64,000 bases of DNA from Halorubrum rubrum. Its GTDB lineage: Archaea > Halobacteriota > Halobacteria > Halobacteriales > Haloferacaceae. The translations under genes and the position numbers were made by a program. Where the stretch lies: assembly GCF_024494685.1 (NCBI RefSeq), contig NZ_JANHDM010000005.1, positions 1 through 64,000 of the forward strand, written 5' to 3'. This document shows, piece by piece, positions 1-64,000 of the stretch (position 1 is its first letter; the number at the start of each line of letters is the position of its first letter). The notes beneath the pieces were generated by a model. That model was given only the letters and a program-made list of their open reading frames with translations, was not told the DNA's origin and searched no databases.

Positions 1-246
1 GAAGCAAGGACCGCAGGAACGAGCGGAGCGAGTGACGAGGACCACAGCGAGCCGCGCGAGTCCTCGCGACTGGGGCTTTGGGGATCGTCACCGCGACAGC
101 AAGGGTCCCGTTCTACTCACCCCGATCCCCACCAAAACACCCGTACCACAAGCAGACAGTATAGACTGTCCGTTTCGAACGAGAACGTGTCTGATGAAGT
201 GAAAATCGACGAGGTCGACTGCGACGACGCTGCCTGCGACTCGAGC
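1..246. other. No gene; window edge with one inverted repeat
   Basis: I see no convincing coding frame before the Usp gene that ends at 247. Arms CGAGGAC (36-42) and GTCCTCG (60-66) form a 7 bp inverted repeat with a GC-rich spacer, which could be a transcript hairpin of a gene lying off the left edge. The stretch from about 135 to 185 is comparatively AT-rich. No start codon with a ribosome site or TATA box was found. Confidence 0.5.
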
Positions 247-696
247 TCAGCCCGAGACGGTCGTCTTCACGATGCTCACCGGCGCGGGCGACTGTCGAGA
301 GACGCGTTCCGTGACGGAGCCGAGCATCCGCCGGTACTCACCCGGCCGCGTCTTCGATCCCATCACGGTGAGGTCGATGTCCTCGCGGTCGATGTACCGG
401 AGGATCGCCTCGTCCGGCTTTCCGTACACGAGGTCGGTCACGACCTCGACGCCCGCGCTCGCCGCGCGCTCCGCGACCGCCTCGAGCGCGTCGCGGCCGT
501 TGTCCTCGAGGGTCTCCTCCGCTCCCTCGGAGCCGTCCACGAACTCGTCGCCGGAGTAGGCGTTGACGATGTCGCTGTCGACGACGTAGAGCACGTGGAG
601 CGTGGCGTCGTAGCGGTCGGCCGCGTCGATGGCGTGGTCGGTCGCGCGGTCGACGCCCTTCGTGCCGTCCGTCGGGAACAGTATTCGATCGTACAT
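247..696 (-). CDS. Universal stress protein (UspA family), single domain
   Basis: A 149-residue single-domain Usp protein, the usual length. It opens MYDRILFPTDGT, the typical first beta strand and loop of the alpha/beta nucleotide-binding fold. It closes with MGSKTRPGEYRRMLGSVTERV (about residues 117-137), which matches the Usp ATP-binding G-x-G / GS pattern in a slightly altered form. An in-frame upstream ATG at 783 would add 29 unstructured residues and is rejected, because a TATA-like TTTTATT lies 25-31 bp before the ATG at 696, implying a leaderless transcript. Cytoplasmic; probably binds ATP or AMP. It is divergent from the amidohydrolase at 816 with no obvious functional link. Family call is secure; the specific role is unknown. 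Confidence 0.92.
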   Translation of the reverse strand: MYDRILFPTDGTKGVDRATDHAIDAADRYDATLHVLYVVDSDIVNAYSGDEFVDGSEGAEETLEDNGRDALEAVAERAASAGVEVVTDLVYGKPDEAILRYIDREDIDLTVMGSKTRPGEYRRMLGSVTERVSRQSPAPVSIVKTTVSG

Positions 697-720
697 GTGC
701 GAGGGTTCGTCCGGTGACCG

Positions 721-727
721 AATAAAA
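721..727 (-). promoter_or_regulatory. TATA-like box for the Usp gene
   Basis: Read on the minus strand this is TTTTATT, 25-31 bp upstream of the ATG at 696. That is the spacing of haloarchaeal leaderless promoters and it decides the start codon. Confidence 0.5.
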
Positions 728-783
728 GGTGTGCCCGGTTCCCGGACCGGGAGAGCGAGAGGATTCGTCAGGGTCCGCCCCAA

Positions 784-796
784 ACGGTTAATCCGT
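784..796 (+). promoter_or_regulatory. TATA-like box inside a short inverted repeat, amidohydrolase promoter
   Basis: ACGG-TTAAT-CCGT: an AT-rich core at 788-792, 24-28 bp before the ATG at 816, framed by 4 bp complementary GC arms. A purine-rich GGGAGGA at 805-811 also precedes the start, so either leaderless or Shine-Dalgarno initiation is possible. Confidence 0.4.
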
Positions 797-815
797 CCCG
801 CGCGGGAGGACGTTC

Positions 816-2420
816 ATGAGCGAAGCCGCGGACCGGGTCTTCCTGAACGGGGAGGTCCACACGCTAGCCGAGCCCGACGAGACCCACGAGGCGGTCGCCG
901 TCCGCGACGGCGAGGTCGTCCGGCTCGGCCGGACGTACGACGTCGAGTTCCTCGCCGGCGTCGACACCGACGTCGTCGACCTCGCGGGACGCGTCCTCCT
1001 GCCGGGGTTCGTCGACGCGCACACGCATCTGACGACCGTCGGGCGGTCGCTCGTCCACGCGGACCTCTCCGCGGCCGACTCGCCCGCTGAGGCGATCGAT
1101 CTGCTGACGGAACGGGCCGAGGAACTGGAGGGGGCGGACGGAGACGCCGCCGATCCCGCCGCCGCCGCCGCCGACCCCGCGACGGAGTGGGCGCTCGGCT
1201 ACGGCTACGACGAGTCGACGTGGGAGGAAAAGCGGTACCTGACGCGGGACGACCTCGACCGCGTCTCGACCGACCGCCCGGTGGCCGCGTTCCGCGAGGA
1301 CATGCACGTCGCCGCGGTCAACGGGGTCGTCCTCGATCGGTTCGCCGACGCGCTGGAGTCGGTCCCCGAGGAAACCGTCCCGACCGATGACGCGGGCGAG
1401 CCGACGGGCGTCCTCCTCGAGAGCGCGATCGACCCGGTCTACGAGGCGGTCGAGCCCGGCGTGGCGGGGACGCGCGCGGCCGTCGAGGCGGGCCTCGAAC
1501 TCTGCGCCGAACGGGGGATCACGGCCTTTCACGACATGGTCCGGGACTCGCACGCTCCGCGGGTCTACCGCGACCTCGACGCGGAGGGAAAGCTGACCGC
1601 GCGCGTCCGGATCAACTACTGGACCGACCACCTGGACGCGCTCCGGGAGGTGGGGCTCGCGACGAACGCGGGATCGGCGTTCGTCCGGACGGGCGCGATC
1701 AAGTCGTTCACCGACGGGAGCTTCGGCGGCCGGACCGCCCGGCTCTCCGAGCCGTACGCCGACGACCCGGAGGAGACCGGCCAGTGGGTTATCGAGCCCG
1801 CCGAACTCGACGAGTGGGTGCGCGAGGCCACCGAGGCGGGCTACCAGTTCACGGCCCACGCCATCGGCGACGAGGCGATCCGGGCGACCCTCGACGCCTA
1901 CGAGGGGGCGGCCGCGGGCGATCCGGGCGCGGACCGCCACCGAATCGAGCACGTCGAACTCGCAGACGACGACGCCGTCGAGCGGCTCGCGGACACGGGC
2001 GTCGTCGCGAGCGTCCAGCCGAACTTCCTGAAGTGGGCACGGGAGGACGGGCTCTACGAGGCGCGCCTCGGCGAGGAGCGCACCGCGGAGACCAACCGCT
2101 ACCGCGAGATGCTCGACGCGGGCGTCCGGCTCGCGTTCGGCTCCGACGGGATGCCGATGGGCCCCCTCCTCGGGATCCACCACGCCGTCAACGCCCCCGC
2201 GGCGGGCCAGCGGCTCTCGGTGACGGAGGCGCTCCGTGCGTACACCCGCGGGGCGGCGTACGCCGGCTTCGACGAGGACCGGCTGGGCACCGTCGAGGTC
2301 GGCAAGCGCGCCGACTTCGTCGTCTTAGAGGAGTCGCCGTGGGAGAACCCGGAGACGATCCGCGACGTCGACGTGGCGATGACGGTCGTCGACGGCGAGG
2401 TCGTTCACGACGCGCGCTGA
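816..2420 (+). CDS. Amidohydrolase family 3 protein (YtcJ/NfdA-like)
   Basis: A 534-residue metal-dependent hydrolase of the amidohydrolase superfamily, normal length for the YtcJ/N-substituted formamide deformylase group. The N-terminal composite beta domain carries DRVFLNGEVHT; the TIM barrel starts with GFVDAHTHL (HxH metal ligands, about residues 66-74). Further metal and active-site candidates are the TAHAIGDEA segment (about 346-354), the HRIEHVELAD segment (about 372-381) and AFGSDGMPMG (about 442-451). The C-terminus returns to the beta domain with GKRADFVVLEESPW. Cytoplasmic. Substrate cannot be read from sequence; relatives act on amides, formamides or cyclic ureas. Convergent with trpG across a tandem repeat; no operon partner. 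Confidence 0.88.
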   Translation: MSEAADRVFLNGEVHTLAEPDETHEAVAVRDGEVVRLGRTYDVEFLAGVDTDVVDLAGRVLLPGFVDAHTHLTTVGRSLVHADLSAADSPAEAIDLLTERAEELEGADGDAADPAAAAADPATEWALGYGYDESTWEEKRYLTRDDLDRVSTDRPVAAFREDMHVAAVNGVVLDRFADALESVPEETVPTDDAGEPTGVLLESAIDPVYEAVEPGVAGTRAAVEAGLELCAERGITAFHDMVRDSHAPRVYRDLDAEGKLTARVRINYWTDHLDALREVGLATNAGSAFVRTGAIKSFTDGSFGGRTARLSEPYADDPEETGQWVIEPAELDEWVREATEAGYQFTAHAIGDEAIRATLDAYEGAAAGDPGADRHRIEHVELADDDAVERLADTGVVASVQPNFLKWAREDGLYEARLGEERTAETNRYREMLDAGVRLAFGSDGMPMGPLLGIHHAVNAPAAGQRLSVTEALRAYTRGAAYAGFDEDRLGTVEVGKRADFVVLEESPWENPETIRDVDVAMTVVDGEVVHDAR

Positions 2421-2430
2421 GAAACGGGGC

Positions 2431-2538
2431 GGGAGAGACTGGGTGGGAGCGGGAGAGACTGGGTGGGAGCGGGAGAGACTGGGTGGGAGCGGGAGAGACT
2501 GGGTGGGAGCGGGAGAGACTGGGTGGGAGCGGGAGAGA
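2431..2538 (+). repeat. Perfect 20 bp tandem repeat, 5.4 copies
   Basis: Unit gggagagactgggtgggagc repeated five times without a mismatch (2431-2530), plus an 8 bp partial copy. It fills the space between two convergent genes (amidohydrolase stop 2420, trpG stop 2550). One strand is almost pure purine. No spacer sequences separate the units, so it is not a CRISPR. The perfect identity points to recent slippage expansion. Confidence 0.97.
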
Positions 2539-2549
2539 GGGGACGCGAC

Positions 2550-3182
2550 CTACGCGACCGACTCGAGGAAGTTCCGGATCACGTCGTGACCGACCGCGGT
2601 GAGGACGCTCTCGGGATGGAACTGGACCGCCTCGATCGGGTGATCGCGGTGCCGGATCCCCATCACGACCGGCTCGCCCGCGTGGTCGGTCGTCGCGGTG
2701 ACCGCGAACTCGTCCGGCACCTCCGTGGCGACGAGCGAGTGGTACCGCCCCGCCCGAAAGCCCTGGTCGAGCCCGGCGAAGACGCCCGCGCCGTCGTGGT
2801 CGACCGGGAACGCCTTGCCGTGGACCGGCTCCGGCGCGTGCCCGACCGTGCCGCCGTACTCGTGGACGGCCGCCTCCAGCCCGAGACACACCCCGAGGGT
2901 CGGGACGTCGGGGGACAGCTCCCGGAGCACCGACGCCGAAACCCCGACGTCGCGCTCGTTCTTCGGATGGCCCGGTCCGGGACTGATCACCACGGCGTCG
3001 GGCGCCTCGGACTCGACCGCCGACAGCGACGCGGTGTTCTTCAACACCGCGATGTCGACGTCCTCGCTCGCGTCCTCACCGCCGCCGTCCTCACCGTCTC
3101 CGCCGCCGACCGAGAGCTCCGAGACGTACTCGACGAGGTTGTAGGTGAACGAGTCGAAGTTGTCGACGACGACGACCTTCAT
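2550..3182 (-). CDS. trpG: Anthranilate synthase component II (glutamine amidotransferase)
   Basis: A 210-residue class I glutamine amidotransferase that supplies ammonia from glutamine to TrpE for anthranilate synthesis. It starts MKVVVVDNFDSFTYNLV, the canonical TrpG N-terminus. PGPGHPKN (oxyanion region), GVCLGLEAAVHEYGG (nucleophile Cys; the usual HQ after CLG is replaced by LE, common in haloarchaeal copies) and FHPESVLT (catalytic His/Glu) follow. An acidic insertion of about 17 residues near residue 28 is a haloarchaeal embellishment. Its ATG overlaps the trpE stop by 4 bp (ATGA), so it is the last gene of trpDFEG and translationally coupled. The start at 3182 is clear. Confidence 0.96.
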   Translation of the reverse strand: MKVVVVDNFDSFTYNLVEYVSELSVGGGDGEDGGGEDASEDVDIAVLKNTASLSAVESEAPDAVVISPGPGHPKNERDVGVSASVLRELSPDVPTLGVCLGLEAAVHEYGGTVGHAPEPVHGKAFPVDHDGAGVFAGLDQGFRAGRYHSLVATEVPDEFAVTATTDHAGEPVVMGIRHRDHPIEAVQFHPESVLTAVGHDVIRNFLESVA

Positions 3183-4873
3183 CGGCCCATCCCCTCGATC
3201 CGAGGGTCGTCCTCGCGAACCCGCTCGATCGCGGCGAGGACGCCCTCCATCTTGCGCTCGGTCTCCTCGTACTCCGCGGTCGGGTCGGAGTCGGCGACGA
3301 TCCCCGCGCCGGCGCGGACCGTGATCTCGTCGGTGCCGGCGCGCTCGTCGTCCTCGAAGCCCGTCTCGCCGGAGCCGTCGATCCCCTCGCGTATCGTCGC
3401 CGTCCGGATCACGATCGCGAAGTCCGCGTCGCCGGTCCACGAGTAGTAGCCGACGCCCCCGCCGTACGCCTCCCGCGGGGTCGTCTCGAGGTCGTCGATG
3501 ACCTCCATCGCGCGCACCTTCGGCGCGCCGGTGAGCGTGCCCGCGGGGAACGCCGCCCGCGTGGCGTCGAACGGGTCGCAGTCGGGCGCGAGCGTCCCCG
3601 TCACGGTCGACTCGATGTGCTGGACGTGGCTGTACTTCAACACGTTCATGAACTCCTCGACGCGGACGGACCCCGGCTCGGACACCCGGCGCACGTCGTT
3701 GCGCGCGAGGTCGACGAGCATCGTGTGTTCGGCGCGCTCCTTCCCGTCCGCGAGCATCTCGCCGGCCAGCCGCCGGTCCTCGACCGGGCTCGTCCCGCGG
3801 GGGCAGGTGCCCGCGATCGGGTTCGAGACGACGCGGTCGCCCTTCACCGAGACGAGCGTCTCCGGGCTCGCGCCGACCACCGTCCGGTCGTCGTGGCTGA
3901 GGACGTACATGTACGGCGAGGGGTTGATCTCCCGGAGCGCCGCGTACAGCCCGAGCGGGTCGACGTCGCCGCGGAGCCGCCGGCTCCGGGAGATCACGCC
4001 CTGGTAGATGTCTCCGTCGAGCACGTGGCGTTTCGCGGTCCGGACGGCCTCCTCGTAGGCCGCCTGCGGGTCGGCCTCCTCCTCCCGAACGCGGACGCCG
4101 CCGGGGTCCGGCGGGCCGGCCGCCGCGAGGTCGTCGGCGACGCGGTCCGCCTCCGCGGCGAGTTCGTCGTACACCTTGCCGGGGTCGTCGTCGACGCCGA
4201 CGACCGGCGTGAACACCAGATCGACGGTCCCCTCCTTCTCGTCGAAGACGACTGTCCGCGTCGTCAACAGGAACTCGGCGTCGGGGAACTCGGTCGCCGG
4301 GCGCTCGACGCCGACTTCCTCGAGCCAGAGGTCGTACACCGCCTCGTACGCGAGGAAGCCGACGAAGCCGCCCGAGAGGATCTGCCGGTCCGTCTCGGGG
4401 AAGCCCCGACGGGCGACGTCGGGGAACGCCGCCCGGAGCCGGTCGATGGCGTCGCGGTCGTCGTCGACGCCCCCGTCGTCGGTGTCGGCATCGTCGACCC
4501 CGTCGCCGCCCGCGTCCACGTCGCCGACGAACGTCGCGGCGGGGCCGAGCTCGGTCACTTCGGTGCGGTCCGGGTGGACGGAGACCACCGCCTCGGGGTC
4601 GTAGCCGACGAACGAGTAGCGGGCGTGCCTGTCGGCTTTCCCGCCCGCGGTGAACGCGCCGTCGGGGTCGCTCGAGGCCACCTTCTCGCCGGACTCTAAG
4701 AGGAAGCCGTACGGCTCGTCGCCGACGAGCGTGGCGTACGCCGAGAGCGGGGTCGTCTCGGGGTCGAGCGACGCGGCCGTGCGGACGACGACCGGCCGCT
4801 CGGCGTCCGCGACCAGCTCGACGAACTCGGATCGCGAGCGGTCGAGTACGGTCCGCGGAGCGTCCCCGGTCAT
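3179..4873 (-). CDS. trpE: Anthranilate synthase component I
   Basis: A 564-residue chorismate-binding enzyme that converts chorismate plus ammonia to anthranilate and pyruvate. The N-terminal domain contains LLESGEK (about residue 56), matching the LLES element of tryptophan feedback-inhibited TrpE. The C-terminal chorismate-binding domain has GDIYQGVISR, PSPYMYVL, IAGTCPRG, HTMLVDLARND and FPAGTLTGAPKVRAMEVI. Inserted acidic loops (for example DADTDDGGVDDD) account for extra length. Overlaps trpF upstream and trpG downstream by 4 bp each. Start MTGDAPRTV chosen because it gives the ATGA overlap with trpF. Functions as a heteromer with TrpG. Confidence 0.97.
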   Translation of the reverse strand: MTGDAPRTVLDRSRSEFVELVADAERPVVVRTAASLDPETTPLSAYATLVGDEPYGFLLESGEKVASSDPDGAFTAGGKADRHARYSFVGYDPEAVVSVHPDRTEVTELGPAATFVGDVDAGGDGVDDADTDDGGVDDDRDAIDRLRAAFPDVARRGFPETDRQILSGGFVGFLAYEAVYDLWLEEVGVERPATEFPDAEFLLTTRTVVFDEKEGTVDLVFTPVVGVDDDPGKVYDELAAEADRVADDLAAAGPPDPGGVRVREEEADPQAAYEEAVRTAKRHVLDGDIYQGVISRSRRLRGDVDPLGLYAALREINPSPYMYVLSHDDRTVVGASPETLVSVKGDRVVSNPIAGTCPRGTSPVEDRRLAGEMLADGKERAEHTMLVDLARNDVRRVSEPGSVRVEEFMNVLKYSHVQHIESTVTGTLAPDCDPFDATRAAFPAGTLTGAPKVRAMEVIDDLETTPREAYGGGVGYYSWTGDADFAIVIRTATIREGIDGSGETGFEDDERAGTDEITVRAGAGIVADSDPTAEYEETERKMEGVLAAIERVREDDPRIEGMGR

Positions 4874-5514
4874 GCGACCTCCATCTCGCGGCCCGCGTTG
4901 GCGACGAAGCGGGCGACCGCGTTGTGGTCCTTCCGTCCCTCGACGTGTTCGACGCCGGAGGCCACGTCGACCGCGTACGGGTCCGCGACCCGCACCGCCT
5001 CGGCGACGTTCTCCGCGGTGAGCCCGCCGGCGAGCACGATCGGGACGGTCAGCCGCTCGGCCAGTTCGCCGGTCGCCGCCCAGTCGTGGGTCTCGCCGGT
5101 GCCGCCCGCGCCGGACTCGCGCGTCGAGTCGACGACGAGCGCGTCGGCGACGCCGTCGAACGCCTCGGCGCGCGCCGGATCGGTCGCGTCGATCGCGACC
5201 AGCACCTTCCGTTCCGTCTCCGCGCGGATGAAGCGGACCTCGTCGGGCGTCCACTCGCCGTGTAACTGGAGCGCGTCGGGGCCGATGGTCCGAACGAGTT
5301 CCACCGCGCGCTCGGCCGAGGTCGGCATCGTGACGAGCGTCGCCGTGACGAACGGGGGCACGTCGGCGAGCAGGTCGGCCGCGCGCGCCGGGTCGACCTC
5401 GCGAGGGGTGTCGACCGGAACCTCGGTTATCACGCCGACCGCGTCCGCCCCCGCCTCGACGGCCGCGCGGAGGTCCGCCTCGTCGGTGAACCCGCACACC
5501 TTCACCCGCGCCAT
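4870..5514 (-). CDS. trpF: Phosphoribosylanthranilate isomerase
   Basis: A 214-residue TIM-barrel enzyme converting phosphoribosylanthranilate to CdRP. Landmarks: MARVKVCGFTDEADL (active-site Cys region), ALQLHGEWT, AIDATDPA, IVLAGGLTAENV (phosphate-binding loop) and AVDVASGVE. The ATG at 5514 overlaps the trpD stop as TGATG; a GTG one codon earlier is an alternative start but the coupling favours ATG. Third in biosynthetic order and second in the operon trpD-trpF-trpE-trpG. Length is typical. Confidence 0.96.
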   Translation of the reverse strand: MARVKVCGFTDEADLRAAVEAGADAVGVITEVPVDTPREVDPARAADLLADVPPFVTATLVTMPTSAERAVELVRTIGPDALQLHGEWTPDEVRFIRAETERKVLVAIDATDPARAEAFDGVADALVVDSTRESGAGGTGETHDWAATGELAERLTVPIVLAGGLTAENVAEAVRVADPYAVDVASGVEHVEGRKDHNAVARFVANAGREMEVA

Positions 5515-6578
5515 CACTCGCCCTCCGACCCGGACCCCGTCGCCGCACCAGACCCGGCCGCAGCCGGCTCCGCGGTCGTCCCCTCACAGAGCGCCGCGAA
5601 CTTCTCGGCGGCCGCCCTCGAGTCGATCGCCGCCGCGGCGCGCTCGACGCCCGCCGAAAGCGAGTCGGCCTCGCCGGCGACGTATATCGCCGCGCCCGCG
5701 TTCGCTAAGATCAGGTCGCGTTTCGGTCCCGTCACCGAGCCGTCGACGATGCCGCGGAGGTCCGCCGCGTTCTCCTCAGGCGTTCCCCCCGCGACCGCCT
5801 CGATCGGCGCTCGCTCCACGCCGAGCTCCTCCGGCGTGATCGTGAACTCTCGGACGGTGCCGCCGTCGACCTCGGCGGCGACCGTCTCGTCGTGGATCCC
5901 GATCTCGTCCATCCCCGCGCCGTGGACGACGAGGGCGCGATCGACCGGCATGTGCGCGAGCGCGCGGGCGATCGGGCCGACCAGGTCGGGGTCGTAGACG
6001 CCGAGCAGCTGGGCGTCCGCCCCCGCGGGGTTCGTCAGCGGGCCGAGCACGTTGAATATCGTCCGCATCCCGAGCTCCTTCCGCGGGCCGATGACGGCCT
6101 TCATCGCGGGGTGGAAGACGGGCGCGAGCATGAACCCGATCCCGTCGGCCTCGATGGCGGCCTCGACCGCGGCGGGCTCGGCCTCGACGTTCGCGCCGGC
6201 GACCTCGAGCACGTCGGCGCTGCCGGAGGAGGAGGAGACGGAGTAGTTGCCGTGTTTGGCGATCGGCACGCCCGCGCCCGCGGCGACGATCGCCGCGGTC
6301 GTCGAGACGTTGATCGTGTCGTAGTCGTCGCCGCCGGTCCCGCAGGTGTCGACGAGCGGCGCTCGGTCGGGATCGATCGTCCGGGCCGCGTCGCGCATCC
6401 CTCGGGCGAATCCCGCGATCTCCGCCTCGGTCTCGCCTTTCGCACGCAACGCGGCGAGCAGCGCCCCGATCTGCGCTTCCGTCATCTCCTCGAAGACGAG
6501 CCGCGCGGCCTCGCGCGCCTCCTCGAGCGACAGGTCCTCCCCGTTCGTCACGCGTTCGACCGTGTGCTGAATGTCCAT
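5514..6578 (-). CDS. trpD: Anthranilate phosphoribosyltransferase, first gene of the trp operon
   Basis: A 354-residue class IV phosphoribosyltransferase joining anthranilate to PRPP. The N-terminal helical domain (MDIQHTVERVTNGEDLSL) is followed by the PRPP-binding DTCGTGGDDYDTINVSTT and KHGNYSVSSSSGSADVLE (KHGNRS in most homologues, Tyr here). The catalytic region RTIFNVLGPLTNPA follows. The C-terminus has a short Ala/Ser/Gly-rich tail. Start at 6578 is the first ATG after the promoter at 6581-6636. It leads an operon whose four genes all overlap, the arrangement known as trpDFEG in Haloferax; trpA, trpB and trpC are not in this window. Confidence 0.96.
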   Translation of the reverse strand: MDIQHTVERVTNGEDLSLEEAREAARLVFEEMTEAQIGALLAALRAKGETEAEIAGFARGMRDAARTIDPDRAPLVDTCGTGGDDYDTINVSTTAAIVAAGAGVPIAKHGNYSVSSSSGSADVLEVAGANVEAEPAAVEAAIEADGIGFMLAPVFHPAMKAVIGPRKELGMRTIFNVLGPLTNPAGADAQLLGVYDPDLVGPIARALAHMPVDRALVVHGAGMDEIGIHDETVAAEVDGGTVREFTITPEELGVERAPIEAVAGGTPEENAADLRGIVDGSVTGPKRDLILANAGAAIYVAGEADSLSAGVERAAAAIDSRAAAEKFAALCEGTTAEPAAAGSGAATGSGSEGE

Positions 6579-6580
6579 AA

Positions 6581-6636
6581 TGTTCACCGATGTATGAGTC
6601 CGTGTTGTAATGTACAAGTATGTACACCGATTTAAC
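6581..6636 (-). promoter_or_regulatory. trp operon promoter with 10 bp phased TGTACA-like boxes
   Basis: On the minus strand a GTTAAA box (6631-6636) sits about 53 bp before the trpD ATG. Directly downstream are two perfect TGTACA hexamers at 6611-6616 and 6621-6626. Degenerate versions follow at 6591 (tgtatg) and 6581 (tgttca), all starting at exact 10 bp intervals; the intermediate 6601 position is weak. TGTACA is the TRP-box core bound by the archaeal repressor TrpY in Methanothermobacter. Placement between TATA and the expected transcription start suits repression. Regulator identity here is inference. Confidence 0.6.
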
Positions 6637-6724
6637 CCTGTCGCCGTCGCTGTGCGTTCGGCGCTCGTGGCGACGGTGGCGGCAGATCGGGGGCGGATCG
6701 GGGGCGGACCGCGGGCTCCGGTCG

Positions 6725-7396
6725 TTACTCCTCGACGATCGGCGTCTCGCCGTCGGCCTCGACGACGACCACGGGGACCGCGGACTCGTCGACGACCGTG
6801 TCGGTCGTGGAGCCGAAGACGAGCCGGCCGACGGTCCCCGTTGTCGGCGCGCCGACGACCACGAGGTCGTAGTAGGGCGACTGCTCGACGATCGCCCCGG
6901 CGACCGAGTCGTTTTCGAGGAGCCACCGGTCGACGCGGTCGAACGCGCCGAGCCGGTCGCGAGCGGCGTCGAGGATGCGCTCGCCGGCCGCCTCCTCGGC
7001 GCCGTCCTCGTCCACCGAGTCGGCGTCGGACGCGCCTCCGTCGATCCCGTCGATCGACGGGGTCACGTGGAACAGCTCGAGCCACGCGTCGGTCGCCTCG
7101 GCGACGCGTTTCGCCACGTCGACCGTCACGCCGGAGTGGGGGCCGACCGCGACCGCGACGAGGATCGAGGAGGTCCGTTCCGGTCCGGTCGCGCGATCGG
7201 CCCCGTTCAGCGTCGCGCGCGCCGCGGTCCCGACCGACGCGGCAGCCTCCTCGACGGCCGTCTCCAGCGACGGACCCGTCGCGGGAAGTCGGCTCTCGGT
7301 CGCCGGATCGGTCGGCGTCTCCCCGCCGACGTCACCGACGCCCTCGCCGACCCCGCCGCCCTCACCGCTCCCGTCGTCGGCGTCGCTCCCGTACAT
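6725..7396 (-). CDS. Usp-like protein with acidic N-terminal extension
   Basis: A 223-residue protein. Residues 1-75 are Gly/Asp/Glu-rich and low complexity. Residues 76-216 form a Usp-like domain: ILVAVAVGPHSGVTVDVAKRV as the first strand, LLENDSVAGAIVEQSPYYDLVVVGAP, and a closing TTGTVGRLVFGSTTDTVV in place of the canonical GSVTE loop. The sequence style resembles the Usp modules that haloarchaea attach to transporters, here free-standing. A TTTATC box lies 25-30 bp before the ATG (7421-7426 on the minus strand), implying a leaderless transcript. Cytoplasmic; ligand unknown. It lies just upstream of the trp promoter in the same direction, separated by about 145 bp. Confidence 0.8.
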   Translation of the reverse strand: MYGSDADDGSGEGGGVGEGVGDVGGETPTDPATESRLPATGPSLETAVEEAAASVGTAARATLNGADRATGPERTSSILVAVAVGPHSGVTVDVAKRVAEATDAWLELFHVTPSIDGIDGGASDADSVDEDGAEEAAGERILDAARDRLGAFDRVDRWLLENDSVAGAIVEQSPYYDLVVVGAPTTGTVGRLVFGSTTDTVVDESAVPVVVVEADGETPIVEE

Positions 7397-7420
7397 ACCC
7401 TACGCGTCAGACAGACGCAT

Positions 7421-7426
7421 GATAAA
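7421..7426 (-). promoter_or_regulatory. TATA-like box of the second Usp gene
   Basis: TTTATC on the minus strand, 25-30 bp before the ATG at 7396; supports that start and a leaderless message. Confidence 0.5.
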
Positions 7427-7543
7427 TCCCGATGGTCGTTCCCGTTTCGGTATTCCGCCGAGCCCCGCTCCGTGGGTCTCTGGTCGTCCTTCCCCCCTCG
7501 AGGGCGGGGTCGGACCCGTCCGGAACGGAAGCCGCCGGCGTTC

Positions 7544-8827
7544 CTACTCCCGGAAGAACGCCTCGTCCTCGAACGGCTCGTCCTCGCCCTCCACGGCGAT
7601 CACGTCGAGGGCGGTGACCTCGGCACCGACGCCGAGGATCCCGGCGAGGCTCGGCTCGGTCCGTCCCTCGTCGCCGGAGATCAACTCCTTGACGTAGAGT
7701 CCGCCCGCACCGTGGATCTCGACGGTGGCGTGCCGCGAATCCTCGAGATCGGCGGTCGCCGCGTACACGTCGCGCTCGCGGGTCAGGCTCGCGCGCCGGT
7801 GGTCGACGCGGTTCGGGGTGTACTGCTCGACGGTCGCGCCCGCGAGTTCGTCCATCGCGGCCGCAAGCGCGTCGGCATCGACGTCGCCGTCGAACGTCAC
7901 CTGCGCGCGGTAGCGCTTCGAGGCGTCGTGTTCCTTGACGCGCTCGACCATGTCGTAGGTCGCGAGCCGGAGCCCCTCGACCTCGACCGACCCCTCGGCG
8001 AAGGCGTTGATGTCGGCCTCGAGCCGGTCGGTGTCGACGCGGCGGCGGCGCGGCTCCGCGACCTCGACCACGAACGGGCGGCCGGTACCGAGCATGAGCG
8101 CGTCGACGTCCTCGCGGCCCGCGCCGTGGAACGTCGCCTCGGTGCCGTCCATCACGTCCTCGACGACCGGCGCGGTGTACTCCTCGACGCTGTCGTCGTA
8201 GAGGTAGCCCGATCCGCCGCAGTGGTCACACGGGTCCGCCCCCTGCCGCCCGGACCCCTTACACTCCCGGCAGGGCCACTCGGTCTGGGGGATGTCGCGC
8301 TCCAGCTTCCGGTAGCGACCGTAGACGAACGCGGAGTTGACCTTGGCGTCGAGGGCGTCCTCGGCGAGATCGATCGTGAACTGGACGTCCGGGCGGTCGA
8401 AGGAGACCTCCGCGTCCGTGAGCCGACCGACCCGCTTGCCGACCTCGCGGTTGAACTCGGATTTGAACGGCTCGCCGGCGTCCGCCTCCACCCCGGCCTC
8501 CTCGCGGAGCAGCGCCTCGTTCTCCTCGATCAGCGGCGGCGGCCGCGTCCCGACGTTGTAGGTGGCGAACTCGGTCCCCTCCACGGCCTCGGCCGCACGC
8601 TCGGCCCACGCGTCGAACTCGGCACAGCGTCCCTCACACACCCAGCAGTCCGCGGTCGCGACCGGCTCGTGGTCGTCGTCCTCGCGCAGCGCGAGCGAGA
8701 CCCGCAGCGCCGACCCGCGCTCGGCGTTCGACAGCCCGAAGCTCCGGTCGGCGACGAGCCGACCGAGACAGGCGTCACACACCGGCCCGGTCGCGGTCGC
8801 ACGCGCGGCGACTTCCAGTACGTCCAT
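7544..8827 (-). CDS. pus10: tRNA pseudouridine(54/55) synthase Pus10
   Basis: A 427-residue archaeal Pus10, the enzyme that makes pseudouridine 55 (and 54 in many archaea) in the tRNA T-loop. The N-terminal THUMP-containing part holds zinc-binding pairs CDACLGR (about 17-23) and CWVCEGRC (about 61-68). The catalytic half contains HGAGREDVDALMLGTGRPF (about 237-255) with the catalytic Asp, then RRRRVD and the C-terminal HATVEIHGAGGLYVKELISGD. A CRECKGSG...CDHCGGSGY segment (about 185-209) is a second Cys cluster, present in the family in a shorter form. Divergent from the gene at 8941. Length and motifs fit well. Confidence 0.95.
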   Translation of the reverse strand: MDVLEVAARATATGPVCDACLGRLVADRSFGLSNAERGSALRVSLALREDDDHEPVATADCWVCEGRCAEFDAWAERAAEAVEGTEFATYNVGTRPPPLIEENEALLREEAGVEADAGEPFKSEFNREVGKRVGRLTDAEVSFDRPDVQFTIDLAEDALDAKVNSAFVYGRYRKLERDIPQTEWPCRECKGSGRQGADPCDHCGGSGYLYDDSVEEYTAPVVEDVMDGTEATFHGAGREDVDALMLGTGRPFVVEVAEPRRRRVDTDRLEADINAFAEGSVEVEGLRLATYDMVERVKEHDASKRYRAQVTFDGDVDADALAAAMDELAGATVEQYTPNRVDHRRASLTRERDVYAATADLEDSRHATVEIHGAGGLYVKELISGDEGRTEPSLAGILGVGAEVTALDVIAVEGEDEPFEDEAFFRE

Positions 8828-8940
8828 GCGGTGGGAAGCCGGCCGCGGGGTAACTGTCTTGCCCTTGTGACCCGTCCCCCATCGACTTCGATCCCGCTCG
8901 CTCTCGGTCGCCTCCGCGCTCGCCTGCTCCCGACCGACTT

Positions 8941-9348
8941 ATGTCCGTCACGACCGTCGCCTCAGGCGTGAGCGAGCCGGCGACGCGCGCGGAGAAGGTG
9001 GATCTCGGCGTCGAGCTCCTCGCACACCTCGAACGCGAGGAGCTCTCGCTTCCCGAGGCGGTAGACCGGATCGAGACGGTGACCACGAACCCCGCGCTCA
9101 CCCGTGAGATACTCGATACGGCTGAGAAACGTGGCGTGATCGACCGCGAGAACGCCCGACTACGCGTTCTTCGGGGCGGAACCTACGTGAAGTACGACAG
9201 CCAAGTGGTCGCCCGCGAGGGCGAGTTCGAGTGTAAGCGATGTGGTGCAGGCATCACGACTGGGCACTTCGTCCGGTTCGAGGCCGGCGAACTCGGGCCG
9301 TTCGGCTCCTCGTGCGTTCGAAAGGTGACCGGCCGGGACGCCGAGTGA
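8941..9348 (+). CDS. Haloarchaeal DUF5830-like protein
   Basis: A 135-residue protein conserved in haloarchaea. The N-terminal two thirds look helical (KVDLGVELLAHLEREELSLPEAVDRIE), like a small winged-helix protein. The C-terminal third has one CKRCGAGI pair (about residues 101-108) and a further Cys in GSSCVRK, possibly a three- or four-ligand zinc site. No enzyme motif. The ATG at 8941 is the first in frame; no strong TATA box precedes it. It shares a roughly 110 bp divergent upstream region with pus10. Family assignment is from memory of the sequence style; function unknown. Confidence 0.7.
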   Translation: MSVTTVASGVSEPATRAEKVDLGVELLAHLEREELSLPEAVDRIETVTTNPALTREILDTAEKRGVIDRENARLRVLRGGTYVKYDSQVVAREGEFECKRCGAGITTGHFVRFEAGELGPFGSSCVRKVTGRDAE

Positions 9349-9353
9349 CGGAG

Positions 9354-10586
9354 CTATCTGCCCTGTCGAAGCTCCTCGATGAGCCGCTCGATGAGTTCGG
9401 ACTGCCGCTCGATGGTCGCCGACTGCGCCTCGACGGTCTGTCGGAGCGCCGCGACCTCCGCGGCGAGGCCGTCGTCCTCGACGCCCGCGCTCTCGAAGGG
9501 CGACCCCTCGAATCCGTCGCCGTCGACGGCGTCGGCCGGGGCCGTCGACCCCGTCGAGTTCGCCGCGTTCGAGACGTCCGTCGACGCCTCGTGGTTCGCG
9601 GTCGATCCGTTCGCGTCCGCCGTCGACGTCTCGAACTCGTCCGCAAGCGGGTCACCGTCGGCGCCGTCGGACTCGACCGGGTCGGCGTCGATCGCGCGTC
9701 CGGCCGCATTCGTGCCCCCGGCCGTGCCGTCGGTTCCGCCGCGGTCGAGGTCGCCCTCGGCGGAGTCGCCGAGTTCCGTCTCTTCCGCTCTCGTCTCGGA
9801 GAAGGCTCCCGGATCGGACGCCGACTCCGTCCTCGTTTCCGCCTCGATCTCCGCGTCGGCCGCCGGCGACGCCGAGAGCGGGTCGGGGCCCTCGCCGAAG
9901 TCGGTCGTCCCGGTGGACGTCGCGGTCCCCTCGTCCTCGTCGACGTCGTCCGCGACCGTCACCCGAAGCTCCTCGAGGCTCCCGACGCCGTGGAACGCGC
10001 ACACCGCGTCGACGAGGCTCTCCTTGACGGCTCGAGCCGATTCGTTGGGCGCTTTGAACCGCTCGGAGCGGCCGTCGTGCGTGAGCACGACCGCGGTCGC
10101 GACCGTCCCCTCCTCGAAGTCGAGGTCGGTCAGGTCGGCGTAGGGGAACTCCTCGAACTCCTCGTCCCAGACCGCCGAGCCGACGTGTTTCACGAGCCGG
10201 CTGTCGGTGACGACGAGGGTGAGCTCCGAGAAGCGGAACGTGCGCTCGACCGACTCGCCGGCGTCGGTCACGCCGCGCGCGGAGAGCACCCCGGCGAGGA
10301 CGGGGTGGACCACGTCGTCGAGGCGTTTCGACGGGACCGCCAGCGTCTCCTCGCCGTCGAGGCCGTAGCCGAAGACGACCTTCGACTTCCGCCGGCCGGT
10401 CGAGACGGCGATCCGCTCGGCGTCGTGCGGGTACTCCTCGACGGTCTCGTCGGAGAGCAGGCCGTCGGCGCGGTACACGAGCGTTCGCGTGGGCGTGACC
10501 GCGAGGAGGTCGTCCCCCCCGAGCGGGACCCGCGCGACGACCTCCTCGTCGCCGGCGGCCCCCGACAGTAGTTCCGGAAGGCTCAT
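9354..10586 (-). CDS. Haloarchaeal protein of unknown function with C-terminal coiled coil (DUF7115-like)
   Basis: A 410-residue protein. Residues 1-215 are a well-folded alpha/beta region starting MSLPELLSGAAGDEEVVARV, with repeated motifs resembling PH-like or lipid-associated domains (RTLVYRADGLL, FRFSELTLVVTDSRLVKHVG). Residues 220-365 are a low-complexity Asp/Ser/Thr/Gly/Ala linker. The last 40 residues (AALRQTVEAQSATIERQSELIERLIEE) form a clear heptad coiled coil, suggesting oligomerisation. Start placed at the MSLPELL ATG; upstream frame has no structure. Convergent with the gene ending at 9348 (5 bp apart). No membrane segment or signal peptide. Confidence 0.7.
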   Translation of the reverse strand: MSLPELLSGAAGDEEVVARVPLGGDDLLAVTPTRTLVYRADGLLSDETVEEYPHDAERIAVSTGRRKSKVVFGYGLDGEETLAVPSKRLDDVVHPVLAGVLSARGVTDAGESVERTFRFSELTLVVTDSRLVKHVGSAVWDEEFEEFPYADLTDLDFEEGTVATAVVLTHDGRSERFKAPNESARAVKESLVDAVCAFHGVGSLEELRVTVADDVDEDEGTATSTGTTDFGEGPDPLSASPAADAEIEAETRTESASDPGAFSETRAEETELGDSAEGDLDRGGTDGTAGGTNAAGRAIDADPVESDGADGDPLADEFETSTADANGSTANHEASTDVSNAANSTGSTAPADAVDGDGFEGSPFESAGVEDDGLAAEVAALRQTVEAQSATIERQSELIERLIEELRQGR

Positions 10587-10710
10587 ACGCCGAACGTCCG
10601 GGGCGTCCGGCATAAATCCGCGGGGTCCGGTTCTCGGTCGTGGATCCGGTCGCGACGACGCTCGCGGGACGGCGTGCGATCTCCTCTCATCCCCCCGACG
10701 GATGGGAAGG

Positions 10711-10716
10711 TTAAAG
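10711..10716 (+). promoter_or_regulatory. TATA-like box for tRNA-Met
   Basis: TTAAAG about 27-32 bp upstream of the tRNA 5' end at 10743, the expected archaeal promoter position if transcription starts close to the mature tRNA. Confidence 0.45.
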
Positions 10717-10742
10717 AGTGTCATCGCGATACGTAAGCGTGA

Positions 10743-10896
10743 GGCCGGGTGGCTTAGCTGGACATAGCGCCGCACTCATAGGGTTCAGAGATTCGGTGCG
10801 GTGACGCCTTGGAAGCGTCCGCGTCCTTCCCGTGGCTCCGCCGAGCCTCGGACCTGGGACATGCGGAGATCGTGGGTTCGGAGCCCACCCCGGCCA
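10743..10896 (+). tRNA. Elongator tRNA-Met (CAU) with 80 nt intron
   Basis: Acceptor GGCCGGG (10743-10749) pairs with CCCGGCC (10889-10895), discriminator A at 10896. D-arm 10752-10768 includes GG at 10760-10761. Anticodon stem CCGCA/TGCGG, with anticodon CAT at 10777-10779. The intron lies between positions 37 and 38, 10781-10860 (80 nt). Its ends can pair (TTCAG with CTGGG) to build a bulge-helix-bulge. T-stem GTGGG/CCCAC. The T-loop reads TTCGGAG, so position 58 is G where A is nearly universal. CCA is not encoded. Haloarchaeal elongator tRNA-Met is known to carry an intron of about this size (75 nt in Haloferax volcanii). Confidence 0.95.
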
Positions 10897-10898
10897 TA

Positions 10899-10911
10899 CA
10901 ACAATTTGTTG
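10899..10911 (+). terminator. Small AT-rich inverted repeat after tRNA-Met
   Basis: CAACA-ATT-TGTTG, 5 bp arms three bases after the tRNA discriminator, in an AT-rich patch. It could be a processing or termination signal; weak. Confidence 0.25.
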
Positions 10912-11089
10912 ACACTCGAGTCCGCCAGTCGCCGACGTATCTCCCGTGTTGACGAGTCCGGGTCTCGACGTTCGCGTGACGCCCTCCGCGACCACGTCAC
11001 GCGAACGGTCGAACCTCGTTCCGCGGGATCGAACCGTCCGATACTGCCGGGATCGATACAGCCAATGGGTACCGGACGCCGATCGAGCC

Positions 11090-12070
11090 GTGACAGCCTC
11101 CGACACCGACGCGGGGACCGAGACGATACTGGTGACCGGCGGTACGGGCTTCATCGGATCACACCTCGCCCGGCGGCTCGTCGACGACGGCCACGAGGTC
11201 GTCGCCTTCGACGCCGCGCCCGACGCCGCCCTCCTCGAACGGCTCGGCGTCGCGGGGACGGTCGAGGTCCGGCGCGGCGACGTGACGGACGTCGCCGCGA
11301 TCGTTCGGGCGATCCGCGAGAGCGGAGCCACCCGGATCGTCCACCTGGCCGCGCTCTTGAGCGAGGACGTTCGAACCGACGAGCTCGCGGCCACGCGGGT
11401 GAACGCGCTCGGCGCGAACCACGTGCTCGAGGCCGCCCGGCTCCTCCCCGATCGGATCGACCGCGTCGTGGTGACGTCGAGCGAGACGGTGTACGGCCCC
11501 GGATCGGCGTACGACGGGTCCGTCCCCGAGAACGCGCTGTTGTCGCCCGACTCGCCGTACGCCGCCGCGAAACGCCACGCCGAGTGTCTCTCGCGACGCT
11601 ACCGGGAGGACCACGGCGTCCCCGCGGTCGCGCTCCGACCGACCGGCGTCTTCGGGCCGTTCAGACGGAGCTTCACGGCGTTCTCGGACCTCTTCGAGCG
11701 CCCGGCGGTCGGCGATCTCGTTCGCGTCGAGGGCGGCGGAACCGCCGTGAGCTGGCTCTCCGTGCGGGACGCCGCCGACGCGTTCCGGCGTGCCGCGCTG
11801 GCGTCCGCGAGCGACCTCGAACACGGCGTCTACAACGTCCGCGGCGAGGTCGCGACCGTCGCGGCGGCCGCGGAGACGGTTCGACGGCTCCTCCCGGACG
11901 CGGCGGTGACCGTGGCCGACGACGCCGACCGCGACTGGTCGGCCCAGCGACTCGCGCTCACACGTGCCCGGTCCGATCTCGACTACCGGATCGAGCACGG
12001 GCTCGAGGACCTCACGCGCGGGTACGTCGACGCGGTCCGGCGCGACGCCGGGCTCGATCCCGTCGACTGA
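11090..12070 (+). CDS. NAD-dependent epimerase/dehydratase (extended SDR)
   Basis: About 326 residues from the GTG at 11090. An extended short-chain dehydrogenase: ILVTGGTGFIGSHLARRL is the NAD-binding GxxGxxG Rossmann motif, GDVTD and HLAAL follow. VVTSSETVYGPGSA and the catalytic YAAAK (SPYAAAKRHAECL) give the Ser/Tyr/Lys triad. RPTGVFGPF and a C-terminal substrate domain complete it. Acts on nucleotide sugars in homologues (UDP-glucose/galactose epimerases, dehydratases); substrate unknown. Longer in-frame starts back to 10946 exist, but the extra residues are Arg/Ser-rich and overlap the non-coding region after the tRNA, so GTG 11090 is preferred; start uncertain. Confidence 0.85.
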   Translation: MTASDTDAGTETILVTGGTGFIGSHLARRLVDDGHEVVAFDAAPDAALLERLGVAGTVEVRRGDVTDVAAIVRAIRESGATRIVHLAALLSEDVRTDELAATRVNALGANHVLEAARLLPDRIDRVVVTSSETVYGPGSAYDGSVPENALLSPDSPYAAAKRHAECLSRRYREDHGVPAVALRPTGVFGPFRRSFTAFSDLFERPAVGDLVRVEGGGTAVSWLSVRDAADAFRRAALASASDLEHGVYNVRGEVATVAAAAETVRRLLPDAAVTVADDADRDWSAQRLALTRARSDLDYRIEHGLEDLTRGYVDAVRRDAGLDPVD

Positions 12071-12112
12071 GCCCGGCCGATCGCCGTCGCCCCGGCTGAT
12101 CGCCGTCGCCCG

Positions 12113-12178
12113 CCTCACCCGCCGACGACCGCCTCACTCCCCTCACCCGCCGACGACCGCCTCACCCGCCGACGACCG
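12113..12178. repeat. Three copies of a 19 bp repeat overlapping a gene end
   Basis: cctcacccgccgacgaccg occurs at 12113-12131, 12141-12159 and 12160-12178. The third copy encodes the last residues and stop of the membrane hydrolase (stop at 12162), so the array is a duplication of that gene's 3' end. A related local duplication (gatcgccgtcgcc) lies just before it. Confidence 0.9.
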
Positions 12179-12656
12179 CCCCGGCCAGCACTGCGATCCC
12201 GGCGACCGCGCCGCCGGCGACGAGGAGGGCGTAGTTCGCGATCGGGTTCGCCGCCTTCACGAGGTCGAGGGTGTAGTGGTCGTCCCTGACGGGCGCGTAC
12301 GGCCGGATCCCCATCGGCGTGATCACGTCGGCGAGGAGGTGTGAGACGACCGTCCCCGCGCCGAGGACGAACGCGAGCGCGGCGAGCGCGAGGACGACGA
12401 CCGGGCCGCTCTCGAGTCCGACGGCTCCGCCGACGAGCCCGAACGCGACGCCGACCGCGAGCGCGAACCAGACGGTGTGCGTGATCCCGCGGTGGTTCAC
12501 GAACGGGATCTGCGTGTCCAGGTCGGGGACCATCGCCGTCCAGACGACGACCGCCGCGGCTCCCGCCGCGAGTTCGAGCCCGGCGAACGCGGCGAGGCCG
12601 AACCCGACCGGCGCGTACGCCGCGAGCGCGGCCCCGACGTGGCCCGTCCTGTACAC
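12162..12656 (-). CDS. Membrane-bound metal-dependent hydrolase, DUF457/YdjM family
   Basis: A 164-residue integral membrane protein with about four hydrophobic segments (near 9-25, 30-44, 62-80 and 85-103, plus a C-terminal one). Putative metal ligands are spaced as in DUF457: GHVG near the N-terminus, PDLDTQ, HRGITHT (about 55-61) and SHLLADVITPMGI (about 108-120). The family is predicted to be a zinc/manganese phospholipase-C-like hydrolase but has no firm substrate. Start is GTG at 12656 (GTGTACAGG), immediately downstream of glmU in the same direction (14 bp), so probably co-transcribed. Confidence 0.85.
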   Translation of the reverse strand: MYRTGHVGAALAAYAPVGFGLAAFAGLELAAGAAAVVVWTAMVPDLDTQIPFVNHRGITHTVWFALAVGVAFGLVGGAVGLESGPVVVLALAALAFVLGAGTVVSHLLADVITPMGIRPYAPVRDDHYTLDLVKAANPIANYALLVAGGAVAGIAVLAGAVVGG

Positions 12657-12670
12657 GGTCTATCGCTCCC

Positions 12671-13855
12671 TCACCGGTCCCGCAGGACCGTCTCGCCCGG
12701 CGCGACCGTCGCGCCCGCGGAGAGGACGATCCCGACGTTGATCGTACAGTTGATCCCGGTTCGGACGCCGTCGCCACAGACGATTCCGAACTTCCGGCGG
12801 CCCGTGCTCACCCGGTCGCCCTTCACCGTGAGCTCGACCGGCTCGCCGTCGTGTCTGAGGTTCGCGACGGTCGTGCCCGCGCCGAGGTTGACGTCCTCGC
12901 CGAGCACGCTGTCGCCGAGGTACGTGAGGTGGGGAACCGCGGAGTCGGCCATCACGACGCTGTTTTTCACCTCGACGCCGTGGCCGACCCTGGCGTCCGG
13001 ACCGAGGTACGTCGCGCCGCGGACGTACGCGTTGGGCCCGACGTGGCTGCCGGCGGCGACGTACGCCGGCCCCTCGATCACGACGCCGGGCTCTATCGTC
13101 GCGCCGTTCTCGACGACGACCGTGCCCCGCAGTTCGGCGTCGTCGCTCACGTCGCCGCCGACCTCGCGGTCGCACTCCGCGAGCTTCCACTCGTTCGCCG
13201 CGAGCAGCTCCCACGGCCGACCCACGTCGAGCCAGCGCTCGAAGGGGATCGACCGCACGTCGGTCGTCTCGCACGCCCGCTGGAGCACGTCGGTGAGCTC
13301 CAGCTCGCCGCGCTCGCTCTCGTCGACGTCGAGCCACGCGAGCGCCTCGGCGGGGAAGACGTACGCGCCCGTGTTCACGAGGTTCGAGGGCGGTTCCGCG
13401 GGCTTCTCGACGACGCCCTCGACACGCCCGTCGGCGACGCGCAACACGCCGTACGACGAGGGGTTCTCGACGCGGTAGGAGCCGACCGCGGCGTCAGAGT
13501 CGTACAGTTCCGCGAGCGACTCGCGGTCGTAGAGGGCGTCGCCGTTCAACACGACGAACGGCCCCTCCTCGAGTTCGCTTCGGGCGGTGCGGACGGCGTC
13601 GGCGGTCCCGCGCCGTTCGGCCTGCGTGACGGTCTCGATCGGGACCGGCCAGTCGCGGTCGGCGATCGCGGCTCGGACCGCGTCCGCCTCGTAGCCGACG
13701 ACGACGACGATCCGGCTCGCGCCCGAGTCGATCGCGTCCTCGAGACAGCGGACGACGAGCGGCCGCCCGGCGACGGGCAGCATCGGTTTCGGCGTGTTCG
13801 CCGTCAGCGGGCGCATCCGGGTCCCCTCGCCGGCCGCGAGTACGACGGTTTGCAT
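12671..13855 (-). CDS. glmU: Bifunctional sugar-1-phosphate nucleotidylyltransferase/acetyltransferase (GlmU-like)
   Basis: A 394-residue two-domain protein. Residues 1-225 are a nucleotidylyltransferase: LAAGEGTRMRPLTANTPKPML (NTP-binding signature and Lys), FVVLNGDALYD (metal Asp) and VEKPAEPPSNLVNTGAYVF. Residues 245-390 are left-handed beta-helix hexapeptide repeats (GATIEPGVVIEGPAYVAAG, LGEDVNLGAGTTVANLRHDG) as in GlmU acetyltransferases. Likely makes UDP-GlcNAc from GlcN-1-P. It follows glmM, which produces GlcN-1-P, on the same strand. Start ATG at 13855. Archaeal relatives include glucose-1-P thymidylyltransferases, so nucleotide/sugar specificity is inferred from context. Confidence 0.88.
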   Translation of the reverse strand: MQTVVLAAGEGTRMRPLTANTPKPMLPVAGRPLVVRCLEDAIDSGASRIVVVVGYEADAVRAAIADRDWPVPIETVTQAERRGTADAVRTARSELEEGPFVVLNGDALYDRESLAELYDSDAAVGSYRVENPSSYGVLRVADGRVEGVVEKPAEPPSNLVNTGAYVFPAEALAWLDVDESERGELELTDVLQRACETTDVRSIPFERWLDVGRPWELLAANEWKLAECDREVGGDVSDDAELRGTVVVENGATIEPGVVIEGPAYVAAGSHVGPNAYVRGATYLGPDARVGHGVEVKNSVVMADSAVPHLTYLGDSVLGEDVNLGAGTTVANLRHDGEPVELTVKGDRVSTGRRKFGIVCGDGVRTGINCTINVGIVLSAGATVAPGETVLRDR

Positions 13856-13962
13856 ATACCCGCAACTCGCCGGACTCCGGGAAAGGTATTGCGACGCTAC
13901 GCCCCCTGGGTGGCGTCGTCGGCTCCCGGTTATCCGCCGGCTACTCTCCGTCAGTCCCCGCC

Positions 13963-15354
13963 TCACTCGGCCCGCTCACTCGGTCCGTCCCCTCCGTTCG
14001 CCTCGTCGAGCGCGCGGTCGACGATCCCGCTCGCGCGCTCCAGGAGGGCGTCCGCGGCGTCGGCCTCGCGGGCCTCAGCCGTGATCCGGATCAGCGGCTC
14101 GGTCCCCGAGGCACGGAGGAGGAACCACCCCTCCTCGGCGTCGACGCGGACCCCGTCGAGCGTCGAGACGTCGGCGAATCCGTCGGTCACGCGCTCCGCG
14201 ATCAGCGCCATCGCGGCGGTCTTGTGCTCGGTCTCGACCGAGCGCCGCCGGATCGGGTACCGCTCCATCGCCGCGACCCGCTCGGAGAGGGGTGTCTCCG
14301 CCGCCAACGCGGCGAGCCGGACCGCCGCGAGCGGGCCGTCCGGACACAGCGTCTCCTCGGGGAAGATCCACGCGCCGGAGGGCTCGCCGCCGAACGCGAC
14401 CCCCGCCTCCGCGGCGCGCTCGGCCACGTACACGTCGCCGACGCGCGTGTAGACGAGTTCCGCGCCGACCGCGGCGAGCGCGTCCGCAGCCGCGAGGCTC
14501 GTGTCGACCGGCGCGGCGACGCGGTCGCCCTCGCCGGCGGCCGCCCGGCCGAAGACGGCGAGGAGCAGGTCGCCGGGGACGAACTCGCCCGCGTCCGTGA
14601 CCGCCATCATGCGGTCCGCGTCGCCGTCGTGGGCGATCCCGAGGTCGGCGTCGACCGCCTCGACGGTGGCCGCGAGGGTCCCGCAGTTCTCGGCGGTCGG
14701 CTCGCTCGGGCGGGCGGGGAACCGGCCGTCCGGGGTCGCGTTCAGCGTCTCGACGTCGGCACCCAACTCGTGGAGCGCGTCGGCGGTCACGCCGCCCATC
14801 CCGTTGCCAACGTCGACGACGACGGAGAGGCCGGCGAGGGGTTCGGAGGCGGGGGCTCCGTCCCCGTTCGTCTCCGCCGCGCGCTCGCCGGCCGCGACGA
14901 GCGCGTCGCGGTGGCGCGCCGTCGCGTCGGTCCGGCGCTCGTACCCGCCCTGTCCCTCCCAGTCCGCGAGGTCGAACGCCTCCTCGCGGATCCGTTCCTC
15001 GATGACGTCCTGTCGCGCCGGCGGGTACGCCCGTCCCGAGGGGGTCCACAGCTTGAGCCCGTTGTCGGGTGCCGGGTTGTGCGAGGCGGTCAGGACGACC
15101 CCGGCGTCGGCGTCCAGCGTTCCGATCGCCCGCGCGACCGTGGGCGTGGCCGCGCGGCCGACGTCGACTACGTCCGCACCCGTCTCGCGGAGCCCCGCGA
15201 CTAACGCGTCGCGGAGCGTCTCGCCCGTCTTCCGCGCGTCGCGTCCGACCACGACCCGGTCAGTTTCGGTGCCGACTGCACGCCCCACGTCGAGCGCGAC
15301 GGCCGCGGTGACGGCCTCGCCGACGGGCCCGCGGATCCCGCTGGTTCCGAACAT
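13963..15354 (-). CDS. glmM: Phosphoglucosamine mutase
   Basis: A 463-residue alpha-D-phosphohexomutase converting GlcN-6-P to GlcN-1-P. It starts MFGTSGIRGPVGE (substrate loop). The phosphoserine loop is VLTASHNPAPDNGLK (about residues 88-102, Ser active), the metal loop is AHDGDADRMMAV, sugar-binding is FGGEPSGAWIF and the phosphate-binding C-terminal loop is RASGTEPLIRI. Followed by glmU 107 bp downstream on the same strand, giving the two-step route to UDP-GlcNAc. Preceded by the ferredoxin gene 65 bp upstream. The family also contains phosphomannomutases; the glmU neighbour supports GlmM. Confidence 0.92.
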   Translation of the reverse strand: MFGTSGIRGPVGEAVTAAVALDVGRAVGTETDRVVVGRDARKTGETLRDALVAGLRETGADVVDVGRAATPTVARAIGTLDADAGVVLTASHNPAPDNGLKLWTPSGRAYPPARQDVIEERIREEAFDLADWEGQGGYERRTDATARHRDALVAAGERAAETNGDGAPASEPLAGLSVVVDVGNGMGGVTADALHELGADVETLNATPDGRFPARPSEPTAENCGTLAATVEAVDADLGIAHDGDADRMMAVTDAGEFVPGDLLLAVFGRAAAGEGDRVAAPVDTSLAAADALAAVGAELVYTRVGDVYVAERAAEAGVAFGGEPSGAWIFPEETLCPDGPLAAVRLAALAAETPLSERVAAMERYPIRRRSVETEHKTAAMALIAERVTDGFADVSTLDGVRVDAEEGWFLLRASGTEPLIRITAEAREADAADALLERASGIVDRALDEANGGDGPSERAE

Positions 15355-15419
15355 ACCCGTGGCTCCCGTCGGGGAGACTTGTAACCTCGGGAAGAGGGGC
15401 GAGAAGGCGACGACCGATC

Positions 15420-15776
<357 letters not shown>

Positions 15777-15859
15777 TTAAACTCCGCGACGCCGGCCGAG
15801 CCGTGCTCTCCCGAGCGGCGGGTCAGCGGCGGCCCCTCCGAGCGACGGCTCCCCCGATC

Positions 15860-17632
15860 TCAGGGATGCGCGAAGTACGCCACGAGGTCCTCTCCGCCGG
15901 TCGGCCCGTCCGGCTCGTCGGTGCCCGTGGGATCGAACGAGTCGAGCCGGGCGAAGCCGATCCGCTCGAACTGGACCACGTCGTCGACGGCGGCGTCGGC
16001 GACCTCGGGCTCGGCGTACCCGCGCACGTCGCCCTCGAGGGTGCGGAGAAGCGTCTCGAGCGACTCCGCGGCGGGCACCCAGTGGACCACGTCGACGTCG
16101 CCGTCGCGGACCACGTCGATGTCGGCGTCGACGTAGACGAGCTCGTCGGCCTCGCGGCGCACGGGGCCGTACCCCTTCAGCCAGACGCGCTCGCCGGTGG
16201 GCGGGAGGTCCGATGCCTCCACGAGGACCCGTCCCGCCGGGATCGTCCGGTCGCCGCGGTCGGGGTGGTCGGGGTGTCGCGCGGGGCGGCCGGCGGCCGG
16301 CGCGGGCGCGTCGCCGTCGACGACCGGGAGCTCGACGGCCGGGTCGTCCTCGCGGTCGCGCACGAGGAAGAACCGGTCCGCCTCGTCGTCGACGCGGTCG
16401 CGGTTGTTGGCGTACACCGACGACATCGCCAGATCCACGTCGGAGGTCGACATCCCGAGTTCGGTCATCGACTCGACGAGCGCCTCGCCGCGGATCCCCC
16501 GCCGGCGGACCGACCGGATCGTCGGCGCGCGCGGGTCGTCCCACCCGGTCAGATCGCCGGCCTCGATCAGTCCCTTGATCGTCGACGTCGAGAGGCTCAC
16601 GTCGTACTCGTCGACCTGGACGTGCCCCCAGTGGAGCACCTCGGGGTACACCCAGTCGAAGTAGTCGTAGACGAACCGCTGGCGCTTCGCGGAGTCCTGG
16701 AGGTCGATGCCGCGGATGATGTGAGTGACCCCCGTGAGGTGGTCGTCGACGCCCGACTGGAAATCGAGCATGGGCCAACAGCGATAGTCGGCGGCCGCCT
16801 CGCGGGGGTGGGGCGTGTCGATCATCCGGAAGGCGACCCAGTCGCGCAGCGCGGGGTTCTTGTGGTCGATGTCGGTACGTACCCGGAGGACCATCTCGCC
16901 GGCGTCGTACTCGCCGTCGACCATGGCCTCGAACTCCTCGCGGACGGTCGCCTCGTCCTTCCCGCGGTGTGGACACGGCTCGCCGTCGTTCTTCAGCTCG
17001 GAGAACGCCTCGCCGGAACACGAGCAGGTGTACGCGCCGCCGCGGTCGATCAGGTCGCGGGCGTGCTCGTAGTACGTTTCGAGGCGGTCGGACGCCCGCA
17101 GAACGCGGTCGGCCTCGAAGCCGAGGTACTCGATGTCTTCGAGGATCGCGTCGTACGCCTCGAGGTCGGGCCGCTTCGTCTCCGGGTCGGTGTCGTCGAA
17201 CCGGCAGATGAACTCCCCGTCGTAGCGCTGTTTGTACGTCCCGATCACCGCGGGCATCCGGGCGTGGCCGATGTGCCAGGGGCCGTTGGGGTTCGGCGCG
17301 GCGCGCATCACGACCTCGCCCGCCTCCGCGTTCGGCAGGTCGGGGAGGACGCGGTCGTCCTCCTCGTCGTCGGCCTCAAGCTCCGCGAGTCGCTCGGGGG
17401 CCAACTCGCCGAGCCGATCGCGCCGCTCCGGCTCGTCCATCGCCGCGACCCGGTTCACGATCGGCGCGAGCACGCCGGGTATCTCGTCGCCGTGCGGGCG
17501 GAACTCGGGGTTCTCGCCCATCAGCGGACCCATGATGGCGCCCACGTCGGGGTCGCTGTCGTGTTTGAGCGCGTTGAACAGCGCGGCCGTCTCGCCGGCC
17601 GCCTCGACCCGCTCGCGGAGTTCGTCGTCCAT
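15860..17632 (-). CDS. gltX: Glutamate--tRNA ligase
   Basis: A 590-residue class I aminoacyl-tRNA synthetase of the archaeal/eukaryotic GlxRS type. The N-terminal helical extension (1-100) is followed by the catalytic domain: RAAPNPNGPWHIGHARMP (HIGH signature, about 111-128), FDDTDPETKRPD, and YDVSLSTSTIKGLI, where the KMSKS signature is degenerate and lacks the usual Lys. A CSCSG...CPHRG Cys cluster follows about residues 204-222. The C-terminal beta-barrel anticodon domain covers about 420-590. Divergent from a small membrane protein across a 341 bp region with palindromes. Start ATG at 17632. Confidence 0.96.
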   Translation of the reverse strand: MDDELRERVEAAGETAALFNALKHDSDPDVGAIMGPLMGENPEFRPHGDEIPGVLAPIVNRVAAMDEPERRDRLGELAPERLAELEADDEEDDRVLPDLPNAEAGEVVMRAAPNPNGPWHIGHARMPAVIGTYKQRYDGEFICRFDDTDPETKRPDLEAYDAILEDIEYLGFEADRVLRASDRLETYYEHARDLIDRGGAYTCSCSGEAFSELKNDGEPCPHRGKDEATVREEFEAMVDGEYDAGEMVLRVRTDIDHKNPALRDWVAFRMIDTPHPREAAADYRCWPMLDFQSGVDDHLTGVTHIIRGIDLQDSAKRQRFVYDYFDWVYPEVLHWGHVQVDEYDVSLSTSTIKGLIEAGDLTGWDDPRAPTIRSVRRRGIRGEALVESMTELGMSTSDVDLAMSSVYANNRDRVDDEADRFFLVRDREDDPAVELPVVDGDAPAPAAGRPARHPDHPDRGDRTIPAGRVLVEASDLPPTGERVWLKGYGPVRREADELVYVDADIDVVRDGDVDVVHWVPAAESLETLLRTLEGDVRGYAEPEVADAAVDDVVQFERIGFARLDSFDPTGTDEPDGPTGGEDLVAYFAHP

Positions 17633-17973
17633 ACCGTCGGCTCGTCGGGGCGACTCAAAAACGCCGCGAAACCGTCGGCGTCACGGCGGGAGACGCGGAT
17701 CGCGTCGGCGAGACGCAGGCGACCCGCCCGCTCCCGTCCCGCCGTCGGGGCCGCGGGTAGGGGCGTGGAACCATCGGAGACACGCGAACATAAACGGTCG
17801 AGACCGTTCACGCCGTCGAGCCGGAACGAGCGACGTGAACGGTCGCGACGTTTATGTGTTCACGACGACCTACTGAGGAGATCGGTCCGCGGAATTATAG
17901 CCGCTCGGGTTCTGAGGTCGAGTATGGAGACGCGCCGGACCGAGTCGGAACGTATGCGCCCCGGAGGTGCGGG
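17633..17973. other. 341 bp gene-free region between gltX and a small membrane protein
   Basis: No coding frame with haloarchaeal features is visible. The region holds divergent promoter-like elements and a large imperfect inverted repeat (17786-17861, listed separately). The GGAGGTG at 17966-17972, just before the ATG at 17974, is a strong ribosome-binding site. Confidence 0.6.
17786..17861. promoter_or_regulatory. Divergent promoter region with nested palindromes
   Basis: Left arm 17786-17812 and right arm 17834-17861 are near-complementary over about 27 bp, separated by 21 bp. Each arm contains its own palindrome: AACGGTC-GA-GACCGTT (17793-17808, perfect) and AACGGTC-GC-GACGTT (17838-17852, one base short). 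Each arm also carries a TTTATG TATA-like box pointing outward, one toward gltX, one toward the gene at 17974. This is what paired operators for a dimeric regulator would look like. Confidence 0.5.
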
Positions 17974-18204
17974 ATGGTAGAGCCGATGTCGCGCGAGGAA
18001 CGCGACGCCGGCAACCGGAAAATAAAGCTCGGGTTCCTGCTTCTGGTGGCCGTCTCGCCGCCGCTCATCACGCTCCTCGGCGACCCGACGCCCGTTCAGT
18101 TGGCGGCCGCGACCGCCGGAGGCCTGATCCTCGGACTGCTCCTCGTCTGGTACCTGGGTCGGCTCGCGTCGGAGTTCACCGCGGGCGCTCGGCGGCTGCG
18201 ATAG
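17974..18204 (+). CDS. Small two-helix membrane protein
   Basis: A 76-residue hypothetical protein with two hydrophobic segments (about residues 17-32 LGFLLLVAVSPPLITL and 40-60). N-terminal MVEPMSREERDAGNRKIK is charged and cytosolic; the C-terminus is short and basic. Start at the ATG 17974 because GGAGGTG immediately precedes it; a longer in-frame start at 17854 lies within the regulatory palindromes. No recognised domain. Confidence 0.6.
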   Translation: MVEPMSREERDAGNRKIKLGFLLLVAVSPPLITLLGDPTPVQLAAATAGGLILGLLLVWYLGRLASEFTAGARRLR

Positions 18205-18284
18205 CGATCGATCCCCCGCCGCTCCGTTCGGAACCGTTTTGCCGGATCGCGGCTCGTGTCGGACCGGTCACGTTCGAGTCCGCG

Positions 18285-19010
18285 CTACTCGCTTTCCTCT
18301 CCCCCGTAACTGACCTCGATGCCGCGCGGCACCGGCCGGAGGAGGTACGTCCCGTTTCCGCGCTCGACCGGCGCGAAATCGGCGGTGAAGCTCGTGACGG
18401 TGTCCTCTCTGATCTCGAACTCCCGATCGAACGTGATCGGCGCGCTTCCGGGCAGTTCGACGGTCGCGTCGCTGCCGTCCACGAGCCTCGCGTCGGTTCC
18501 GGAGACGTCGAGCTGGAGGTACAGGTACGTCCCGGTGGCCAGATCGCGCTCGTCGATCAGCTGGGTTTCCTCGCCCCGTAGCTGGACGAGGTCGGCCTCC
18601 TGGGGTTCGTCGAACTCGTGGTACTCGCGTCCCTGCGGGTCGTCCTCTTCGTCGTCGGTCTCGTCGGCGGCTTCGTCATCGTCCGATCCCTCGTCGGCAT
18701 CGTTCCCGCCGCCGTCGGGATCGGTCTCGTTGCCGCCCGCGTCGTCCCCTCCGCCGTCCTCGTCTCCGTCTTCCGCCCCATCGCCGTCTCCGTCACCGCC
18801 CTCGGGCCCCAGCCAGATCCCGTCGATCGTGACGACGAGCGACTCGAAGTCGTCGATGTCGGCCGGTTGGTCGGTGACCGAAGTCGCGAGCGTGCCGGTC
18901 GCGCGGCCGACGCAGCCGGCGATCCCCGCGGTCCCGAGCGCGGCGGCACCGGTCGCCCGGAGGTAGTCGCGGCGGCCGAACGCGTCGAACCGATCTCGCG
19001 TCCCGCTCAC
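18285..19010 (-). CDS. Tat-exported lipoprotein with DUF4382-like domain
   Basis: About 241 residues. The N-terminus has a twin-arginine signal, GRRDYLRATGAAALGTAGIAGC, ending in a lipobox Cys, so it is exported folded and lipid-anchored, as is common in haloarchaea. After the Cys the mature part has SVTDQPADIDDFESLVVTID. A 60-residue Asp/Glu/Gly-rich insertion follows, then LVQLRGEETQLIDERDLATG and a beta-rich C-terminus, which match DUF4382. Start placed at GTG 19010 just after the upstream gene's TGA; GTG at 19019 or 19028 are equally possible. Probably co-transcribed with the gene at 19012. Confidence 0.75.
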   Translation of the reverse strand: MSGTRDRFDAFGRRDYLRATGAAALGTAGIAGCVGRATGTLATSVTDQPADIDDFESLVVTIDGIWLGPEGGDGDGDGAEDGDEDGGGDDAGGNETDPDGGGNDADEGSDDDEAADETDDEEDDPQGREYHEFDEPQEADLVQLRGEETQLIDERDLATGTYLYLQLDVSGTDARLVDGSDATVELPGSAPITFDREFEIREDTVTSFTADFAPVERGNGTYLLRPVPRGIEVSYGGEESE

Positions 19011-19011
19011 G

Positions 19012-19305
19012 TCAGACACCCCCGGCACCGCCGGCGCGGTCGTTTCCGCCGATATCGTTGCCGGCGAGATCGCTCACCGCGTCGCCGAGGTTCCCGATCT
19101 CGCCGGAGAGGAAGCCGTCGATCTCGTTCAGGAGCTCGCCGACGAACTCCGGAACCGGGTCCGGCAGATCGCTCGGCAGCCCGGCGTCGTCGCCGACGTT
19201 CCCGTCAGGGCCGACGTCGGCGGCGACCCCGCCGGCCGCAACGCCGGTTCCGATCAGTACGACCGCGGCGAGCGCTCCGAGGAGCGCGGTTCGAATGGCG
19301 TTCAT
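19012..19305 (-). CDS. Small secreted hypothetical protein
   Basis: A 97-residue protein starting MNAIRTALLGALAAVVLIGTGVAAG, a Sec-type signal peptide or single N-terminal anchor. The mature part is Gly/Asp/Asn-rich with repeated GNxGD-like stretches (GNVGDDAG, GNLGDAV) and has no recognised domain. It ends just before the DUF4382 lipoprotein on the same strand, suggesting a joint cell-surface role. The ATG at 19305 is preferred to an upstream TTG because it yields a clean signal peptide. Confidence 0.6.
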   Translation of the reverse strand: MNAIRTALLGALAAVVLIGTGVAAGGVAADVGPDGNVGDDAGLPSDLPDPVPEFVGELLNEIDGFLSGEIGNLGDAVSDLAGNDIGGNDRAGGAGGV

Positions 19306-19365
19306 TGCGACTCGCACACGAGCGGCTATCGACTTCAATGACCCACTCGCTTCGCCCGGTTCGGT

Positions 19366-19389
19366 CCGGATTAACTCGGATTAATCCGG
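19366..19389 (-). promoter_or_regulatory. Repeated TTAATCCGG elements upstream of the secreted-protein gene
   Basis: CCGGATTAA-CT-CGGATTAATCCGG. CGGATTAATCCG (19377-19388) is a perfect 12 bp palindrome preceded by a direct copy of CGGATTAA. It lies 61-84 bp before the ATG at 19305 and could combine TATA and operator functions. Confidence 0.35.
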
Positions 19390-19489
19390 TTCGAGCATCC
19401 GTGCGGCGGTCGATATCGAACGACCCGTCGTTCGGTGGGGTCGGTTACGCCGAGAGCGAGAGGAGCGGGCGACGCGTGGCGGGCGTTCC

Positions 19490-20224
19490 CTACCCCGCGG
19501 CCGGGAACGCCGAGTCCCCGTCGCCCCCGTGACGGAGGTACTGGATCGCGGCCCCGCCGATCAGGAACGCGAGAAACGCCGGCGTCGACGGGGCGGCCTG
19601 CTGGGTGATCGCGAGCGCCTCGCCGGCGAGGACGGCCCGCCACACCGGGTACGCCGTCGCGAGGACGCCGGCACCGAGTCCGGTCAGCGCCAGCGACATG
19701 ATCGGGTCGGCGTACCGCATCGCCAGGATCCCGGCGACGATGCCGACGAAAAGCGAGGCGAGGAGGAACCGCTGGAACTCGGGTCGCGCGAACAGGCCGG
19801 ATCCGGCGAGCGCCGCCGGGTCGATCGCCTCGACGACCGGCGCTTCGGACCCGGCCGGGTCGTACACCCGACCGAGGACCGACTCGCCGACCGTCAACAC
19901 GAGCGTCGCGAGCGTCGAGAAGAGGAACGCCGAGATCGCCACGGCGAACCGGGCGACGAGCGGAACCAGCCCGCGACCGAGGAACGCGCCGATCAGCACG
20001 AGCGACGCGGCGAACCCGATCCGACCGCCGGTCGAGACGGTCCCGGAGGCGACCCTCGGGACGACGATCCAGCCGACCACCCCGCCGCCGGCCGCCCCGG
20101 CGATCCACCCGGTCCAGCCGAGGACGCGGTCCGTGAGGTCGTAGGCGGCGGCCACCAGCACGCCCCCGACGAGCGTGTTGACACAGAGCAACGCGAACAC
20201 CACCGGCGTCTCCGCGAGTGACAT
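19490..20224 (-). CDS. Multi-spanning haloarchaeal membrane protein
   Basis: A 244-residue integral membrane protein with about six hydrophobic segments. They lie near residues 7-27, 33-53, 60-80, 82-105, 150-175 and 180-220. They alternate with short loops, one being GRVYDPAGSEAPVVEAIDPA (about 114-133). No transporter signature is recognised. Start ATG at 20224 gives MSLAETPVVFALLCVN; the frame extends upstream but that part is basic and non-native. Stands between the EVE-like gene and the secreted-protein genes on the same strand. Confidence 0.65.
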   Translation of the reverse strand: MSLAETPVVFALLCVNTLVGGVLVAAAYDLTDRVLGWTGWIAGAAGGGVVGWIVVPRVASGTVSTGGRIGFAASLVLIGAFLGRGLVPLVARFAVAISAFLFSTLATLVLTVGESVLGRVYDPAGSEAPVVEAIDPAALAGSGLFARPEFQRFLLASLFVGIVAGILAMRYADPIMSLALTGLGAGVLATAYPVWRAVLAGEALAITQQAAPSTPAFLAFLIGGAAIQYLRHGGDGDSAFPAAG

Positions 20225-20322
20225 GCGCCGGGCTACCGCCCGATGTCGTATAGTTCTATTGACGACACGCGCCGGTCGGGCGGTTCGCGGGTCGGTCCGG
20301 GCAGTCGACGGCCCGGTCCGGC

Positions 20323-20811
20323 CTACGCCTCGGCGTTCCGCTTGGTGTAGGCGTCGAGCGCCGTCTCGATCGTGGACAGGTCGCGGGTGACGCGGCCGTC
20401 GGCGACGCGCATGAACCCCGGCGTGTACGAGGCGGAGTAGTCGAAGATCCGGTTGACGCCGCGTTTGGGAACCGAGATCGGGGTGAACGACTCGACGGTG
20501 TACACCCGTGTGGTCGGGAACGCGGTCCAGAACGTGCCGCTGACCCACCGGTCCTCGTCGGCGAACGTCCGGCCGATCCGCCCGGTGGCGACGTACTCGC
20601 CGTCGTGATAGAACAGGACGAGGTCGCCGGACTCCATGCGGTCGAACGTCGAGCCGTTCCCGCTCTCGTCGTCGACGGCCCACAGCCGCGCCTCCTCGAC
20701 GCTCGCGAGCGGCTCCGGCCGGTCGGGGTACTCGGAGAGATCGACCGCGGACCGGACCGTTCGATCGAAGTTCTCCGGGTCGACGGGGACGAGAAAGACG
20801 TTGGCGCTCAT
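20323..20811 (-). CDS. EVE/PUA-like domain protein, hypothetical
   Basis: A 162-residue protein beginning MSANVFLVPVDPENF. The central stretch ARLWAVDDESGN, MESGDLVLFYHDGEYVATGRIG and W-x-x-G-T-F-W resemble EVE/PUA-like beta barrels that bind modified bases, often found in restriction or RNA-modification proteins. No catalytic motif. Immediately upstream (right) starts the insertion-sequence patch at about 20863; the gene itself looks intact. Domain assignment is tentative. Confidence 0.55.
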   Translation of the reverse strand: MSANVFLVPVDPENFDRTVRSAVDLSEYPDRPEPLASVEEARLWAVDDESGNGSTFDRMESGDLVLFYHDGEYVATGRIGRTFADEDRWVSGTFWTAFPTTRVYTVESFTPISVPKRGVNRIFDYSASYTPGFMRVADGRVTRDLSTIETALDAYTKRNAEA

Positions 20812-20862
20812 TGCCCCCCGTTTCGCCGGGAGGGATTTAACAGTTTGTAGGCGCTAAGTCCA

Positions 20863-20904
20863 CTTCCTCAAGAAACGACCGAAGGGAGCGAGTAGGGAGG
20901 GGAT
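20863..20904 (+). repeat. Left-end-like repeat, copy A
   Basis: 42 bp sequence ending GGGAGCGAGTAGGGAGGGGAT. It matches the inverted copy at 22532-22573 at 37 of 42 positions. Lies 150 bp before the DUF2080 gene. Confidence 0.75.
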
Positions 20905-20913
20905 ACAGCGTCC

Positions 20914-20962
20914 CCAGAAATCGAAGATTTCTGGTGTGCGAACGAATCGCAAAGCGATTCGT
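20914..20962 (+). repeat. Two consecutive 9 bp hairpins
   Basis: CCAGAAATC-GAA-GATTTCTGG (20914-20934) and ACGAATCGC-AAA-GCGATTCGT (20942-20962): both perfect 9 bp stems with 3-base loops, 7 bp apart. They sit inside the element's left end, where IS200/IS605-type elements carry subterminal DNA hairpins; a transcriptional role upstream of the DUF2080 gene is the alternative. Confidence 0.75.
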
Positions 20963-21056
20963 CAACGCCGTCATCACCTGCTCATTCCTCCGATACAGCC
21001 GACCCGCAGGCCAACGCGCCGGAACGCTTCCCTATATATCTCGCATATAGATCAGC

Positions 21057-21209
21057 ATGGCATCATTCACAGTTGAAGGTCAAGAAGCTCTCGACCGGGA
21101 AGTGAAGCCCTTCGGAAGCGGTGGTGCTCATATTACCATCCCGAAGCGGTGGATCGGGGCAGACGTGAAAGTAGTCCGCACCTCTGAGCCTGCCGAACCC
21201 GAGGAGTGA
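21057..21209 (+). CDS. Transposon-encoded DUF2080-type small protein
   Basis: A 50-residue protein, MASFTVEGQEALDREVKP then GSGGAHITIPKRWIGADV, ending in PAEPEE. The HITIPKRWIG segment is an AbrB/SpoVT-like swapped-hairpin motif. Such small proteins (DUF2080, transposon-encoded) lie directly upstream of tnpB in haloarchaeal IS1341 elements. A TATATAT-rich stretch at about 21032-21047 is its probable promoter. Normally tnpB follows on the same strand; here the following sequence is the right end of an inverted tnpB, so its original partner has been displaced. Probably DNA-binding; role in transposition unknown. Confidence 0.75.
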   Translation: MASFTVEGQEALDREVKPFGSGGAHITIPKRWIGADVKVVRTSEPAEPEE

Positions 21210-21227
21210 ACTACCCCACCCTACTCA
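21206..21227 (-). repeat. Right-end sequence, copy B
   Basis: gtgaactaccccaccctactca, the complement of 22975-22996 at 20 of 22 positions. It overlaps the stop of the minus-strand tnpB and the stop of the DUF2080 gene. In TnpB elements this end encodes the 3' scaffold of the omega/re RNA. Confidence 0.7.
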
Positions 21228-22478
21228 GCCACAGGTGTGGCTTCGTTGAGGGTGGGGCTTCCTGTTTCCACGACGCGCTTTGCAGACACCGAATGGGTGT
21301 CCGTAGGGAACGCAGTCTCCACAGACGTTGATTCGGGCCATCCCAGCCCTAGTTCAGCAAAGCCTCTCTGCAAGACGTTCATCGCCGCGTTCGCGTCACG
21401 GTTACACTCGAACCCACAACTCGGACACGAGTGCTCTCTGACCCAGATGGGTTTCGCTGTCTCCACACCACACGTCGCACACTCTTTCGTCGTTCCCGCT
21501 GCTTCGACTTGCACGACGTGTGTCCCGTACAGCTCACCTTTGTATTCCAGAAGAGTGATGAACTGTCGCCACGCCGCAGCCTGCTTGTTCCGCGCGTTCC
21601 CATCGTCTTGAAGCATCTCAGCGACGTTCAGGTCTTCCACGAACACCGCATCGTACTCTGTGACGAGCCATATCGTGAGCTTGTGCTGGTAGTCCAGCAC
21701 CTTCTGACGGATGTGGCGTTTGACCTTCCCAACCGCTTGGCGCTGGTTTTCGTAGTTGTTTGACCCGTGTTCTTTCCGTGAAAGTTTGCGTTGTTCACGG
21801 TACAGACGCTCGTATTCGTCTTCGAGGTCGATCCAGTCCACAGTCGTACCGTCCGAAGTGTGGATGTAGTTGAGGATGCCGAGGTCAACGCCCGACGCTA
21901 TTGTCCGTGTTGAGCGAGTCCACGTCGGGTTTCTCGGGCAGGTCAGCCTCGTCGGTTTCCAGCCCGAAAGAGATGAACCAGTCACCGGTCGTCTCTTTTT
22001 TCACTGTGACCTCTTTGATAGCTGCTTCGTCGGGGATCTCGCGGTGGTAGCGGAGTTTGATCTCTCCGATTTTGGAGAGCCAGAGCGTCGCGCGTCGGCC
22101 ACTCGTGTTTTTGAGTTTGAAGCCGGACTGCGAATACGTTATACTCTGGAACTCTCTCGGAGACTTCCAGTTGAGCTCCCCGACCTTGCGTCCGTTTTGC
22201 TTCTGCTTGGAGAGTCCAGTGAGATTCTGGTAGAACCGAGTGACGGTTCGTTGCAGAGCCTTCGAGTTGACTTCCGGGAAAACGGGGAACTCGTCTTTCC
22301 AGTCGGGGAGTCGGGAGTGGTGCTTGTACGCAGAGCCGATGTCGTCGGCGTCAACGTTCTCGTACTCGTGCAGGGTGTCGTTGTACGCTTGGCGATGAAT
22401 GTCGATATGGTAGTCTAGTTCAGCCGCTACCTCTTGTGTCGGGTAGGCATGGTAGCGGTGACTGTACTCCGTCGCTAC
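21221..22478 (-). pseudogene. tnpB: Frameshifted TnpB-family RNA-guided nuclease gene
   Basis: The 5' half (22478 to about 21893) encodes EYSHRYHAYPTQEV, WKDEFPVFPEVNSKALQRTV and other N-terminal TnpB sequence. A run GGG at 21891-21893 (minus strand GTCGGGCGTTGAC) has one G too many, shifting ..NSVG to a stop; the other frame resumes exactly with GVDLGILNYIHT, the RuvC-I Asp. The downstream frame keeps RuvC-II (AVFVEDLNV), the zinc ribbon CATCG...CPSCG and RuvC-III CNRDANAAMN. At the 5' end the expected initiator is TAG GTA GCG ACG, so the start codon also seems lost. Inactive unless a sequencing error is involved. Confidence 0.85.
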
Positions 22479-22531
22479 CTATTGATTATCGATATGTTGT
22501 ATTAATGGTTTGTAGTGGTGTGCGGCGATTC

Positions 22532-22573
22532 ATCCCCTCCCTACTCGCTCCCGTTGGTCGCTCCTCGAGGAAG
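22532..22573 (-). repeat. Left-end-like repeat, copy B
   Basis: Inverted relative of 20863-20904 (37/42 matches), located 54 bp upstream of the minus-strand tnpB remnant. It lacks the two hairpins found next to copy A. Confidence 0.7.
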
Positions 22574-22591
22574 GGGCATTCTCGCCTCACT

Positions 22592-22981
22592 TCTGGTAAC
22601 TCACGCAACCGTGCGGGGGCGGCGTGGGGGACTTTCCTGCGAATGCTGGAGTACAAGTGCGAACGTGAAGGCACGTACTTCGTATCGGTAGAACCATCAG
22701 GGACAACCAAAGAATGCGCTGCCTGCGGTGTCAAGACAGACAAGCCGTTGTGGGTGCGGGAACACTCGTGCCCCTCGTGTGGCTTCACCGCCGATAGGGA
22801 CTGGAACGCGGCATGGAATATTCTTTCTCGCGGAATCAAGCAGTTAGGAGCGGGACGCTCCGAAACAACGCCTGCGGAGACTGCGCTCCCTACGGGGACC
22901 AATTCGGTCCCTGCAAAGCGTGTCGTAGAAACAGGAACCCCCGACCTCAAGGAACGAACCGCGTCAGCGGCGAGTGAGTAG
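22592..22981 (+). pseudogene. tnpB: C-terminal fragment of a second TnpB
   Basis: About 129 residues of TnpB C-terminus starting SGNSRNRAGAAWGTF: LRMLEYKCEREGTYFVSVEPS, zinc ribbon CAACGVKTDKPLW...CPSCGF, RuvC-III DRDWNAAWNIL and the tail ETGTPDLKERT. RuvC-I and RuvC-II are missing. It is clearly diverged from the minus-strand copy (for example CAACGVKTDKPLW versus CATCGVETAKPIW), so the two came from different elements. An open frame extends left to 22436, but that part is the antisense of copy B's left end. Non-functional remnant. Confidence 0.85.
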
Positions 22982-22996
22982 GTCGGGGTAGTTCAC
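22975..22996 (+). repeat. Right-end sequence, copy A
   Basis: tgagtaggtcggggtagttcac, overlapping the stop of the plus-strand tnpB fragment. It marks the right border of the composite. Sequence from 22997 onward would correspond to the guide of the ancestral element. Confidence 0.7.
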
Positions 22997-23048
22997 AAGC
23001 GTTCGTTGGCCGACCGGGATCCGACCCGTCGACGTCGACCGGTCCCGC

Positions 23049-23399
23049 TCACTCCTCGTCGTACTCGTCGTAGATCCGGTCCATCCGCGCGGCCATCACG
23101 AAGTCGGACCGGTGGAGGCCGTCGATGTCGTGGCTCCACATCTCGATTCCGACCTCCCCCCACGAGAGGTGGATGTCGGGGTGGTGCCACTCCGCCTCGG
23201 CGAGCTCGCCCACGTCGTTCGTGAACGCGAGCGCGCTTTGGAAGTCCGGAAAGGCGTACGTCGCTTCCAGGTGGTGCTCCTCGATCACCTCCCAGGCGTC
23301 GCCGAGTTCGGCGAGGTGGTCGGCGTACTCTTCCGGCGTCAGCGGCTCGTCGTCCTCCGCGGACGGCTCAACGGGCTCGTCGGCGAGCGAGGATGTCAT
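23049..23399 (-). CDS. 4a-hydroxytetrahydrobiopterin dehydratase (PCD/DCoH)
   Basis: A 116-residue pterin-4a-carbinolamine dehydratase. The signature is [20 protein letters not shown] (about residues 67-86), with the His-His-Pro pair and the conserved W-x-x-V. It continues [20 protein letters not shown]. The first 20 residues are an acidic tail. Recycles tetrahydrobiopterin in aromatic amino-acid hydroxylation; in archaea without such hydroxylases the role is unclear and may concern molybdopterin-type pterins. Lies directly to the right of the IS composite. Start ATG at 23399. Confidence 0.9.
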
Positions 23400-23478
23400 G
23401 TGCTCCCGTTGGTCTCGGAAGGGTTTGTACCTTCCGTGCGCGGGTCGCGCACGCCGCCGGCGGGCTCGCCCGCAACGA

Positions 23479-23493
23479 GGCGGTTAAACCGCC
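23479..23493 (+). promoter_or_regulatory. TATA box centred in a perfect 7 bp inverted repeat (btpA promoter)
   Basis: GGCGGTT-A-AACCGCC with the TATA-like TTAAA at 23484-23488, 25-29 bp before the ATG at 23513. A GGAGGAG site (23504-23510) also precedes the ATG. A protein bound here would block TBP. Confidence 0.45.
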
Positions 23494-23512
23494 CCCGGTC
23501 CTCGGAGGAGCC

Positions 23513-24340
23513 ATGAATCTCGGCTCCACGTTCGGCACGGACGCGCCGGTGATCGGCATGATACACCTGCCCGCCCTCCCCGGCGCGCCCGGCGCGCCCG
23601 ACGACGGCGCGGTCGCGATGGACGCGGCCGTCGAGCGCGCCGTCGACGACGCGCGGACCCTCGAGGCCGGCGGCGTCGACGGCCTGATGATCGAGAACTT
23701 CGGCGACGCCCCCTTCTACCCCGACGACGTGCCGAAACACACCGTCGCGGCGACGACGCGCGCCGCGACGGCCGTCGCCGGGGCGGTCGACCTCCCGATC
23801 GGGATCAACGTCCTCCGCAACGACGCCGAGGCGGCCGTCTCCGTCGCCGCCGCGGTCGGGGCGGCGTTCGTCCGCGTGAACGTCCACACCGGCGCGCGGG
23901 TCACGGACCAGGGGATCGTCGAGGGGCGCGCCCACGAGACGGTCCGGCTCCGCGAGCGGCTCGGCGTCGACGTCGGGATCCTCGCCGACACCGACGTGAA
24001 ACACTCCGCGCCGCTCGCGCCCGCGGGGTACTCCGCGGAGTCGTTCGCCGACACCGCCGAGCGCGGCCTCGCGGACGCCGTGATCGCCTCCGGATCCGGA
24101 ACCGGCCACGCGGTCGACGACGACGCGCTCGAGGCGGTCGTCGCCGAGCGCGAGCGTCACGGCCTCGACACGCCGGTGTTCGTCGGCAGCGGCGTTCGAC
24201 CCGACACGGTCGGCGACCTCCTCGGCGTCGCCGACGGCGTCATCGTCGGGACCGCGCTGAAGGAGAACGGCGAGACGACCGCGCCGGTGGACGTCGACCG
24301 GGTCGCGGAACTCGTGGCGCGGGCGGACGAGGCGCGGTGA
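23513..24340 (+). CDS. btpA: BtpA/SgcQ family protein
   Basis: A 275-residue TIM-barrel protein of the BtpA family: VIGMIHLPALPGAPG at the N-terminus, GGVDGLMIENFGDAPFYP, LPIGINVLRNDAEAAV, FVRVNVHTGARVTDQGIVEG, LADTDVKHSAPLA, VIASGSGTGH and PVFVGSGVRPDTV. In cyanobacteria BtpA stabilises photosystem I, which cannot apply here. In archaea it is likely an enzyme, perhaps in nucleoside or sugar-phosphate metabolism, judging from its barrel phosphate-binding loops and the PfkB/deaminase neighbours. Start is strongly supported by GGAGGAG 2 bp upstream. Convergent with the pfkB-deaminase pair (23 bp apart). Confidence 0.88.
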   Translation: MNLGSTFGTDAPVIGMIHLPALPGAPGAPDDGAVAMDAAVERAVDDARTLEAGGVDGLMIENFGDAPFYPDDVPKHTVAATTRAATAVAGAVDLPIGINVLRNDAEAAVSVAAAVGAAFVRVNVHTGARVTDQGIVEGRAHETVRLRERLGVDVGILADTDVKHSAPLAPAGYSAESFADTAERGLADAVIASGSGTGHAVDDDALEAVVAERERHGLDTPVFVGSGVRPDTVGDLLGVADGVIVGTALKENGETTAPVDVDRVAELVARADEAR

Positions 24341-24363
24341 GTACGGGCTCTTCCCCGTTTCGG

Positions 24364-25377
24364 TTACTGAGGGTCCGCGCCGTGCGCCGCGAGGAACGAC
24401 TCGACCCCCTCGCGCGTCGGAAGTCCGGTCTGCGTGAACCGCTCCGTACAGTTGATCGCGGCGACCGCGGCCGCGAACCGGACGGCGGCGACCAGGGCGT
24501 CCCGGTCCCGCCGGTCCGACGGCTCCTCCTCCGCCAGAAGCCACCGGTCGATCAGCCCGGCGAGGAACGCGTCGCCCGCCCCGGTCGTGTCGACGACGTC
24601 GACCTCGAAGGCGTCGACCGGTGTCGTCTCGCCCCCGGCGATCACGGTCATCCCGTCCGCGCCGTGGGTGAGCACCGCGGGGCCGACGTCCGGGCTGCGG
24701 ACCGCCGCGAGCCGGTCGACGGCGGCCTCGCGCCCGCCGAAGTAGGCCGGCGCGGCGACGCCGCCGGCGACGAAGAGGTCCGCGCCGTGGAGGTAGCCGT
24801 GGACCGTCTCCGGCTCGGTCCCGCGGCCGGCGAGCTCCTCGACCGGCCCCGAGAGGTCGAAGACGAGCGCGGGCCGGTCGGTCTCGGGGAGGTCGAGAAC
24901 CCGGTCGAGGACCGCCCGCGCGACCCGGTCGGGCGCGTACGCCGTGAGGAAGACGACCTCGCTCGCGACGACCGACTCGAGGGTCGGCGGGTCGAGCCGG
25001 AGCTCGCGGAAGCTCTCGCCGGCGGTGACGATGGCGCGCTCGCCGTCCGGCGCGCTGAGGATCACGGAGCGCGTCGTCGGGTCGTCGCCGACCGCGACCC
25101 GAGACACGTCGACGCCCGTCTCGGCCAGCCAGGAGCGTGCCAGACGGCCGTACTCGTCGTCGCCGACGCGGCTGACGAGCCCGACGTCGCGGCCGAGCCG
25201 GTCGAGGCCGACCGCGACGTTCGCGCCGACGCCGCCCGGCGCGGTCTCGACCTCGCTGGCGTACGCGCCGCCGTCCGGCTCCGGGAGGTTCGAGACGGCG
25301 TACCACTCGTCGACCGCGGCCGCGCCGACGGCGGTGACGCGGGGCGGGTCGCGTTCGCCCCCGGTAGAGCCCGTCAC
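24364..25377 (-). CDS. PfkB family carbohydrate/nucleoside kinase
   Basis: A 337-residue ribokinase-fold kinase. PGGVGANVAVGLDRLGRDV (about 48-66) is the N-terminal PfkB signature. The C-terminal signature DTTGAGDAFLAGLIDRWL (about 266-283) carries the catalytic Asp and anion hole. RSVILSAPDGERAIV forms part of the lid region. Substrate could be a sugar or nucleoside. GTG start at 25377 overlaps the deaminase stop by 4 bp (GTGA), so the two are translationally coupled, deaminase first. That pairing makes a nucleoside substrate attractive but unproven. Confidence 0.88.
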   Translation of the reverse strand: MTGSTGGERDPPRVTAVGAAAVDEWYAVSNLPEPDGGAYASEVETAPGGVGANVAVGLDRLGRDVGLVSRVGDDEYGRLARSWLAETGVDVSRVAVGDDPTTRSVILSAPDGERAIVTAGESFRELRLDPPTLESVVASEVVFLTAYAPDRVARAVLDRVLDLPETDRPALVFDLSGPVEELAGRGTEPETVHGYLHGADLFVAGGVAAPAYFGGREAAVDRLAAVRSPDVGPAVLTHGADGMTVIAGGETTPVDAFEVDVVDTTGAGDAFLAGLIDRWLLAEEEPSDRRDRDALVAAVRFAAAVAAINCTERFTQTGLPTREGVESFLAAHGADPQ

Positions 25378-25829
25378 GCTCCGAAGAAGGACTCGTGAAC
25401 TGCCATCGCGGCTTCAGTCGCGATCGGTCCCTCGACGACGGTGTCGCCGTCCGCTCGCCGGATCACCTCGTCGGCGGGGATCGGGATCGCCCCGCCGGTG
25501 AGCTCGTGGAGCGTCTCGCCCGCGACCCCGAAGACGACGCGGCCGATCCCGGCGTAGTGGATCGCGGCGGTACACATCGGACACGGCTCGGTGCTCGCGT
25601 ACATCGTACAGGCGGCCAGCTCCGCCGCCGAGAGCTCGCGGCCGGCCCACCGCGCCAGCTTCAGCTCCGGGTGGGCGCCGACGTCGTCGTCGGTGAGCGT
25701 CGTGTTCCTCGCCTCCCGTCGCACCTCGCCGTCGACGACCAACAGCGCGCCGAACGGGGTGTTCCCGTCCGCGACCGCCTCCTCGGCGAGCTCGATCGTC
25801 CGCAGGACGTGTTCCCGATCCGTGGTCAT
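25374..25829 (-). CDS. Nucleoside/nucleobase deaminase (CDA superfamily)
   Basis: A 151-residue zinc deaminase of the guanine-deaminase/TadA branch. The zinc and proton-shuttle motif is HPELKLARWAG (about 53-63; H-x-E). The paired Cys motif is STEPCPMCTAAIHYAGI (about 79-95). Start MTTDREHVLRTIELAEEAV is typical of guanine deaminases (ammonia release from guanine). TadA is less likely because archaeal tRNAs do not use it. First gene of the deaminase-pfkB pair. Exact base not determinable. Confidence 0.88.
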   Translation of the reverse strand: MTTDREHVLRTIELAEEAVADGNTPFGALLVVDGEVRREARNTTLTDDDVGAHPELKLARWAGRELSAAELAACTMYASTEPCPMCTAAIHYAGIGRVVFGVAGETLHELTGGAIPIPADEVIRRADGDTVVEGPIATEAAMAVHESFFGA

Positions 25830-25853
25830 GTCACTGCCTTCGGCCCTCGGAAC

Positions 25854-26216
25854 CTAACGTTTCCCGTCGTCGGCGGCGGGATCGGTCGGGTCGTTCCCGT
25901 CGACCGCCCCGGTCGACGCGTCGTCCGCCCTCGTCGAGTCGTCCTCCCTCGTCGAGCCGTCTCCTCCCACCGATCCGTCGTCCGACCCCGTTTCCGTCGC
26001 GGACGCTCCCTCCCGGACCGACCGGAGCTTGTCGACCGCGTCGTCGGTCGCGGCCGACCTGGTCTCGGTCACGGCAGCGGGGTCGAGCCGGTCGTCGTCG
26101 GGTTCCTCCGGCTCCGACTCTGCCGTCTCCTCGTCAGCTTCCTCGTCAGCGTCCGCCTCCTCCGAACCGCCGAGGAGGCCGCCTATCCACTCGCGAAGTG
26201 TCTTGATGGGTCTCAT
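25854..26216 (-). CDS. Acidic low-complexity hypothetical protein
   Basis: A 120-residue protein; only the first 20 residues (MRPIKTLREWIGGLLGGSEE) look structured, as a short amphipathic helix. The remainder is Asp/Glu/Ser/Thr/Gly-rich and probably disordered. It lies 3 bp downstream of the gene at 26220 and is the last of a three-gene minus-strand unit. No homologous function recognised. Confidence 0.5.
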   Translation of the reverse strand: MRPIKTLREWIGGLLGGSEEADADEEADEETAESEPEEPDDDRLDPAAVTETRSAATDDAVDKLRSVREGASATETGSDDGSVGGDGSTREDDSTRADDASTGAVDGNDPTDPAADDGKR

Positions 26217-26219
26217 CGG

Positions 26220-26957
26220 TCAGTAGTTCCGGAACAGCAGCGCCCGCACGTCGTCCTTGGTGCGGGCCGTCTCGACGCTCCCGTCGGGCAGGTCCACCTC
26301 GTATCGCACGTCGCCGTCGCCCTCCCGCCACTTGTCGTCGTGGGTGTCGAGCAGGCTCATCATCGCGTTCAGTTGTCCGGCTCCGCCGTCGTCGACATCG
26401 GTCGTGTCGTCGTCGCTTTCGGTGTCGTCGTCGCTTTCGGCGTCCGGGGACGCCGTCCCGCCGTCGTCGGTTCCGTCCGCGGCGTCGTTCTCGTCCGCGG
26501 CGTCGGGGACCTCCACGTCGACGCGGGCGAAGGGGTCGGCCGCCAGCTCGGCGGCCGCGTCGAGGATCGCCTCGACGAGCTCCGCTTTCGTCATGTCGCT
26601 GCGGCCGGCGACGTCGAACGCGGCGGCGATCGAGTACAGGTCCGACCGGTCCGCGTCCTCGGGGTCGCCGTGTCTCCGGTTGCGCGCTTCGAGCGCCTCG
26701 CGCGCCGCCTCGCGGTCGAACGGGGGCCGATCCGCGTCGCCGTCGTCGTCCGCGTTCGAGCCGGCCGACCGGCCGGCCAGTCGGTCGGGATCGGCCGATC
26801 GGTCCGGGTCGTCGACGGCCTCCGCGAGGTCGAGCAGGTACGCGAGGACCTCCTCGGTGCCGACCGTCGCGTACGGGCCGGCGTGTCGGTCGGCCAGCTC
26901 CTCGCGAAGGGTCTCGATGCGTTCTCGGTGGTCGTCGGTGATCTCGAGCGGTGGCAT
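26220..26957 (-). CDS. Acidic protein with SAP/Rho-N-like motif, hypothetical
   Basis: A 245-residue protein. The N-terminal helices (MPPLEITDDHRERIETLREEL) are followed by a central LYSIAAAFDVAGRSDMTKAELVEAI (about 107-131, stated in two parts: YSIAAAFDV and DMTKAELVEAIL). This resembles the short helix-turn-helix of SAP or Rho N-terminal modules that bind nucleic acid. A 50-residue Asp/Ser/Thr-rich linker leads to a C-terminal beta-rich piece (YEVDLPDGSVETARTKDDVRALL). Second gene of the three-gene unit 27197 to 25854. No further function visible. Confidence 0.6.
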   Translation of the reverse strand: MPPLEITDDHRERIETLREELADRHAGPYATVGTEEVLAYLLDLAEAVDDPDRSADPDRLAGRSAGSNADDDGDADRPPFDREAAREALEARNRRHGDPEDADRSDLYSIAAAFDVAGRSDMTKAELVEAILDAAAELAADPFARVDVEVPDAADENDAADGTDDGGTASPDAESDDDTESDDDTTDVDDGGAGQLNAMMSLLDTHDDKWREGDGDVRYEVDLPDGSVETARTKDDVRALLFRNY

Positions 26958-26960
26958 GTC

Positions 26961-27197
26961 TCACTCCTCGCCGTCCGTCTCCTCGCCGTCCGTCTCCTCG
27001 CCGTCCGTCTCCTCGCCCTCTTCGACCTTTCTACCGAAGCGTTCGAGCGCCTCCTCCCAGCTCTCGACGAGACGGGGCTCGCCGGAGTGGTCGACCTCGA
27101 CGCCGGCGTAGCCGCAGGCGTCACAGCCCACGGCCTCGGCCCCGTCGAGCGTGAACGTCGTCAGCGCGGATCCACAGCGCGGGCACTCGCTCGACAC
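26961..27197 (-). CDS. Small zinc-ribbon protein with repeated acidic tail
   Basis: A 78-residue protein from GTG at 27197. CPRCGSALTTF (about 5-15) and CDACGYAGVEV (about 34-44) form a four-Cys zinc ribbon, then SWEEALERFGRK and the tail EETDGEETDGEETDGEE. The tail arises from a 15 bp DNA repeat (ctcctcgccgtccgt) present about three and a half times at 26964-27015. The open frame runs further upstream, but the GTG right before the first Cys pair is the only reasonable start; no nearby ATG. Promoter of the three-gene minus-strand unit. Confidence 0.65.
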   Translation of the reverse strand: MSSECPRCGSALTTFTLDGAEAVGCDACGYAGVEVDHSGEPRLVESWEEALERFGRKVEEGEETDGEETDGEETDGEE

Positions 27198-27284
27198 GGT
27201 CTCTCGGATGGACGGTGGACGCCGGTCGTGAAAAATACGGGGGTCGCGAGGACCCCGAGGATCACGAGAGGCCCCGGACGGGGC

Positions 27285-27325
27285 GTTCCTCACGAACGTT
27301 GGCTCGAGAGTGTTCCTCGCGAACG
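27285..27325 (+). promoter_or_regulatory. Two GTTC-N5-GAAC palindromes as a direct repeat
   Basis: GTTCCTCACGAACG (27285-27298) and GTTCCTCGCGAACG (27312-27325) differ by one base and start 27 bp apart. Each is itself palindromic. They sit between two divergent genes (27197 minus, 27382 plus), upstream of the AT-rich tatattaac segment (27351-27359) that looks like a TATA box for the plus-strand gene. Confidence 0.45.
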
Positions 27326-27381
27326 CATCGACCGGATGAACCGGTACTAATATATTAACTCGTTCTATAGTAGTCTTTGTA

Positions 27382-27612
27382 ATGGGAACGAACGGGGTCG
27401 ACCTGCTCGGCGTGCTGGAAAGCGACACGGACACGATCACGGACGCGGTGGCGACCGGACGTATCGACCTCGAGGACCTGGATCGATTCGTGGAGAGCGT
27501 CGATCGGGGAGAGCTCGAGGCGGACCGCGGCGTCGACGAGGTGGTCTGGATCGTCGGGTCGCTGCTGCGCGGCGACGCCGCCGACTGGGAGGAGATGGAA
27601 CCGGCGAGCTGA
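27382..27612 (+). CDS. Small acidic haloarchaeal protein
   Basis: A 76-residue protein, MGTNGVDLLGVLESDTD at the start and VDEVVWIVGSLLRGDAADW near the end, predicted mostly helical and acidic. No Cys, no membrane segment, no known domain. The AT-rich tatattaactcg stretch about 23-31 bp before the ATG suggests a leaderless transcript. Composition and codon use match the surrounding genes, supporting a real gene. Confidence 0.6.
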   Translation: MGTNGVDLLGVLESDTDTITDAVATGRIDLEDLDRFVESVDRGELEADRGVDEVVWIVGSLLRGDAADWEEMEPAS

Positions 27613-27744
27613 GGTGCGAGCTGCGGTCGCGGGAGCGCGGCTCACGAGGCTCGTGGCACGCGGGGAGTCACCTGCGGGACGCGAGGGGAACCGGCCCGAC
27701 CGGTCGGGGGCAACAATCATTAGACTCGGCGGAAACGTCGAGAC

Positions 27745-28683
27745 ATGAGCGACTCGATCGAGTCGAACCCGCTTTTCGACTACTACCGCCGCTACGTCGG
27801 CGACCCCGACCGCGCGGTGGACGTGTACGCCGGGTTCGGGCTCTTCTTCGTGGGGCTCGGCCTGGGCATCGTCGGCGTCGTCGTGTTCCTCTACAGCGCG
27901 ACGCTGCCGCCGAACACCCTCTCGACGTACTCGGTCCGGCAGGTGGCCGCGGTCGCCGCCGCGCTCGGGCTCCCGGGGCTGCTCCTCGGCGTCGTCGTCC
28001 TCCTCCCGGTCGACCGCCGCATGCTGTACCTCGGGAGCGCCGGGACCGCGGTGTGTCTCGTCGCGGTCGCGTGGTTCGTCCGCGTGTACCCGCACGACTG
28101 GAACGTCGCCGAACCGCCGGACTACAGCGCGCAGGTCGTTGCGCTGTACAGCGTCGGGCTCGTCGCCGTCATCGGCGCGACCGGGGCGGCGCTCGTCGCC
28201 CACCGCGTCGAGCGGGCGTCGGGCGCGGCGGCGAGCGGAGCCGGAGCCGCGAGCGGTGCGGGCGGCGCGGCCGGTGACGCCGACGCGGGCGGCGAGAGCG
28301 CGGGAACCGAAACCGTCTCCGACGAGCAGGTCCGCGCCGACATCGAGCGCGAGCTCGACGACGCCGAACTCACCTGGGGCGGCGTGGAGCGCCCGACTGG
28401 CCGCCGGTTGGAGTTGAACACCAGTGCCGTCGACGAGGCCGACGTCGACAGCGGGGCGCTCTCCGGGTCGGCGACGGAGACGCGGACCACCTCCGGTACC
28501 GTCGACGACGCGGTCTCCCAGCTCAAGGGGCTCCAGGGCGGCGAGACGAAGACCGCGAGCGGCGAGGGCACCGACGACCAGGCCGCCGCGCTCCGCGAGC
28601 TCCGCGAGCAGCAGCGCGCGGAGGAGCAGGCCGAGGCCGACGAGTCGTCCGTCGTCGACCGCATTCGCGGGCTGTTCGAGTAG
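27745..28683 (+). CDS. Haloarchaeal membrane protein with cytoplasmic tail (DUF7139-like)
   Basis: A 312-residue protein. Four hydrophobic helices in the first half (near 28-50, 66-90, 95-112 and 130-152) are separated by short loops such as YPHDWNVAEPPDYS. An Ala/Gly linker (about 158-190) leads to a long charged tail with ELTWGGVERPTGRRLELNTS and a helical ALRELREQQRAEEQAEADE region before RIRGLFE. It looks like a membrane scaffold with a cytoplasmic coiled-coil. No catalytic motif. Start ATG at 27745, with the gene alone on its strand until the PHP gene. Confidence 0.65.
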   Translation: MSDSIESNPLFDYYRRYVGDPDRAVDVYAGFGLFFVGLGLGIVGVVVFLYSATLPPNTLSTYSVRQVAAVAAALGLPGLLLGVVVLLPVDRRMLYLGSAGTAVCLVAVAWFVRVYPHDWNVAEPPDYSAQVVALYSVGLVAVIGATGAALVAHRVERASGAAASGAGAASGAGGAAGDADAGGESAGTETVSDEQVRADIERELDDAELTWGGVERPTGRRLELNTSAVDEADVDSGALSGSATETRTTSGTVDDAVSQLKGLQGGETKTASGEGTDDQAAALRELREQQRAEEQAEADESSVVDRIRGLFE

Positions 28684-28768
28684 CCGGCGGGGTGGATCCG
28701 CTCCGCGACGAGTCGTGCCTCGACGGACCGTCCCACGACGAGTCCGTGGCCGTCCGCTCATCGGATCC

Positions 28769-28774
28769 TTATAT
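28769..28774 (+). promoter_or_regulatory. TATA-like box for the PHP gene
   Basis: TTATAT, 25-30 bp before the GTG at 28799; supports that start and leaderless initiation. Confidence 0.55.
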
Positions 28775-28798
28775 GCCGTCGACCGTCTATTCGGGGGC

Positions 28799-29653
28799 GT
28801 GTCCAGCGTCACCGTGAGGATCGACCCGCACGTCCACTCCGAGGACAGCTACGACGGCCACGAGCCGGTCGATCTACTCCTCGAACACGCCGCGGACATC
28901 GGGCTCGACGCGGTCGTGATCACCGACCACGACACGATGGGGGAGTCGAAGCGGGCGGCCGAACTCGCCCCCGAGTACGGGCTGGTCGGGATCCCCGGCG
29001 TCGAGGTGTCGACCGCGGACGGCCACCTGCTCGCGGTCGGCGTCGATCGGATGCCGCCGCGCGGGGAGTCGTACGCGGCGACCGTGTCGTGGATCCACGA
29101 CCGCGGCGGGGTCGCGATCGTCCCCCATCCCTTCCAGCGGTCGCGTCACGGCGTCCGCAGACGCGACGTTCCCCTCCCGGCGTCCGACGACCCCGCCGCG
29201 GTCGACGCCGTCGACGAGGTCGACGCCATCGAGGTGTTCAACGCGTGGCTGTTCACCGGCTACCGCAACCGACGCGCAAGACGGTTCGCGGCGCTCCACG
29301 GCTACCCCGGCGTCGCCGCCAGCGACGCCCACCACCTGAACTACGTCGGTCGCGCGTTCACGGAGCTGACGATCAGAGGACGCTCGTCGGTCGACGAGGT
29401 GACCGCCGAGGACGTCCTGGCGGCGATCCGCGAGGGGACGACGAGCGCGAGCGGGAAGCGCGCGCCGGTTCCGATGGCGGCGAGGCACTACCTGATCGCC
29501 GCCGGACGGAAGTCCGGCTACTACGCCCGGACGGGCGCGGACCGGGGGACCACCGCCGCGGTTCGCGCCGCGAGCGAGGCCGTCTCGATGACGCGAGTCG
29601 GCCTCTCACAGGGGGTCCACCGGTTCGGGCGGGCGCTCTCGTGGTTCCGGTAG
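28799..29653 (+). CDS. PHP-domain phosphoesterase
   Basis: A 284-residue PHP superfamily metal-dependent phosphoesterase. Motif I RIDPHVHSEDSYDGHE, motif II VVITDHDTMGESK, PGVEVSTADGHLLAVG, PHPFQRSRHGV and motif IV GVAASDAHHLNYVG contain the trinuclear metal ligands. Relatives hydrolyse nucleoside 3',5'-bisphosphates, AMP-type phosphoesters or histidinol phosphate; which applies is unknown. Start GTG at 28799 (VSSVTVRIDPHVHS) is fixed by the TATA-like box. The C-terminus (MAARHYLIAAGRKSGYY) is helical. Confidence 0.88.
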   Translation: MSSVTVRIDPHVHSEDSYDGHEPVDLLLEHAADIGLDAVVITDHDTMGESKRAAELAPEYGLVGIPGVEVSTADGHLLAVGVDRMPPRGESYAATVSWIHDRGGVAIVPHPFQRSRHGVRRRDVPLPASDDPAAVDAVDEVDAIEVFNAWLFTGYRNRRARRFAALHGYPGVAASDAHHLNYVGRAFTELTIRGRSSVDEVTAEDVLAAIREGTTSASGKRAPVPMAARHYLIAAGRKSGYYARTGADRGTTAAVRAASEAVSMTRVGLSQGVHRFGRALSWFR

Positions 29654-29747
29654 GTCCGGCGCTCCGGGAGGGCGGCCGGCGCAGTGCGGAGCCGGCGACG
29701 CCGCCGGGGAGGCGGGGTTTTTGCCCGCGGAGGCGAAACGGACGGCC

Positions 29748-31031
29748 ATGAGCCACGACAGACACGAGGCCGGGTTCAAGCAGCGGACCCGCGTCGCGGA
29801 GGCGCGCGCGACGCTGCTCGACGCCGTCGAGCCCCGCGGCCGGACCGAGACGGTCGCCCTCGCCGACGCCGACGGTCGCGTCCTCGCCGAGCCGATCGAC
29901 GCGCCCGCGCCGGTTCCCGGCTACGACCGGGCGGCGATGGACGGGTACGCGGTCCGCGCGGAGGACACCTTCGGCGCGTCGGACCGATCGCCCGCGGTCC
30001 TGCGGGATCGGGACCGCGAGGACGGGTCGGTCGCCCCCGGCGAGGCGGCCCGCGTCCACACGGGGAGCGCGCTCCCCGAGGGCGCGGACGCGGTCGTGAT
30101 GATCGAGCACGTCGAGGCCGTCGGCGACGAGGTCGAGACGTTCGACGCGGTCGCGGCCGGCGAGAACGTCGGCGCGGCGGGCGAGGACGTGGCGGAGGGC
30201 CAGCGGCTCTACGAGGCGGGCGAGACCCTCCGCCCGTCCGATCTGGGGCTGTGTAAGTCGGTCGGCCTCGAGGAGGTCGTCGTCAACGAACGTCCCGCGG
30301 TCGCCGTGATCCCGACCGGCGAGGAGCTGGTTCAGTCCGATCCCGACCCAGGGGAGGTTATCGAGACGAACGGGCTCACCGTCTCGCGACTGGTCGAGCG
30401 CTGGGGCGGCGAGCCGCGGTACCGCGAGGTCGTCACCGACGAGGAGGAGGCGCTCGCGGCCGCGATCGAGCGCGACCTCGACGCCGACGTGGTCGTCACC
30501 ACCGGCGGCTCCTCCGTCGGCGAGCGCGACCTCCTCCCGGAGGTCGTCGACGAACTCGGCGAGGTGCTCGTCCACGGCGTCGCGCTCAAACCCGGCCACC
30601 CGGTGTGTCTCGGGCGGGTGGAGGGGACGCCCGTGATATCGCTGCCGGGCTACCCCGTGGCCTGTATCGTGAACGCCGTCCAGTTCCTCCGGCCGGTCCA
30701 GAAGCGCGTCGGCGGGACGACCGCCGATCCGTTCCCGACCCGGCGCGCGCGGCTCGACCGGAAGGTGGCGAGCGAGCCCGGCACGCGGACGTTCGCTCGC
30801 GTGAAGCTGTCCCGCGAGGGTGACGCCGGGAGAGGTGGCGGAGGCGACGACGAGGCCGGCGGGAGCGGCGACGGCGACCCGCCCTTCGTCGCGACGCCCA
30901 CCCGCGCCAGCGGGTCCGGCGTCCTCTCGAGCGTCGCCCTCGCGGACGGCTGGGTCGTCGTGCCGGAGCCGCGGGAGGGGCTCGACGCCGGCGACGTCGT
31001 CGACGTCGAGCTCTGGGAGGTGACGGAATGA
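29748..31031 (+). CDS. moeA1: Molybdopterin molybdotransferase MoeA, paralogue 1
   Basis: A 427-residue MoeA that inserts molybdate into adenylylated molybdopterin. Domain signs: PVPGYDRAAMDGYAVRAEDTF (about 53-72, substrate loop), VHTGSALPEGADAVVMIE and the MPT-binding domain III VAVIPTGEELVQ, ETNGLTVSRLV, VVTTGGSSVGERDLL and SLPGYPVACIVN. Domain IV (ARLDRKVASEPGTRTFARV) carries an inserted Gly/Asp loop. Its stop overlaps the next moeA start by 4 bp. An ATG at 29721 is in frame, but MSHDRHEAGFKQRT at 29748 is the family-like start. Confidence 0.93.
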   Translation: MSHDRHEAGFKQRTRVAEARATLLDAVEPRGRTETVALADADGRVLAEPIDAPAPVPGYDRAAMDGYAVRAEDTFGASDRSPAVLRDRDREDGSVAPGEAARVHTGSALPEGADAVVMIEHVEAVGDEVETFDAVAAGENVGAAGEDVAEGQRLYEAGETLRPSDLGLCKSVGLEEVVVNERPAVAVIPTGEELVQSDPDPGEVIETNGLTVSRLVERWGGEPRYREVVTDEEEALAAAIERDLDADVVVTTGGSSVGERDLLPEVVDELGEVLVHGVALKPGHPVCLGRVEGTPVISLPGYPVACIVNAVQFLRPVQKRVGGTTADPFPTRRARLDRKVASEPGTRTFARVKLSREGDAGRGGGGDDEAGGSGDGDPPFVATPTRASGSGVLSSVALADGWVVVPEPREGLDAGDVVDVELWEVTE

Positions 31032-32998
31032 CGGAGCGCAAGGAGTTCCGCGACCTGGCCGAGCCCGACGCCGCCCGCGACGCCATCGCGTCGCTGGACC
31101 TCTCGCCGGAGCCGGAGTCCGTCCCGCTGAGCGAGGCCCGCGGCCGGGTGCTCGCCGAGCGCGTCGACGCCGGGATCGACGTGCCGGGGTTCGACCGCGC
31201 GTCGATGGACGGCTACGCGGTCCGCGCCCGCGACACGTTCGGAGCCGACGAGGCCGACCCGGTCGCGCTCGACCTCGTCGGTGCGGTCCACGCGGGCGAG
31301 CCCCCCGAGGTGACCGTCGATCCGGGGACCTGCGCGGAGGTGTCGACCGGGGCGGTGATGCCGGACGGCGCGGACGCGGTGGTGATGGTCGAGCGCACCG
31401 ACGAGCGGCCGACTGAGGGGGGTGAACCGGACCGGATCGCGTTCCGCACGTCGGTCGCGCCCGGCGACCACGTGATGGCTGCGGGCGCGGACATCGCCGC
31501 GGGGGCCCGCGCGCTCGGCCCCGGAACCCGGCTCACCCCCCGCGAGATCGGACTGCTCTCGGCGCTCGGCGTCGACGAGGTCCCGGTCCGCGGTCGACCC
31601 ACCGTGGGGATCGTCTCGACGGGGGACGAGCTGGTCCGCCCCGGCGACGACCTCGACCCCTCGCGCGGCGAGATCTACGACGTGAACTCGACGACGATCG
31701 CGGCCGGGGTCACGGAGGCGGGCGGCGAGCCCGTCCTCTACCCCCACGCCGGCGACGACTACGCGGAGATGGAGCGGCTGCTCCGCGAGGCGGCCGACGA
31801 GTGCGACCTGGTCCTCTCGTCGGGGTCGACCTCCGCGAGCGCGGTCGACGTGATCTACCGCGTGATCGAGGAGCGCGGCGACCTGTTGCTCCACGGCGTC
31901 GCAGTCAAGCCGGGCAAGCCGATGCTGATCGGGCGGCTCGACCGCGCCGACGGCGGCGAGTCCGCCTACGTCGGGCTCCCCGGTTACCCCGTCTCCGCGC
32001 TGACGATCTTCCGGACGTTCGTCGCGCCGGCGATCCGCGAGGCCGCGGGGCTCCCGGAGCCGCGGACCGCGACCGTCGAGGGACGGATGGCCGTCCGCGA
32101 GCGCTACGCCGAGGGGCGGCTCCGGCTGATGCCGGTCGGCCTGCTCGACCTGGGCGACGACGCGGCGGCTGACGGCGCGGCCGCGGACGGCCCTGCGGGC
32201 GACTCGACGGCCCCCATCGTCTACCCGGTCGACAAGGGCTCCGGCGCGACGACGAGCCTCGTCGAGGCCGACGGCGTCGTCGCCGTCGACCCGGACACGG
32301 AGTACCTCGAGGCGGGCGAGCCCGTCACGGTCCGGCTGTTCTCGCCGGACGTCCGCCCGCCGACCCTGCTCGGGGTCGGCGAGGACGACCCGGCGGTCAA
32401 CCGGCTGCTCGACCGGATCGAGAGCCCGCGATACCTCCCGGTCGGCTCGCGCGAGGGGTACCGGCGGCTCCGCGACGGCGTCCCGGACGTCGCCGTGACC
32501 GCGGGACCGACCGACCGCGACGTCGACGACGTCGTCCTCGGCGGGTGGAACCGCGAGTGGGGGCTCGTCGTGCCCGCCGGGAACCCCGAGGACGTCGAGG
32601 GGCTCGCGGACCTCCTCGACCGCGACCTCCGGTTCGTCAACCGACCGACCGGCACGGGGCTTCGCCGGAGCCTCGACGACGCGCTGGCGGAACTGGCCGA
32701 CGAGCGCTCGGCCGCCAGGGGCGACCTGACCGAGCGGATCGACGGCTACGGGCTGACGCTCCGGGCGTTCGAGAGCCCGGTCCGGCGGGTGCTCGACGGG
32801 GACGCCGACGCGGGGCTAGGGCTGCGCGAGACGGCCGAACGGCTCGGCTGCGGGTTCGTCCCGCTCGGCGACCAGCGGGTCGCCGTCCGCGCGGCGGCCG
32901 ACCGCGTCGGCCGCGAGGCGGTCGCGTCGCTCGCGACGGAGCTCGACGACGACGGGATCGCGGACCTGATCGCGGGGCTCGCGGGTTACTCGGCGTAG
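31028..32998 (+). CDS. moeA2: MoeA paralogue 2 fused to a periplasmic-binding-protein-like domain
   Basis: A 656-residue fusion. Residues 1-435 are a complete MoeA (VPGFDRASMDGYAVRARDTF, VSTGAVMPDGADAVVMVE, GIVSTGDELVRPGDD, YDVNSTTI, VLSSGSTSASAVDVIY, GLPGYPVSALTIF). Residues 440-656 are an LysR/PBP type-2 like module (LLGVGEDDPAVNRLLDRI, GWNREWGLVVPAGNPED, RFVNRPTGTGLRRSLD, FVPLGDQRVAVRA). In archaea and some bacteria such fusions occur; the PBP part may sense molybdate or a ligand. Glu/Ser substitutions at the TTGGSS motif (here SSGSTS) suggest a division of labour with MoeA1. ATGA overlap with moeA1. Confidence 0.92.
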   Translation: MTERKEFRDLAEPDAARDAIASLDLSPEPESVPLSEARGRVLAERVDAGIDVPGFDRASMDGYAVRARDTFGADEADPVALDLVGAVHAGEPPEVTVDPGTCAEVSTGAVMPDGADAVVMVERTDERPTEGGEPDRIAFRTSVAPGDHVMAAGADIAAGARALGPGTRLTPREIGLLSALGVDEVPVRGRPTVGIVSTGDELVRPGDDLDPSRGEIYDVNSTTIAAGVTEAGGEPVLYPHAGDDYAEMERLLREAADECDLVLSSGSTSASAVDVIYRVIEERGDLLLHGVAVKPGKPMLIGRLDRADGGESAYVGLPGYPVSALTIFRTFVAPAIREAAGLPEPRTATVEGRMAVRERYAEGRLRLMPVGLLDLGDDAAADGAAADGPAGDSTAPIVYPVDKGSGATTSLVEADGVVAVDPDTEYLEAGEPVTVRLFSPDVRPPTLLGVGEDDPAVNRLLDRIESPRYLPVGSREGYRRLRDGVPDVAVTAGPTDRDVDDVVLGGWNREWGLVVPAGNPEDVEGLADLLDRDLRFVNRPTGTGLRRSLDDALAELADERSAARGDLTERIDGYGLTLRAFESPVRRVLDGDADAGLGLRETAERLGCGFVPLGDQRVAVRAAADRVGREAVASLATELDDDGIADLIAGLAGYSA

Positions 32999-33049
32999 CG
33001 GCCGCGTCGACGGCGCGGGACGGGACTCCCGAGAGTCGGTTCCGGACGA

Positions 33050-33805
33050 TCAGTCCCGGACGATCCGCTCCTCGCCGTCCTCGACGACGACGTCGAGGCC
33101 GTGCTCGTGGACGAACGCGGCGGTGTAGTCGGGGACGATCCGCTCGGCGGCAAAGCGCGCCCGGAGCAGCGGGATCGTGTCGAGGAGGTCCGCGCGGGTC
33201 GAAAGCGAGGGGAGCGACTGGACGAACTCCACGTCGAGCCCGGCGTCGCGCCCGCGGGCGGCGAGCGTCGGGAGCGCGGGCGCGTCGAACGCGCCCTCGA
33301 AGTCGATCGGCTCGGCGAAGCCCGCGTAGTACGCCCGCCCGCGGGTCGAGGGGCCGATCACGACCTCGTTCGTCCGGAGCTTCATCGCCGCCGAGTCGAC
33401 GACCGTCCGCGAGAGCAGCGGCGCGGTCGGCGTCACGACCGCGACCGAGTCCGCGTTCTCCTCGCGCAGCAGGTGCGTGACGGCGTTGCCGGCACGCGCG
33501 CCGAACGTCGAGCCGACCTGCCGCTCGAACCGGACGTCGCCGGTCCCGTCGAGCGTGTCGGCGACGATCGCGCGGAGCTCGGCCTCGGGCGGCGTGTCGG
33601 TGCGGTGCGGTTCGGGGAGGGCGTCCTCGGCCGGGTAGTTGACGAGCAGGTCGCCGCCGGAGCGGTCGACCGCGAGCACGGCGTCGCGGAGGGCGGCCTC
33701 GTACATATCGGCCGCCTCGGCGGTCGAGAGCGGTGTCGACTCCGCCAGCCCGGTCGCGACGAGCCCCTCGCGGGGCGGGTTCGCAAACACGACGACGACG
33801 GTCAT
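33050..33805 (-). CDS. GT-A-fold nucleotidyl/glycosyl-transferase-like protein (DUF2064-like)
   Basis: A 251-residue protein: MTVVVVFANPPREGLVATGLA, STAEAADMYEAALRDAVLAV, RQVGSTFGARAGNAVTHLL, SVAVVTPTAPLLSRTVVDSA and VVIGPSTRGRAYYAGFAEP. The pattern (nucleotide-binding N-terminus, TPTAPLL where DUF2064 has GSDxP, then GP..DGGYY-like GPSTRGRAYY) resembles the GT-A fold DUF2064/CofC-type proteins, although the DxD-type acidic residue is replaced. Start ATG at 33805. Followed upstream by idi on the same strand (29 bp). Function unknown; the changed motif leaves activity doubtful. Confidence 0.6.
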   Translation of the reverse strand: MTVVVVFANPPREGLVATGLAESTPLSTAEAADMYEAALRDAVLAVDRSGGDLLVNYPAEDALPEPHRTDTPPEAELRAIVADTLDGTGDVRFERQVGSTFGARAGNAVTHLLREENADSVAVVTPTAPLLSRTVVDSAAMKLRTNEVVIGPSTRGRAYYAGFAEPIDFEGAFDAPALPTLAARGRDAGLDVEFVQSLPSLSTRADLLDTIPLLRARFAAERIVPDYTAAFVHEHGLDVVVEDGEERIVRD

Positions 33806-33834
33806 ACCGGAGGGAGTCGCGGCTCCGCCTTCAA

Positions 33835-34431
33835 CTAAGCGAAGTCGCGCCGCATCGCGATCTCGAACCAGGGACAGAGACGGAGCTGGCGGTACAGCGC
33901 GGGGTTCTCGTGGAGGTGGTCGTAGTCGACCCACATCCGGCCGCCGATCTCCGCGGGGTCGGGGTCGAGGGAGGTGTCTTCGAGAGTGACCTTCAACACC
34001 GCACACACCTCCCACTCGACGCCCTCGTTGGGGTAGTAGCGCTTGTACTCGAAGCGGTCCGTCACCCGGAGGTCGTCGTACTGGTCGGGCGTGATCCCCA
34101 GCTCCTCCTCGAGCCGCGTCTCGGTGGCGTCCTCCTGGGACTGTCCCTCGACGGGATGGGAGGCGACGGTGCCGTCCCAGTGGCCGTCCCACAGCCGCTT
34201 GGTCGGGGCGCGCTGGGCCAGTAGGATCCGGCCGTCGGTATCGAAGACGAGGCAGGTGAACGCCCGGTGACGGATCCCGTCGCCGGTGTGGGCGTCGAGC
34301 CGGTTGACGGTGCCCTGCGGGGTGTCGTCGGGGTCGACGGCGACGACGTCCTGGGCGGCGTTCTCGTGGTCGATGGCGGCGTCGGCGCCCCCGCCGTCGG
34401 GATCGGGGGCCGCGGCGTCCTCGGAACTCAT
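33835..34431 (-). CDS. idi: Isopentenyl-diphosphate delta-isomerase, type I
   Basis: A 198-residue Nudix-fold IDI that interconverts IPP and DMAPP, first committed to isoprenoid lipid synthesis. HRAFTCLVFDTDGRILLAQRA leads into the active-site Cys-containing region. RLWDGHWDGTVASHPVEGQSQ, the Nudix box EDATETRLEEELGI and YYPNEGVEWEVCAV follow, with Glu-x-x-Glu type metal ligands. In place of the usual TNTCCSHPL motif it has DGTVASHPVEG, as other haloarchaeal IDIs do. An acidic 45-residue N-terminal tail. Start ATG 34431 is supported by a TTATTAG box 22-28 bp upstream. Confidence 0.9.
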   Translation of the reverse strand: MSSEDAAAPDPDGGGADAAIDHENAAQDVVAVDPDDTPQGTVNRLDAHTGDGIRHRAFTCLVFDTDGRILLAQRAPTKRLWDGHWDGTVASHPVEGQSQEDATETRLEEELGITPDQYDDLRVTDRFEYKRYYPNEGVEWEVCAVLKVTLEDTSLDPDPAEIGGRMWVDYDHLHENPALYRQLRLCPWFEIAMRRDFA

Positions 34432-34452
34432 ACCTTCCCGTCTCACACCGAG

Positions 34453-34459
34453 ACTAATA
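34453..34459 (-). promoter_or_regulatory. TATA-like box for idi
   Basis: TTATTAG on the minus strand, 22-28 bp before the ATG at 34431. Confidence 0.5.
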
Positions 34460-34503
34460 AGGGTTCGATACGTCACGAGGGGTCGAATCCGATCCGCGGT
34501 TCG

Positions 34504-34519
34504 ACGCGCTTAAACGCGT
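34504..34519 (+). promoter_or_regulatory. TATA-like box inside an inverted repeat, AAA ATPase promoter
   Basis: ACGCG-CTTAAA-CGCGT: 5 bp complementary arms around TTAAA (34510-34514), 26-30 bp before the ATG at 34540. Leaderless initiation likely. Confidence 0.45.
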
Positions 34520-34539
34520 GCCACGGCTACCTAACGGGG

Positions 34540-35970
34540 ATGAGTGACCCGGCGCTCGACGTTGTCGAGTTCGTTCTGACCACCCACTTCTACAGCGAGA
34601 ACCGCGACCTCGACGAGAACGACCTTCCGCCCCGGTTCCGGCGGGTGTTCTGGTCGGCCGACGCCGCGGAGGACGCCCCCGGCGGCGTCGAGCGACCGCT
34701 GAAGGCGACCGACGCCAGCACCCGGACGGCGACCGGCGTCGAGCGTCCCTGGGACGCGGTTTCCGACCTCCTCTTTACCCAACACACGGAGTTCTCCGGC
34801 GAGATCACGCTCACCCAGCCCGAGATGGGACTAGAGTGGTACCGCGATCACGCCGAGGACGACCGGATCGCCTCGAACCCGACGCTCGTCGCGGCGCTCG
34901 CGGCCGCAGACGGTCTCGAGGCTCCCGTCTCCCGCGAGGAGGCGCGCGAGGACGTCCGGCCGATCCAGGCCGATCGCGTCTGGATCGACGCGCTCCTCGA
35001 GGAGTACTTCGACGAGGACGAGGACGGCGAGATGCTCGACCTCGTCAACGTCCGCGCGCCCGAGGAGATCGAGACCACGCTCGAGGACCTCGTGTTGACC
35101 GGCGACCAGGAGGAGGAGATCCAGAAGATCGTGAAGGCGATCGAACACCGCGAGTACCTCGCGAGCATCGGGCTCCGCGAGATCGGGAAGCTGCTGTTCG
35201 TCGGCCCGCCGGGTACCGGGAAGACCACCGTCTCGCGGGCGCTCGCCCACCAGCTCGGCATCCCGCTCGTCGAGGTGAAGATGTCGATGATCACGAGCCA
35301 GTACCTCGGCGAGACGGCGAAGAACGTCGAGAAGACCTTCGAGGTCGCCAAGCGACTCTCGCCGTGTATCCTCTTCATCGACGAGTTCGACTCGGTCGCG
35401 AAGACGCGCCGCTCGGACGAGCACGCCGCCCTGAAACGCGCGGTCAACACCCTCCTCAAGTCGATCGACGAGGTGTCGCTCGTCCGTGACGAGGTGCTCC
35501 TCATCGGCGCGACGAACCACCCCGACCAGCTCGACGCGGCCGCCTGGCGGCGCTTCGACGAGATCGTCAACTTCCCCAAACCCGACCGCGACATGCGCGC
35601 GGACATCCTCCGGGTCGTCACTCGCGAGATGCAGATCGCCGACTTCGACCCCGCGGAGGTCGCCGACCGGACCACCGGGCTCACGGGTTCCGACCTCCGG
35701 ATGGTGCTTCGGGAGGCGGTGCTCGGCGCGCTGACGGAGGACCGCATGACCATCACCCAGGCGGACGTGATGGGGGCGGTCGCGGACTTCGAGGAGAGAG
35801 ACAACCTCAAGAACATGGACATGATCGACGGCGAGGGCGCGGAGGTGCTCGGCCAGACGAACGACAGCGGGGCCGACCACGGCGGCGGCCACGACCACGG
35901 CGAGGGCGACGACCACGGCCACGACCACGGCGAGGAGACCGACCACGCGCACGGACGCCCACAGGACTAG
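34540..35970 (+). CDS. AAA family ATPase with His-rich C-terminal tail
   Basis: A 476-residue ATPase. The N-terminal 200 residues (FVLTTHFYSENRDLDENDL onward) form a unique domain. The AAA core follows: Walker A FVGPPGTGKTTVSRAL (about 224-239), Walker B CILFIDEFDSVAK, sensor 1 LIGATNHPDQLD, arginine finger region AWRRFDEIVNFPKPD and the helical lid LTGSDLRMVLREAVLGAL. The last 35 residues are GGGHDHGEGDDHGHDHGEE-type His/Asp/Glu repeats, a plausible metal-binding tail. Probably remodels proteins, as other AAA members related to proteasome ATPases; substrate unknown. Confidence 0.9.
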   Translation: MSDPALDVVEFVLTTHFYSENRDLDENDLPPRFRRVFWSADAAEDAPGGVERPLKATDASTRTATGVERPWDAVSDLLFTQHTEFSGEITLTQPEMGLEWYRDHAEDDRIASNPTLVAALAAADGLEAPVSREEAREDVRPIQADRVWIDALLEEYFDEDEDGEMLDLVNVRAPEEIETTLEDLVLTGDQEEEIQKIVKAIEHREYLASIGLREIGKLLFVGPPGTGKTTVSRALAHQLGIPLVEVKMSMITSQYLGETAKNVEKTFEVAKRLSPCILFIDEFDSVAKTRRSDEHAALKRAVNTLLKSIDEVSLVRDEVLLIGATNHPDQLDAAAWRRFDEIVNFPKPDRDMRADILRVVTREMQIADFDPAEVADRTTGLTGSDLRMVLREAVLGALTEDRMTITQADVMGAVADFEERDNLKNMDMIDGEGAEVLGQTNDSGADHGGGHDHGEGDDHGHDHGEETDHAHGRPQD

Positions 35971-36038
35971 GCGCGGACCGTCTCGACATCGGACCGCTTC
36001 CGAGGTCGGGCCCCCGTCATCGACCGCCCACAGACCCC

Positions 36039-36626
36039 CTACGCGTCCTCCCCGACCCGAACGCCCGAAACGGTGTAGCCGAACCCGCGGTCGACGACCG
36101 CCGGATCGAGCCCGACCGCCGCCATGTCGGCCGCGAGCGCGTCGGGCGTCGAGAATCGCGACCCCATGCCGATCGCGTGTTCGCCGGCGACGAGCAGCCG
36201 GCCGAGCGGATGCGTGGGGTCGAACTCGCGAACGACGAGGACGCCGCCCGGCGCGAGGACCCGCGCGACCTCCCGCAGGGCGGCCCCCCGGTCCGGCAGG
36301 TGGTGGAACGCGTCGACGACCATGACGGCGTCGACGCTGCCGTCGCGGAACGGGAGCCGACCCGCGTCGCCGGTGATCGCCGACAGTCCGCGGGTGCCTC
36401 GGGCCCGGCGGAGCATCCCGGCGGAGGCGTCGACGACCGTGATCTCGGGTCCCGTCAGCGCGGCCGCGGCGCGCCCGGAACCGCCGCCGACGTCGACGAG
36501 GCGGTCGATCGGTCGCTCCGCGCGGTCGAACCCCGCCGCGAGCGCCGCGCCGTTCGCGGGCGGCATGACGAGGTCGTAAAGCGGCGCGATCCGGTCGAAG
36601 AAGCGAACGTCGCCGAGGCCGTACAT
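36039..36626 (-). CDS. Class I SAM-dependent methyltransferase
   Basis: A 195-residue methyltransferase similar to the UbiE/MenG group. MYGLGDVRFFDRIAPLYDLVM precedes the SAM motif I RLVDVGGGSGRAAAAL (about 42-57). Acidic post-I VVDASAGMLRRAR, motif II DGSVDAVMVVDAFHHLPD and post-motif VLAPGGVLVVREFD follow. The C-terminal cap is short. Substrate not recognisable; could be a quinone or small molecule. Divergent from the GNAT gene with 137 bp between. Start ATG at 36626. Confidence 0.87.
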   Translation of the reverse strand: MYGLGDVRFFDRIAPLYDLVMPPANGAALAAGFDRAERPIDRLVDVGGGSGRAAAALTGPEITVVDASAGMLRRARGTRGLSAITGDAGRLPFRDGSVDAVMVVDAFHHLPDRGAALREVARVLAPGGVLVVREFDPTHPLGRLLVAGEHAIGMGSRFSTPDALAADMAAVGLDPAVVDRGFGYTVSGVRVGEDA

Positions 36627-36763
36627 GGCGGCCCTGCGGCCGGCGCGGAGTTATAGCTCCGGATCCGACGCCGGCGGCTCCCCGTCGACGCCGCGGACGC
36701 TCCCGCCCGCGTCCCGCCGCGACCGTCCGGACCGTTTACGTCTCCCCGCGCGTAGCGACGAAC

Positions 36764-37483
36764 ATGGTATCGGATCGCACGGCGTTCACGGTCGCGGGCG
36801 CGGCGGGGGAGGGGGCGACCTGTCGGCTCGACTACCGGGCGTTCGCGTACGCCGGGAAGTTCGTCGTCGGCGACACGGGCAAGGCGTTCCTGCGAACCGG
36901 CGACGGCTCCGACGCGGTCCCAGAGTGGGAGCCCGATGAGTCGCTCCCCGAGACCGTCGATCCGGACGCGTTCGAGACGGACGTCCTCGCGGCGGTCTCC
37001 TTCTCGCCAGACCGGACCGACCCGTCGTGCTGCCGGCTCCGCTACGTCACCGTCCACGTCGCGCGTCGCGGCGAGGGGCTCGGTCCCGAGCTGGTCCGGC
37101 GGACCGTCTCGTGGCTCGCGGACGCGGGGTACGAGCGCGTCCGGATCGCCGTCAACAACCCGTTCGCCTACGATGCGCTCTACAAGTGCGGGTTCGCCTA
37201 CACCGGCCAGCAGACGGGCCTCGCGGAACTCGAGCTGGAGCGACCCGCCGACGCGCCCGCGCCGACCCGCGCCGACGCCGAGCGGTACCGCGCCGGGCTG
37301 GCCGTCTTCCGCGACCGAGACGACGATCTCCCGGAGGCAGTTCGGCGGTTCCTCGCGGACCGGCTGGGCGACGGGGGAGACGACCCCGCCGATCCGCCCG
37401 ATCCGCTCGACCCGCCCGCCTCGCCCGATCCCGCAGACGCGCCCGATCCCCGCAACACACTTACCGACGAGGACCCCTCCTAG
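36764..37483 (+). CDS. GNAT family N-acetyltransferase
   Basis: A 239-residue acetyltransferase. The core is LRYVTVHVARRGEGLGPELVRRTVSWL (quoted in two parts: RYVTVHVARRGEGLGPEL is motif A with R-x-x-G-x-G/L acetyl-CoA loop) followed by VRIAVNNPFAYDALYKCGFAY (N-F-A-x-x-A-x-x-K-x-G-F, motif B). The long C-terminal extension is acidic with DPADPPDPLDPPASPDPADAP, probably disordered. 5 bp before the FAD oxidoreductase on the same strand, so co-transcribed. Acceptor unknown. Confidence 0.85.
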   Translation: MVSDRTAFTVAGAAGEGATCRLDYRAFAYAGKFVVGDTGKAFLRTGDGSDAVPEWEPDESLPETVDPDAFETDVLAAVSFSPDRTDPSCCRLRYVTVHVARRGEGLGPELVRRTVSWLADAGYERVRIAVNNPFAYDALYKCGFAYTGQQTGLAELELERPADAPAPTRADAERYRAGLAVFRDRDDDLPEAVRRFLADRLGDGGDDPADPPDPLDPPASPDPADAPDPRNTLTDEDPS

Positions 37484-37488
37484 ACCGT

Positions 37489-38904
37489 ATGTACGGCGTC
37501 GTCGGCGGCGGGCTCGTCGGACTCGCGGCGGCCGCTCGACTCCGGGAGACGGGTCACTCGGTCCGGCTGTTCGAGGTGACCGACGCGGTCGGGGGACGGG
37601 CGCGCACGGTCGACACCGCCGGCGACCCGGTGGAGCGGTTCCCGCACTACCTCTCGCGCGGCGACGACGCCCTGTCCTCGCTCGCGGCCGACCACGGCCT
37701 CGACGACCGGATCGCGTGGCGACGCGGTCGAACCGCCCGGTACCGCGACGGGGTCGTCCACCCCCTCGACGCCCCGTGGGAGCGGCTGGCGTATCCGGGA
37801 ACCGGGATCGTCGACGCGGTTCGGGCCGCACGCCTCGCCCGCATGGTTCGTCGCGTCGACGCCGACGACGCCGCTGCCCCCGACGCCGCCCGAACCGCTC
37901 TCGACGCGACGACCGTCGAGGCATTCGTCACCGAGCGCGCGTCGCGGTCGACCTACGAGGGGTACGTCGAGCCCGCCCTTCGAGCCGAGTTCGGCGGCCG
38001 CGCCGCCGACGTCTCCGCGGCGTGGCTGGCGGAGTGGCTCGGGTCGCGGGAGGGACGCCACCGCGACGGAGCGGCCGTCGGCTACGTCGACGGCTCGGCG
38101 GCTCTTCTCGTGGACGCGCTCGTCGGGGCGATCGGCGAGGGGGCGATACGGACCGGGAGCCGCGTCACCGACGTCGACGCGTCCGGCGTCGACCGCGACG
38201 GCGACGGACACGGGATCCCGCTGACGGTCGAGACGCCGGCCGGGAGCCGCGTCGTCGGCTGCGAGGGCGTCGTCGTCGCCGCCGGCCCGTCGACGCTCCG
38301 AGCGGTGACGGGAGTCGATCCCGGCATTCGGACGGTCCCCGGAACGTGCGCGCTCGTCACGACGGACGAGCCGATCGTCGACCCGTGGCGGGTGACCGTC
38401 GAGCCGGGGGCGCTCTCGACGGGCGAGGACGCCCCCTTCGGAACCCTGTTCGCGCACACGAACCTGATCTCTCCCGAGCGATACGGCGGCGATCACCTGA
38501 CGTATCTGGTCGGGCGCGGCGGAACGGTCGCCGACGCGGACGGCGTGGGCGACGGGAGCGAGGAGAGGGTCCGGGATCGATGGCTGTCGGCGCTCGAGGA
38601 CCTCTTTCCGGCGTTCTCGCCGAAGACGGTGCGGTCGTTCCGGGTCGCCCGCGATCCCGCCGCGGCCGTCGCGGCTCGTCCCGGCGAGCGCGTCCCGACC
38701 GACCTCGGTGAGGCGGGCGCTCCGGGCGTCGCGTACGCCGGTCCGGGGGGCCGGCTCGACCGGTTCGGCGGCTCGCCGGCGACGCGGGTCGCCGCGGGGG
38801 TCGCGGCCGCGGAGGCGGTGGCGGGTGCGGAGGCGGTGGCGGGTGCGGAGGCGGTGCCGGACCCGACGAGCGGACGAGACGACTCCGGCTTCGAGTGGAT
38901 ATGA
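37489..38904 (+). CDS. FAD-dependent oxidoreductase (amine oxidase/protoporphyrinogen-oxidase-like)
   Basis: A 471-residue flavoprotein. MYGVVGGGLVGLAAAARLRE is the FAD-binding GxGxxG Rossmann motif, LFEVTDAVGGRARTV the Glu-ribose and GG motif of the amine oxidase/phytoene desaturase superfamily. A second dinucleotide region is GCEGVVVAAGPSTLRAV. C-terminal AYAGPGGRLDRFGGSPATRVAAGVAAAEAV closes the FAD site. The tail repeats AEAVAGAEAVAG from an 18 bp repeat. Substrate unknown; homologues oxidise porphyrinogens, carotenoids or amines. Follows the GNAT gene at 5 bp. Confidence 0.85.
   Translation: MYGVVGGGLVGLAAAARLRETGHSVRLFEVTDAVGGRARTVDTAGDPVERFPHYLSRGDDALSSLAADHGLDDRIAWRRGRTARYRDGVVHPLDAPWERLAYPGTGIVDAVRAARLARMVRRVDADDAAAPDAARTALDATTVEAFVTERASRSTYEGYVEPALRAEFGGRAADVSAAWLAEWLGSREGRHRDGAAVGYVDGSAALLVDALVGAIGEGAIRTGSRVTDVDASGVDRDGDGHGIPLTVETPAGSRVVGCEGVVVAAGPSTLRAVTGVDPGIRTVPGTCALVTTDEPIVDPWRVTVEPGALSTGEDAPFGTLFAHTNLISPERYGGDHLTYLVGRGGTVADADGVGDGSEERVRDRWLSALEDLFPAFSPKTVRSFRVARDPAAAVAARPGERVPTDLGEAGAPGVAYAGPGGRLDRFGGSPATRVAAGVAAAEAVAGAEAVAGAEAVPDPTSGRDDSGFEWI
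38809..38856 (+). repeat. 18 bp in-frame tandem repeat in the oxidoreductase C-terminus
   Basis: Unit gcggaggcggtggcgggt at 38809-38826 and 38827-38844, then a partial 12 bp unit. It encodes AEAVAG repeats and keeps the frame, so length variation here would not break the enzyme. Confidence 0.9.
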
Positions 38905-38920
38905 GCGCCGAGGTCTCCCC

Positions 38921-39517
38921 TCAGGCGCTGGCCTCGTCCTCGTCGAGTCCGGGCGCGGCGGCAGGGTCGACCTCCTCGGGCTCCTCGGTGTCGCCGCCGA
39001 CGACCGTCTCGCCGTCGTCGGTCTCCACGTACACGTCGTCGGCGAAGCCGGCGAGCGCGTTCTCGTACTCCGCCGTCTCGAGCCGCTCCGGGGTCTCGGG
39101 CGCGCCCGCGATCCCGTCCGCCGGGCGGAACTCGCCGAGCGGGTCGTCGATCGTGATCCCGTGTTCCGAGAAGAACGATTCGTACCGACGGTAGTGCTCC
39201 TCCAGCTCGTCGCCGGGGATCTCCATCATCTCCGTCCAGCCGCGGTTGAAGAAGTCGAAGTTGGCCTGGACGTGCGTGATCTCGCGGGCCTCGGCCTCCG
39301 AGAAGCCGGCCTCTAAGGCGGCGACGTACGCGTCCATCGTCGCGTCGAAGAAATCGTCGAGGTGTTCTCTGCGCTCCTCGCGACGCTCCTCGTCGGCCTT
39401 GTTGAGGAAGATGCTCGTGTGGAGGTCGACGAGCTTGTCGTTGGCGACGTCGCCGACCACGGGGGTCGTAAGCGCCTTTTTCGCGGCCCAGTGGCGGATG
39501 TTCTGCCGGATCTTCAT
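38921..39517 (-). CDS. Haloarchaeal DUF6149 family protein
   Basis: A 198-residue helical protein starting MKIRQNIRHWAAKKALTTPV, continuing VVGDVANDKLVDLHTSIFLNKADEER, AALEAGFSEAEAREITHVQANFDFF and EIPGDELEEHYRRYESFFSEHGI. The C-terminal third is acidic and rich in Gly/Glu/Thr. No catalytic motif; conserved in haloarchaea under DUF6149, assigned from memory of its N-terminus. Start is the ATG at 39517; the longer open frame upstream is not conserved in style. Convergent with the FAD oxidoreductase (16 bp). Confidence 0.8.
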   Translation of the reverse strand: MKIRQNIRHWAAKKALTTPVVGDVANDKLVDLHTSIFLNKADEERREERREHLDDFFDATMDAYVAALEAGFSEAEAREITHVQANFDFFNRGWTEMMEIPGDELEEHYRRYESFFSEHGITIDDPLGEFRPADGIAGAPETPERLETAEYENALAGFADDVYVETDDGETVVGGDTEEPEEVDPAAAPGLDEDEASA

Positions 39518-39689
39518 ACGCGTCGTTGGACGGCGACGGCCTTGAATCTGTGGCGACGACGGGGGGATCCGACGGCCGATCCGCCGGATCGATCGGTCGG
39601 GAACGTCGAAACGGTTGGGGAGCGAGAGACTATCACGGTTCTGAACGCGGATGACAATCCACATTAACCCCCAATCCGAAACGCCGCCC

Positions 39690-40928
39690 ATGAGCGATTC
39701 GTACGTGATCGTCGGGGACGGGATCGCGGGGGCCTCCGCCGCCGAGACCCTCCGCGAGGAAGCGCCTGACGCCGAGATCACGGTCATCACCGAGGAGGGA
39801 GAGTCCCTCTACAACCGGATCCTGATAAAGGAGTTCGCGAAGGGCAAGCTCCCCGAGGCGCCGATCTCGATCCACGACGAGTCGTGGTACGACGACCACG
39901 ACGTCGACCTCCGGCTGAACACGCTGGTCGTCGACGTCGACGTCGAGAACGACGCGATCCGGACCCACGAGGGCGAGACGATCGAGTACGACTCGCTGCT
40001 TCTGGCGATCGGCGGGACGCCCCAGCAGCTTCCCGTCGAGAACGCCGACGCCGAGGGAGTTCACCACTTCTGGACGTTCCAGGACGCCCGGAAGATCAAG
40101 GAGAGCGTGGAGGACGCGGACCGGGGGGTCATCGTCGGCGCGGGGCTGCTCGGCATCGACTTCGCGGCGATCTGCGGCGCGCAGGACGTGGAGGCGAAGT
40201 ACCTGATGCGCGGCGACTCCTGGTGGCGGTACGCCCTCTCGAACGAGGGCGCGGAGATCATGCACGAGGCGATGCGCGAGCGCGGCGTCGAGCCGGTCTT
40301 CGGCTCGGGCGTGGACCACTTCGAGGTCGACGACGACGGCCACGTGGAGGCGGCCGTCGACCCGAACGGCGAGCGGTACGAGTGCGACTTCGCGGGCGTG
40401 GCGATCGGGCTGGACTTCAACACGGAGATACTCGAGGACACGCCGCTCGAGACCGACGACGGGATCGTCGTCGACGAGTACATGCGGACGAACGTCGACA
40501 ACGTGTTCGCCGCCGGCGATATCACGGAGTTCTACGACACGATCCTCGGCGAGCGTGCCCAGAACGGCGCGTGGGGCTCGGCCAAAGAGCAGGGGACTAT
40601 CGCCGCACACAACATGATCGACCACGGCAGCGAGCCGTTCGAGTGGGTCTCCTCGTACTCGATCACGCACTTCGACTTCCCGTTCCTCTCGTTCGGCCAC
40701 CCGACGCTCGGCGACGACTCGGTGGAGGCCACCACCGACGAGGGCGAGTGGCGTCGCGTCGCGCTGAAGGACGGCAGGGTCATTGGCGGCGTGCTCATCG
40801 GCGACCTCTCGCCGCAGTCGGCGTTCAAACAACTGATGCGCGAGAAGCGCGACGTGAGCGGTCAGCGGGAACTCCTCATGGAGCCCGGCTTCTCCGTCGA
40901 CGACCTCGTCGCGTCGACCGAGCACTGA
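39690..40928 (+). CDS. NAD(P)/FAD-dependent oxidoreductase (ferredoxin/nitrite-reductase-like)
   Basis: A 412-residue class I pyridine nucleotide-disulfide-type oxidoreductase. FAD motif SYVIVGDGIAGASAAETL (GDGIAG replaces GxGxxG), then ITVITEEGESLYNRILIKEF. NAD motif GVIVGAGLLGIDFAAICG. The C-terminal FAD ATG/GD motif is VFAAGDITEFYD. C-terminal domain GGVLIGDLSPQSAFKQL. No CxxxxC redox pair, so it resembles ferredoxin/rubredoxin reductase or nitrite-reductase flavin domains. Start at ATG 39690; an earlier in-frame ATG (39651) would add 13 residues. Single-gene unit before a sensor kinase. Confidence 0.87.
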   Translation: MSDSYVIVGDGIAGASAAETLREEAPDAEITVITEEGESLYNRILIKEFAKGKLPEAPISIHDESWYDDHDVDLRLNTLVVDVDVENDAIRTHEGETIEYDSLLLAIGGTPQQLPVENADAEGVHHFWTFQDARKIKESVEDADRGVIVGAGLLGIDFAAICGAQDVEAKYLMRGDSWWRYALSNEGAEIMHEAMRERGVEPVFGSGVDHFEVDDDGHVEAAVDPNGERYECDFAGVAIGLDFNTEILEDTPLETDDGIVVDEYMRTNVDNVFAAGDITEFYDTILGERAQNGAWGSAKEQGTIAAHNMIDHGSEPFEWVSSYSITHFDFPFLSFGHPTLGDDSVEATTDEGEWRRVALKDGRVIGGVLIGDLSPQSAFKQLMREKRDVSGQRELLMEPGFSVDDLVASTEH

Positions 40929-41045
40929 CCGGCCGTCGTCGCCGCGGATGCCCTTCTGGCCGCGGGTTCTCGCTTTCCCGGCCACGGGTTCTCGGCCTCC
41001 CGCAGGGAACAGTACCTTTTCACGTCGTGCCGATCTTGGACGGGT

Positions 41046-43244
41046 ATGTCACACGGCACCGTCGACGAGCGGTCGGACCCGCCCGACGACGGGTTCCTCG
41101 CGTCGTTCGTGGAGGAGAGCGCGGACCCGGTGATCTCGCTCGACGACGCGGGGACGGTCGTCTACGCGAACCCGGCGGTCGAATCGACGCTCGGGTACGC
41201 CCCGGAGGACCTCGTCGATCGCCGGTTCGCGTCGCTGATCCCGTCGACGACCGCCGAGAAGCGCGCCCGCTCCCTCCGTGCGCGTCTCGAGGACCCCGAG
41301 CGACTCGTCGGCGAGGGGGACGTCACGGTCCCGCTCGCGTCCGCCGACGGCGACGCCCTCGCCTTCTCGGTCCGCTTCCACGACCACGAGAGCGGCGGTC
41401 GGCGCGTGTACACCGGCAGCTTCCGGGAGCGCGACGGCGACGACGGGGACCGGGAGCTTCGAACGTTTCGGAACCTGATCGAGCAGGCCGGCCACGCGAT
41501 CTACGTCACCGACGTCGACGGGACGATCCGGTACGTCAACCCGGCGTTCACGGAGCACACCGGCTACGAGGCCGCGGAGGCGCTCGGCGAGACGCCGGCG
41601 ATCCTCAGCTCCGGGGAGATGTCCGACGACTACTTCGCGTCGCTGTGGGAGACGATCCGGGCGGGCGAGGTGTGGGAAGAGGAGATAGTCGACCGCCGCA
41701 AGAACGGCGAGCTGTATCACGCCCACCAGACCATCGCGCCGGTGCTGGACGAGTCGGGGGCCGTCTCGCGGTTCGTCGCCATCCAGACGGACGTCACCGA
41801 GCGGAAGGCGGCCATGGACCGGCTGAAACAGTACCGCGACATCGTCGAGCGGCTGGACGAGCCCATTCTGTTACAGAGCCTCGACGGCGAGTTCGAACTG
41901 CTCAACGAGGCGGTAAGCGAGTTCGCGGGCGTGTCGCGGGAGGAGCTGTACGGCGCGGACGAGTTCGCGTTCATGGACCCGGAGACGGCGGCGACGATCG
42001 ACGAGCATCGGGAGGAGGTGCTCGAGACGGCGGAACTCGCGGAGTACGAGGTCTCCCCGACGTTCGAGCCGAGCGGGCGAGAGGCGACGTTCAGCACGCG
42101 ACGGTACCCCTACTACGACGGCGACGGCGAGCTGGCGGGGACGTTCGCGATCTGCCGGGACGTGACGGAGATCAAAGCCCGCGAGCGGGAGTTGGAGCGG
42201 TTCGAGCGCGCCATCGACGGCGCGACGGATCTGATCGCCGCGGTCGGCCGCGAGGAGCGATTCTTATTCGCCAACCGTCAGTACCGGACGTACCACGGCA
42301 TCGAGGAGTCGGACGTGTGCGGGCTCACGCTCGGCGACGTCGTCGACGACGAGCGGTACCCGGAGGTGAAACGCCACGTCGACCGCGCGCTCCGGGGCGA
42401 GTCGGTCGAGTACCGGACGACGCGGACCCACCCGGAGCGGGGAACCCGCACCTTCGACGTGCGCTACTACCCGCTCGAGGCCCCCGAGGAGGAGGGCGGC
42501 GTGGCCGGGGTCGTCGGCGTCCTTCGGGACGTGACCGACAGCGAGAACCGGGCGACGCAGCTCCGGGTCGTCGACCGGGTGCTCCAGCACAACCTCCGGA
42601 ACGCCGTGACCGTGATCCGGGGACGGGCGCAACAGATCGTTACGGGGGACACGGGGGGGACCGCCGGCGACGGCGACGACCTCGCCGAGGCGGCCTCCTA
42701 TATCGTCGCGCGTGCGGACGAGCTTCTGACGACGAGCGAGAAGGCCCACCACATCACCGAGGTCTTGGGCGACCCCCCGAACACGGAGCCGATCGACGTC
42801 GGCCGAACGGTCGACCGGATCGTCGCGGCGACCGCCACGGAGTTCCCGGAGGCGACGATCTCGGCGACGACGCCGGCGGTGGGCGCGGCAGTCGCGTCCG
42901 CGACGGAGTGGATCGACCGGGCCATAGAGGAACTGATCCACAACGCGGTCGTCCATCACGACCGCGACCGACCGTCGGTCGAGGTCTCCGTCGAGACGTC
43001 GCCGGAGACGCTGACGATCGAGGTCGTCGACGACGGCCCCGGATTACACGGGATGAACCGCGACGTGTTGGAGACCGGGCGCGCGGTCGACGCGCTGTAT
43101 CACGGCAGCGGACTGGGACTGTGGTTGGTGTACTGGGTGCTCCAGCAGTCCGGCGGATCGGCGACGGTCGCGGACGTCGAGCCCCGCGGTACCGTCGTGA
43201 CTGTCACGCTGCCGCGCCGCGAGGACCGCACGACCGGCTCGTGA
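41046..43244 (+). CDS. Multi-PAS sensor histidine kinase
   Basis: A 732-residue cytoplasmic kinase with four PAS domains (about 18-130, 140-262, 268-375 and 385-500), each with signs such as VISLDDAGTVVYANPAVE, IYVTDVDGTIRYVNPAF and FLFANRQYRTYHGIEES. The H-box is VDRVLQHNLRNAVTVIRGRA with His515. The ATP domain shows N-box AIEELIHNAVVHHD, G1 VVDDGPGLHGMN and G2 GSGLGLWLVYWVLQQSGG. No transmembrane helix, so it senses a cytoplasmic signal such as redox state or a small molecule. No response regulator is adjacent. The HNLRN H-box is the haloarchaeal bat-like kinase type. Confidence 0.93.
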   Translation: MSHGTVDERSDPPDDGFLASFVEESADPVISLDDAGTVVYANPAVESTLGYAPEDLVDRRFASLIPSTTAEKRARSLRARLEDPERLVGEGDVTVPLASADGDALAFSVRFHDHESGGRRVYTGSFRERDGDDGDRELRTFRNLIEQAGHAIYVTDVDGTIRYVNPAFTEHTGYEAAEALGETPAILSSGEMSDDYFASLWETIRAGEVWEEEIVDRRKNGELYHAHQTIAPVLDESGAVSRFVAIQTDVTERKAAMDRLKQYRDIVERLDEPILLQSLDGEFELLNEAVSEFAGVSREELYGADEFAFMDPETAATIDEHREEVLETAELAEYEVSPTFEPSGREATFSTRRYPYYDGDGELAGTFAICRDVTEIKARERELERFERAIDGATDLIAAVGREERFLFANRQYRTYHGIEESDVCGLTLGDVVDDERYPEVKRHVDRALRGESVEYRTTRTHPERGTRTFDVRYYPLEAPEEEGGVAGVVGVLRDVTDSENRATQLRVVDRVLQHNLRNAVTVIRGRAQQIVTGDTGGTAGDGDDLAEAASYIVARADELLTTSEKAHHITEVLGDPPNTEPIDVGRTVDRIVAATATEFPEATISATTPAVGAAVASATEWIDRAIEELIHNAVVHHDRDRPSVEVSVETSPETLTIEVVDDGPGLHGMNRDVLETGRAVDALYHGSGLGLWLVYWVLQQSGGSATVADVEPRGTVVTVTLPRREDRTTGS

Positions 43245-43298
43245 ACCGTCGCCCGATCTTCCGGAAGAGTTAACAAACACCATGGTAAATAGTGGCAT

Positions 43299-43514
43299 AT
43301 GGCGTTTCGAGAGGAGGGGCGGCAGATGCGGCTACGTCGCACCGGGAGTGTACCCCCCGACGCACGGGTCCGCCACTACGACGAGCTCGCCGAGGCGAGC
43401 CAGGTGGCCGTCGCCGAGCTGGCGGATCGGCCGCGGACCGCCCCGGAGTCGGCGGACCTCGAGGACGGAGACGTGGTGAAGTTCACCGACTACTATCGGA
43501 TCCGTGCCCGCTGA
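43299..43514 (+). CDS. Small haloarchaeal protein, hypothetical
   Basis: A 71-residue basic-acidic protein, MAFREEGRQMRLRRTGSVPP at the start and VKFTDYYRIRAR at the end. Probably a small beta-rich protein. It starts at ATG 43299, about 25 bp after AT-rich taaatagtgg. It follows the sensor kinase by 54 bp on the same strand and could be co-expressed. No recognised domain. Confidence 0.55.
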   Translation: MAFREEGRQMRLRRTGSVPPDARVRHYDELAEASQVAVAELADRPRTAPESADLEDGDVVKFTDYYRIRAR

Positions 43515-43612
43515 GCCGGCGGCGATCCCCTCGAGATCCTCCTCGTCGCCACGCTTCCCGCGGTTCACGCGAGAAGCGAAGTCGTTTTCGCCCGCGACGC
43601 GAAACGTGACGC

Positions 43613-44026
43613 ATGGACAGCGGCGGATCAAGCGACATGACGTTGGCGTTCGAACTGGAGGCGCTGAAGGCGCTCGCCGACCCGAACGCCGTGTTCAGCG
43701 GCGCTCGACAGTGGACGGAGTACGTGGGGGTGGTAAGCGAGAAGCCCACGTACGTCGTCACGAACTTCACCCGGAAACACCGCGTGCGCCAGGACTTCTT
43801 CTCCGGGCCGCGCGGCGTCGAGGAGAGCCTGGAGAACATCAGGAGCCAGTTCGACACCGACCGTCACGTCTTCGTCGGGGTCGACGACGAGGACGCGGCG
43901 GTCGCGGAGGCGACGGACTGGGAGTTCCTCCACGTCGAGGACGCCGCGGAGGCCGCCGGGTGGACCCTCGCGACGCCGGAGGAGGTCGAGGAACCCGAGG
44001 AACCCTCCCGCGACGACTGGCCGTGA
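43613..44026 (+). CDS. Haloarchaeal DUF7124-like protein
   Basis: A 137-residue protein with MTLAFELEALKALADPNAVF, GARQWTEYVGVVSEKPTYVVTNF (quoted in parts), HRVRQDFFSGPRGVEESL and HVFVGVDDEDAAVAEATDWEFLHVED. A compact alpha/beta fold resembling DUF7124/receiver-like haloarchaeal proteins; no phospho-acceptor Asp evident. The acidic C-terminus ends EPEEPSRDDWP. ATG at 43613 preferred; 43637 (MTLAFELEAL) is an alternative that removes an unstructured octapeptide. Confidence 0.65.
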   Translation: MDSGGSSDMTLAFELEALKALADPNAVFSGARQWTEYVGVVSEKPTYVVTNFTRKHRVRQDFFSGPRGVEESLENIRSQFDTDRHVFVGVDDEDAAVAEATDWEFLHVEDAAEAAGWTLATPEEVEEPEEPSRDDWP

Positions 44027-44188
44027 TCGGGTTCCTCCGGTCAGGTGGGGGCACTACCGATCACCGCGAGTAGCGTGTCATCGAAGAACTCTCGCACGGG
44101 AGGGTCGTTCGATACAAACTATGGGAGAGGAGGTGTGGGTCCCGACGGACGAGTCAGGGCAAGGGAACGTTCACGTCTCGTCGAGACG

Positions 44189-44962
44189 TCACCGGCTAAG
44201 GTATCCGCCGTCGATAGCCAGCGTTTCACCGGTGGCGAACGACGCGTCGTCAGACGCGAGCCACAGGACGGCTTCAGCGATCTCGTCAGCCGTTCCGAGT
44301 CGCTTCATCGGGTGAAGCGCTTCAGTTTCAGCGCGTAACTCTTCGTCCGTCGTCACGCCGGCATCGTCCAGCATTTGGGTTTCGATATACCCGGGGCAGA
44401 CCGCGTTCACCCTGATGTCCTCGGTCGCCCGTTCGAGCGCCGCAACTTTCGTGAGACCGACAACTCCGTGTTTCGCTGCCGTGTAGGCCGGCGTCCTCGC
44501 TTCACCCACTTTTCCGAGGATGGAGGCCGTGTTGACGATCGCACCGCCGCCGTGGTCGAGCATCACTGGGATCTCCTTGCGCATGCTTCGCCAGACCCCC
44601 GAGAGGTTCACGTCGATAATCGCCTGCCAGTCCTCTTCCGAGATCTCATCGACCGAATCGAACGTTCCGGGAAGTCCCGCGTTGTTGAACGCGACGTCAA
44701 GGCCACCGTACTCCGACGTTGCCGTTTCTACCATCTTCTCGACGTCCGCGTCGTCGGTGACATCGACTTCGACGAACGTCCCGTCTCCTGCCGTCTCATC
44801 CGTTATCGTCGAAGCGGTTTCCCTTCCACCGTCCTGATCGATATCCGCCACGACGACGTTCGCTCCTGCTTCTCCGAACGCGATGGCAGTTGCCTGGCCG
44901 ATCCCCGAACCGGCACCCGTCGCGACGACCGTCTCACCAGCAAAGTCACTATTTCGTGTCAC
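44189..44962 (-). CDS. SDR family oxidoreductase (glucose dehydrogenase/3-oxoacyl reductase type)
   Basis: A 257-residue classical short-chain dehydrogenase. The coenzyme motif is VVATGAGSGIGQATAIAF (TGxxxGIG), VVVADIDQDGG (Asp selects NAD), NNAG at FNNAGLPGTFD, and Ser in IVNTASILGKV with catalytic YTAAKHG. PG motif VCPGYIETQM; C-terminus GETLAIDGGYLSR. Start GTG at 44962 gives VTRNSDFAGETVVATG; longer frames extend to 45001. The gene has lower GC and more A/T at third positions than its neighbours, suggesting recent transfer. Isolated; substrate unknown. Confidence 0.88.
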   Translation of the reverse strand: MTRNSDFAGETVVATGAGSGIGQATAIAFGEAGANVVVADIDQDGGRETASTITDETAGDGTFVEVDVTDDADVEKMVETATSEYGGLDVAFNNAGLPGTFDSVDEISEEDWQAIIDVNLSGVWRSMRKEIPVMLDHGGGAIVNTASILGKVGEARTPAYTAAKHGVVGLTKVAALERATEDIRVNAVCPGYIETQMLDDAGVTTDEELRAETEALHPMKRLGTADEIAEAVLWLASDDASFATGETLAIDGGYLSR

Positions 44963-45092
44963 AGATACTGATACATCATGTCGAATGAAAGTCGGTATCA
45001 AGGTTCTCGGAAGCCAGGAACGTCGTCAGCATTTATCACACCGTCCGACCGCGACGAGTGGTGTTTTCACGCACCCGGACGAACGGACGCCC

Positions 45093-45713
45093 ATGAGCGA
45101 CGACGCCGATCACCACGACGACGCTGACCACGATCACCATCACACTGGCGACGCGGACCATCACGACCACCACGCTCACGACGCGGAGTCGGTCGCCGTC
45201 GCGGTCGTCACGGTCTCCTCCTCCCGGTCGCTTTCCGAGGACGCCTCCGGCGATCTGCTCGTCGAGGCGTTCGAGGACGCGGGCCACGAGGTCGCCGTCC
45301 GCGAACTCGTCGACGACGACTTCGACGGGGTCCAGGGTACGGTCGATCGACTCGCACGACGCGGAGACACCGACGCCATCGTGACGACCGGCGGCACGGG
45401 CGTGACCCCCGACGACGTCACGCCCGAGGCGGTCGATCCGCTCTTCGAGAAGGACCTCCCCGGCTTCGGCGAGCTGTTCCGGCGGCTCTCGACCGAGGAG
45501 GTCGGCACCCGAACGGTCGGCTCGCGCGCGACCGCGGGCGTCGCCCACGGGACCGTCGTCTGCTGTCTCCCCGGCTCGGAGAACGCGGTGCGGCTCGGCG
45601 TCGAGGAGATCATCCTGCCCGAGATCGGCCACCTCGCGGGGCTGGCCGACCGTGACGCGGGCTCGTCCGCCGCCGACTCCGCCACCGCCGACTCCGACTC
45701 CGCCGAGGAGTGA
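45093..45713 (+). CDS. moaB: Molybdenum cofactor biosynthesis MoaB with His-rich N-terminus
   Basis: A 206-residue MoaB/MogA-type protein that adenylylates molybdopterin. The catalytic domain starts near residue 31: AVAVVTVSSSRSLSEDASGD, then GDTDAIVTTGGTGVTPDDVT, the MPT-binding GGTG loop. SRATAGVAHGTVVCCLPGSENAV and LPEIGHLAGL follow. Residues 5-32 (HHDDADHDHHHTG, then HHDHHAHD) are extremely His/Asp-rich, with 12 His, an unusual metal-binding head. The C-terminus is Ala/Ser/Asp-rich. moeA1/moeA2 that follow it in the pathway are 14 kb away. Start ATG 45093. Confidence 0.92.
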   Translation: MSDDADHHDDADHDHHHTGDADHHDHHAHDAESVAVAVVTVSSSRSLSEDASGDLLVEAFEDAGHEVAVRELVDDDFDGVQGTVDRLARRGDTDAIVTTGGTGVTPDDVTPEAVDPLFEKDLPGFGELFRRLSTEEVGTRTVGSRATAGVAHGTVVCCLPGSENAVRLGVEEIILPEIGHLAGLADRDAGSSAADSATADSDSAEE

Positions 45714-45740
45714 GCCGCCCGTCGACCCCGCTCCGCGCCG

Positions 45741-45947
45741 TCAGTCCCCCTTCCGGCCCGCGGCCCACCCGCCGAGCGCGATCAGTCCGCCGTTCATCAC
45801 GAGAAAGACGACCACGATGACGCCGAACGCGGGGTCGACCCGGCTCGCACGGAGGTAGACGCCGGCGAGAAACAGCAGGACGAAGAGGGTCACGACCGGC
45901 CGGGAGGCGTCCGCGAGTCGGTCGAACGTGGAGGGCGACGACGACAT
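45741..45947 (-). CDS. Small membrane protein, two helices
   Basis: A 68-residue protein: MSSSPSTFDRLADASRP then two hydrophobic helices, VVTLFVLLFLAGVYL (about 18-32) and FGVIVVVFLVMNGGLIALGG (about 41-60), ending AAGRKGD. Positive C-terminus suggests both termini inside. No homologue recognised. Lies between moaB and bolA on the opposite strand to moaB. Start ATG at 45947. Confidence 0.6.
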   Translation of the reverse strand: MSSSPSTFDRLADASRPVVTLFVLLFLAGVYLRASRVDPAFGVIVVVFLVMNGGLIALGGWAAGRKGD

Positions 45948-46017
45948 GGTCGTGACGACGGCCGCGGGGACCGAAAACCTCCCGGCCGACCTGCTCGATC
46001 ACCCCGCCCAATCGACC

Positions 46018-46335
46018 CTACTCGACCGGGAACAGCCCGGCCGTCCGGAGGTCGTCCGCGAGGGCTCCGTCGCCGTGTTCGGCGTACGCCTCGGGCGTGT
46101 AGGTCTTGATCTCCAGCGCGTGGATCGACCGGGTCATGTCGTCGCCGACGGCGTCGTACACCCGCTGGTGCTGGTCGACGAGCGACTCTCCCTCGAAGGC
46201 GGGCGAGACGACGACCGCCGCGAAGTGCGCGTCCTCGTCCTCGTCGTCGTGGATCCGGGGGGTCGTGACCCGCGCGACCGACTCCGGGATCCCCGACTCG
46301 ATCAGCTCCTCCACCGTCCCCGTGTCGATGGTCAT
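46018..46335 (-). CDS. BolA family protein
   Basis: A 105-residue BolA-like protein: MTIDTGTVEELIESGIPES then HFAAVVVSPAFEGESLVDQH (the FEGKSLVQRHRLVYxAL motif), QRVYDAVGDDMTRSIHALEI and KTYTPEAYAEHG. The conserved His of DQHQRVYD is the iron-sulfur/glutaredoxin contact in bacterial relatives. Functions with monothiol glutaredoxins in Fe-S cluster trafficking; the archaeal role is less clear. Start ATG 46335; the frame extends upstream 9 codons but this Met fits the family. Before the permease on the opposite strand. Confidence 0.9.
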   Translation of the reverse strand: MTIDTGTVEELIESGIPESVARVTTPRIHDDEDEDAHFAAVVVSPAFEGESLVDQHQRVYDAVGDDMTRSIHALEIKTYTPEAYAEHGDGALADDLRTAGLFPVE

Positions 46336-46496
46336 GCCGTCCCCTCCGGCGCGGACGGGCAAAAACGGACCGGGAGCGACCCGAAGACGAACGAACCGCC
46401 TAAATCCCTAGCCGAGAGAGTGCACCCCATGACCCCGCGTAGTTCGAAGCGAGTCGCGTCGATCGTCGACGACGGCGTCACGACGGAGGGGCGCGC

Positions 46497-48869
46497 GTGA
46501 GCGGCGACGAGGAGCTCGCGAAGGACCTCGGCCCCCTCGCGGCGCTCACGATCGGGATCGGCACCATGATCGGTGCCGGCATCTTCGTGCTGCCCGGAAC
46601 CGCGGTCGCGCGGGCCGGGCCGCTCGCGGCGGCCACGTTCGTCCTCGGCGGCGTGATCGCGCTGTTCACGGCGCTTTCGGCCTCGGAACTCGGCACGGCG
46701 ATGCCGAAATCCGGCGGCGCGTACTTCTACGTCAACCGGGCGCTCGGCCCCATGTTCGGCTCCATCGCCGGCTGGGCCAACTGGCTCGGGCTCGCGTTCG
46801 CCTCGGCGTTCTACATGTACGGCCTCGGCGAGTACGTCAACGCCCTCGTCGGGATCGGGCCGGTCGGCCTTGGTCCGGTCACCCTGGAGGCCGCCCAGGT
46901 GATCGGGCTCGCCGGCGCCCTCCTCTTTATCGCGGTCAACTACTTCGGGGCGAAGGAGACGGGCGGGCTCCAGATCGTCATCGTGCTGTCGCTTCTGGGG
47001 ATCCTCGCCGTCTTCACCGTCGTCGGTCTGTTGAACGCCGACATGGAGTCGCTGCGTCCGATCGCGCCGCCGGGGACGCCGGCCGAGGTGTTGCCGGTGA
47101 CCGGGATCATCTTCGTCTCGTATCTGGGGTTCGTCCAGATCACGTCGGTCGCGGAGGAGATCAAGAACCCCGGCCGCAACCTCCCACTCGCGGTACTCGG
47201 GTCGGTCGTCATCGTCACGGTCGTGTACGCGCTGTTCCTCGTCGTGTTGCTCGCGGCGGTACCGACCGACCTCGTCGCGAACAACGAGACGGCGGTCGTC
47301 GACGCCGCGCGGCTGCTGTTCGGCAACTACGCGGTGTTCGGCTACTCGCTCGGCGGGGTCGGCGCCGCGATGCTGCTCGTCGGCGGCCTGCTCGCGACCG
47401 CCTCCTCCGCGAACGCCTCGATCCTCTCGTCGTCGCGGATCAACTTCGCGATGGGGCGAGAGAAGATCGTGACGCCGAAGCTCAACGAGATCCACGAGCG
47501 GTTCGGCACGCCGTACAAGTCGATCGCGCTCACCGGCGCCCTGATCCTCGTGTTCCTCGTCGCCGGCAGCGTCGAGTCGCTGTCGACGATGGGGTCGGTC
47601 CTCCACCTCGTCGTGTACGGCCTGCTCAACATCGCGCTCATCGTGATGCGCGAGTCGGGGGTCGAGGGGTACGACCCGGACTTCGAGGTGCCCCTGTACC
47701 CGATCGTTCCGATCGTCGGCGCGGTCTCCTCGTTCGCGCTGATCGTCTACATCGAACCGCAGATCATCCTGCTCTCGTTCGGGCTCGTCGCGTTCGCCAC
47801 CCTCTGGTACCTGGTGTACGCTCGCGAGCGGGTGGAGTCGCGAGGCGTGCTCGGATCGTGGGTACTGGACCGCTCGGAGGAGCTTCCCAAACCCGCGGTG
47901 TCGGCGGCCACCTCCCTCCAACCCAGCGGCGGCAACTATCGGGTGATGGTGCCGATCGCGAACCCGCGTACGGAGGAGCACCTGATCACGCTGGCGTCGG
48001 CGCTCGCGAAGCGGCACGACGGCACCGTCGTCGCGGTCAACATCGCGAACGTGCCGGATCAGACCTCGCTGGAGGCCGCCCGCGAGCGCGGGGCACACGA
48101 CGCCGCCCACGACCTGCTCGACCGGGCGAAGGAGGACGCCGAGACGTTCGGCGTCGACGTGGAAACGCACGTCGTCCTCTCCCACCGGGTGTTCGAGGAG
48201 GTGTTCGACGCCGCGCGGACCTACGGCGCGGACCTGACGGTGATGGGCTGGGGTGAGGACTCGCACGGCGCGCCCGGCCGGGCCGAGTCGGCGATCGACG
48301 AGCTCGCCCACTCGCTGCCGTGTGACTTCCTCGTGTTCCGCGACCGGGGGCTCGACGCCTCCCGGATACTCGTCCCGACCGCCGGCGGCCCCGACTCCGA
48401 GCTGTCCGCGGCTGTCGCCAGGACGCTCCAGGTCGAGTTCGGCTCGGAGGTCACGCTGCTCCACGTCGCCGACGACCGTGCCGAGGGGGAGGCGTTCCTC
48501 GAGTCGTGGGCGGCGGACAACGGCCTCGAGGACGCGGAGCTTCGGGTTGAGTCGGGCGACGTGGAGTCGCGGATCGCGGAGGCCGCTCGCGACGCGACGC
48601 TGCTCGTGATCGGCGCGACCGAGAAGGGGCTGCTCTCGCGGCTGGTCCGCGGCTCGCTCGTGCTCGACGTGCTGTACGACGTGGAGTGTTCGGTGCTGCT
48701 CGCCGAGAAGCGCCACGACCGCGGCCTCCTCGACCGGCTGTTCGGGTCCGGATCCCGCGACCGAGACGACTCGTACGCGGAGGTCGGCGTCGAGACCGAG
48801 CCGGCGACGCCCGCGGTCGAGGACGGCGAGGGAGGCGACGCCGGGAACGGCGAGAACGACGCCCGCTAA
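46497..48869 (+). CDS. Amino acid permease with two C-terminal Usp domains
   Basis: A 790-residue fusion. Residues 1-440 are an APC-family permease with 12 predicted helices: [22 protein letters not shown] is the TM1 signature, [21 protein letters not shown] the TM3 region, and [22 protein letters not shown] follows. Residues 475-610 and 615-735 are two Usp-like modules ([56 protein letters not shown]). The acidic tail is disordered. Cationic or neutral amino-acid uptake, with Usp domains probably sensing nucleotides. GTG start at 46497. Fusion is common in haloarchaea. Confidence 0.92.
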
Positions 48870-48888
48870 CCGTCCCGTATTCCCGCGC

Positions 48889-49527
48889 TCACTCCGGCGC
48901 GCCGTCGAGGATCGCGACCCCCGAGGAGGCCCCGATCCGTTCTGCGCCGGCCTCGACCATCGCCATCGCCTCCTCGTAGGAGCCGACGCCGCCGGAGGCC
49001 TTCACCGGGAGGTACTCGCTCATCAGCTCCACGTCGGCCACCGTCGCGCCGCCGTCGGCGAACCCGGTCGAGGTCTTCACCATGTCGGCGTCGGCGTCGA
49101 CCGCGGCCTCGCAGGCCCGACGCTTCTCGGCGTCGGTCAGGAGCGCGGTCTCGATGATGACCTTCACGGGTACCGGAACGGTCGCGACGACCTCGGCGAG
49201 TTCGGCCGCGACCGCGTCGTCCGCGCCGGCCGTCAGCCGGCCGACGTTGATCACGAGGTCGATCTCGTCGGCCCCGTCGTCCCAGGCGTTCACCGCCTCG
49301 TCGCGTTTGGTGTCCATCGACGACTGCCCGTGTGGGAACCCGACGACGGTCGCGATCGTGTCCGGTGCCGCGTCGCGCTCGGCCGCCTCGGCGAGGTAAC
49401 ACGGCGGGATACAGACGTTCATGCCGTGCTCCGTGGCCTCCGTGAGGACGCGCTCTACGTCCGCGGGCGTCGTCGTCGGGCCGAGCACCGTGTGGTCGAT
49501 CCGGGCGGCGAGCTCCGTGCGGTTCAT
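48889..49527 (-). CDS. deoC: Deoxyribose-phosphate aldolase
   Basis: A 212-residue class I aldolase that splits 2-deoxyribose-5-phosphate to glyceraldehyde-3-P and acetaldehyde. [20 protein letters not shown] leads in. [25 protein letters not shown] and [12 protein letters not shown] come next, then [14 protein letters not shown] and the Schiff-base Lys loop [17 protein letters not shown]. It ends [16 protein letters not shown] and RIGASSG, which bind phosphate. Completes deoxynucleoside degradation. Convergent with the permease (19 bp). Start ATG 49527. Confidence 0.95.
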
Positions 49528-49599
49528 GCCCCCGACTCGCGCGGACGCGACAAAGGCCTGCTGGGTCGGGGCGGTTCGCGCCGCGGGAGCTTCCGCGGC

Positions 49600-50520
49600 C
49601 TACGCCACCACGCCCCGGCGGCGGAGCTCGTCGCGGATCGTCGCCCGCTTGACGAGCAGGAAGCCACAACAGATGAGCAGGAAGCCGGCGACCGTGTTCG
49701 GCGTGAGTCCCTCGTCCAACACGAGCCACCCAGAGAGCGCCGCGAACACGGGCGCGACGTAGGAGACGAGGTTGATCTCGATCGGCCCGAGCCGGTCGAG
49801 GAGGTGGAAGTAGATGAGGTAGCCGAGACCGCTCGCGAACACCGCGAGGTAGCCGAGCGCGAGGAGCGCGTCGGCCGTCCAGACGACTTCCGCCATCGAC
49901 TCGCCGAGCCCGACCGCGACGACGTGCATGATCGCCGCGCCGAACAGCATCGACCACGCCTCCATGGTCTCTATCTCCATGCCCACGTCGAGCGCGCGGG
50001 TGAGCACCGATCCGAGCGCGAACGACGCGGCCGCGAGGAACACGAGGAACTTGGCGACGGTCCCGCCCGCCGCGAGGTTCGCGGGATCGGGCGCGGCCAG
50101 CACGCCCGCGCCGGCGAGCCCGACGAGCAGGCCGACGACGCCGAGGAACGTCAGGCGCTCGGAGGGGAGAAACGCCCGCGCGAACACCGTGGTCAACACC
50201 GGCGAGAGGCCGACGGTGACCGACGCGACCGCGCTCGTCACTTCGGGGTCGGTCTGGCCGACGAACAGGAAGGCGTGGTAGGCGGCGATGAGGAGCACCG
50301 CGCCGACGGCCACGAGCGTCCACTCGCCGCGGCCGCGCGGGATCGGGTCGTCGACGACGTAGGCGGCGTAGGCGAGCATGACCACGCCCGCGAGGTCGTA
50401 CCGGATGGCGGCGAACAACACCGGCGGGAAGTACGCTAACCCGGCGTTGATCGCCATGAACGCCGACCCCCACACCGCGGCGAGGAGGAGGAACAACGAG
50501 AGGTTTCGGTAACGGCTCAC
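49600..50520 (-). CDS. EamA/DMT superfamily transporter
   Basis: A 306-residue transporter with ten predicted membrane helices in two EamA halves (about 6-145 and 160-300). LLAAVWGSAFMAINAGL is the typical first helix with the WGS motif, FAAIRYDLAGVVMLAY the second, and DPEVTSAVASVTVGLSPVLT a later helix. The second half begins AKFLVFLAAASFALGSVL, and VSYVAPVFAALSGWLVLDEGLT has the P-V-x-A motif. Ends in a basic tail. Likely exports metabolites. GTG at 50520 (VSRYRN) chosen over an upstream TTG. On the same strand as deoC but 72 bp upstream; link unknown. Confidence 0.86.
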   Translation of the reverse strand: MSRYRNLSLFLLLAAVWGSAFMAINAGLAYFPPVLFAAIRYDLAGVVMLAYAAYVVDDPIPRGRGEWTLVAVGAVLLIAAYHAFLFVGQTDPEVTSAVASVTVGLSPVLTTVFARAFLPSERLTFLGVVGLLVGLAGAGVLAAPDPANLAAGGTVAKFLVFLAAASFALGSVLTRALDVGMEIETMEAWSMLFGAAIMHVVAVGLGESMAEVVWTADALLALGYLAVFASGLGYLIYFHLLDRLGPIEINLVSYVAPVFAALSGWLVLDEGLTPNTVAGFLLICCGFLLVKRATIRDELRRRGVVA

Positions 50521-50599
50521 GTCGGTACTGCGCCGGCCGCCGGTCAAAAGCTTCCGAAAGCGGCTGCCGCCGCCCTCACCGAGTCCTGAACCGCTCCCG

Positions 50600-51259
50600 T
50601 CACCGGATCCGGAACCGCTCGTCGTCGCGGGTGACGACGCCGACGTCGGCGAGCCGCCAGAGGGCGTCGACGACGGCGTCCTCGGGCGCGCCGACCTCGT
50701 CGACGACCGCCTCGACGGAGCCGTCGGTCTCGGCCAGCGCGGCGAGCACCGCGGCGTAGAACCGGCTGTCGGCCTCGGTACCGAGCCGCTCGTCGATCTC
50801 CGCGAGCGCGTCCTCGACGCGGCCGTGGACCCACCGCTTGGCCACCGACAGCTCCCGGTCGAGCTCGCGGAGCCGACCGTACTCGGCGGCGAGGTCCGCG
50901 ATCTCGTCGCCGCCCTCCTCCCCGTCGGGGGCCTCGATCGAGAGGTGCGGACACCGGCCGGACATGTCGAGGCTGTTGCTGGCGGGGTACGCGCTCTTCG
51001 CGCCGAACCCGTACGGGGAGACGCTCACCTCGAGCCGCAGGCTCCGGGTGATCCGGAAGTACTTCCGCCGCTGGTCGTCGGTGGTCGACTCGATCAGCCC
51101 GGCCTCCTCCAGCTTTCGGAGGTGGTCGATGACGGCCTTCGGGCTCACGCCGAGGTACTCCGAGATCTCCGTGACGTAACAGGGTTTCTCGGCGAGCAGC
51201 CGGAGGATGCGTCGCCGGTTCTCGTTTCCGAGGAGATCGAGCAGTACCGCGGAGTCCAT
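50600..51259 (-). CDS. ArsR/HTH_20-type transcriptional regulator
   Basis: A 219-residue regulator. The N-terminal winged helix, LLDLLGNENRRRILRLLAEK, VTEISEYLGVSPKAVIDHLR and KLEEAGLIES, is an ArsR-like DNA-binding domain. Middle portion (RRKYFRITRSLRLEVSVSPYGFG) and the long C-terminal helical part (LAAEYGRLRELDRELSVAKRWVHGRVEDAL, given here in parts) may dimerise or bind ligand. A second small winged-helix-like module covers VVDEVGAPEDAVVDALWRL. Start ATG at 51259, with a TTTTGT box about 25 bp upstream. Divergent from gpmI, its obvious candidate target. Confidence 0.82.
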   Translation of the reverse strand: MDSAVLLDLLGNENRRRILRLLAEKPCYVTEISEYLGVSPKAVIDHLRKLEEAGLIESTTDDQRRKYFRITRSLRLEVSVSPYGFGAKSAYPASNSLDMSGRCPHLSIEAPDGEEGGDEIADLAAEYGRLRELDRELSVAKRWVHGRVEDALAEIDERLGTEADSRFYAAVLAALAETDGSVEAVVDEVGAPEDAVVDALWRLADVGVVTRDDERFRIR

Positions 51260-51385
51260 TAACGTGTGGTTAGCGTCGGACGGACAAAAGGTTGGCTTCC
51301 CGCGATCGGGCGGCCCTCGCGGGGTCGCCGCGCCCCCGACGCTCCGGAACGAAGGGTAATTACCTCCCGGCAGGGAGGGTGAGGT

Positions 51386-52960
<1,575 letters not shown>

Positions 52961-53003
52961 TAAACGATAAACCCCAGGGGAATTTTCTCTGGTTCCACGC
53001 CAA

Positions 53004-53008
53004 TTTAA
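53004..53008 (+). promoter_or_regulatory. TATA-like box for the thiolase gene
   Basis: TTTAA 26-30 bp before the ATG at 53034, in an AT-rich stretch that follows a weak hairpin after gpmI (CCCCAG...CTCTGG). Confidence 0.5.
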
Positions 53009-53033
53009 GCCGGTCACGGCTCTCCGTTCGGGC

Positions 53034-54176
53034 ATGACCGACGCCACGACGCCGGTGATCGCGGCCGCGTACCGAACGCCACAGGGGAGAGAGGGGGGCG
53101 TCTTCGCGGACGTCCGCAGCGAGGACCTCTCGATCCGGCTCGTCGACCACCTCCTCGCGGAGACGGGACTCTCGAGCGACCACGTCGACGACCTGATGTG
53201 GGGAGTCGCCCAGCAGCGCACCGAACAGGACAACAACGTCGCGCGCGTCGTCGCGCTGCTCTCCGATCTCGGCGAGTCGGTGCCCGCCACCTCGATCAAC
53301 CGGTGGTGCGCCTCCTCGATGCAGGCGACCATCTCCGCGGCCGACGCGGTCGCCGCGGGCAACCGCGACTGCGTGATCGCCGGCGGCGTCGAGAACATGA
53401 GCCGCGTCCCGATGGACGGCGACTCCTACCAGCACCTCCACCCGGAGCTGTCGGAGCGGTACAACGTCTTCCAGCTCCAGATGGGGATGACCGCGGAGAA
53501 GGTCGCCGAGGAGTACGGCGTGAGCCGGGAGGCGCAAGACGAGTACGCCGCCCGAAGCCACCGGCGCGCCGCCGAGGCGACCGAGTCGGGTCGCTTCGAC
53601 GACGAGATCGTCCCCGTGGAAACGGCGGACGGACCGGTCGAGGAGGACGAGGGGATCCGCCCGGAGACGACCCCCGAGACGCTCGCGGAGCTGCCGCCGG
53701 CGTTCACCGGCGACGGCACGGTGACCGCCGGGAACGCCTCGCAGATCTCCGACGGCGCGGCGCTGACGCTCGTGGCGAGCCGCGCGTTCGCCGAGGACCA
53801 CGGCTTGGACGTGCTCGCGGAGGTAGGGACGAACGCGGTCGCCGGCGTCGACCCCACGGTGATGGGGATCGGCCCGGTCCCCGCGACCCGGAACCTGCTC
53901 GATCGGGCGGGGACGACGGTCGACGACTACGACCTCGTCGAGCTCAACGAGGCGTTCGCCTCCCAGTGTGAGTACGCCCGCCGCGAACTGGACGTCGACG
54001 AGGAGATCTACAACGTCAACGGCGGCGCGATCGCGATCGGCCACCCGCTCGGGGCCTCGGGGGCGCGCCTTCCCGTGACGCTGCTCCACGAGATGGAGAA
54101 ACGCGACGCCGAGCGGGGGCTCGCGACGCTCTGTGTCGGGTTCGGCCAGGGGGCCGCGGTGGAGTTCCTCCGGTAG
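53034..54176 (+). CDS. Thiolase family acyl-CoA acyltransferase
   Basis: A 380-residue thiolase. The acyl-accepting Cys is in [20 protein letters not shown] (about residue 92). [16 protein letters not shown], the extended [16 protein letters not shown] region, [16 protein letters not shown], and catalytic His in [15 protein letters not shown] follow. The second Cys is in [16 protein letters not shown]. Condenses or cleaves beta-ketoacyl-CoA; beta-oxidation or acetoacetyl-CoA formation cannot be separated by sequence. Leaderless promoter. Convergent with the epimerase (stop codons 1 bp apart). Start [16 protein letters not shown] is typical. Confidence 0.93.
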
Positions 54177-54177
54177 C

Positions 54178-55218
54178 TCACCGATCGACCGCACCGGTTC
54201 CGGCGCGGTCGACGTCGGCGAGCGGGATCGCCCCGCCGGCGAGGTCCGGGCCGTCGAAGGGGTCCTCGGCGAGCAGCAGCGAGCCGTCGAGGTCGGCGTA
54301 ATCGAGAAGCGGCGCGAGGTGGGTCGCGGCTGCGATGGAGGCGTTGGACTCGATCATACAGCCGAGCATCACCTCGAGCCCGTGCGAGCGCGCGGTCGCG
54401 ATCGCCCGCCGGGCCTCCAGGAGCCCGCCCGTCTTCATCAGCTTCAGGTTCGCGATGTCGCACCGATCGGCGATCCGCGGGACGTCGGCGGCGACCACGC
54501 ACGACTCGTCGGCGGCGATCGGCAGCGCCGAGCGTTCGTAGGCGAACTTCAGGCCCTCGGGCTCCTCGGCGGGCACCGGCTGCTCGATGAACTCCACCCC
54601 CAGGTCCGCGAGCCACTCGCTCTTCTCGACCGTCTCGCGGGGCGTCCACGCCTCGTTGGCGTCGACGCGGATCGTCGCGTCGGGGGCGGCCTCCCGGACC
54701 GTCTCGACGATCTCGCGGTCGCGGTCGCCGCCGAGTTTCACCTTCAGGATCGGATACCCGGCGGCGGCCGCGTCCGCGGCCTTCTCGCGGATCCGCTCCG
54801 TGGTGTCGATCCCGACGGTGAAGGAGGTGTCCGGCGTCGCCGAGGCGTCGAGTCCCCACAGTCGGTATACGGGGACGCCGAGCCGCTTCGCGGCCAGGTC
54901 GTGGAGCGCGATCGAGACCGCACAGCGGGCGGCCGGGTTGTCCTGGACGACCTCCCGCATCCGCGACTCGATCGTCGTCAGCGCGTGAGGGTCGCCGACC
55001 TCCTCGACGACGTCGAGCAGGCCGGGCAACACCGCGGCGACCGTGTCGGCGGTCTCGCCGTAGTGTCGCGCGGGGGCCGCGCCGCCGACGCCGGTCGTCC
55101 CCGCGTCGTCGGTCACGCGGACGATCAGGTTCTCGGCCTCCGTCTGGGTTCCCCGCGAGATCGTGAACGGCTCCTCGAGCTCCATCGAGACCCGCTCGAA
55201 GGTGGTCTCGAGGCTCAT
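54178..55218 (-). CDS. dgcA: Enolase-superfamily epimerase/racemase (DgcA-type candidate)
   Basis: A 346-residue muconate lactonising/dipeptide-epimerase-type enolase member. [23 protein letters not shown] begins the capping domain. Catalytic and metal features: [15 protein letters not shown] (K-x-K), [15 protein letters not shown] (metal Asp), [14 protein letters not shown] (metal Glu), [12 protein letters not shown] (metal Asp/Glu) and [16 protein letters not shown] (second-side Lys). ATGA overlap with a DUF1611 gene upstream. Generic calls are L-Ala-D/L-Glu epimerase; together with DUF1611 it fits DgcA, N-acetyl-D-glutamate racemase. Specificity is inference. Confidence 0.88.
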
Positions 55219-56270
55219 CCCTCGAGCACCTCCTCGACGATGCCGTCGACGATCCGGTCCGCCCCGTGCCGGACGGGATCGGCCGCGGGAACGCCCACCT
55301 CCTCGCCGAACGCGTCCACGATCGATCCGGCCTCGTCGTCGTCGGCCACGTCCTTCGTGTTGACCGCGCCGGCGACGACCTCGGTCTCGTGGACCGGCTC
55401 CGCGAGGTCCTCGTAGAGGTCGACGTAGTCGGCGAGCGGCGGGAGCGCGAACTCCTCGTAGCCGTGGATCGCTTCGCGACCGGCGGCGTGACAGAGGACG
55501 AGCCCGTCGGCCATCGAGCCGTGGAGGATCCCGCAGGTGACCGCCGAGTAGGCGGGGTGGACGATGGTCCCCTGCCCCTCGACGACGAGCAGGTCGTGGT
55601 CGTCGCCGATCTCGAGGAGCATCTCCTCCACCGCGCCCGCGGTGAAATCGGAGATCACGCGGTCGATCGGGTTCCCCCAGCCCGCGATCATGATGCCGGT
55701 CTGGCCGGTGGGAACGAACGCGGCGTCGATCCCGCGCTCGCGGGCTGCCTCGACGATCTCCAGGGAGGCGGTCATCTTGCCGACCGAGCAGTCCGTCCCG
55801 ACCGTGAGCACCACGTCGGCGTCGACGTCGGCGGAGCGGCCGGTCGCGACGCCGAGGTCCTCGGGCGGCTTGCGAACGTCCCGGAGGTCGACGCCGTGTT
55901 CGGCCGCCAGCGCCGCGAAGTCCTCGTCCTCGTTGAGGAAGTAGTGGAGCCCGCTCACGACGTCACAGCCCGCCGCGATCGCGGCGCGCACGTCGTCGCG
56001 CCAGGTCTCGTCGAACCCCCCGCCGATCGGCGCGATGCCGATGTAGAGGGCGTCGACGCCCCCCTCGGCCGCGGCGAGCGCCTCCTCGAAGGAGTCGACG
56101 ATCGGCGCGTCCGGGAGGTCGGGGTCGTGGTCGGCGACGCGGTCGCCGGCGCGGTCGCGGTCGAGTATCGCCTCGATCGTCTGATCGCCGTACCGCATCA
56201 CGCCGAGGGCGGTCTTCGCTTCGTCCGGAAACTTCTCGTGGGCGAGAACGACTATCCGTTCGCTGCTCAT
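55215..56270 (-). CDS. dgcN: DUF1611 protein, candidate D-glutamate N-acetyltransferase (DgcN)
   Basis: A 351-residue DUF1611 protein. The N-terminal part [20 protein letters not shown] with a Rossmann-like [13 protein letters not shown] is followed by the P-loop-like [20 protein letters not shown] (about 161-180). [37 protein letters not shown] and [19 protein letters not shown] come after. DUF1611 was shown in marine bacteria to be DgcN, which acetylates D-Glu for the linked racemase DgcA. Four-base overlap with dgcA. Start ATG 56270. Whether acetyl-CoA is bound here is not visible; the pairing is the evidence. Confidence 0.85.
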
Positions 56271-56360
56271 GTCCGGTCGGTCACCGCGGGGTGGCTTAAA
56301 TGGGACGGAGCCGGATCGGCGGCGTCGCCGGAGTCGCCGAGCCGCGGCCGGGCCGGACGG

Positions 56361-56678
56361 CTACGCCGAGCCGCCGACGAACCGGTCCGCGCCCTCGTAG
56401 AACCAGTAGCCGTTCTCGCGCATCGCCCGGCCGAGCTCCTGGTGGAACTCGACGAAGTCCCCGAACTCCTCCGTCTCGACGCCCTCGAAGATCTCCTCGA
56501 CGGAGACGACCGTCTCGTAGTCGATCCGGATCGGGTGGTCGCCGTACTCCTCGACGTAGTCGGCCGCCGAGAGCGGGAAGTCCTCCTCCTCGTCGATCTT
56601 CTTCGCGAGCACCGCGTGGCCGTACTGACGCATGCCCTCGCTCCCCTCCTCGCCGTCGGGGTCGTGTGGCCAGTCCAT
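56361..56678 (-). CDS. Haloarchaeal DUF5785 family protein
   Basis: A 105-residue protein beginning [20 protein letters not shown], then [57 protein letters not shown] and [16 protein letters not shown] small acidic alpha/beta protein conserved through haloarchaea (DUF5785, recognised from the N-terminus). No active-site motif. Start ATG at 56678; the frame continues upstream but there begins with basic, untypical residues. Downstream of dgcN region on the same strand (gap 90 bp). Divergent from the chemoreceptor. Confidence 0.85.
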
Positions 56679-56773
56679 ACACCCGGTTCGCCGGGGGTGC
56701 GGATAGTGGTTACGGAGGCGGCGGCGACCCCGCCCGCCGTCGATACCGACGACGACGGACGCGACCACATCGA

Positions 56774-56810
56774 ATTATCTACTATGATAATCTACCGTGT
56801 GCGTTTATAA
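56774..56810 (+). promoter_or_regulatory. AT-rich promoter with a 6 bp inverted repeat, chemoreceptor gene
   Basis: ATTATC (56774-56779) and GATAAT (56786-56791) form an inverted repeat with a 6 bp spacer. A TTTATAA TATA box is at 56804-56810, 24-30 bp before the ATG at 56834. The spot is AT-rich amid GC-rich DNA and separates two divergent genes. Confidence 0.5.
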
Positions 56811-56833
56811 CCTCATATGAGAACCGCGGTACA

Positions 56834-59386
<2,553 letters not shown>

Positions 59387-59433
59387 ACCGACGCCGCACA
59401 AGACACTTCTCGGGCCCGGTTCACCCTCCACGT

Positions 59434-59910
59434 ATGCGACGGAGAGCCCTCCTCGCGGCCGCAGTCGCGGGCGCGACCGGTCCGCTCGCCGGCTGCCCGA
59501 CGCCCCCCTGGGGCGAGATCCCCGAGGACGTCGACGGGGCCGAGGTGACCCTCCGCCGCGAGCACACGGGCGCGTTCGATCCGGGCGACCCCGCGTATCG
59601 GGATGCCGCCGTCCTGCTCCGGGCGCTCGAGGCCGACCCGCCGCGTCTCACCGTCAGGGGGCAGGTGCTCGCCGGCGCACGCGAGTGCTACCGGGTGGAC
59701 CTCGTCGAGGCGGATCTGACCCGATCCCGTCTCCTGATCCGGCTGACGACCGAGGACGACCCCGACTGGGAGGGCGACGCGTGTCCGGACGTCGGGGAGG
59801 CACACCCCTACGAGGTCGAGATCGCGTTCACGGCGGCTCCGATTCCCGACCGAGTCGAAGTTCGACACGGCGACGAGACGGTACTCGAGGAGGCGGTCGC
59901 GACCGGTTGA
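59434..59910 (+). CDS. Haloarchaeal lipoprotein, hypothetical
   Basis: A 158-residue protein. MRRRALLAAAVAGATGPLAGC (residues 1-21) has a basic n-region, hydrophobic core and LAGC lipobox; the RR pair could direct Tat export. The mature part has VTLRREHTGAFDPGDPAYRD, VLAGARECYRVDLVEADLTR, DDPDWEGDACPDVGEAHPYE and AAPIPDRVEVRHGDETVLE. Two further Cys might pair. No known domain. Follows the chemoreceptor by 47 bp on the same strand, an attractive but unproven functional partner as a binding lipoprotein. Confidence 0.65.
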   Translation: MRRRALLAAAVAGATGPLAGCPTPPWGEIPEDVDGAEVTLRREHTGAFDPGDPAYRDAAVLLRALEADPPRLTVRGQVLAGARECYRVDLVEADLTRSRLLIRLTTEDDPDWEGDACPDVGEAHPYEVEIAFTAAPIPDRVEVRHGDETVLEEAVATG

Positions 59911-59953
59911 GATCGGGACGGATACGGTTCCCGCCTGACGGAGGTTCCGGCGT

Positions 59954-60457
59954 TTAGGGAACCCTCCCGTCCATCGATCCGCGATACCAGCGACCGGTCT
60001 CGGACCCGCACTCGACGCATCGGGCGACGACGACCTCCTCGCCGTCGGCGTCATCGGTCCGGTTCAGTTTCGTGTCGTTCTCGGCGTCGCATTCCTCGCA
60101 GTACCGGAGCTTCGGCTGGGTGCCGTACTCCAGCGGCGCGCCGATCGCGAGGGCGCGGATCCGTTCGTTCCCGTGGTTCCAGCCGCGCTGGAACTCCCCG
60201 CGGCCGAAGCGGACGATCTCGTCCGGACCGACCTCGACCGGTCCGTCCTCGGTCTCGAAGGTCGCCGTGCCCGAGAGGACACAGAACACCTCCTCCTGTA
60301 CCTCGTGGCTGTGGTACGCGAACGCGAAGCTGTCACCCGGTTCGAGCTCGTAGTAGTTTATCGCGACGTCGGTGAGGCCGAGCGGCTCGGTGAGCTTCCG
60401 CATCACCGCGGCGGGCTGTACGTCGTTCTCCACGTCGTCGATGCGGACTCGGTTCAC
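59954..60457 (-). CDS. Cupin protein with C-terminal zinc ribbon
   Basis: A 167-residue protein. The cupin part shows NYYELEPGDSFAFAYHSHEVQEEVFCVLSG (given in pieces: SFAFAYHSHEVQEE with HSHxxxEE metal ligands) and the second motif GPDEIVRFGRGEFQRGWNHG. After residue 117 comes a zinc-ribbon-like tail: CEECDAEND and CVECGSETGRWYRG, four Cys. This cupin/ribbon combination is uncommon. GTG at 60457 (VNRVRIDDVENDV) is preferred over an upstream TTG. Probably a cytoplasmic metalloprotein; role unknown. Convergent with the lipoprotein. Confidence 0.8.
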   Translation of the reverse strand: MNRVRIDDVENDVQPAAVMRKLTEPLGLTDVAINYYELEPGDSFAFAYHSHEVQEEVFCVLSGTATFETEDGPVEVGPDEIVRFGRGEFQRGWNHGNERIRALAIGAPLEYGTQPKLRYCEECDAENDTKLNRTDDADGEEVVVARCVECGSETGRWYRGSMDGRVP

Positions 60458-60646
60458 GCCGTCCCTTTCGGAGTCCCCGGTCAAAACGATGCGTGTCGGC
60501 GCGAAACGGCACGTGTCGGCACGTCGGCTCTACGCGTCGGGGACGAGCACGGGGTGGAGACGTTCCGCTCGACGTGAACGACCGTCTCCAGTGTACGGAC
60601 CCGCGGCTAGGACGTGGAGAGGCCGGGAGAACGCGACGGGGTTGGA

Positions 60647-60721
60647 TGCTCCGGCAGGGATTTGAACCCTGGTCCTTGCCGTGAGAGGGCAAGATGATTG
60701 GCCGGACTACACCACCAGAGC
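60647..60721 (-). tRNA. tRNA-Glu (CUC)
   Basis: 75 nt on the minus strand. Acceptor GCTCTGG pairs with CCGGAGC (one G-U), discriminator A. D-arm GGTGTAGTCCGGCCAATC, anticodon stem TTGCC/GGCAA with loop CTCTCAC, so anticodon CTC for Glu. T-arm CAGGG-TTCAAAT-CCCTG with normal A58. CCA not encoded; no intron. A CACTAAAAC box to the right (about 60763-60771) reads TTTTAG on the minus strand and is a plausible promoter. Confidence 0.97.
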
Positions 60722-60802
60722 GTGCGTCCGCGTTCCGTCGCGTTTCCGGGTAGGGTGTTCCACACTAAAACGGTTCCGTTTCGACCGCGCCGTGTCTCGG
60801 TT

Positions 60803-60917
60803 TGTCGCGGTCGGGTCGGTCGTTCTGTCGCGGTCGGGCCGGTCGTTCTGTCGCGGTCGGGTCGGTCGTTCTGTCGCGGTCGGGCCGGTCGTTCTGTCGC
60901 GGTCGGGTCGGTCGTTC
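60803..60917. repeat. 23 bp tandem repeat, five copies, alternating variants
   Basis: Unit tgtcgcggtcggg-Y-cggtcgttc starts at 60803, 60826, 60849, 60872 and 60895. The variable base Y is T, C, T, C, T, so the array is also a 46 bp higher-order repeat. No spacers. It fills the interval between the tRNA-Glu gene and the 3' end of the M42 peptidase gene. Confidence 0.95.
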
Positions 60918-60954
60918 ACGGTCGCTCTCGTCGAGGCGATCGGCCGCGAACGCG

Positions 60955-62019
60955 TCAGAGATCGACCGCGAACGAGTCGACCGTCTCGGCTGCGCCGGCG
61001 ACCGCCGCGAGCAGGTCGGCGACGCGATCCAGGTCCTCGAGGTCGACGACCTCGACCGGCGTGTGCATGTATCGGTTCGGGATGGAGACGGTGAGCGACG
61101 GGACCCCACCGCGGGCGGTGTAGAACGCGTCCGCGTCCGTGCCGGTTCGCGTCCCCGCCGCCTGGAGCTGGACGTCGATTCCGGCGTCGGCCGCGGCGTC
61201 GCGGGCGAGGTCGACGAGGACCGGGTGGTTCGCGCTGCCGCGGCCGATCACCGGCCCGTCGCCGAGTTCGACGGGGCCGCGCCGCTCGGCGTCGACGTCC
61301 GGGTTGTCGGTCGCGTGAGTGACGTCGACGGCGACGAACGCGTCGACCGCCTCGAGGTCGTGGCCGACCATCCGCGCGCCCCGGAGCCCGACCTCCTCTT
61401 GAACTGTCGAGACCGCGTGGACGGTGGCGTCGACGTCGGCCGCGGCGGCGCGGCGCAGCGCCTCCGCGGCGACCCAGATCCCGGCCCGGTTGTCGATCCC
61501 ACGGGCGGCGATCCGGGATCCGACGAGCTCTCGGGTCCCGCTCGAGAACGTGACCGGATCGCCGATCGAGACGTGCTCGCGGGCCTCGTCGGCGTCGCTC
61601 GCGCCCACGTCGACGAACTGTCCCTCGATCGCCTCGTACTCGTCCGTATCGGGATCGCGGAGGTGGATCGCGGTCTGGCCGACGACGCCCCGGACAGGCT
61701 CGTCGGCGTGGACCGTCACGTGCTGGCCCTTCGAGACGGTGCGGTCTGAGCCGCCGACCGGGGCGATCCGGAGGAATCCCTCCTCCAGCACGTCGCGGAC
61801 GATGAACCCGATCTCGTCGGCGTGGCCCGCCACGGCGACCGTCGGCGCGTCCGGGTCGCCCTCGTGGACGGCGACGGCGTTTCCGTACGCGTCCGTGGTG
61901 ACGTCGTCCGCGAACGCGGAGACGTGATCGACCCAGACGCGCTGGGCCGCCGTCTCGAACCCGGAGGGGCTCGGCGTCGCGAGCAGGTCGTCGAGGAACG
62001 CGCGGCGGGACTCGTCCAT
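60955..62019 (-). CDS. M42 family glutamyl/endo-aminopeptidase (TET-type)
   Basis: A 354-residue metallopeptidase forming tetrahedral particles in homologues. FLDDLLATPSPSGFE begins. Metal sites: VAVAGHADEIGFIV (His, Asp), GRGIDNRAG within AARGIDNRAGIWVAAEAL (bridging Asp), the catalytic base STVQEEVGLRGARMV (Glu-Glu), VAVDVTHATDNPD (Asp) and SIPNRYMHTPVEVV (His). An inserted PDZ-like regulatory domain covers about 70-170. Cleaves N-terminal residues of cytoplasmic peptides. ATG 62019 is the natural start; the frame runs far upstream without support. Confidence 0.93.
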   Translation of the reverse strand: MDESRRAFLDDLLATPSPSGFETAAQRVWVDHVSAFADDVTTDAYGNAVAVHEGDPDAPTVAVAGHADEIGFIVRDVLEEGFLRIAPVGGSDRTVSKGQHVTVHADEPVRGVVGQTAIHLRDPDTDEYEAIEGQFVDVGASDADEAREHVSIGDPVTFSSGTRELVGSRIAARGIDNRAGIWVAAEALRRAAAADVDATVHAVSTVQEEVGLRGARMVGHDLEAVDAFVAVDVTHATDNPDVDAERRGPVELGDGPVIGRGSANHPVLVDLARDAAADAGIDVQLQAAGTRTGTDADAFYTARGGVPSLTVSIPNRYMHTPVEVVDLEDLDRVADLLAAVAGAAETVDSFAVDL

Positions 62020-62151
62020 GCGTCCCCGTTCGTATCGGACAAAAAGAACCCCGCGATCCCGCCCGCGACCCGGCGATCGCGGCGGAAGCGGCCGAACGTT
62101 CACGTTCCGACCGACGCCACGGTTAAGCGGTCGGCCCGAGAAGTACCGGCC

Positions 62152-62451
62152 ATGAGTGACACGTCGTTCACGCTGCTCGAGATCCACTTGGAGGAGGGAT
62201 CGGTCCGCATCGGGGAGAACGGGCTTCTCGGTGGCGGAAACGGAGACGAGGCTGCCGACGTTGAGGGGGTCGACGACCCCGCGAGGGACGCGACCGGCGG
62301 CGGGATCCTCGGATGCGAGCGCTCGTCGAAGTCGATCCTGGGGGGCCTGGCGGTCGTCGCGCTCCTCGCGGCCCTGGGGATCGCGGCCGCACGCGTGCTC
62401 GGCGAGGGCGACCTCGAGGACGCCGAGGCGCTCGACGACCTCGGCGCGTGA
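62152..62451 (+). CDS. Small haloarchaeal membrane protein
   Basis: A 99-residue protein. The N-terminal half MSDTSFTLLEIHLEEGSVRIG is beta-prone and acidic with a Gly/Asn/Asp linker. One C-terminal transmembrane helix SILGGLAVVALLAALGIAAARV (quoted as GGLAVVALLAALGIAA, about 66-81) precedes an acidic tail. Two Cys-free sites; no domain known. The ATG is preceded by TTAAG about 26-30 bp upstream, a likely TATA box, so leaderless. Divergent from the M42 gene. Confidence 0.6.
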   Translation: MSDTSFTLLEIHLEEGSVRIGENGLLGGGNGDEAADVEGVDDPARDATGGGILGCERSSKSILGGLAVVALLAALGIAAARVLGEGDLEDAEALDDLGA

Positions 62452-62523
62452 GATCGGCCGCGCCGCCGCCGTCACGCGCCGGACCGACACAAGGGACTTG
62501 AGGGCGGCGCGCCTCCCGCGCGT

Positions 62524-63483
62524 ATGGACATCCTCCGAAGCCTTCGTGCCGTCTCCGAGGCGTCCGGAACCGGGGTCGTCGACTGGGCGAAAGCCGGGGA
62601 GGCGGCGAAGGCGAGTACGGAGCCGGGAGCGCTCGACTTGACGCCCGCCGACCGGCGGGGCTACGCGACCGACGTGCGGGACGCTCGCGACCGGCTCCGC
62701 GAGGTCGCCGGCGTCGACTTCGCCGTCCCGGACGCGATCGAGGTCCAGAACCGTCACCACTGGATCGACGCGAACCTCGAGACGTTCCGGAACGTGATGG
62801 AGCCGATCGAGGCGGCGGCGTCCCCCGCGATGCCCGAGCTCTCGCGGGTCGTCAACACGGGCTCCATGGCGTTCGCGCTGGGATTTCTCGCGCGGAACGT
62901 GCTCGGCCAGTACGACCCGCTGTTGCTCGCCGACGAGCCCGACGCCGACCACGGGCTCTACTTCGTCCACCCGAACGTCGTCGCGGTCGCCGCCGACCTC
63001 GACGTGTCGTACCCGCGGTTCCGCCGGTGGATCGCCTTCCACGAGGTGACGCACGCCGCGGAGTTCGGCGCGGCCCCGTGGCTGTCGGGATACCTGGAGT
63101 CGCGCGTCGAACGCGGGATCGACGGGCTGGGTGCGAGCGGACTCGACCCCGACGCGTTCGCCGAGCTCCAGACCGCGATGACCGCGGTCGAGGGATACGC
63201 GGAGCTGTTGATGGACCGCGCGTTCGACGACGAGTACGCCGACCTGCGCCGGAAGATCGACGAGCGGCGGGGCGGCGGCGGGCCGGTGACGCGGCTCGCC
63301 CGTCGACTCCTCGGGCTCGGGCTCAAGCGGCGGCAGTACGAGCGCGGGGCCGCCTTCTTCGAGCGTGTCGCCGACGAGCGGGGGGTCGCCGCCGCGAGCG
63401 CGGTGTGGGAGCGCCCGGAACACCTCCCGACGGACCGGGAGATCGACGACCCGGTGGCCTGGCTGGCGCGGGTCGACCCCTGA
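62524..63483 (+). CDS. Zinc-dependent metalloprotease (DUF2342/coenzyme F420-associated type)
   Basis: A 319-residue protein with the zinc motif IAFHEVTHAAEFG (HExxH, about 177-189). N-terminal VDWAKAGEAAKAS and the helical SPAMPELSRVVNTGSMAF follow the pattern of the DUF2342 proteins named as zinc-dependent metalloproteases of the F420-biosynthesis-associated group. LLLADEPDADHGLYFVHPN and VEGYAELLMDRAFDDEYADL add further parts, with Glu in VEGYAE the third metal ligand candidate. C-terminal YERGAAFFERVADERG. True role in F420 synthesis is unproven. Start ATG 62524. Confidence 0.87.
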   Translation: MDILRSLRAVSEASGTGVVDWAKAGEAAKASTEPGALDLTPADRRGYATDVRDARDRLREVAGVDFAVPDAIEVQNRHHWIDANLETFRNVMEPIEAAASPAMPELSRVVNTGSMAFALGFLARNVLGQYDPLLLADEPDADHGLYFVHPNVVAVAADLDVSYPRFRRWIAFHEVTHAAEFGAAPWLSGYLESRVERGIDGLGASGLDPDAFAELQTAMTAVEGYAELLMDRAFDDEYADLRRKIDERRGGGGPVTRLARRLLGLGLKRRQYERGAAFFERVADERGVAAASAVWERPEHLPTDREIDDPVAWLARVDP

Positions 63484-63565
63484 GCGTCCGTGAGCGTCCC
63501 TCCCGCCCGTCCCGAACCCGCGATCCGGACGGTGGTTTTAGGCCCGTCCCGCCCCCACGGTTCCC

Positions 63566-64000
63566 ATGAACCTCACCGGCCCGTGGGACCGGGCGCGCGT
63601 CGACGAGTTCCTCGCGGACGCACGGATCCCGGTTCGGGTCGGCTGCCGGACGCCAGCGGGCGACCCCTGGATGGTGTCGCTGTGGTTCCGGTGGGACGGG
63701 GCGATCCACTGTGCGACCGGCGCGGACGCCGACGTGGTCGGCTTCCTCGCGGCCGACGACCGCGTCTCGTTCGAGATATCGACGAACGATCCGCCCTACC
63801 GGGGCGTTCGCGGTCGGGGTCGGGCGACGGTGACCGCCGACGGAGAGAAACGGCTCCTCCGGTCGCTTCTGGAGCGGTATCTCGGCGGGACCGACAACGA
63901 ACTCGGCGAGCGACTCCTGCGACCGGGACGCGAGGAGGTCCACGTCCGGATCGAGCCGGAACGGCTCCACTCGTGGGACTTCACGGACCGGATGCCGGCC
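63566..64000 (+). CDS. Pyridoxamine 5'-phosphate oxidase-like flavoprotein (partial)
   Basis: At least 145 residues, open at the window edge. MNLTGPWDRARVDEFLADARIPVRVG precedes the FMN/F420-type split beta-barrel sequence PWMVSLWFRWDGAIHCATG, FEISTNDPPYRGVRGRGRAT (common flavin-binding strand) and LLERYLGGTDNELGERLL. PPOX-family proteins bind FMN, F420 or heme; here substrate is not known. Its start ATG 63566 lies 82 bp after the previous stop; upstream ggttttagg could hold the TATA box (about 63534-63542). C-terminus missing. Confidence 0.8.
   Translation, partial: MNLTGPWDRARVDEFLADARIPVRVGCRTPAGDPWMVSLWFRWDGAIHCATGADADVVGFLAADDRVSFEISTNDPPYRGVRGRGRATVTADGEKRLLRSLLERYLGGTDNELGERLLRPGREEVHVRIEPERLHSWDFTDRMPA

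Follow-up and report, generated by a model that had tools for sequence, protein, structure and literature searches.

The promoter of the trpD operon in the window (the whole 64-kb stretch of Halorubrum rubrum DNA analysed here) carries a phased array of boxes related to TGTACA, which we take to be the TRP-box core, and a shorter array of the same kind precedes trpCBA. We consider it likely that these arrays, of five boxes at trpD and three at trpCBA with one box per turn, form a multi-box operator that is read by a TrpY-family protein to repress both operons. We favour this reading on account of the boxes themselves, their 10-bp phasing, their conservation, their near-exclusive location at trp genes, the presence of a TrpY gene in the genome, and the recurrence of this geometry in other lineages that have TrpY.

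Phased boxes at the trpD promoter

Perfect TGTACA hexamers are found on the + strand of the window at 6611 and 6621, with near matches at 6581 (TGTTCA, one mismatch) and 6591 (TGTATG, two mismatches). This re-reading agrees with the first-pass annotation, which had described two perfect and two near-matching hexamers in 10-bp register upstream of trpD. The complete array consists of five boxes in exact 10-bp steps, beginning at 6621, 6611, 6601, 6591 and 6581 (Table 1). The fifth slot, at 6601-6606, was absent from that earlier list because it reads AACACG on the minus strand, a degenerate box. The conservation of box 5 is in part ambiguous, since this box shares bases with a GGTG, possibly a Shine-Dalgarno motif.

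Table 1 Features of the trpD promoter and operon, and the TrpY-family gene. Positions refer to the window unless a contig is named; column numbers refer to alignment A1.
Feature	Position	Strand	Basis or remark
trpD promoter/operator block, 62 bp, columns 1-62	6582..6643	-	Gapless alignment of 44 haloarchaeal trpD promoters; sharp conservation edge at column 1
TATA-like core TTAA, columns 9-12; T9, T10, A11 invariant	6632..6635	-	Alignment and sequence
Box 1, TGTACA, columns 18-23, immediately downstream of TATA	6621..6626	-	Sequence and alignment
Box 2, TGTACA, columns 28-33	6611..6616	-	Sequence and alignment
Box 3, degenerate AACACG, columns 38-43; A38, C42 invariant	6601..6606	-	Alignment
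Box 4, CATACA in this genome, consensus nGTACAT, columns 48-53; C52, A53 invariant	6591..6596	-	Alignment
Box 5, TGAACA in this genome, TGTACA in some relatives, columns 58-63	6581..6586	-	Alignment
trpD, anthranilate phosphoribosyltransferase, first gene of the operon; ATG 6578-6576	5514..6578	-	
trpF, ATG start at 5514	4870..5514	-	Sequence and ORFs
trpE, 564 aa	3179..4873	-	
trpG, 210 aa	2550..3182	-	
TrpY-family gene	G000:C11:391984-392472 (L107:1381-1881)		Directly adjoins radA, the recombinase gene

To describe conservation, trpD loci were collected from the genus and the order and their promoters were aligned (alignment A1, 44 haloarchaeal sequences). From CGACA, ahead of TATA, down to the start codon, the block aligns gap-free in nearly all of the haloarchaeal families sampled. 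Columns C1, A5, T9, T10, A11, G19, T28, C32, A33, A38, C42, C52 and A53 are invariant in the 44 sequences, and invariant columns fall in four of the five box slots. C22 is conserved in at least 90% of the sequences, so that C repeats at columns 22, 32, 42 and 52; because of this recurrence, and because C42 is invariant, the weak box 3 is not neutral. Within the genus, pairwise identity per 10 columns is 0.71-0.98 in the block versus 0.29-0.51 just upstream, and rises from 0.51 to 0.98 at the block edge.

As the proper test of phasing we used the self-similarity of alignment columns, instead of the periodicity of information content, which is not significant at 10 bp in the trpD block (p 0.26). 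The column self-similarity of the haloarchaea-wide trpD profile peaks at lags 10 and 20, with a permutation p < 2e-5 for lag 10, which is the best of the fundamental lags 5-15. The trpD promoter has diverged in families f9, f11 and f2, where the 10-bp steps are kept. The array of family f9 (L091, L092, L097) is rearranged, CTGTACACCAAAGTACAGAGTTGTACATC, still in 10-bp steps, and abuts the start codon in two of the three loci. Neither trpD boxes nor a TrpY match were found in G042, an incomplete genome.

The five-slot array has the top score in the 64-kb window, 23 of 30, while the best of 30 local shuffles reaches 19 (one strand). In the 3.2-Mb genome, TGTACA-N4-TGTACA occurs at this promoter only, its two matches being one region on two overlapping contigs, and the reversed-pattern control gives 0 matches. 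The second match, at C22:14852, was considered as a second regulated gene and rejected, as it is the same trp region on the overlapping contig. With one mismatch allowed, 65 double boxes are found genome-wide versus 29 for the control pattern, and those outside the trpD and trpC upstream regions are unsupported by the conserved-model search described below.

The first 21.4 kb of the contig (window 1-21477) are repeated, reversed and near-identical, in contig C22:1-21438 of the same genome (G000); this appears to be an overlap of contigs that the assembly left unmerged, not a true duplication. Directly downstream of trpG, at about 2440-2530 of the window, there is a short GC-rich tandem repeat (GGGAGCGGGAGAGACTGGGTG-like), the length of which differs between the two overlapping contigs.

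Boxes upstream of trpCBA and genome-wide specificity

Haloarchaeal trpC promoters carry CGCAAGnCTTATGTACAnATnnGTnCGTTAnTGTACA, followed by ATG within a few bases. This array has three boxes in 10-bp steps, each of which keeps its G and its C in all of 19 sequences, with a corrected p of 0.017 for the 10-bp repeat. In this genome the site is located at C24:156430-156456, immediately ahead of trpC, which is followed by trpB, trpA and an aldolase-type gene.

A sequence-only genome search with a model of the full 62-bp block found trpD alone, and a shorter box model was therefore needed to reach trpC. The resulting R2 model, of 28 columns and built from both trp promoters, was run over 19 genus genomes. 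It recovers the trpD and trpC sites in 19/19, and otherwise only two weak unrelated sites, in two genomes. One of these two, which gives genome G017 a third site (G017:C38), was discarded, since it lies in an AT-rich stretch without a trp gene. As far as can be judged from sequence, the regulon would comprise the two trp operons.

A candidate regulator of the TrpY family

A search of the genome for ACT domains led to a 166-aa protein encoded beside radA, which matches the NCBIfam family TrpY_fam (NF053754) with 229.9 bits, against a cut-off of 180, over 163/163 positions. The family combines an N-terminal helix-turn-helix with a C-terminal ACT-type amino-acid-binding domain. The first-pass annotation had placed the regulator outside the window and had proposed a genome search for a TrpY-like helix-turn-helix protein; that search is positive, and the gene does lie elsewhere in the genome. 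TrpY-family proteins are present in 80/80 good-quality haloarchaeal genomes sampled across the order, as well as in the Haloferax volcanii control. They are single-copy in those genomes, the rare weak extra matches being other proteins. As TrpY and the boxes are both nearly universal in haloarchaea, their co-occurrence there is not discriminating.

Autoregulation of trpY through boxes at its own promoter was also considered, but this promoter has no boxes in this genome, and none in phase were found in the trpY promoters of 30 other haloarchaea.

The same geometry in methanogens

Methanogen genomes were reached through a methyl-coenzyme M reductase scan followed by a TrpY-family search; the Methanothermobacter TrpY sequence is not among them. 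The TrpY-family gene of Methanobacteriaceae points away from trpE, in the divergent layout known from Methanothermobacter, and the trpY-trpE intergenic regions contain two TGTACA-like boxes exactly 10 bp apart in 4/4 cases (L288, L290, L291, L300), of which TGTACATTATTATACA and TGTATATATTTGTACA are examples. The Methanosarcinales with TrpY, whose protein is about 50% identical to haloarchaeal TrpY, carry phased boxes directly upstream of trpC. In three of the five species no other strong pair occurs in regions of 9-17 kb, where about 0.05 or fewer would arise by chance, and the other two have weaker arrays at the same position. The region upstream of Methanolobus vulcani trpC reads TGTACGTTTTTGTACATTACAGAACATAA, close to the haloarchaeal trpD block.

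No phased pair was detected in the controls without TrpY, namely the trpC loci of Methanocaldococcus and Methanothermococcus and the trpD of one MAG. The absence of boxes at the two trpC loci fits co-loss with the regulator, which is suggestive only, as the three loci are too few controls to prove it.

The operator of TrpY type proposed in the first-pass annotation gains support from the trpCBA boxes, the near-exclusive location of sites at trp genes and the methanogen boxes. We see an even chance that TrpY and phased arrays are an old control system that Methanobacteriales, Methanosarcinales and Halobacteria have in common. The degree of cooperative, filament-like repression would in that case depend on how many boxes there are, from two to five. 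Haloarchaea would then have lost autoregulation and unlinked the regulator, while keeping the array almost unchanged.

Alternative explanations

It is possible, although in our view unlikely, that the boxes are a true trp operator read by another regulator, for instance an Lrp/AsnC protein (LrpA2/Trh1) or a TrmB-family paralogue. LrpA2/Trh1 is a proposed regulator of aromatic amino acid synthesis in Halobacterium salinarum, where a lack of aromatic amino acids induces LrpA2 14.9-fold (PMC4162585); neither an operator for LrpA2 nor a link of this protein to the present boxes was found in the literature searched. In Har. hispanica the trp operons change with TrmB, yet they have no TrmB site or motif, and HAH_0923 has been suggested (PMC10817205). 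What speaks for TrpY over these proteins is that the TGTACA core and the 10-bp geometry match the TrpY-linked trpE promoters of Methanobacteriales, and that trp promoters of three lineages with TrpY share the motif.

A much less probable explanation is that the block consists chiefly of core promoter, Shine-Dalgarno and leader sequence, or forms a leader RNA element, and is not an operator. The TATA, the possible GGTG motif and the probable start site do all lie inside the block. However, boxes 1 and 2 precede the expected start site, and the trpC ATG follows TATA by about 33 bp, as in a near-leaderless promoter, so that boxes 1 and 2 and the trpC boxes are largely untranscribed. Moreover, no Rfam family reaches its gathering score, there is no codon-phase signal (0.89, 0.88, 0.89), and the block is confined to trp promoters in the genome-wide model search.

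Chance repeats in an AT-rich promoter, for which the six TGTACA in the window could be cited, are an explanation we regard as practically negligible, being opposed by the shuffles, the permutation tests, the genome-wide specificity and the conservation of the boxes at related trpD promoters, a check that the first-pass annotation had proposed, with a lack of conservation as grounds for rejection, and that is positive for nearly all families sampled in the 44-sequence alignment.

Comparison with known systems

The TRP boxes of Methanothermobacter lie between trpY and trpE, where TrpY binds them and acts as a repressor (PMC6737238). The system of Methanothermobacter thermautotrophicus (trpY-trpEGCFBAD) and the one described here are alike in the TGTACA core, its location at the promoter, a TrpY-family regulator in the genome and tryptophan genes as targets, and also in tandem boxes 10 bp apart, a spacing seen in related Methanobacteriaceae. 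In contrast, haloarchaeal trpY is unlinked from trp, lies beside radA and has no boxes, so that the divergent, co-controlled arrangement is not encountered, and haloarchaea have two separate target operons, with five and three boxes. Haloarchaeal TrpY is about 30-38% identical to the Methanobacteriales members compared, and its binding to the boxes and repression by it are predictions.

Membership of the TrpY family is in itself no proof of the target, since TrpY of T. kodakarensis (TK1227), of the same protein family and 42% identical to MtTrpY, is reported not to regulate trp, a role played there by Tar (TK0271) (PMC6737238). The same report states that haloarchaeal TrpY homologues cannot be assigned a function. 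No link between TrpY and haloarchaeal trp promoters turned up in the literature searched, which took in only a minority of subscription papers and not the early studies of Haloferax trp genes. TrpY and TRP boxes are already known; what appears to be new is their extension to haloarchaea, in a different genetic layout. TrpY would supply the regulator reported missing for the haloarchaeal trp operons, and, with a conserved operator and a single-copy candidate reader at hand, the proposal can be tested directly in Haloferax or Halobacterium. Cooperative binding by an archaeal ACT-domain regulator could also be studied on the fixed 10-bp array, which offers a natural system for it.

Proposed mechanism

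In the mechanism that we propose for TrpY, tryptophan, or another aromatic signal, would bind to the ACT domain of the protein, which would then fill one box after another along a single face of the DNA; this binding would probably be cooperative and involve dimers or higher multimers. Since each TGTACA is palindromic, a box offers a half-site in either orientation, and an array of any number of boxes could be filled. Bound TrpY would cover the DNA that stretches from immediately below TATA as far as the start codon, which would block RNA polymerase or TFB and lower the transcription of both operons together. The location of the boxes fits repression, because binding downstream of TATA has been described as inhibitory in archaea (PMC10817205).

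Two reports on Hfx. volcanii count against the TrpY model: added tryptophan is reported to alter the tna transcript only (PMC3235422), and the trpCBA promoter has been called not tightly regulated (PMC13147458). In view of the first of these, the effector or the conditions may differ. The model agrees with findings in Hbt. salinarum, where a lack of aromatic amino acids induces trpCBA and trpDFEG in parallel (PMC4162585).

In the trpCBA region of this genome (G000:C24:155500-160500, L370), the gene that follows the operon is class I aldolase-like, as in Hbt. salinarum, and resembles the OE1472F enzyme. Through this gene, control by the trpC operator would extend to the entry step of aromatic synthesis. 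In Hbt. salinarum the aldolase gene that closes trpCBA shows a 12.5-fold induction in the absence of aromatic amino acids (PMC4162585).
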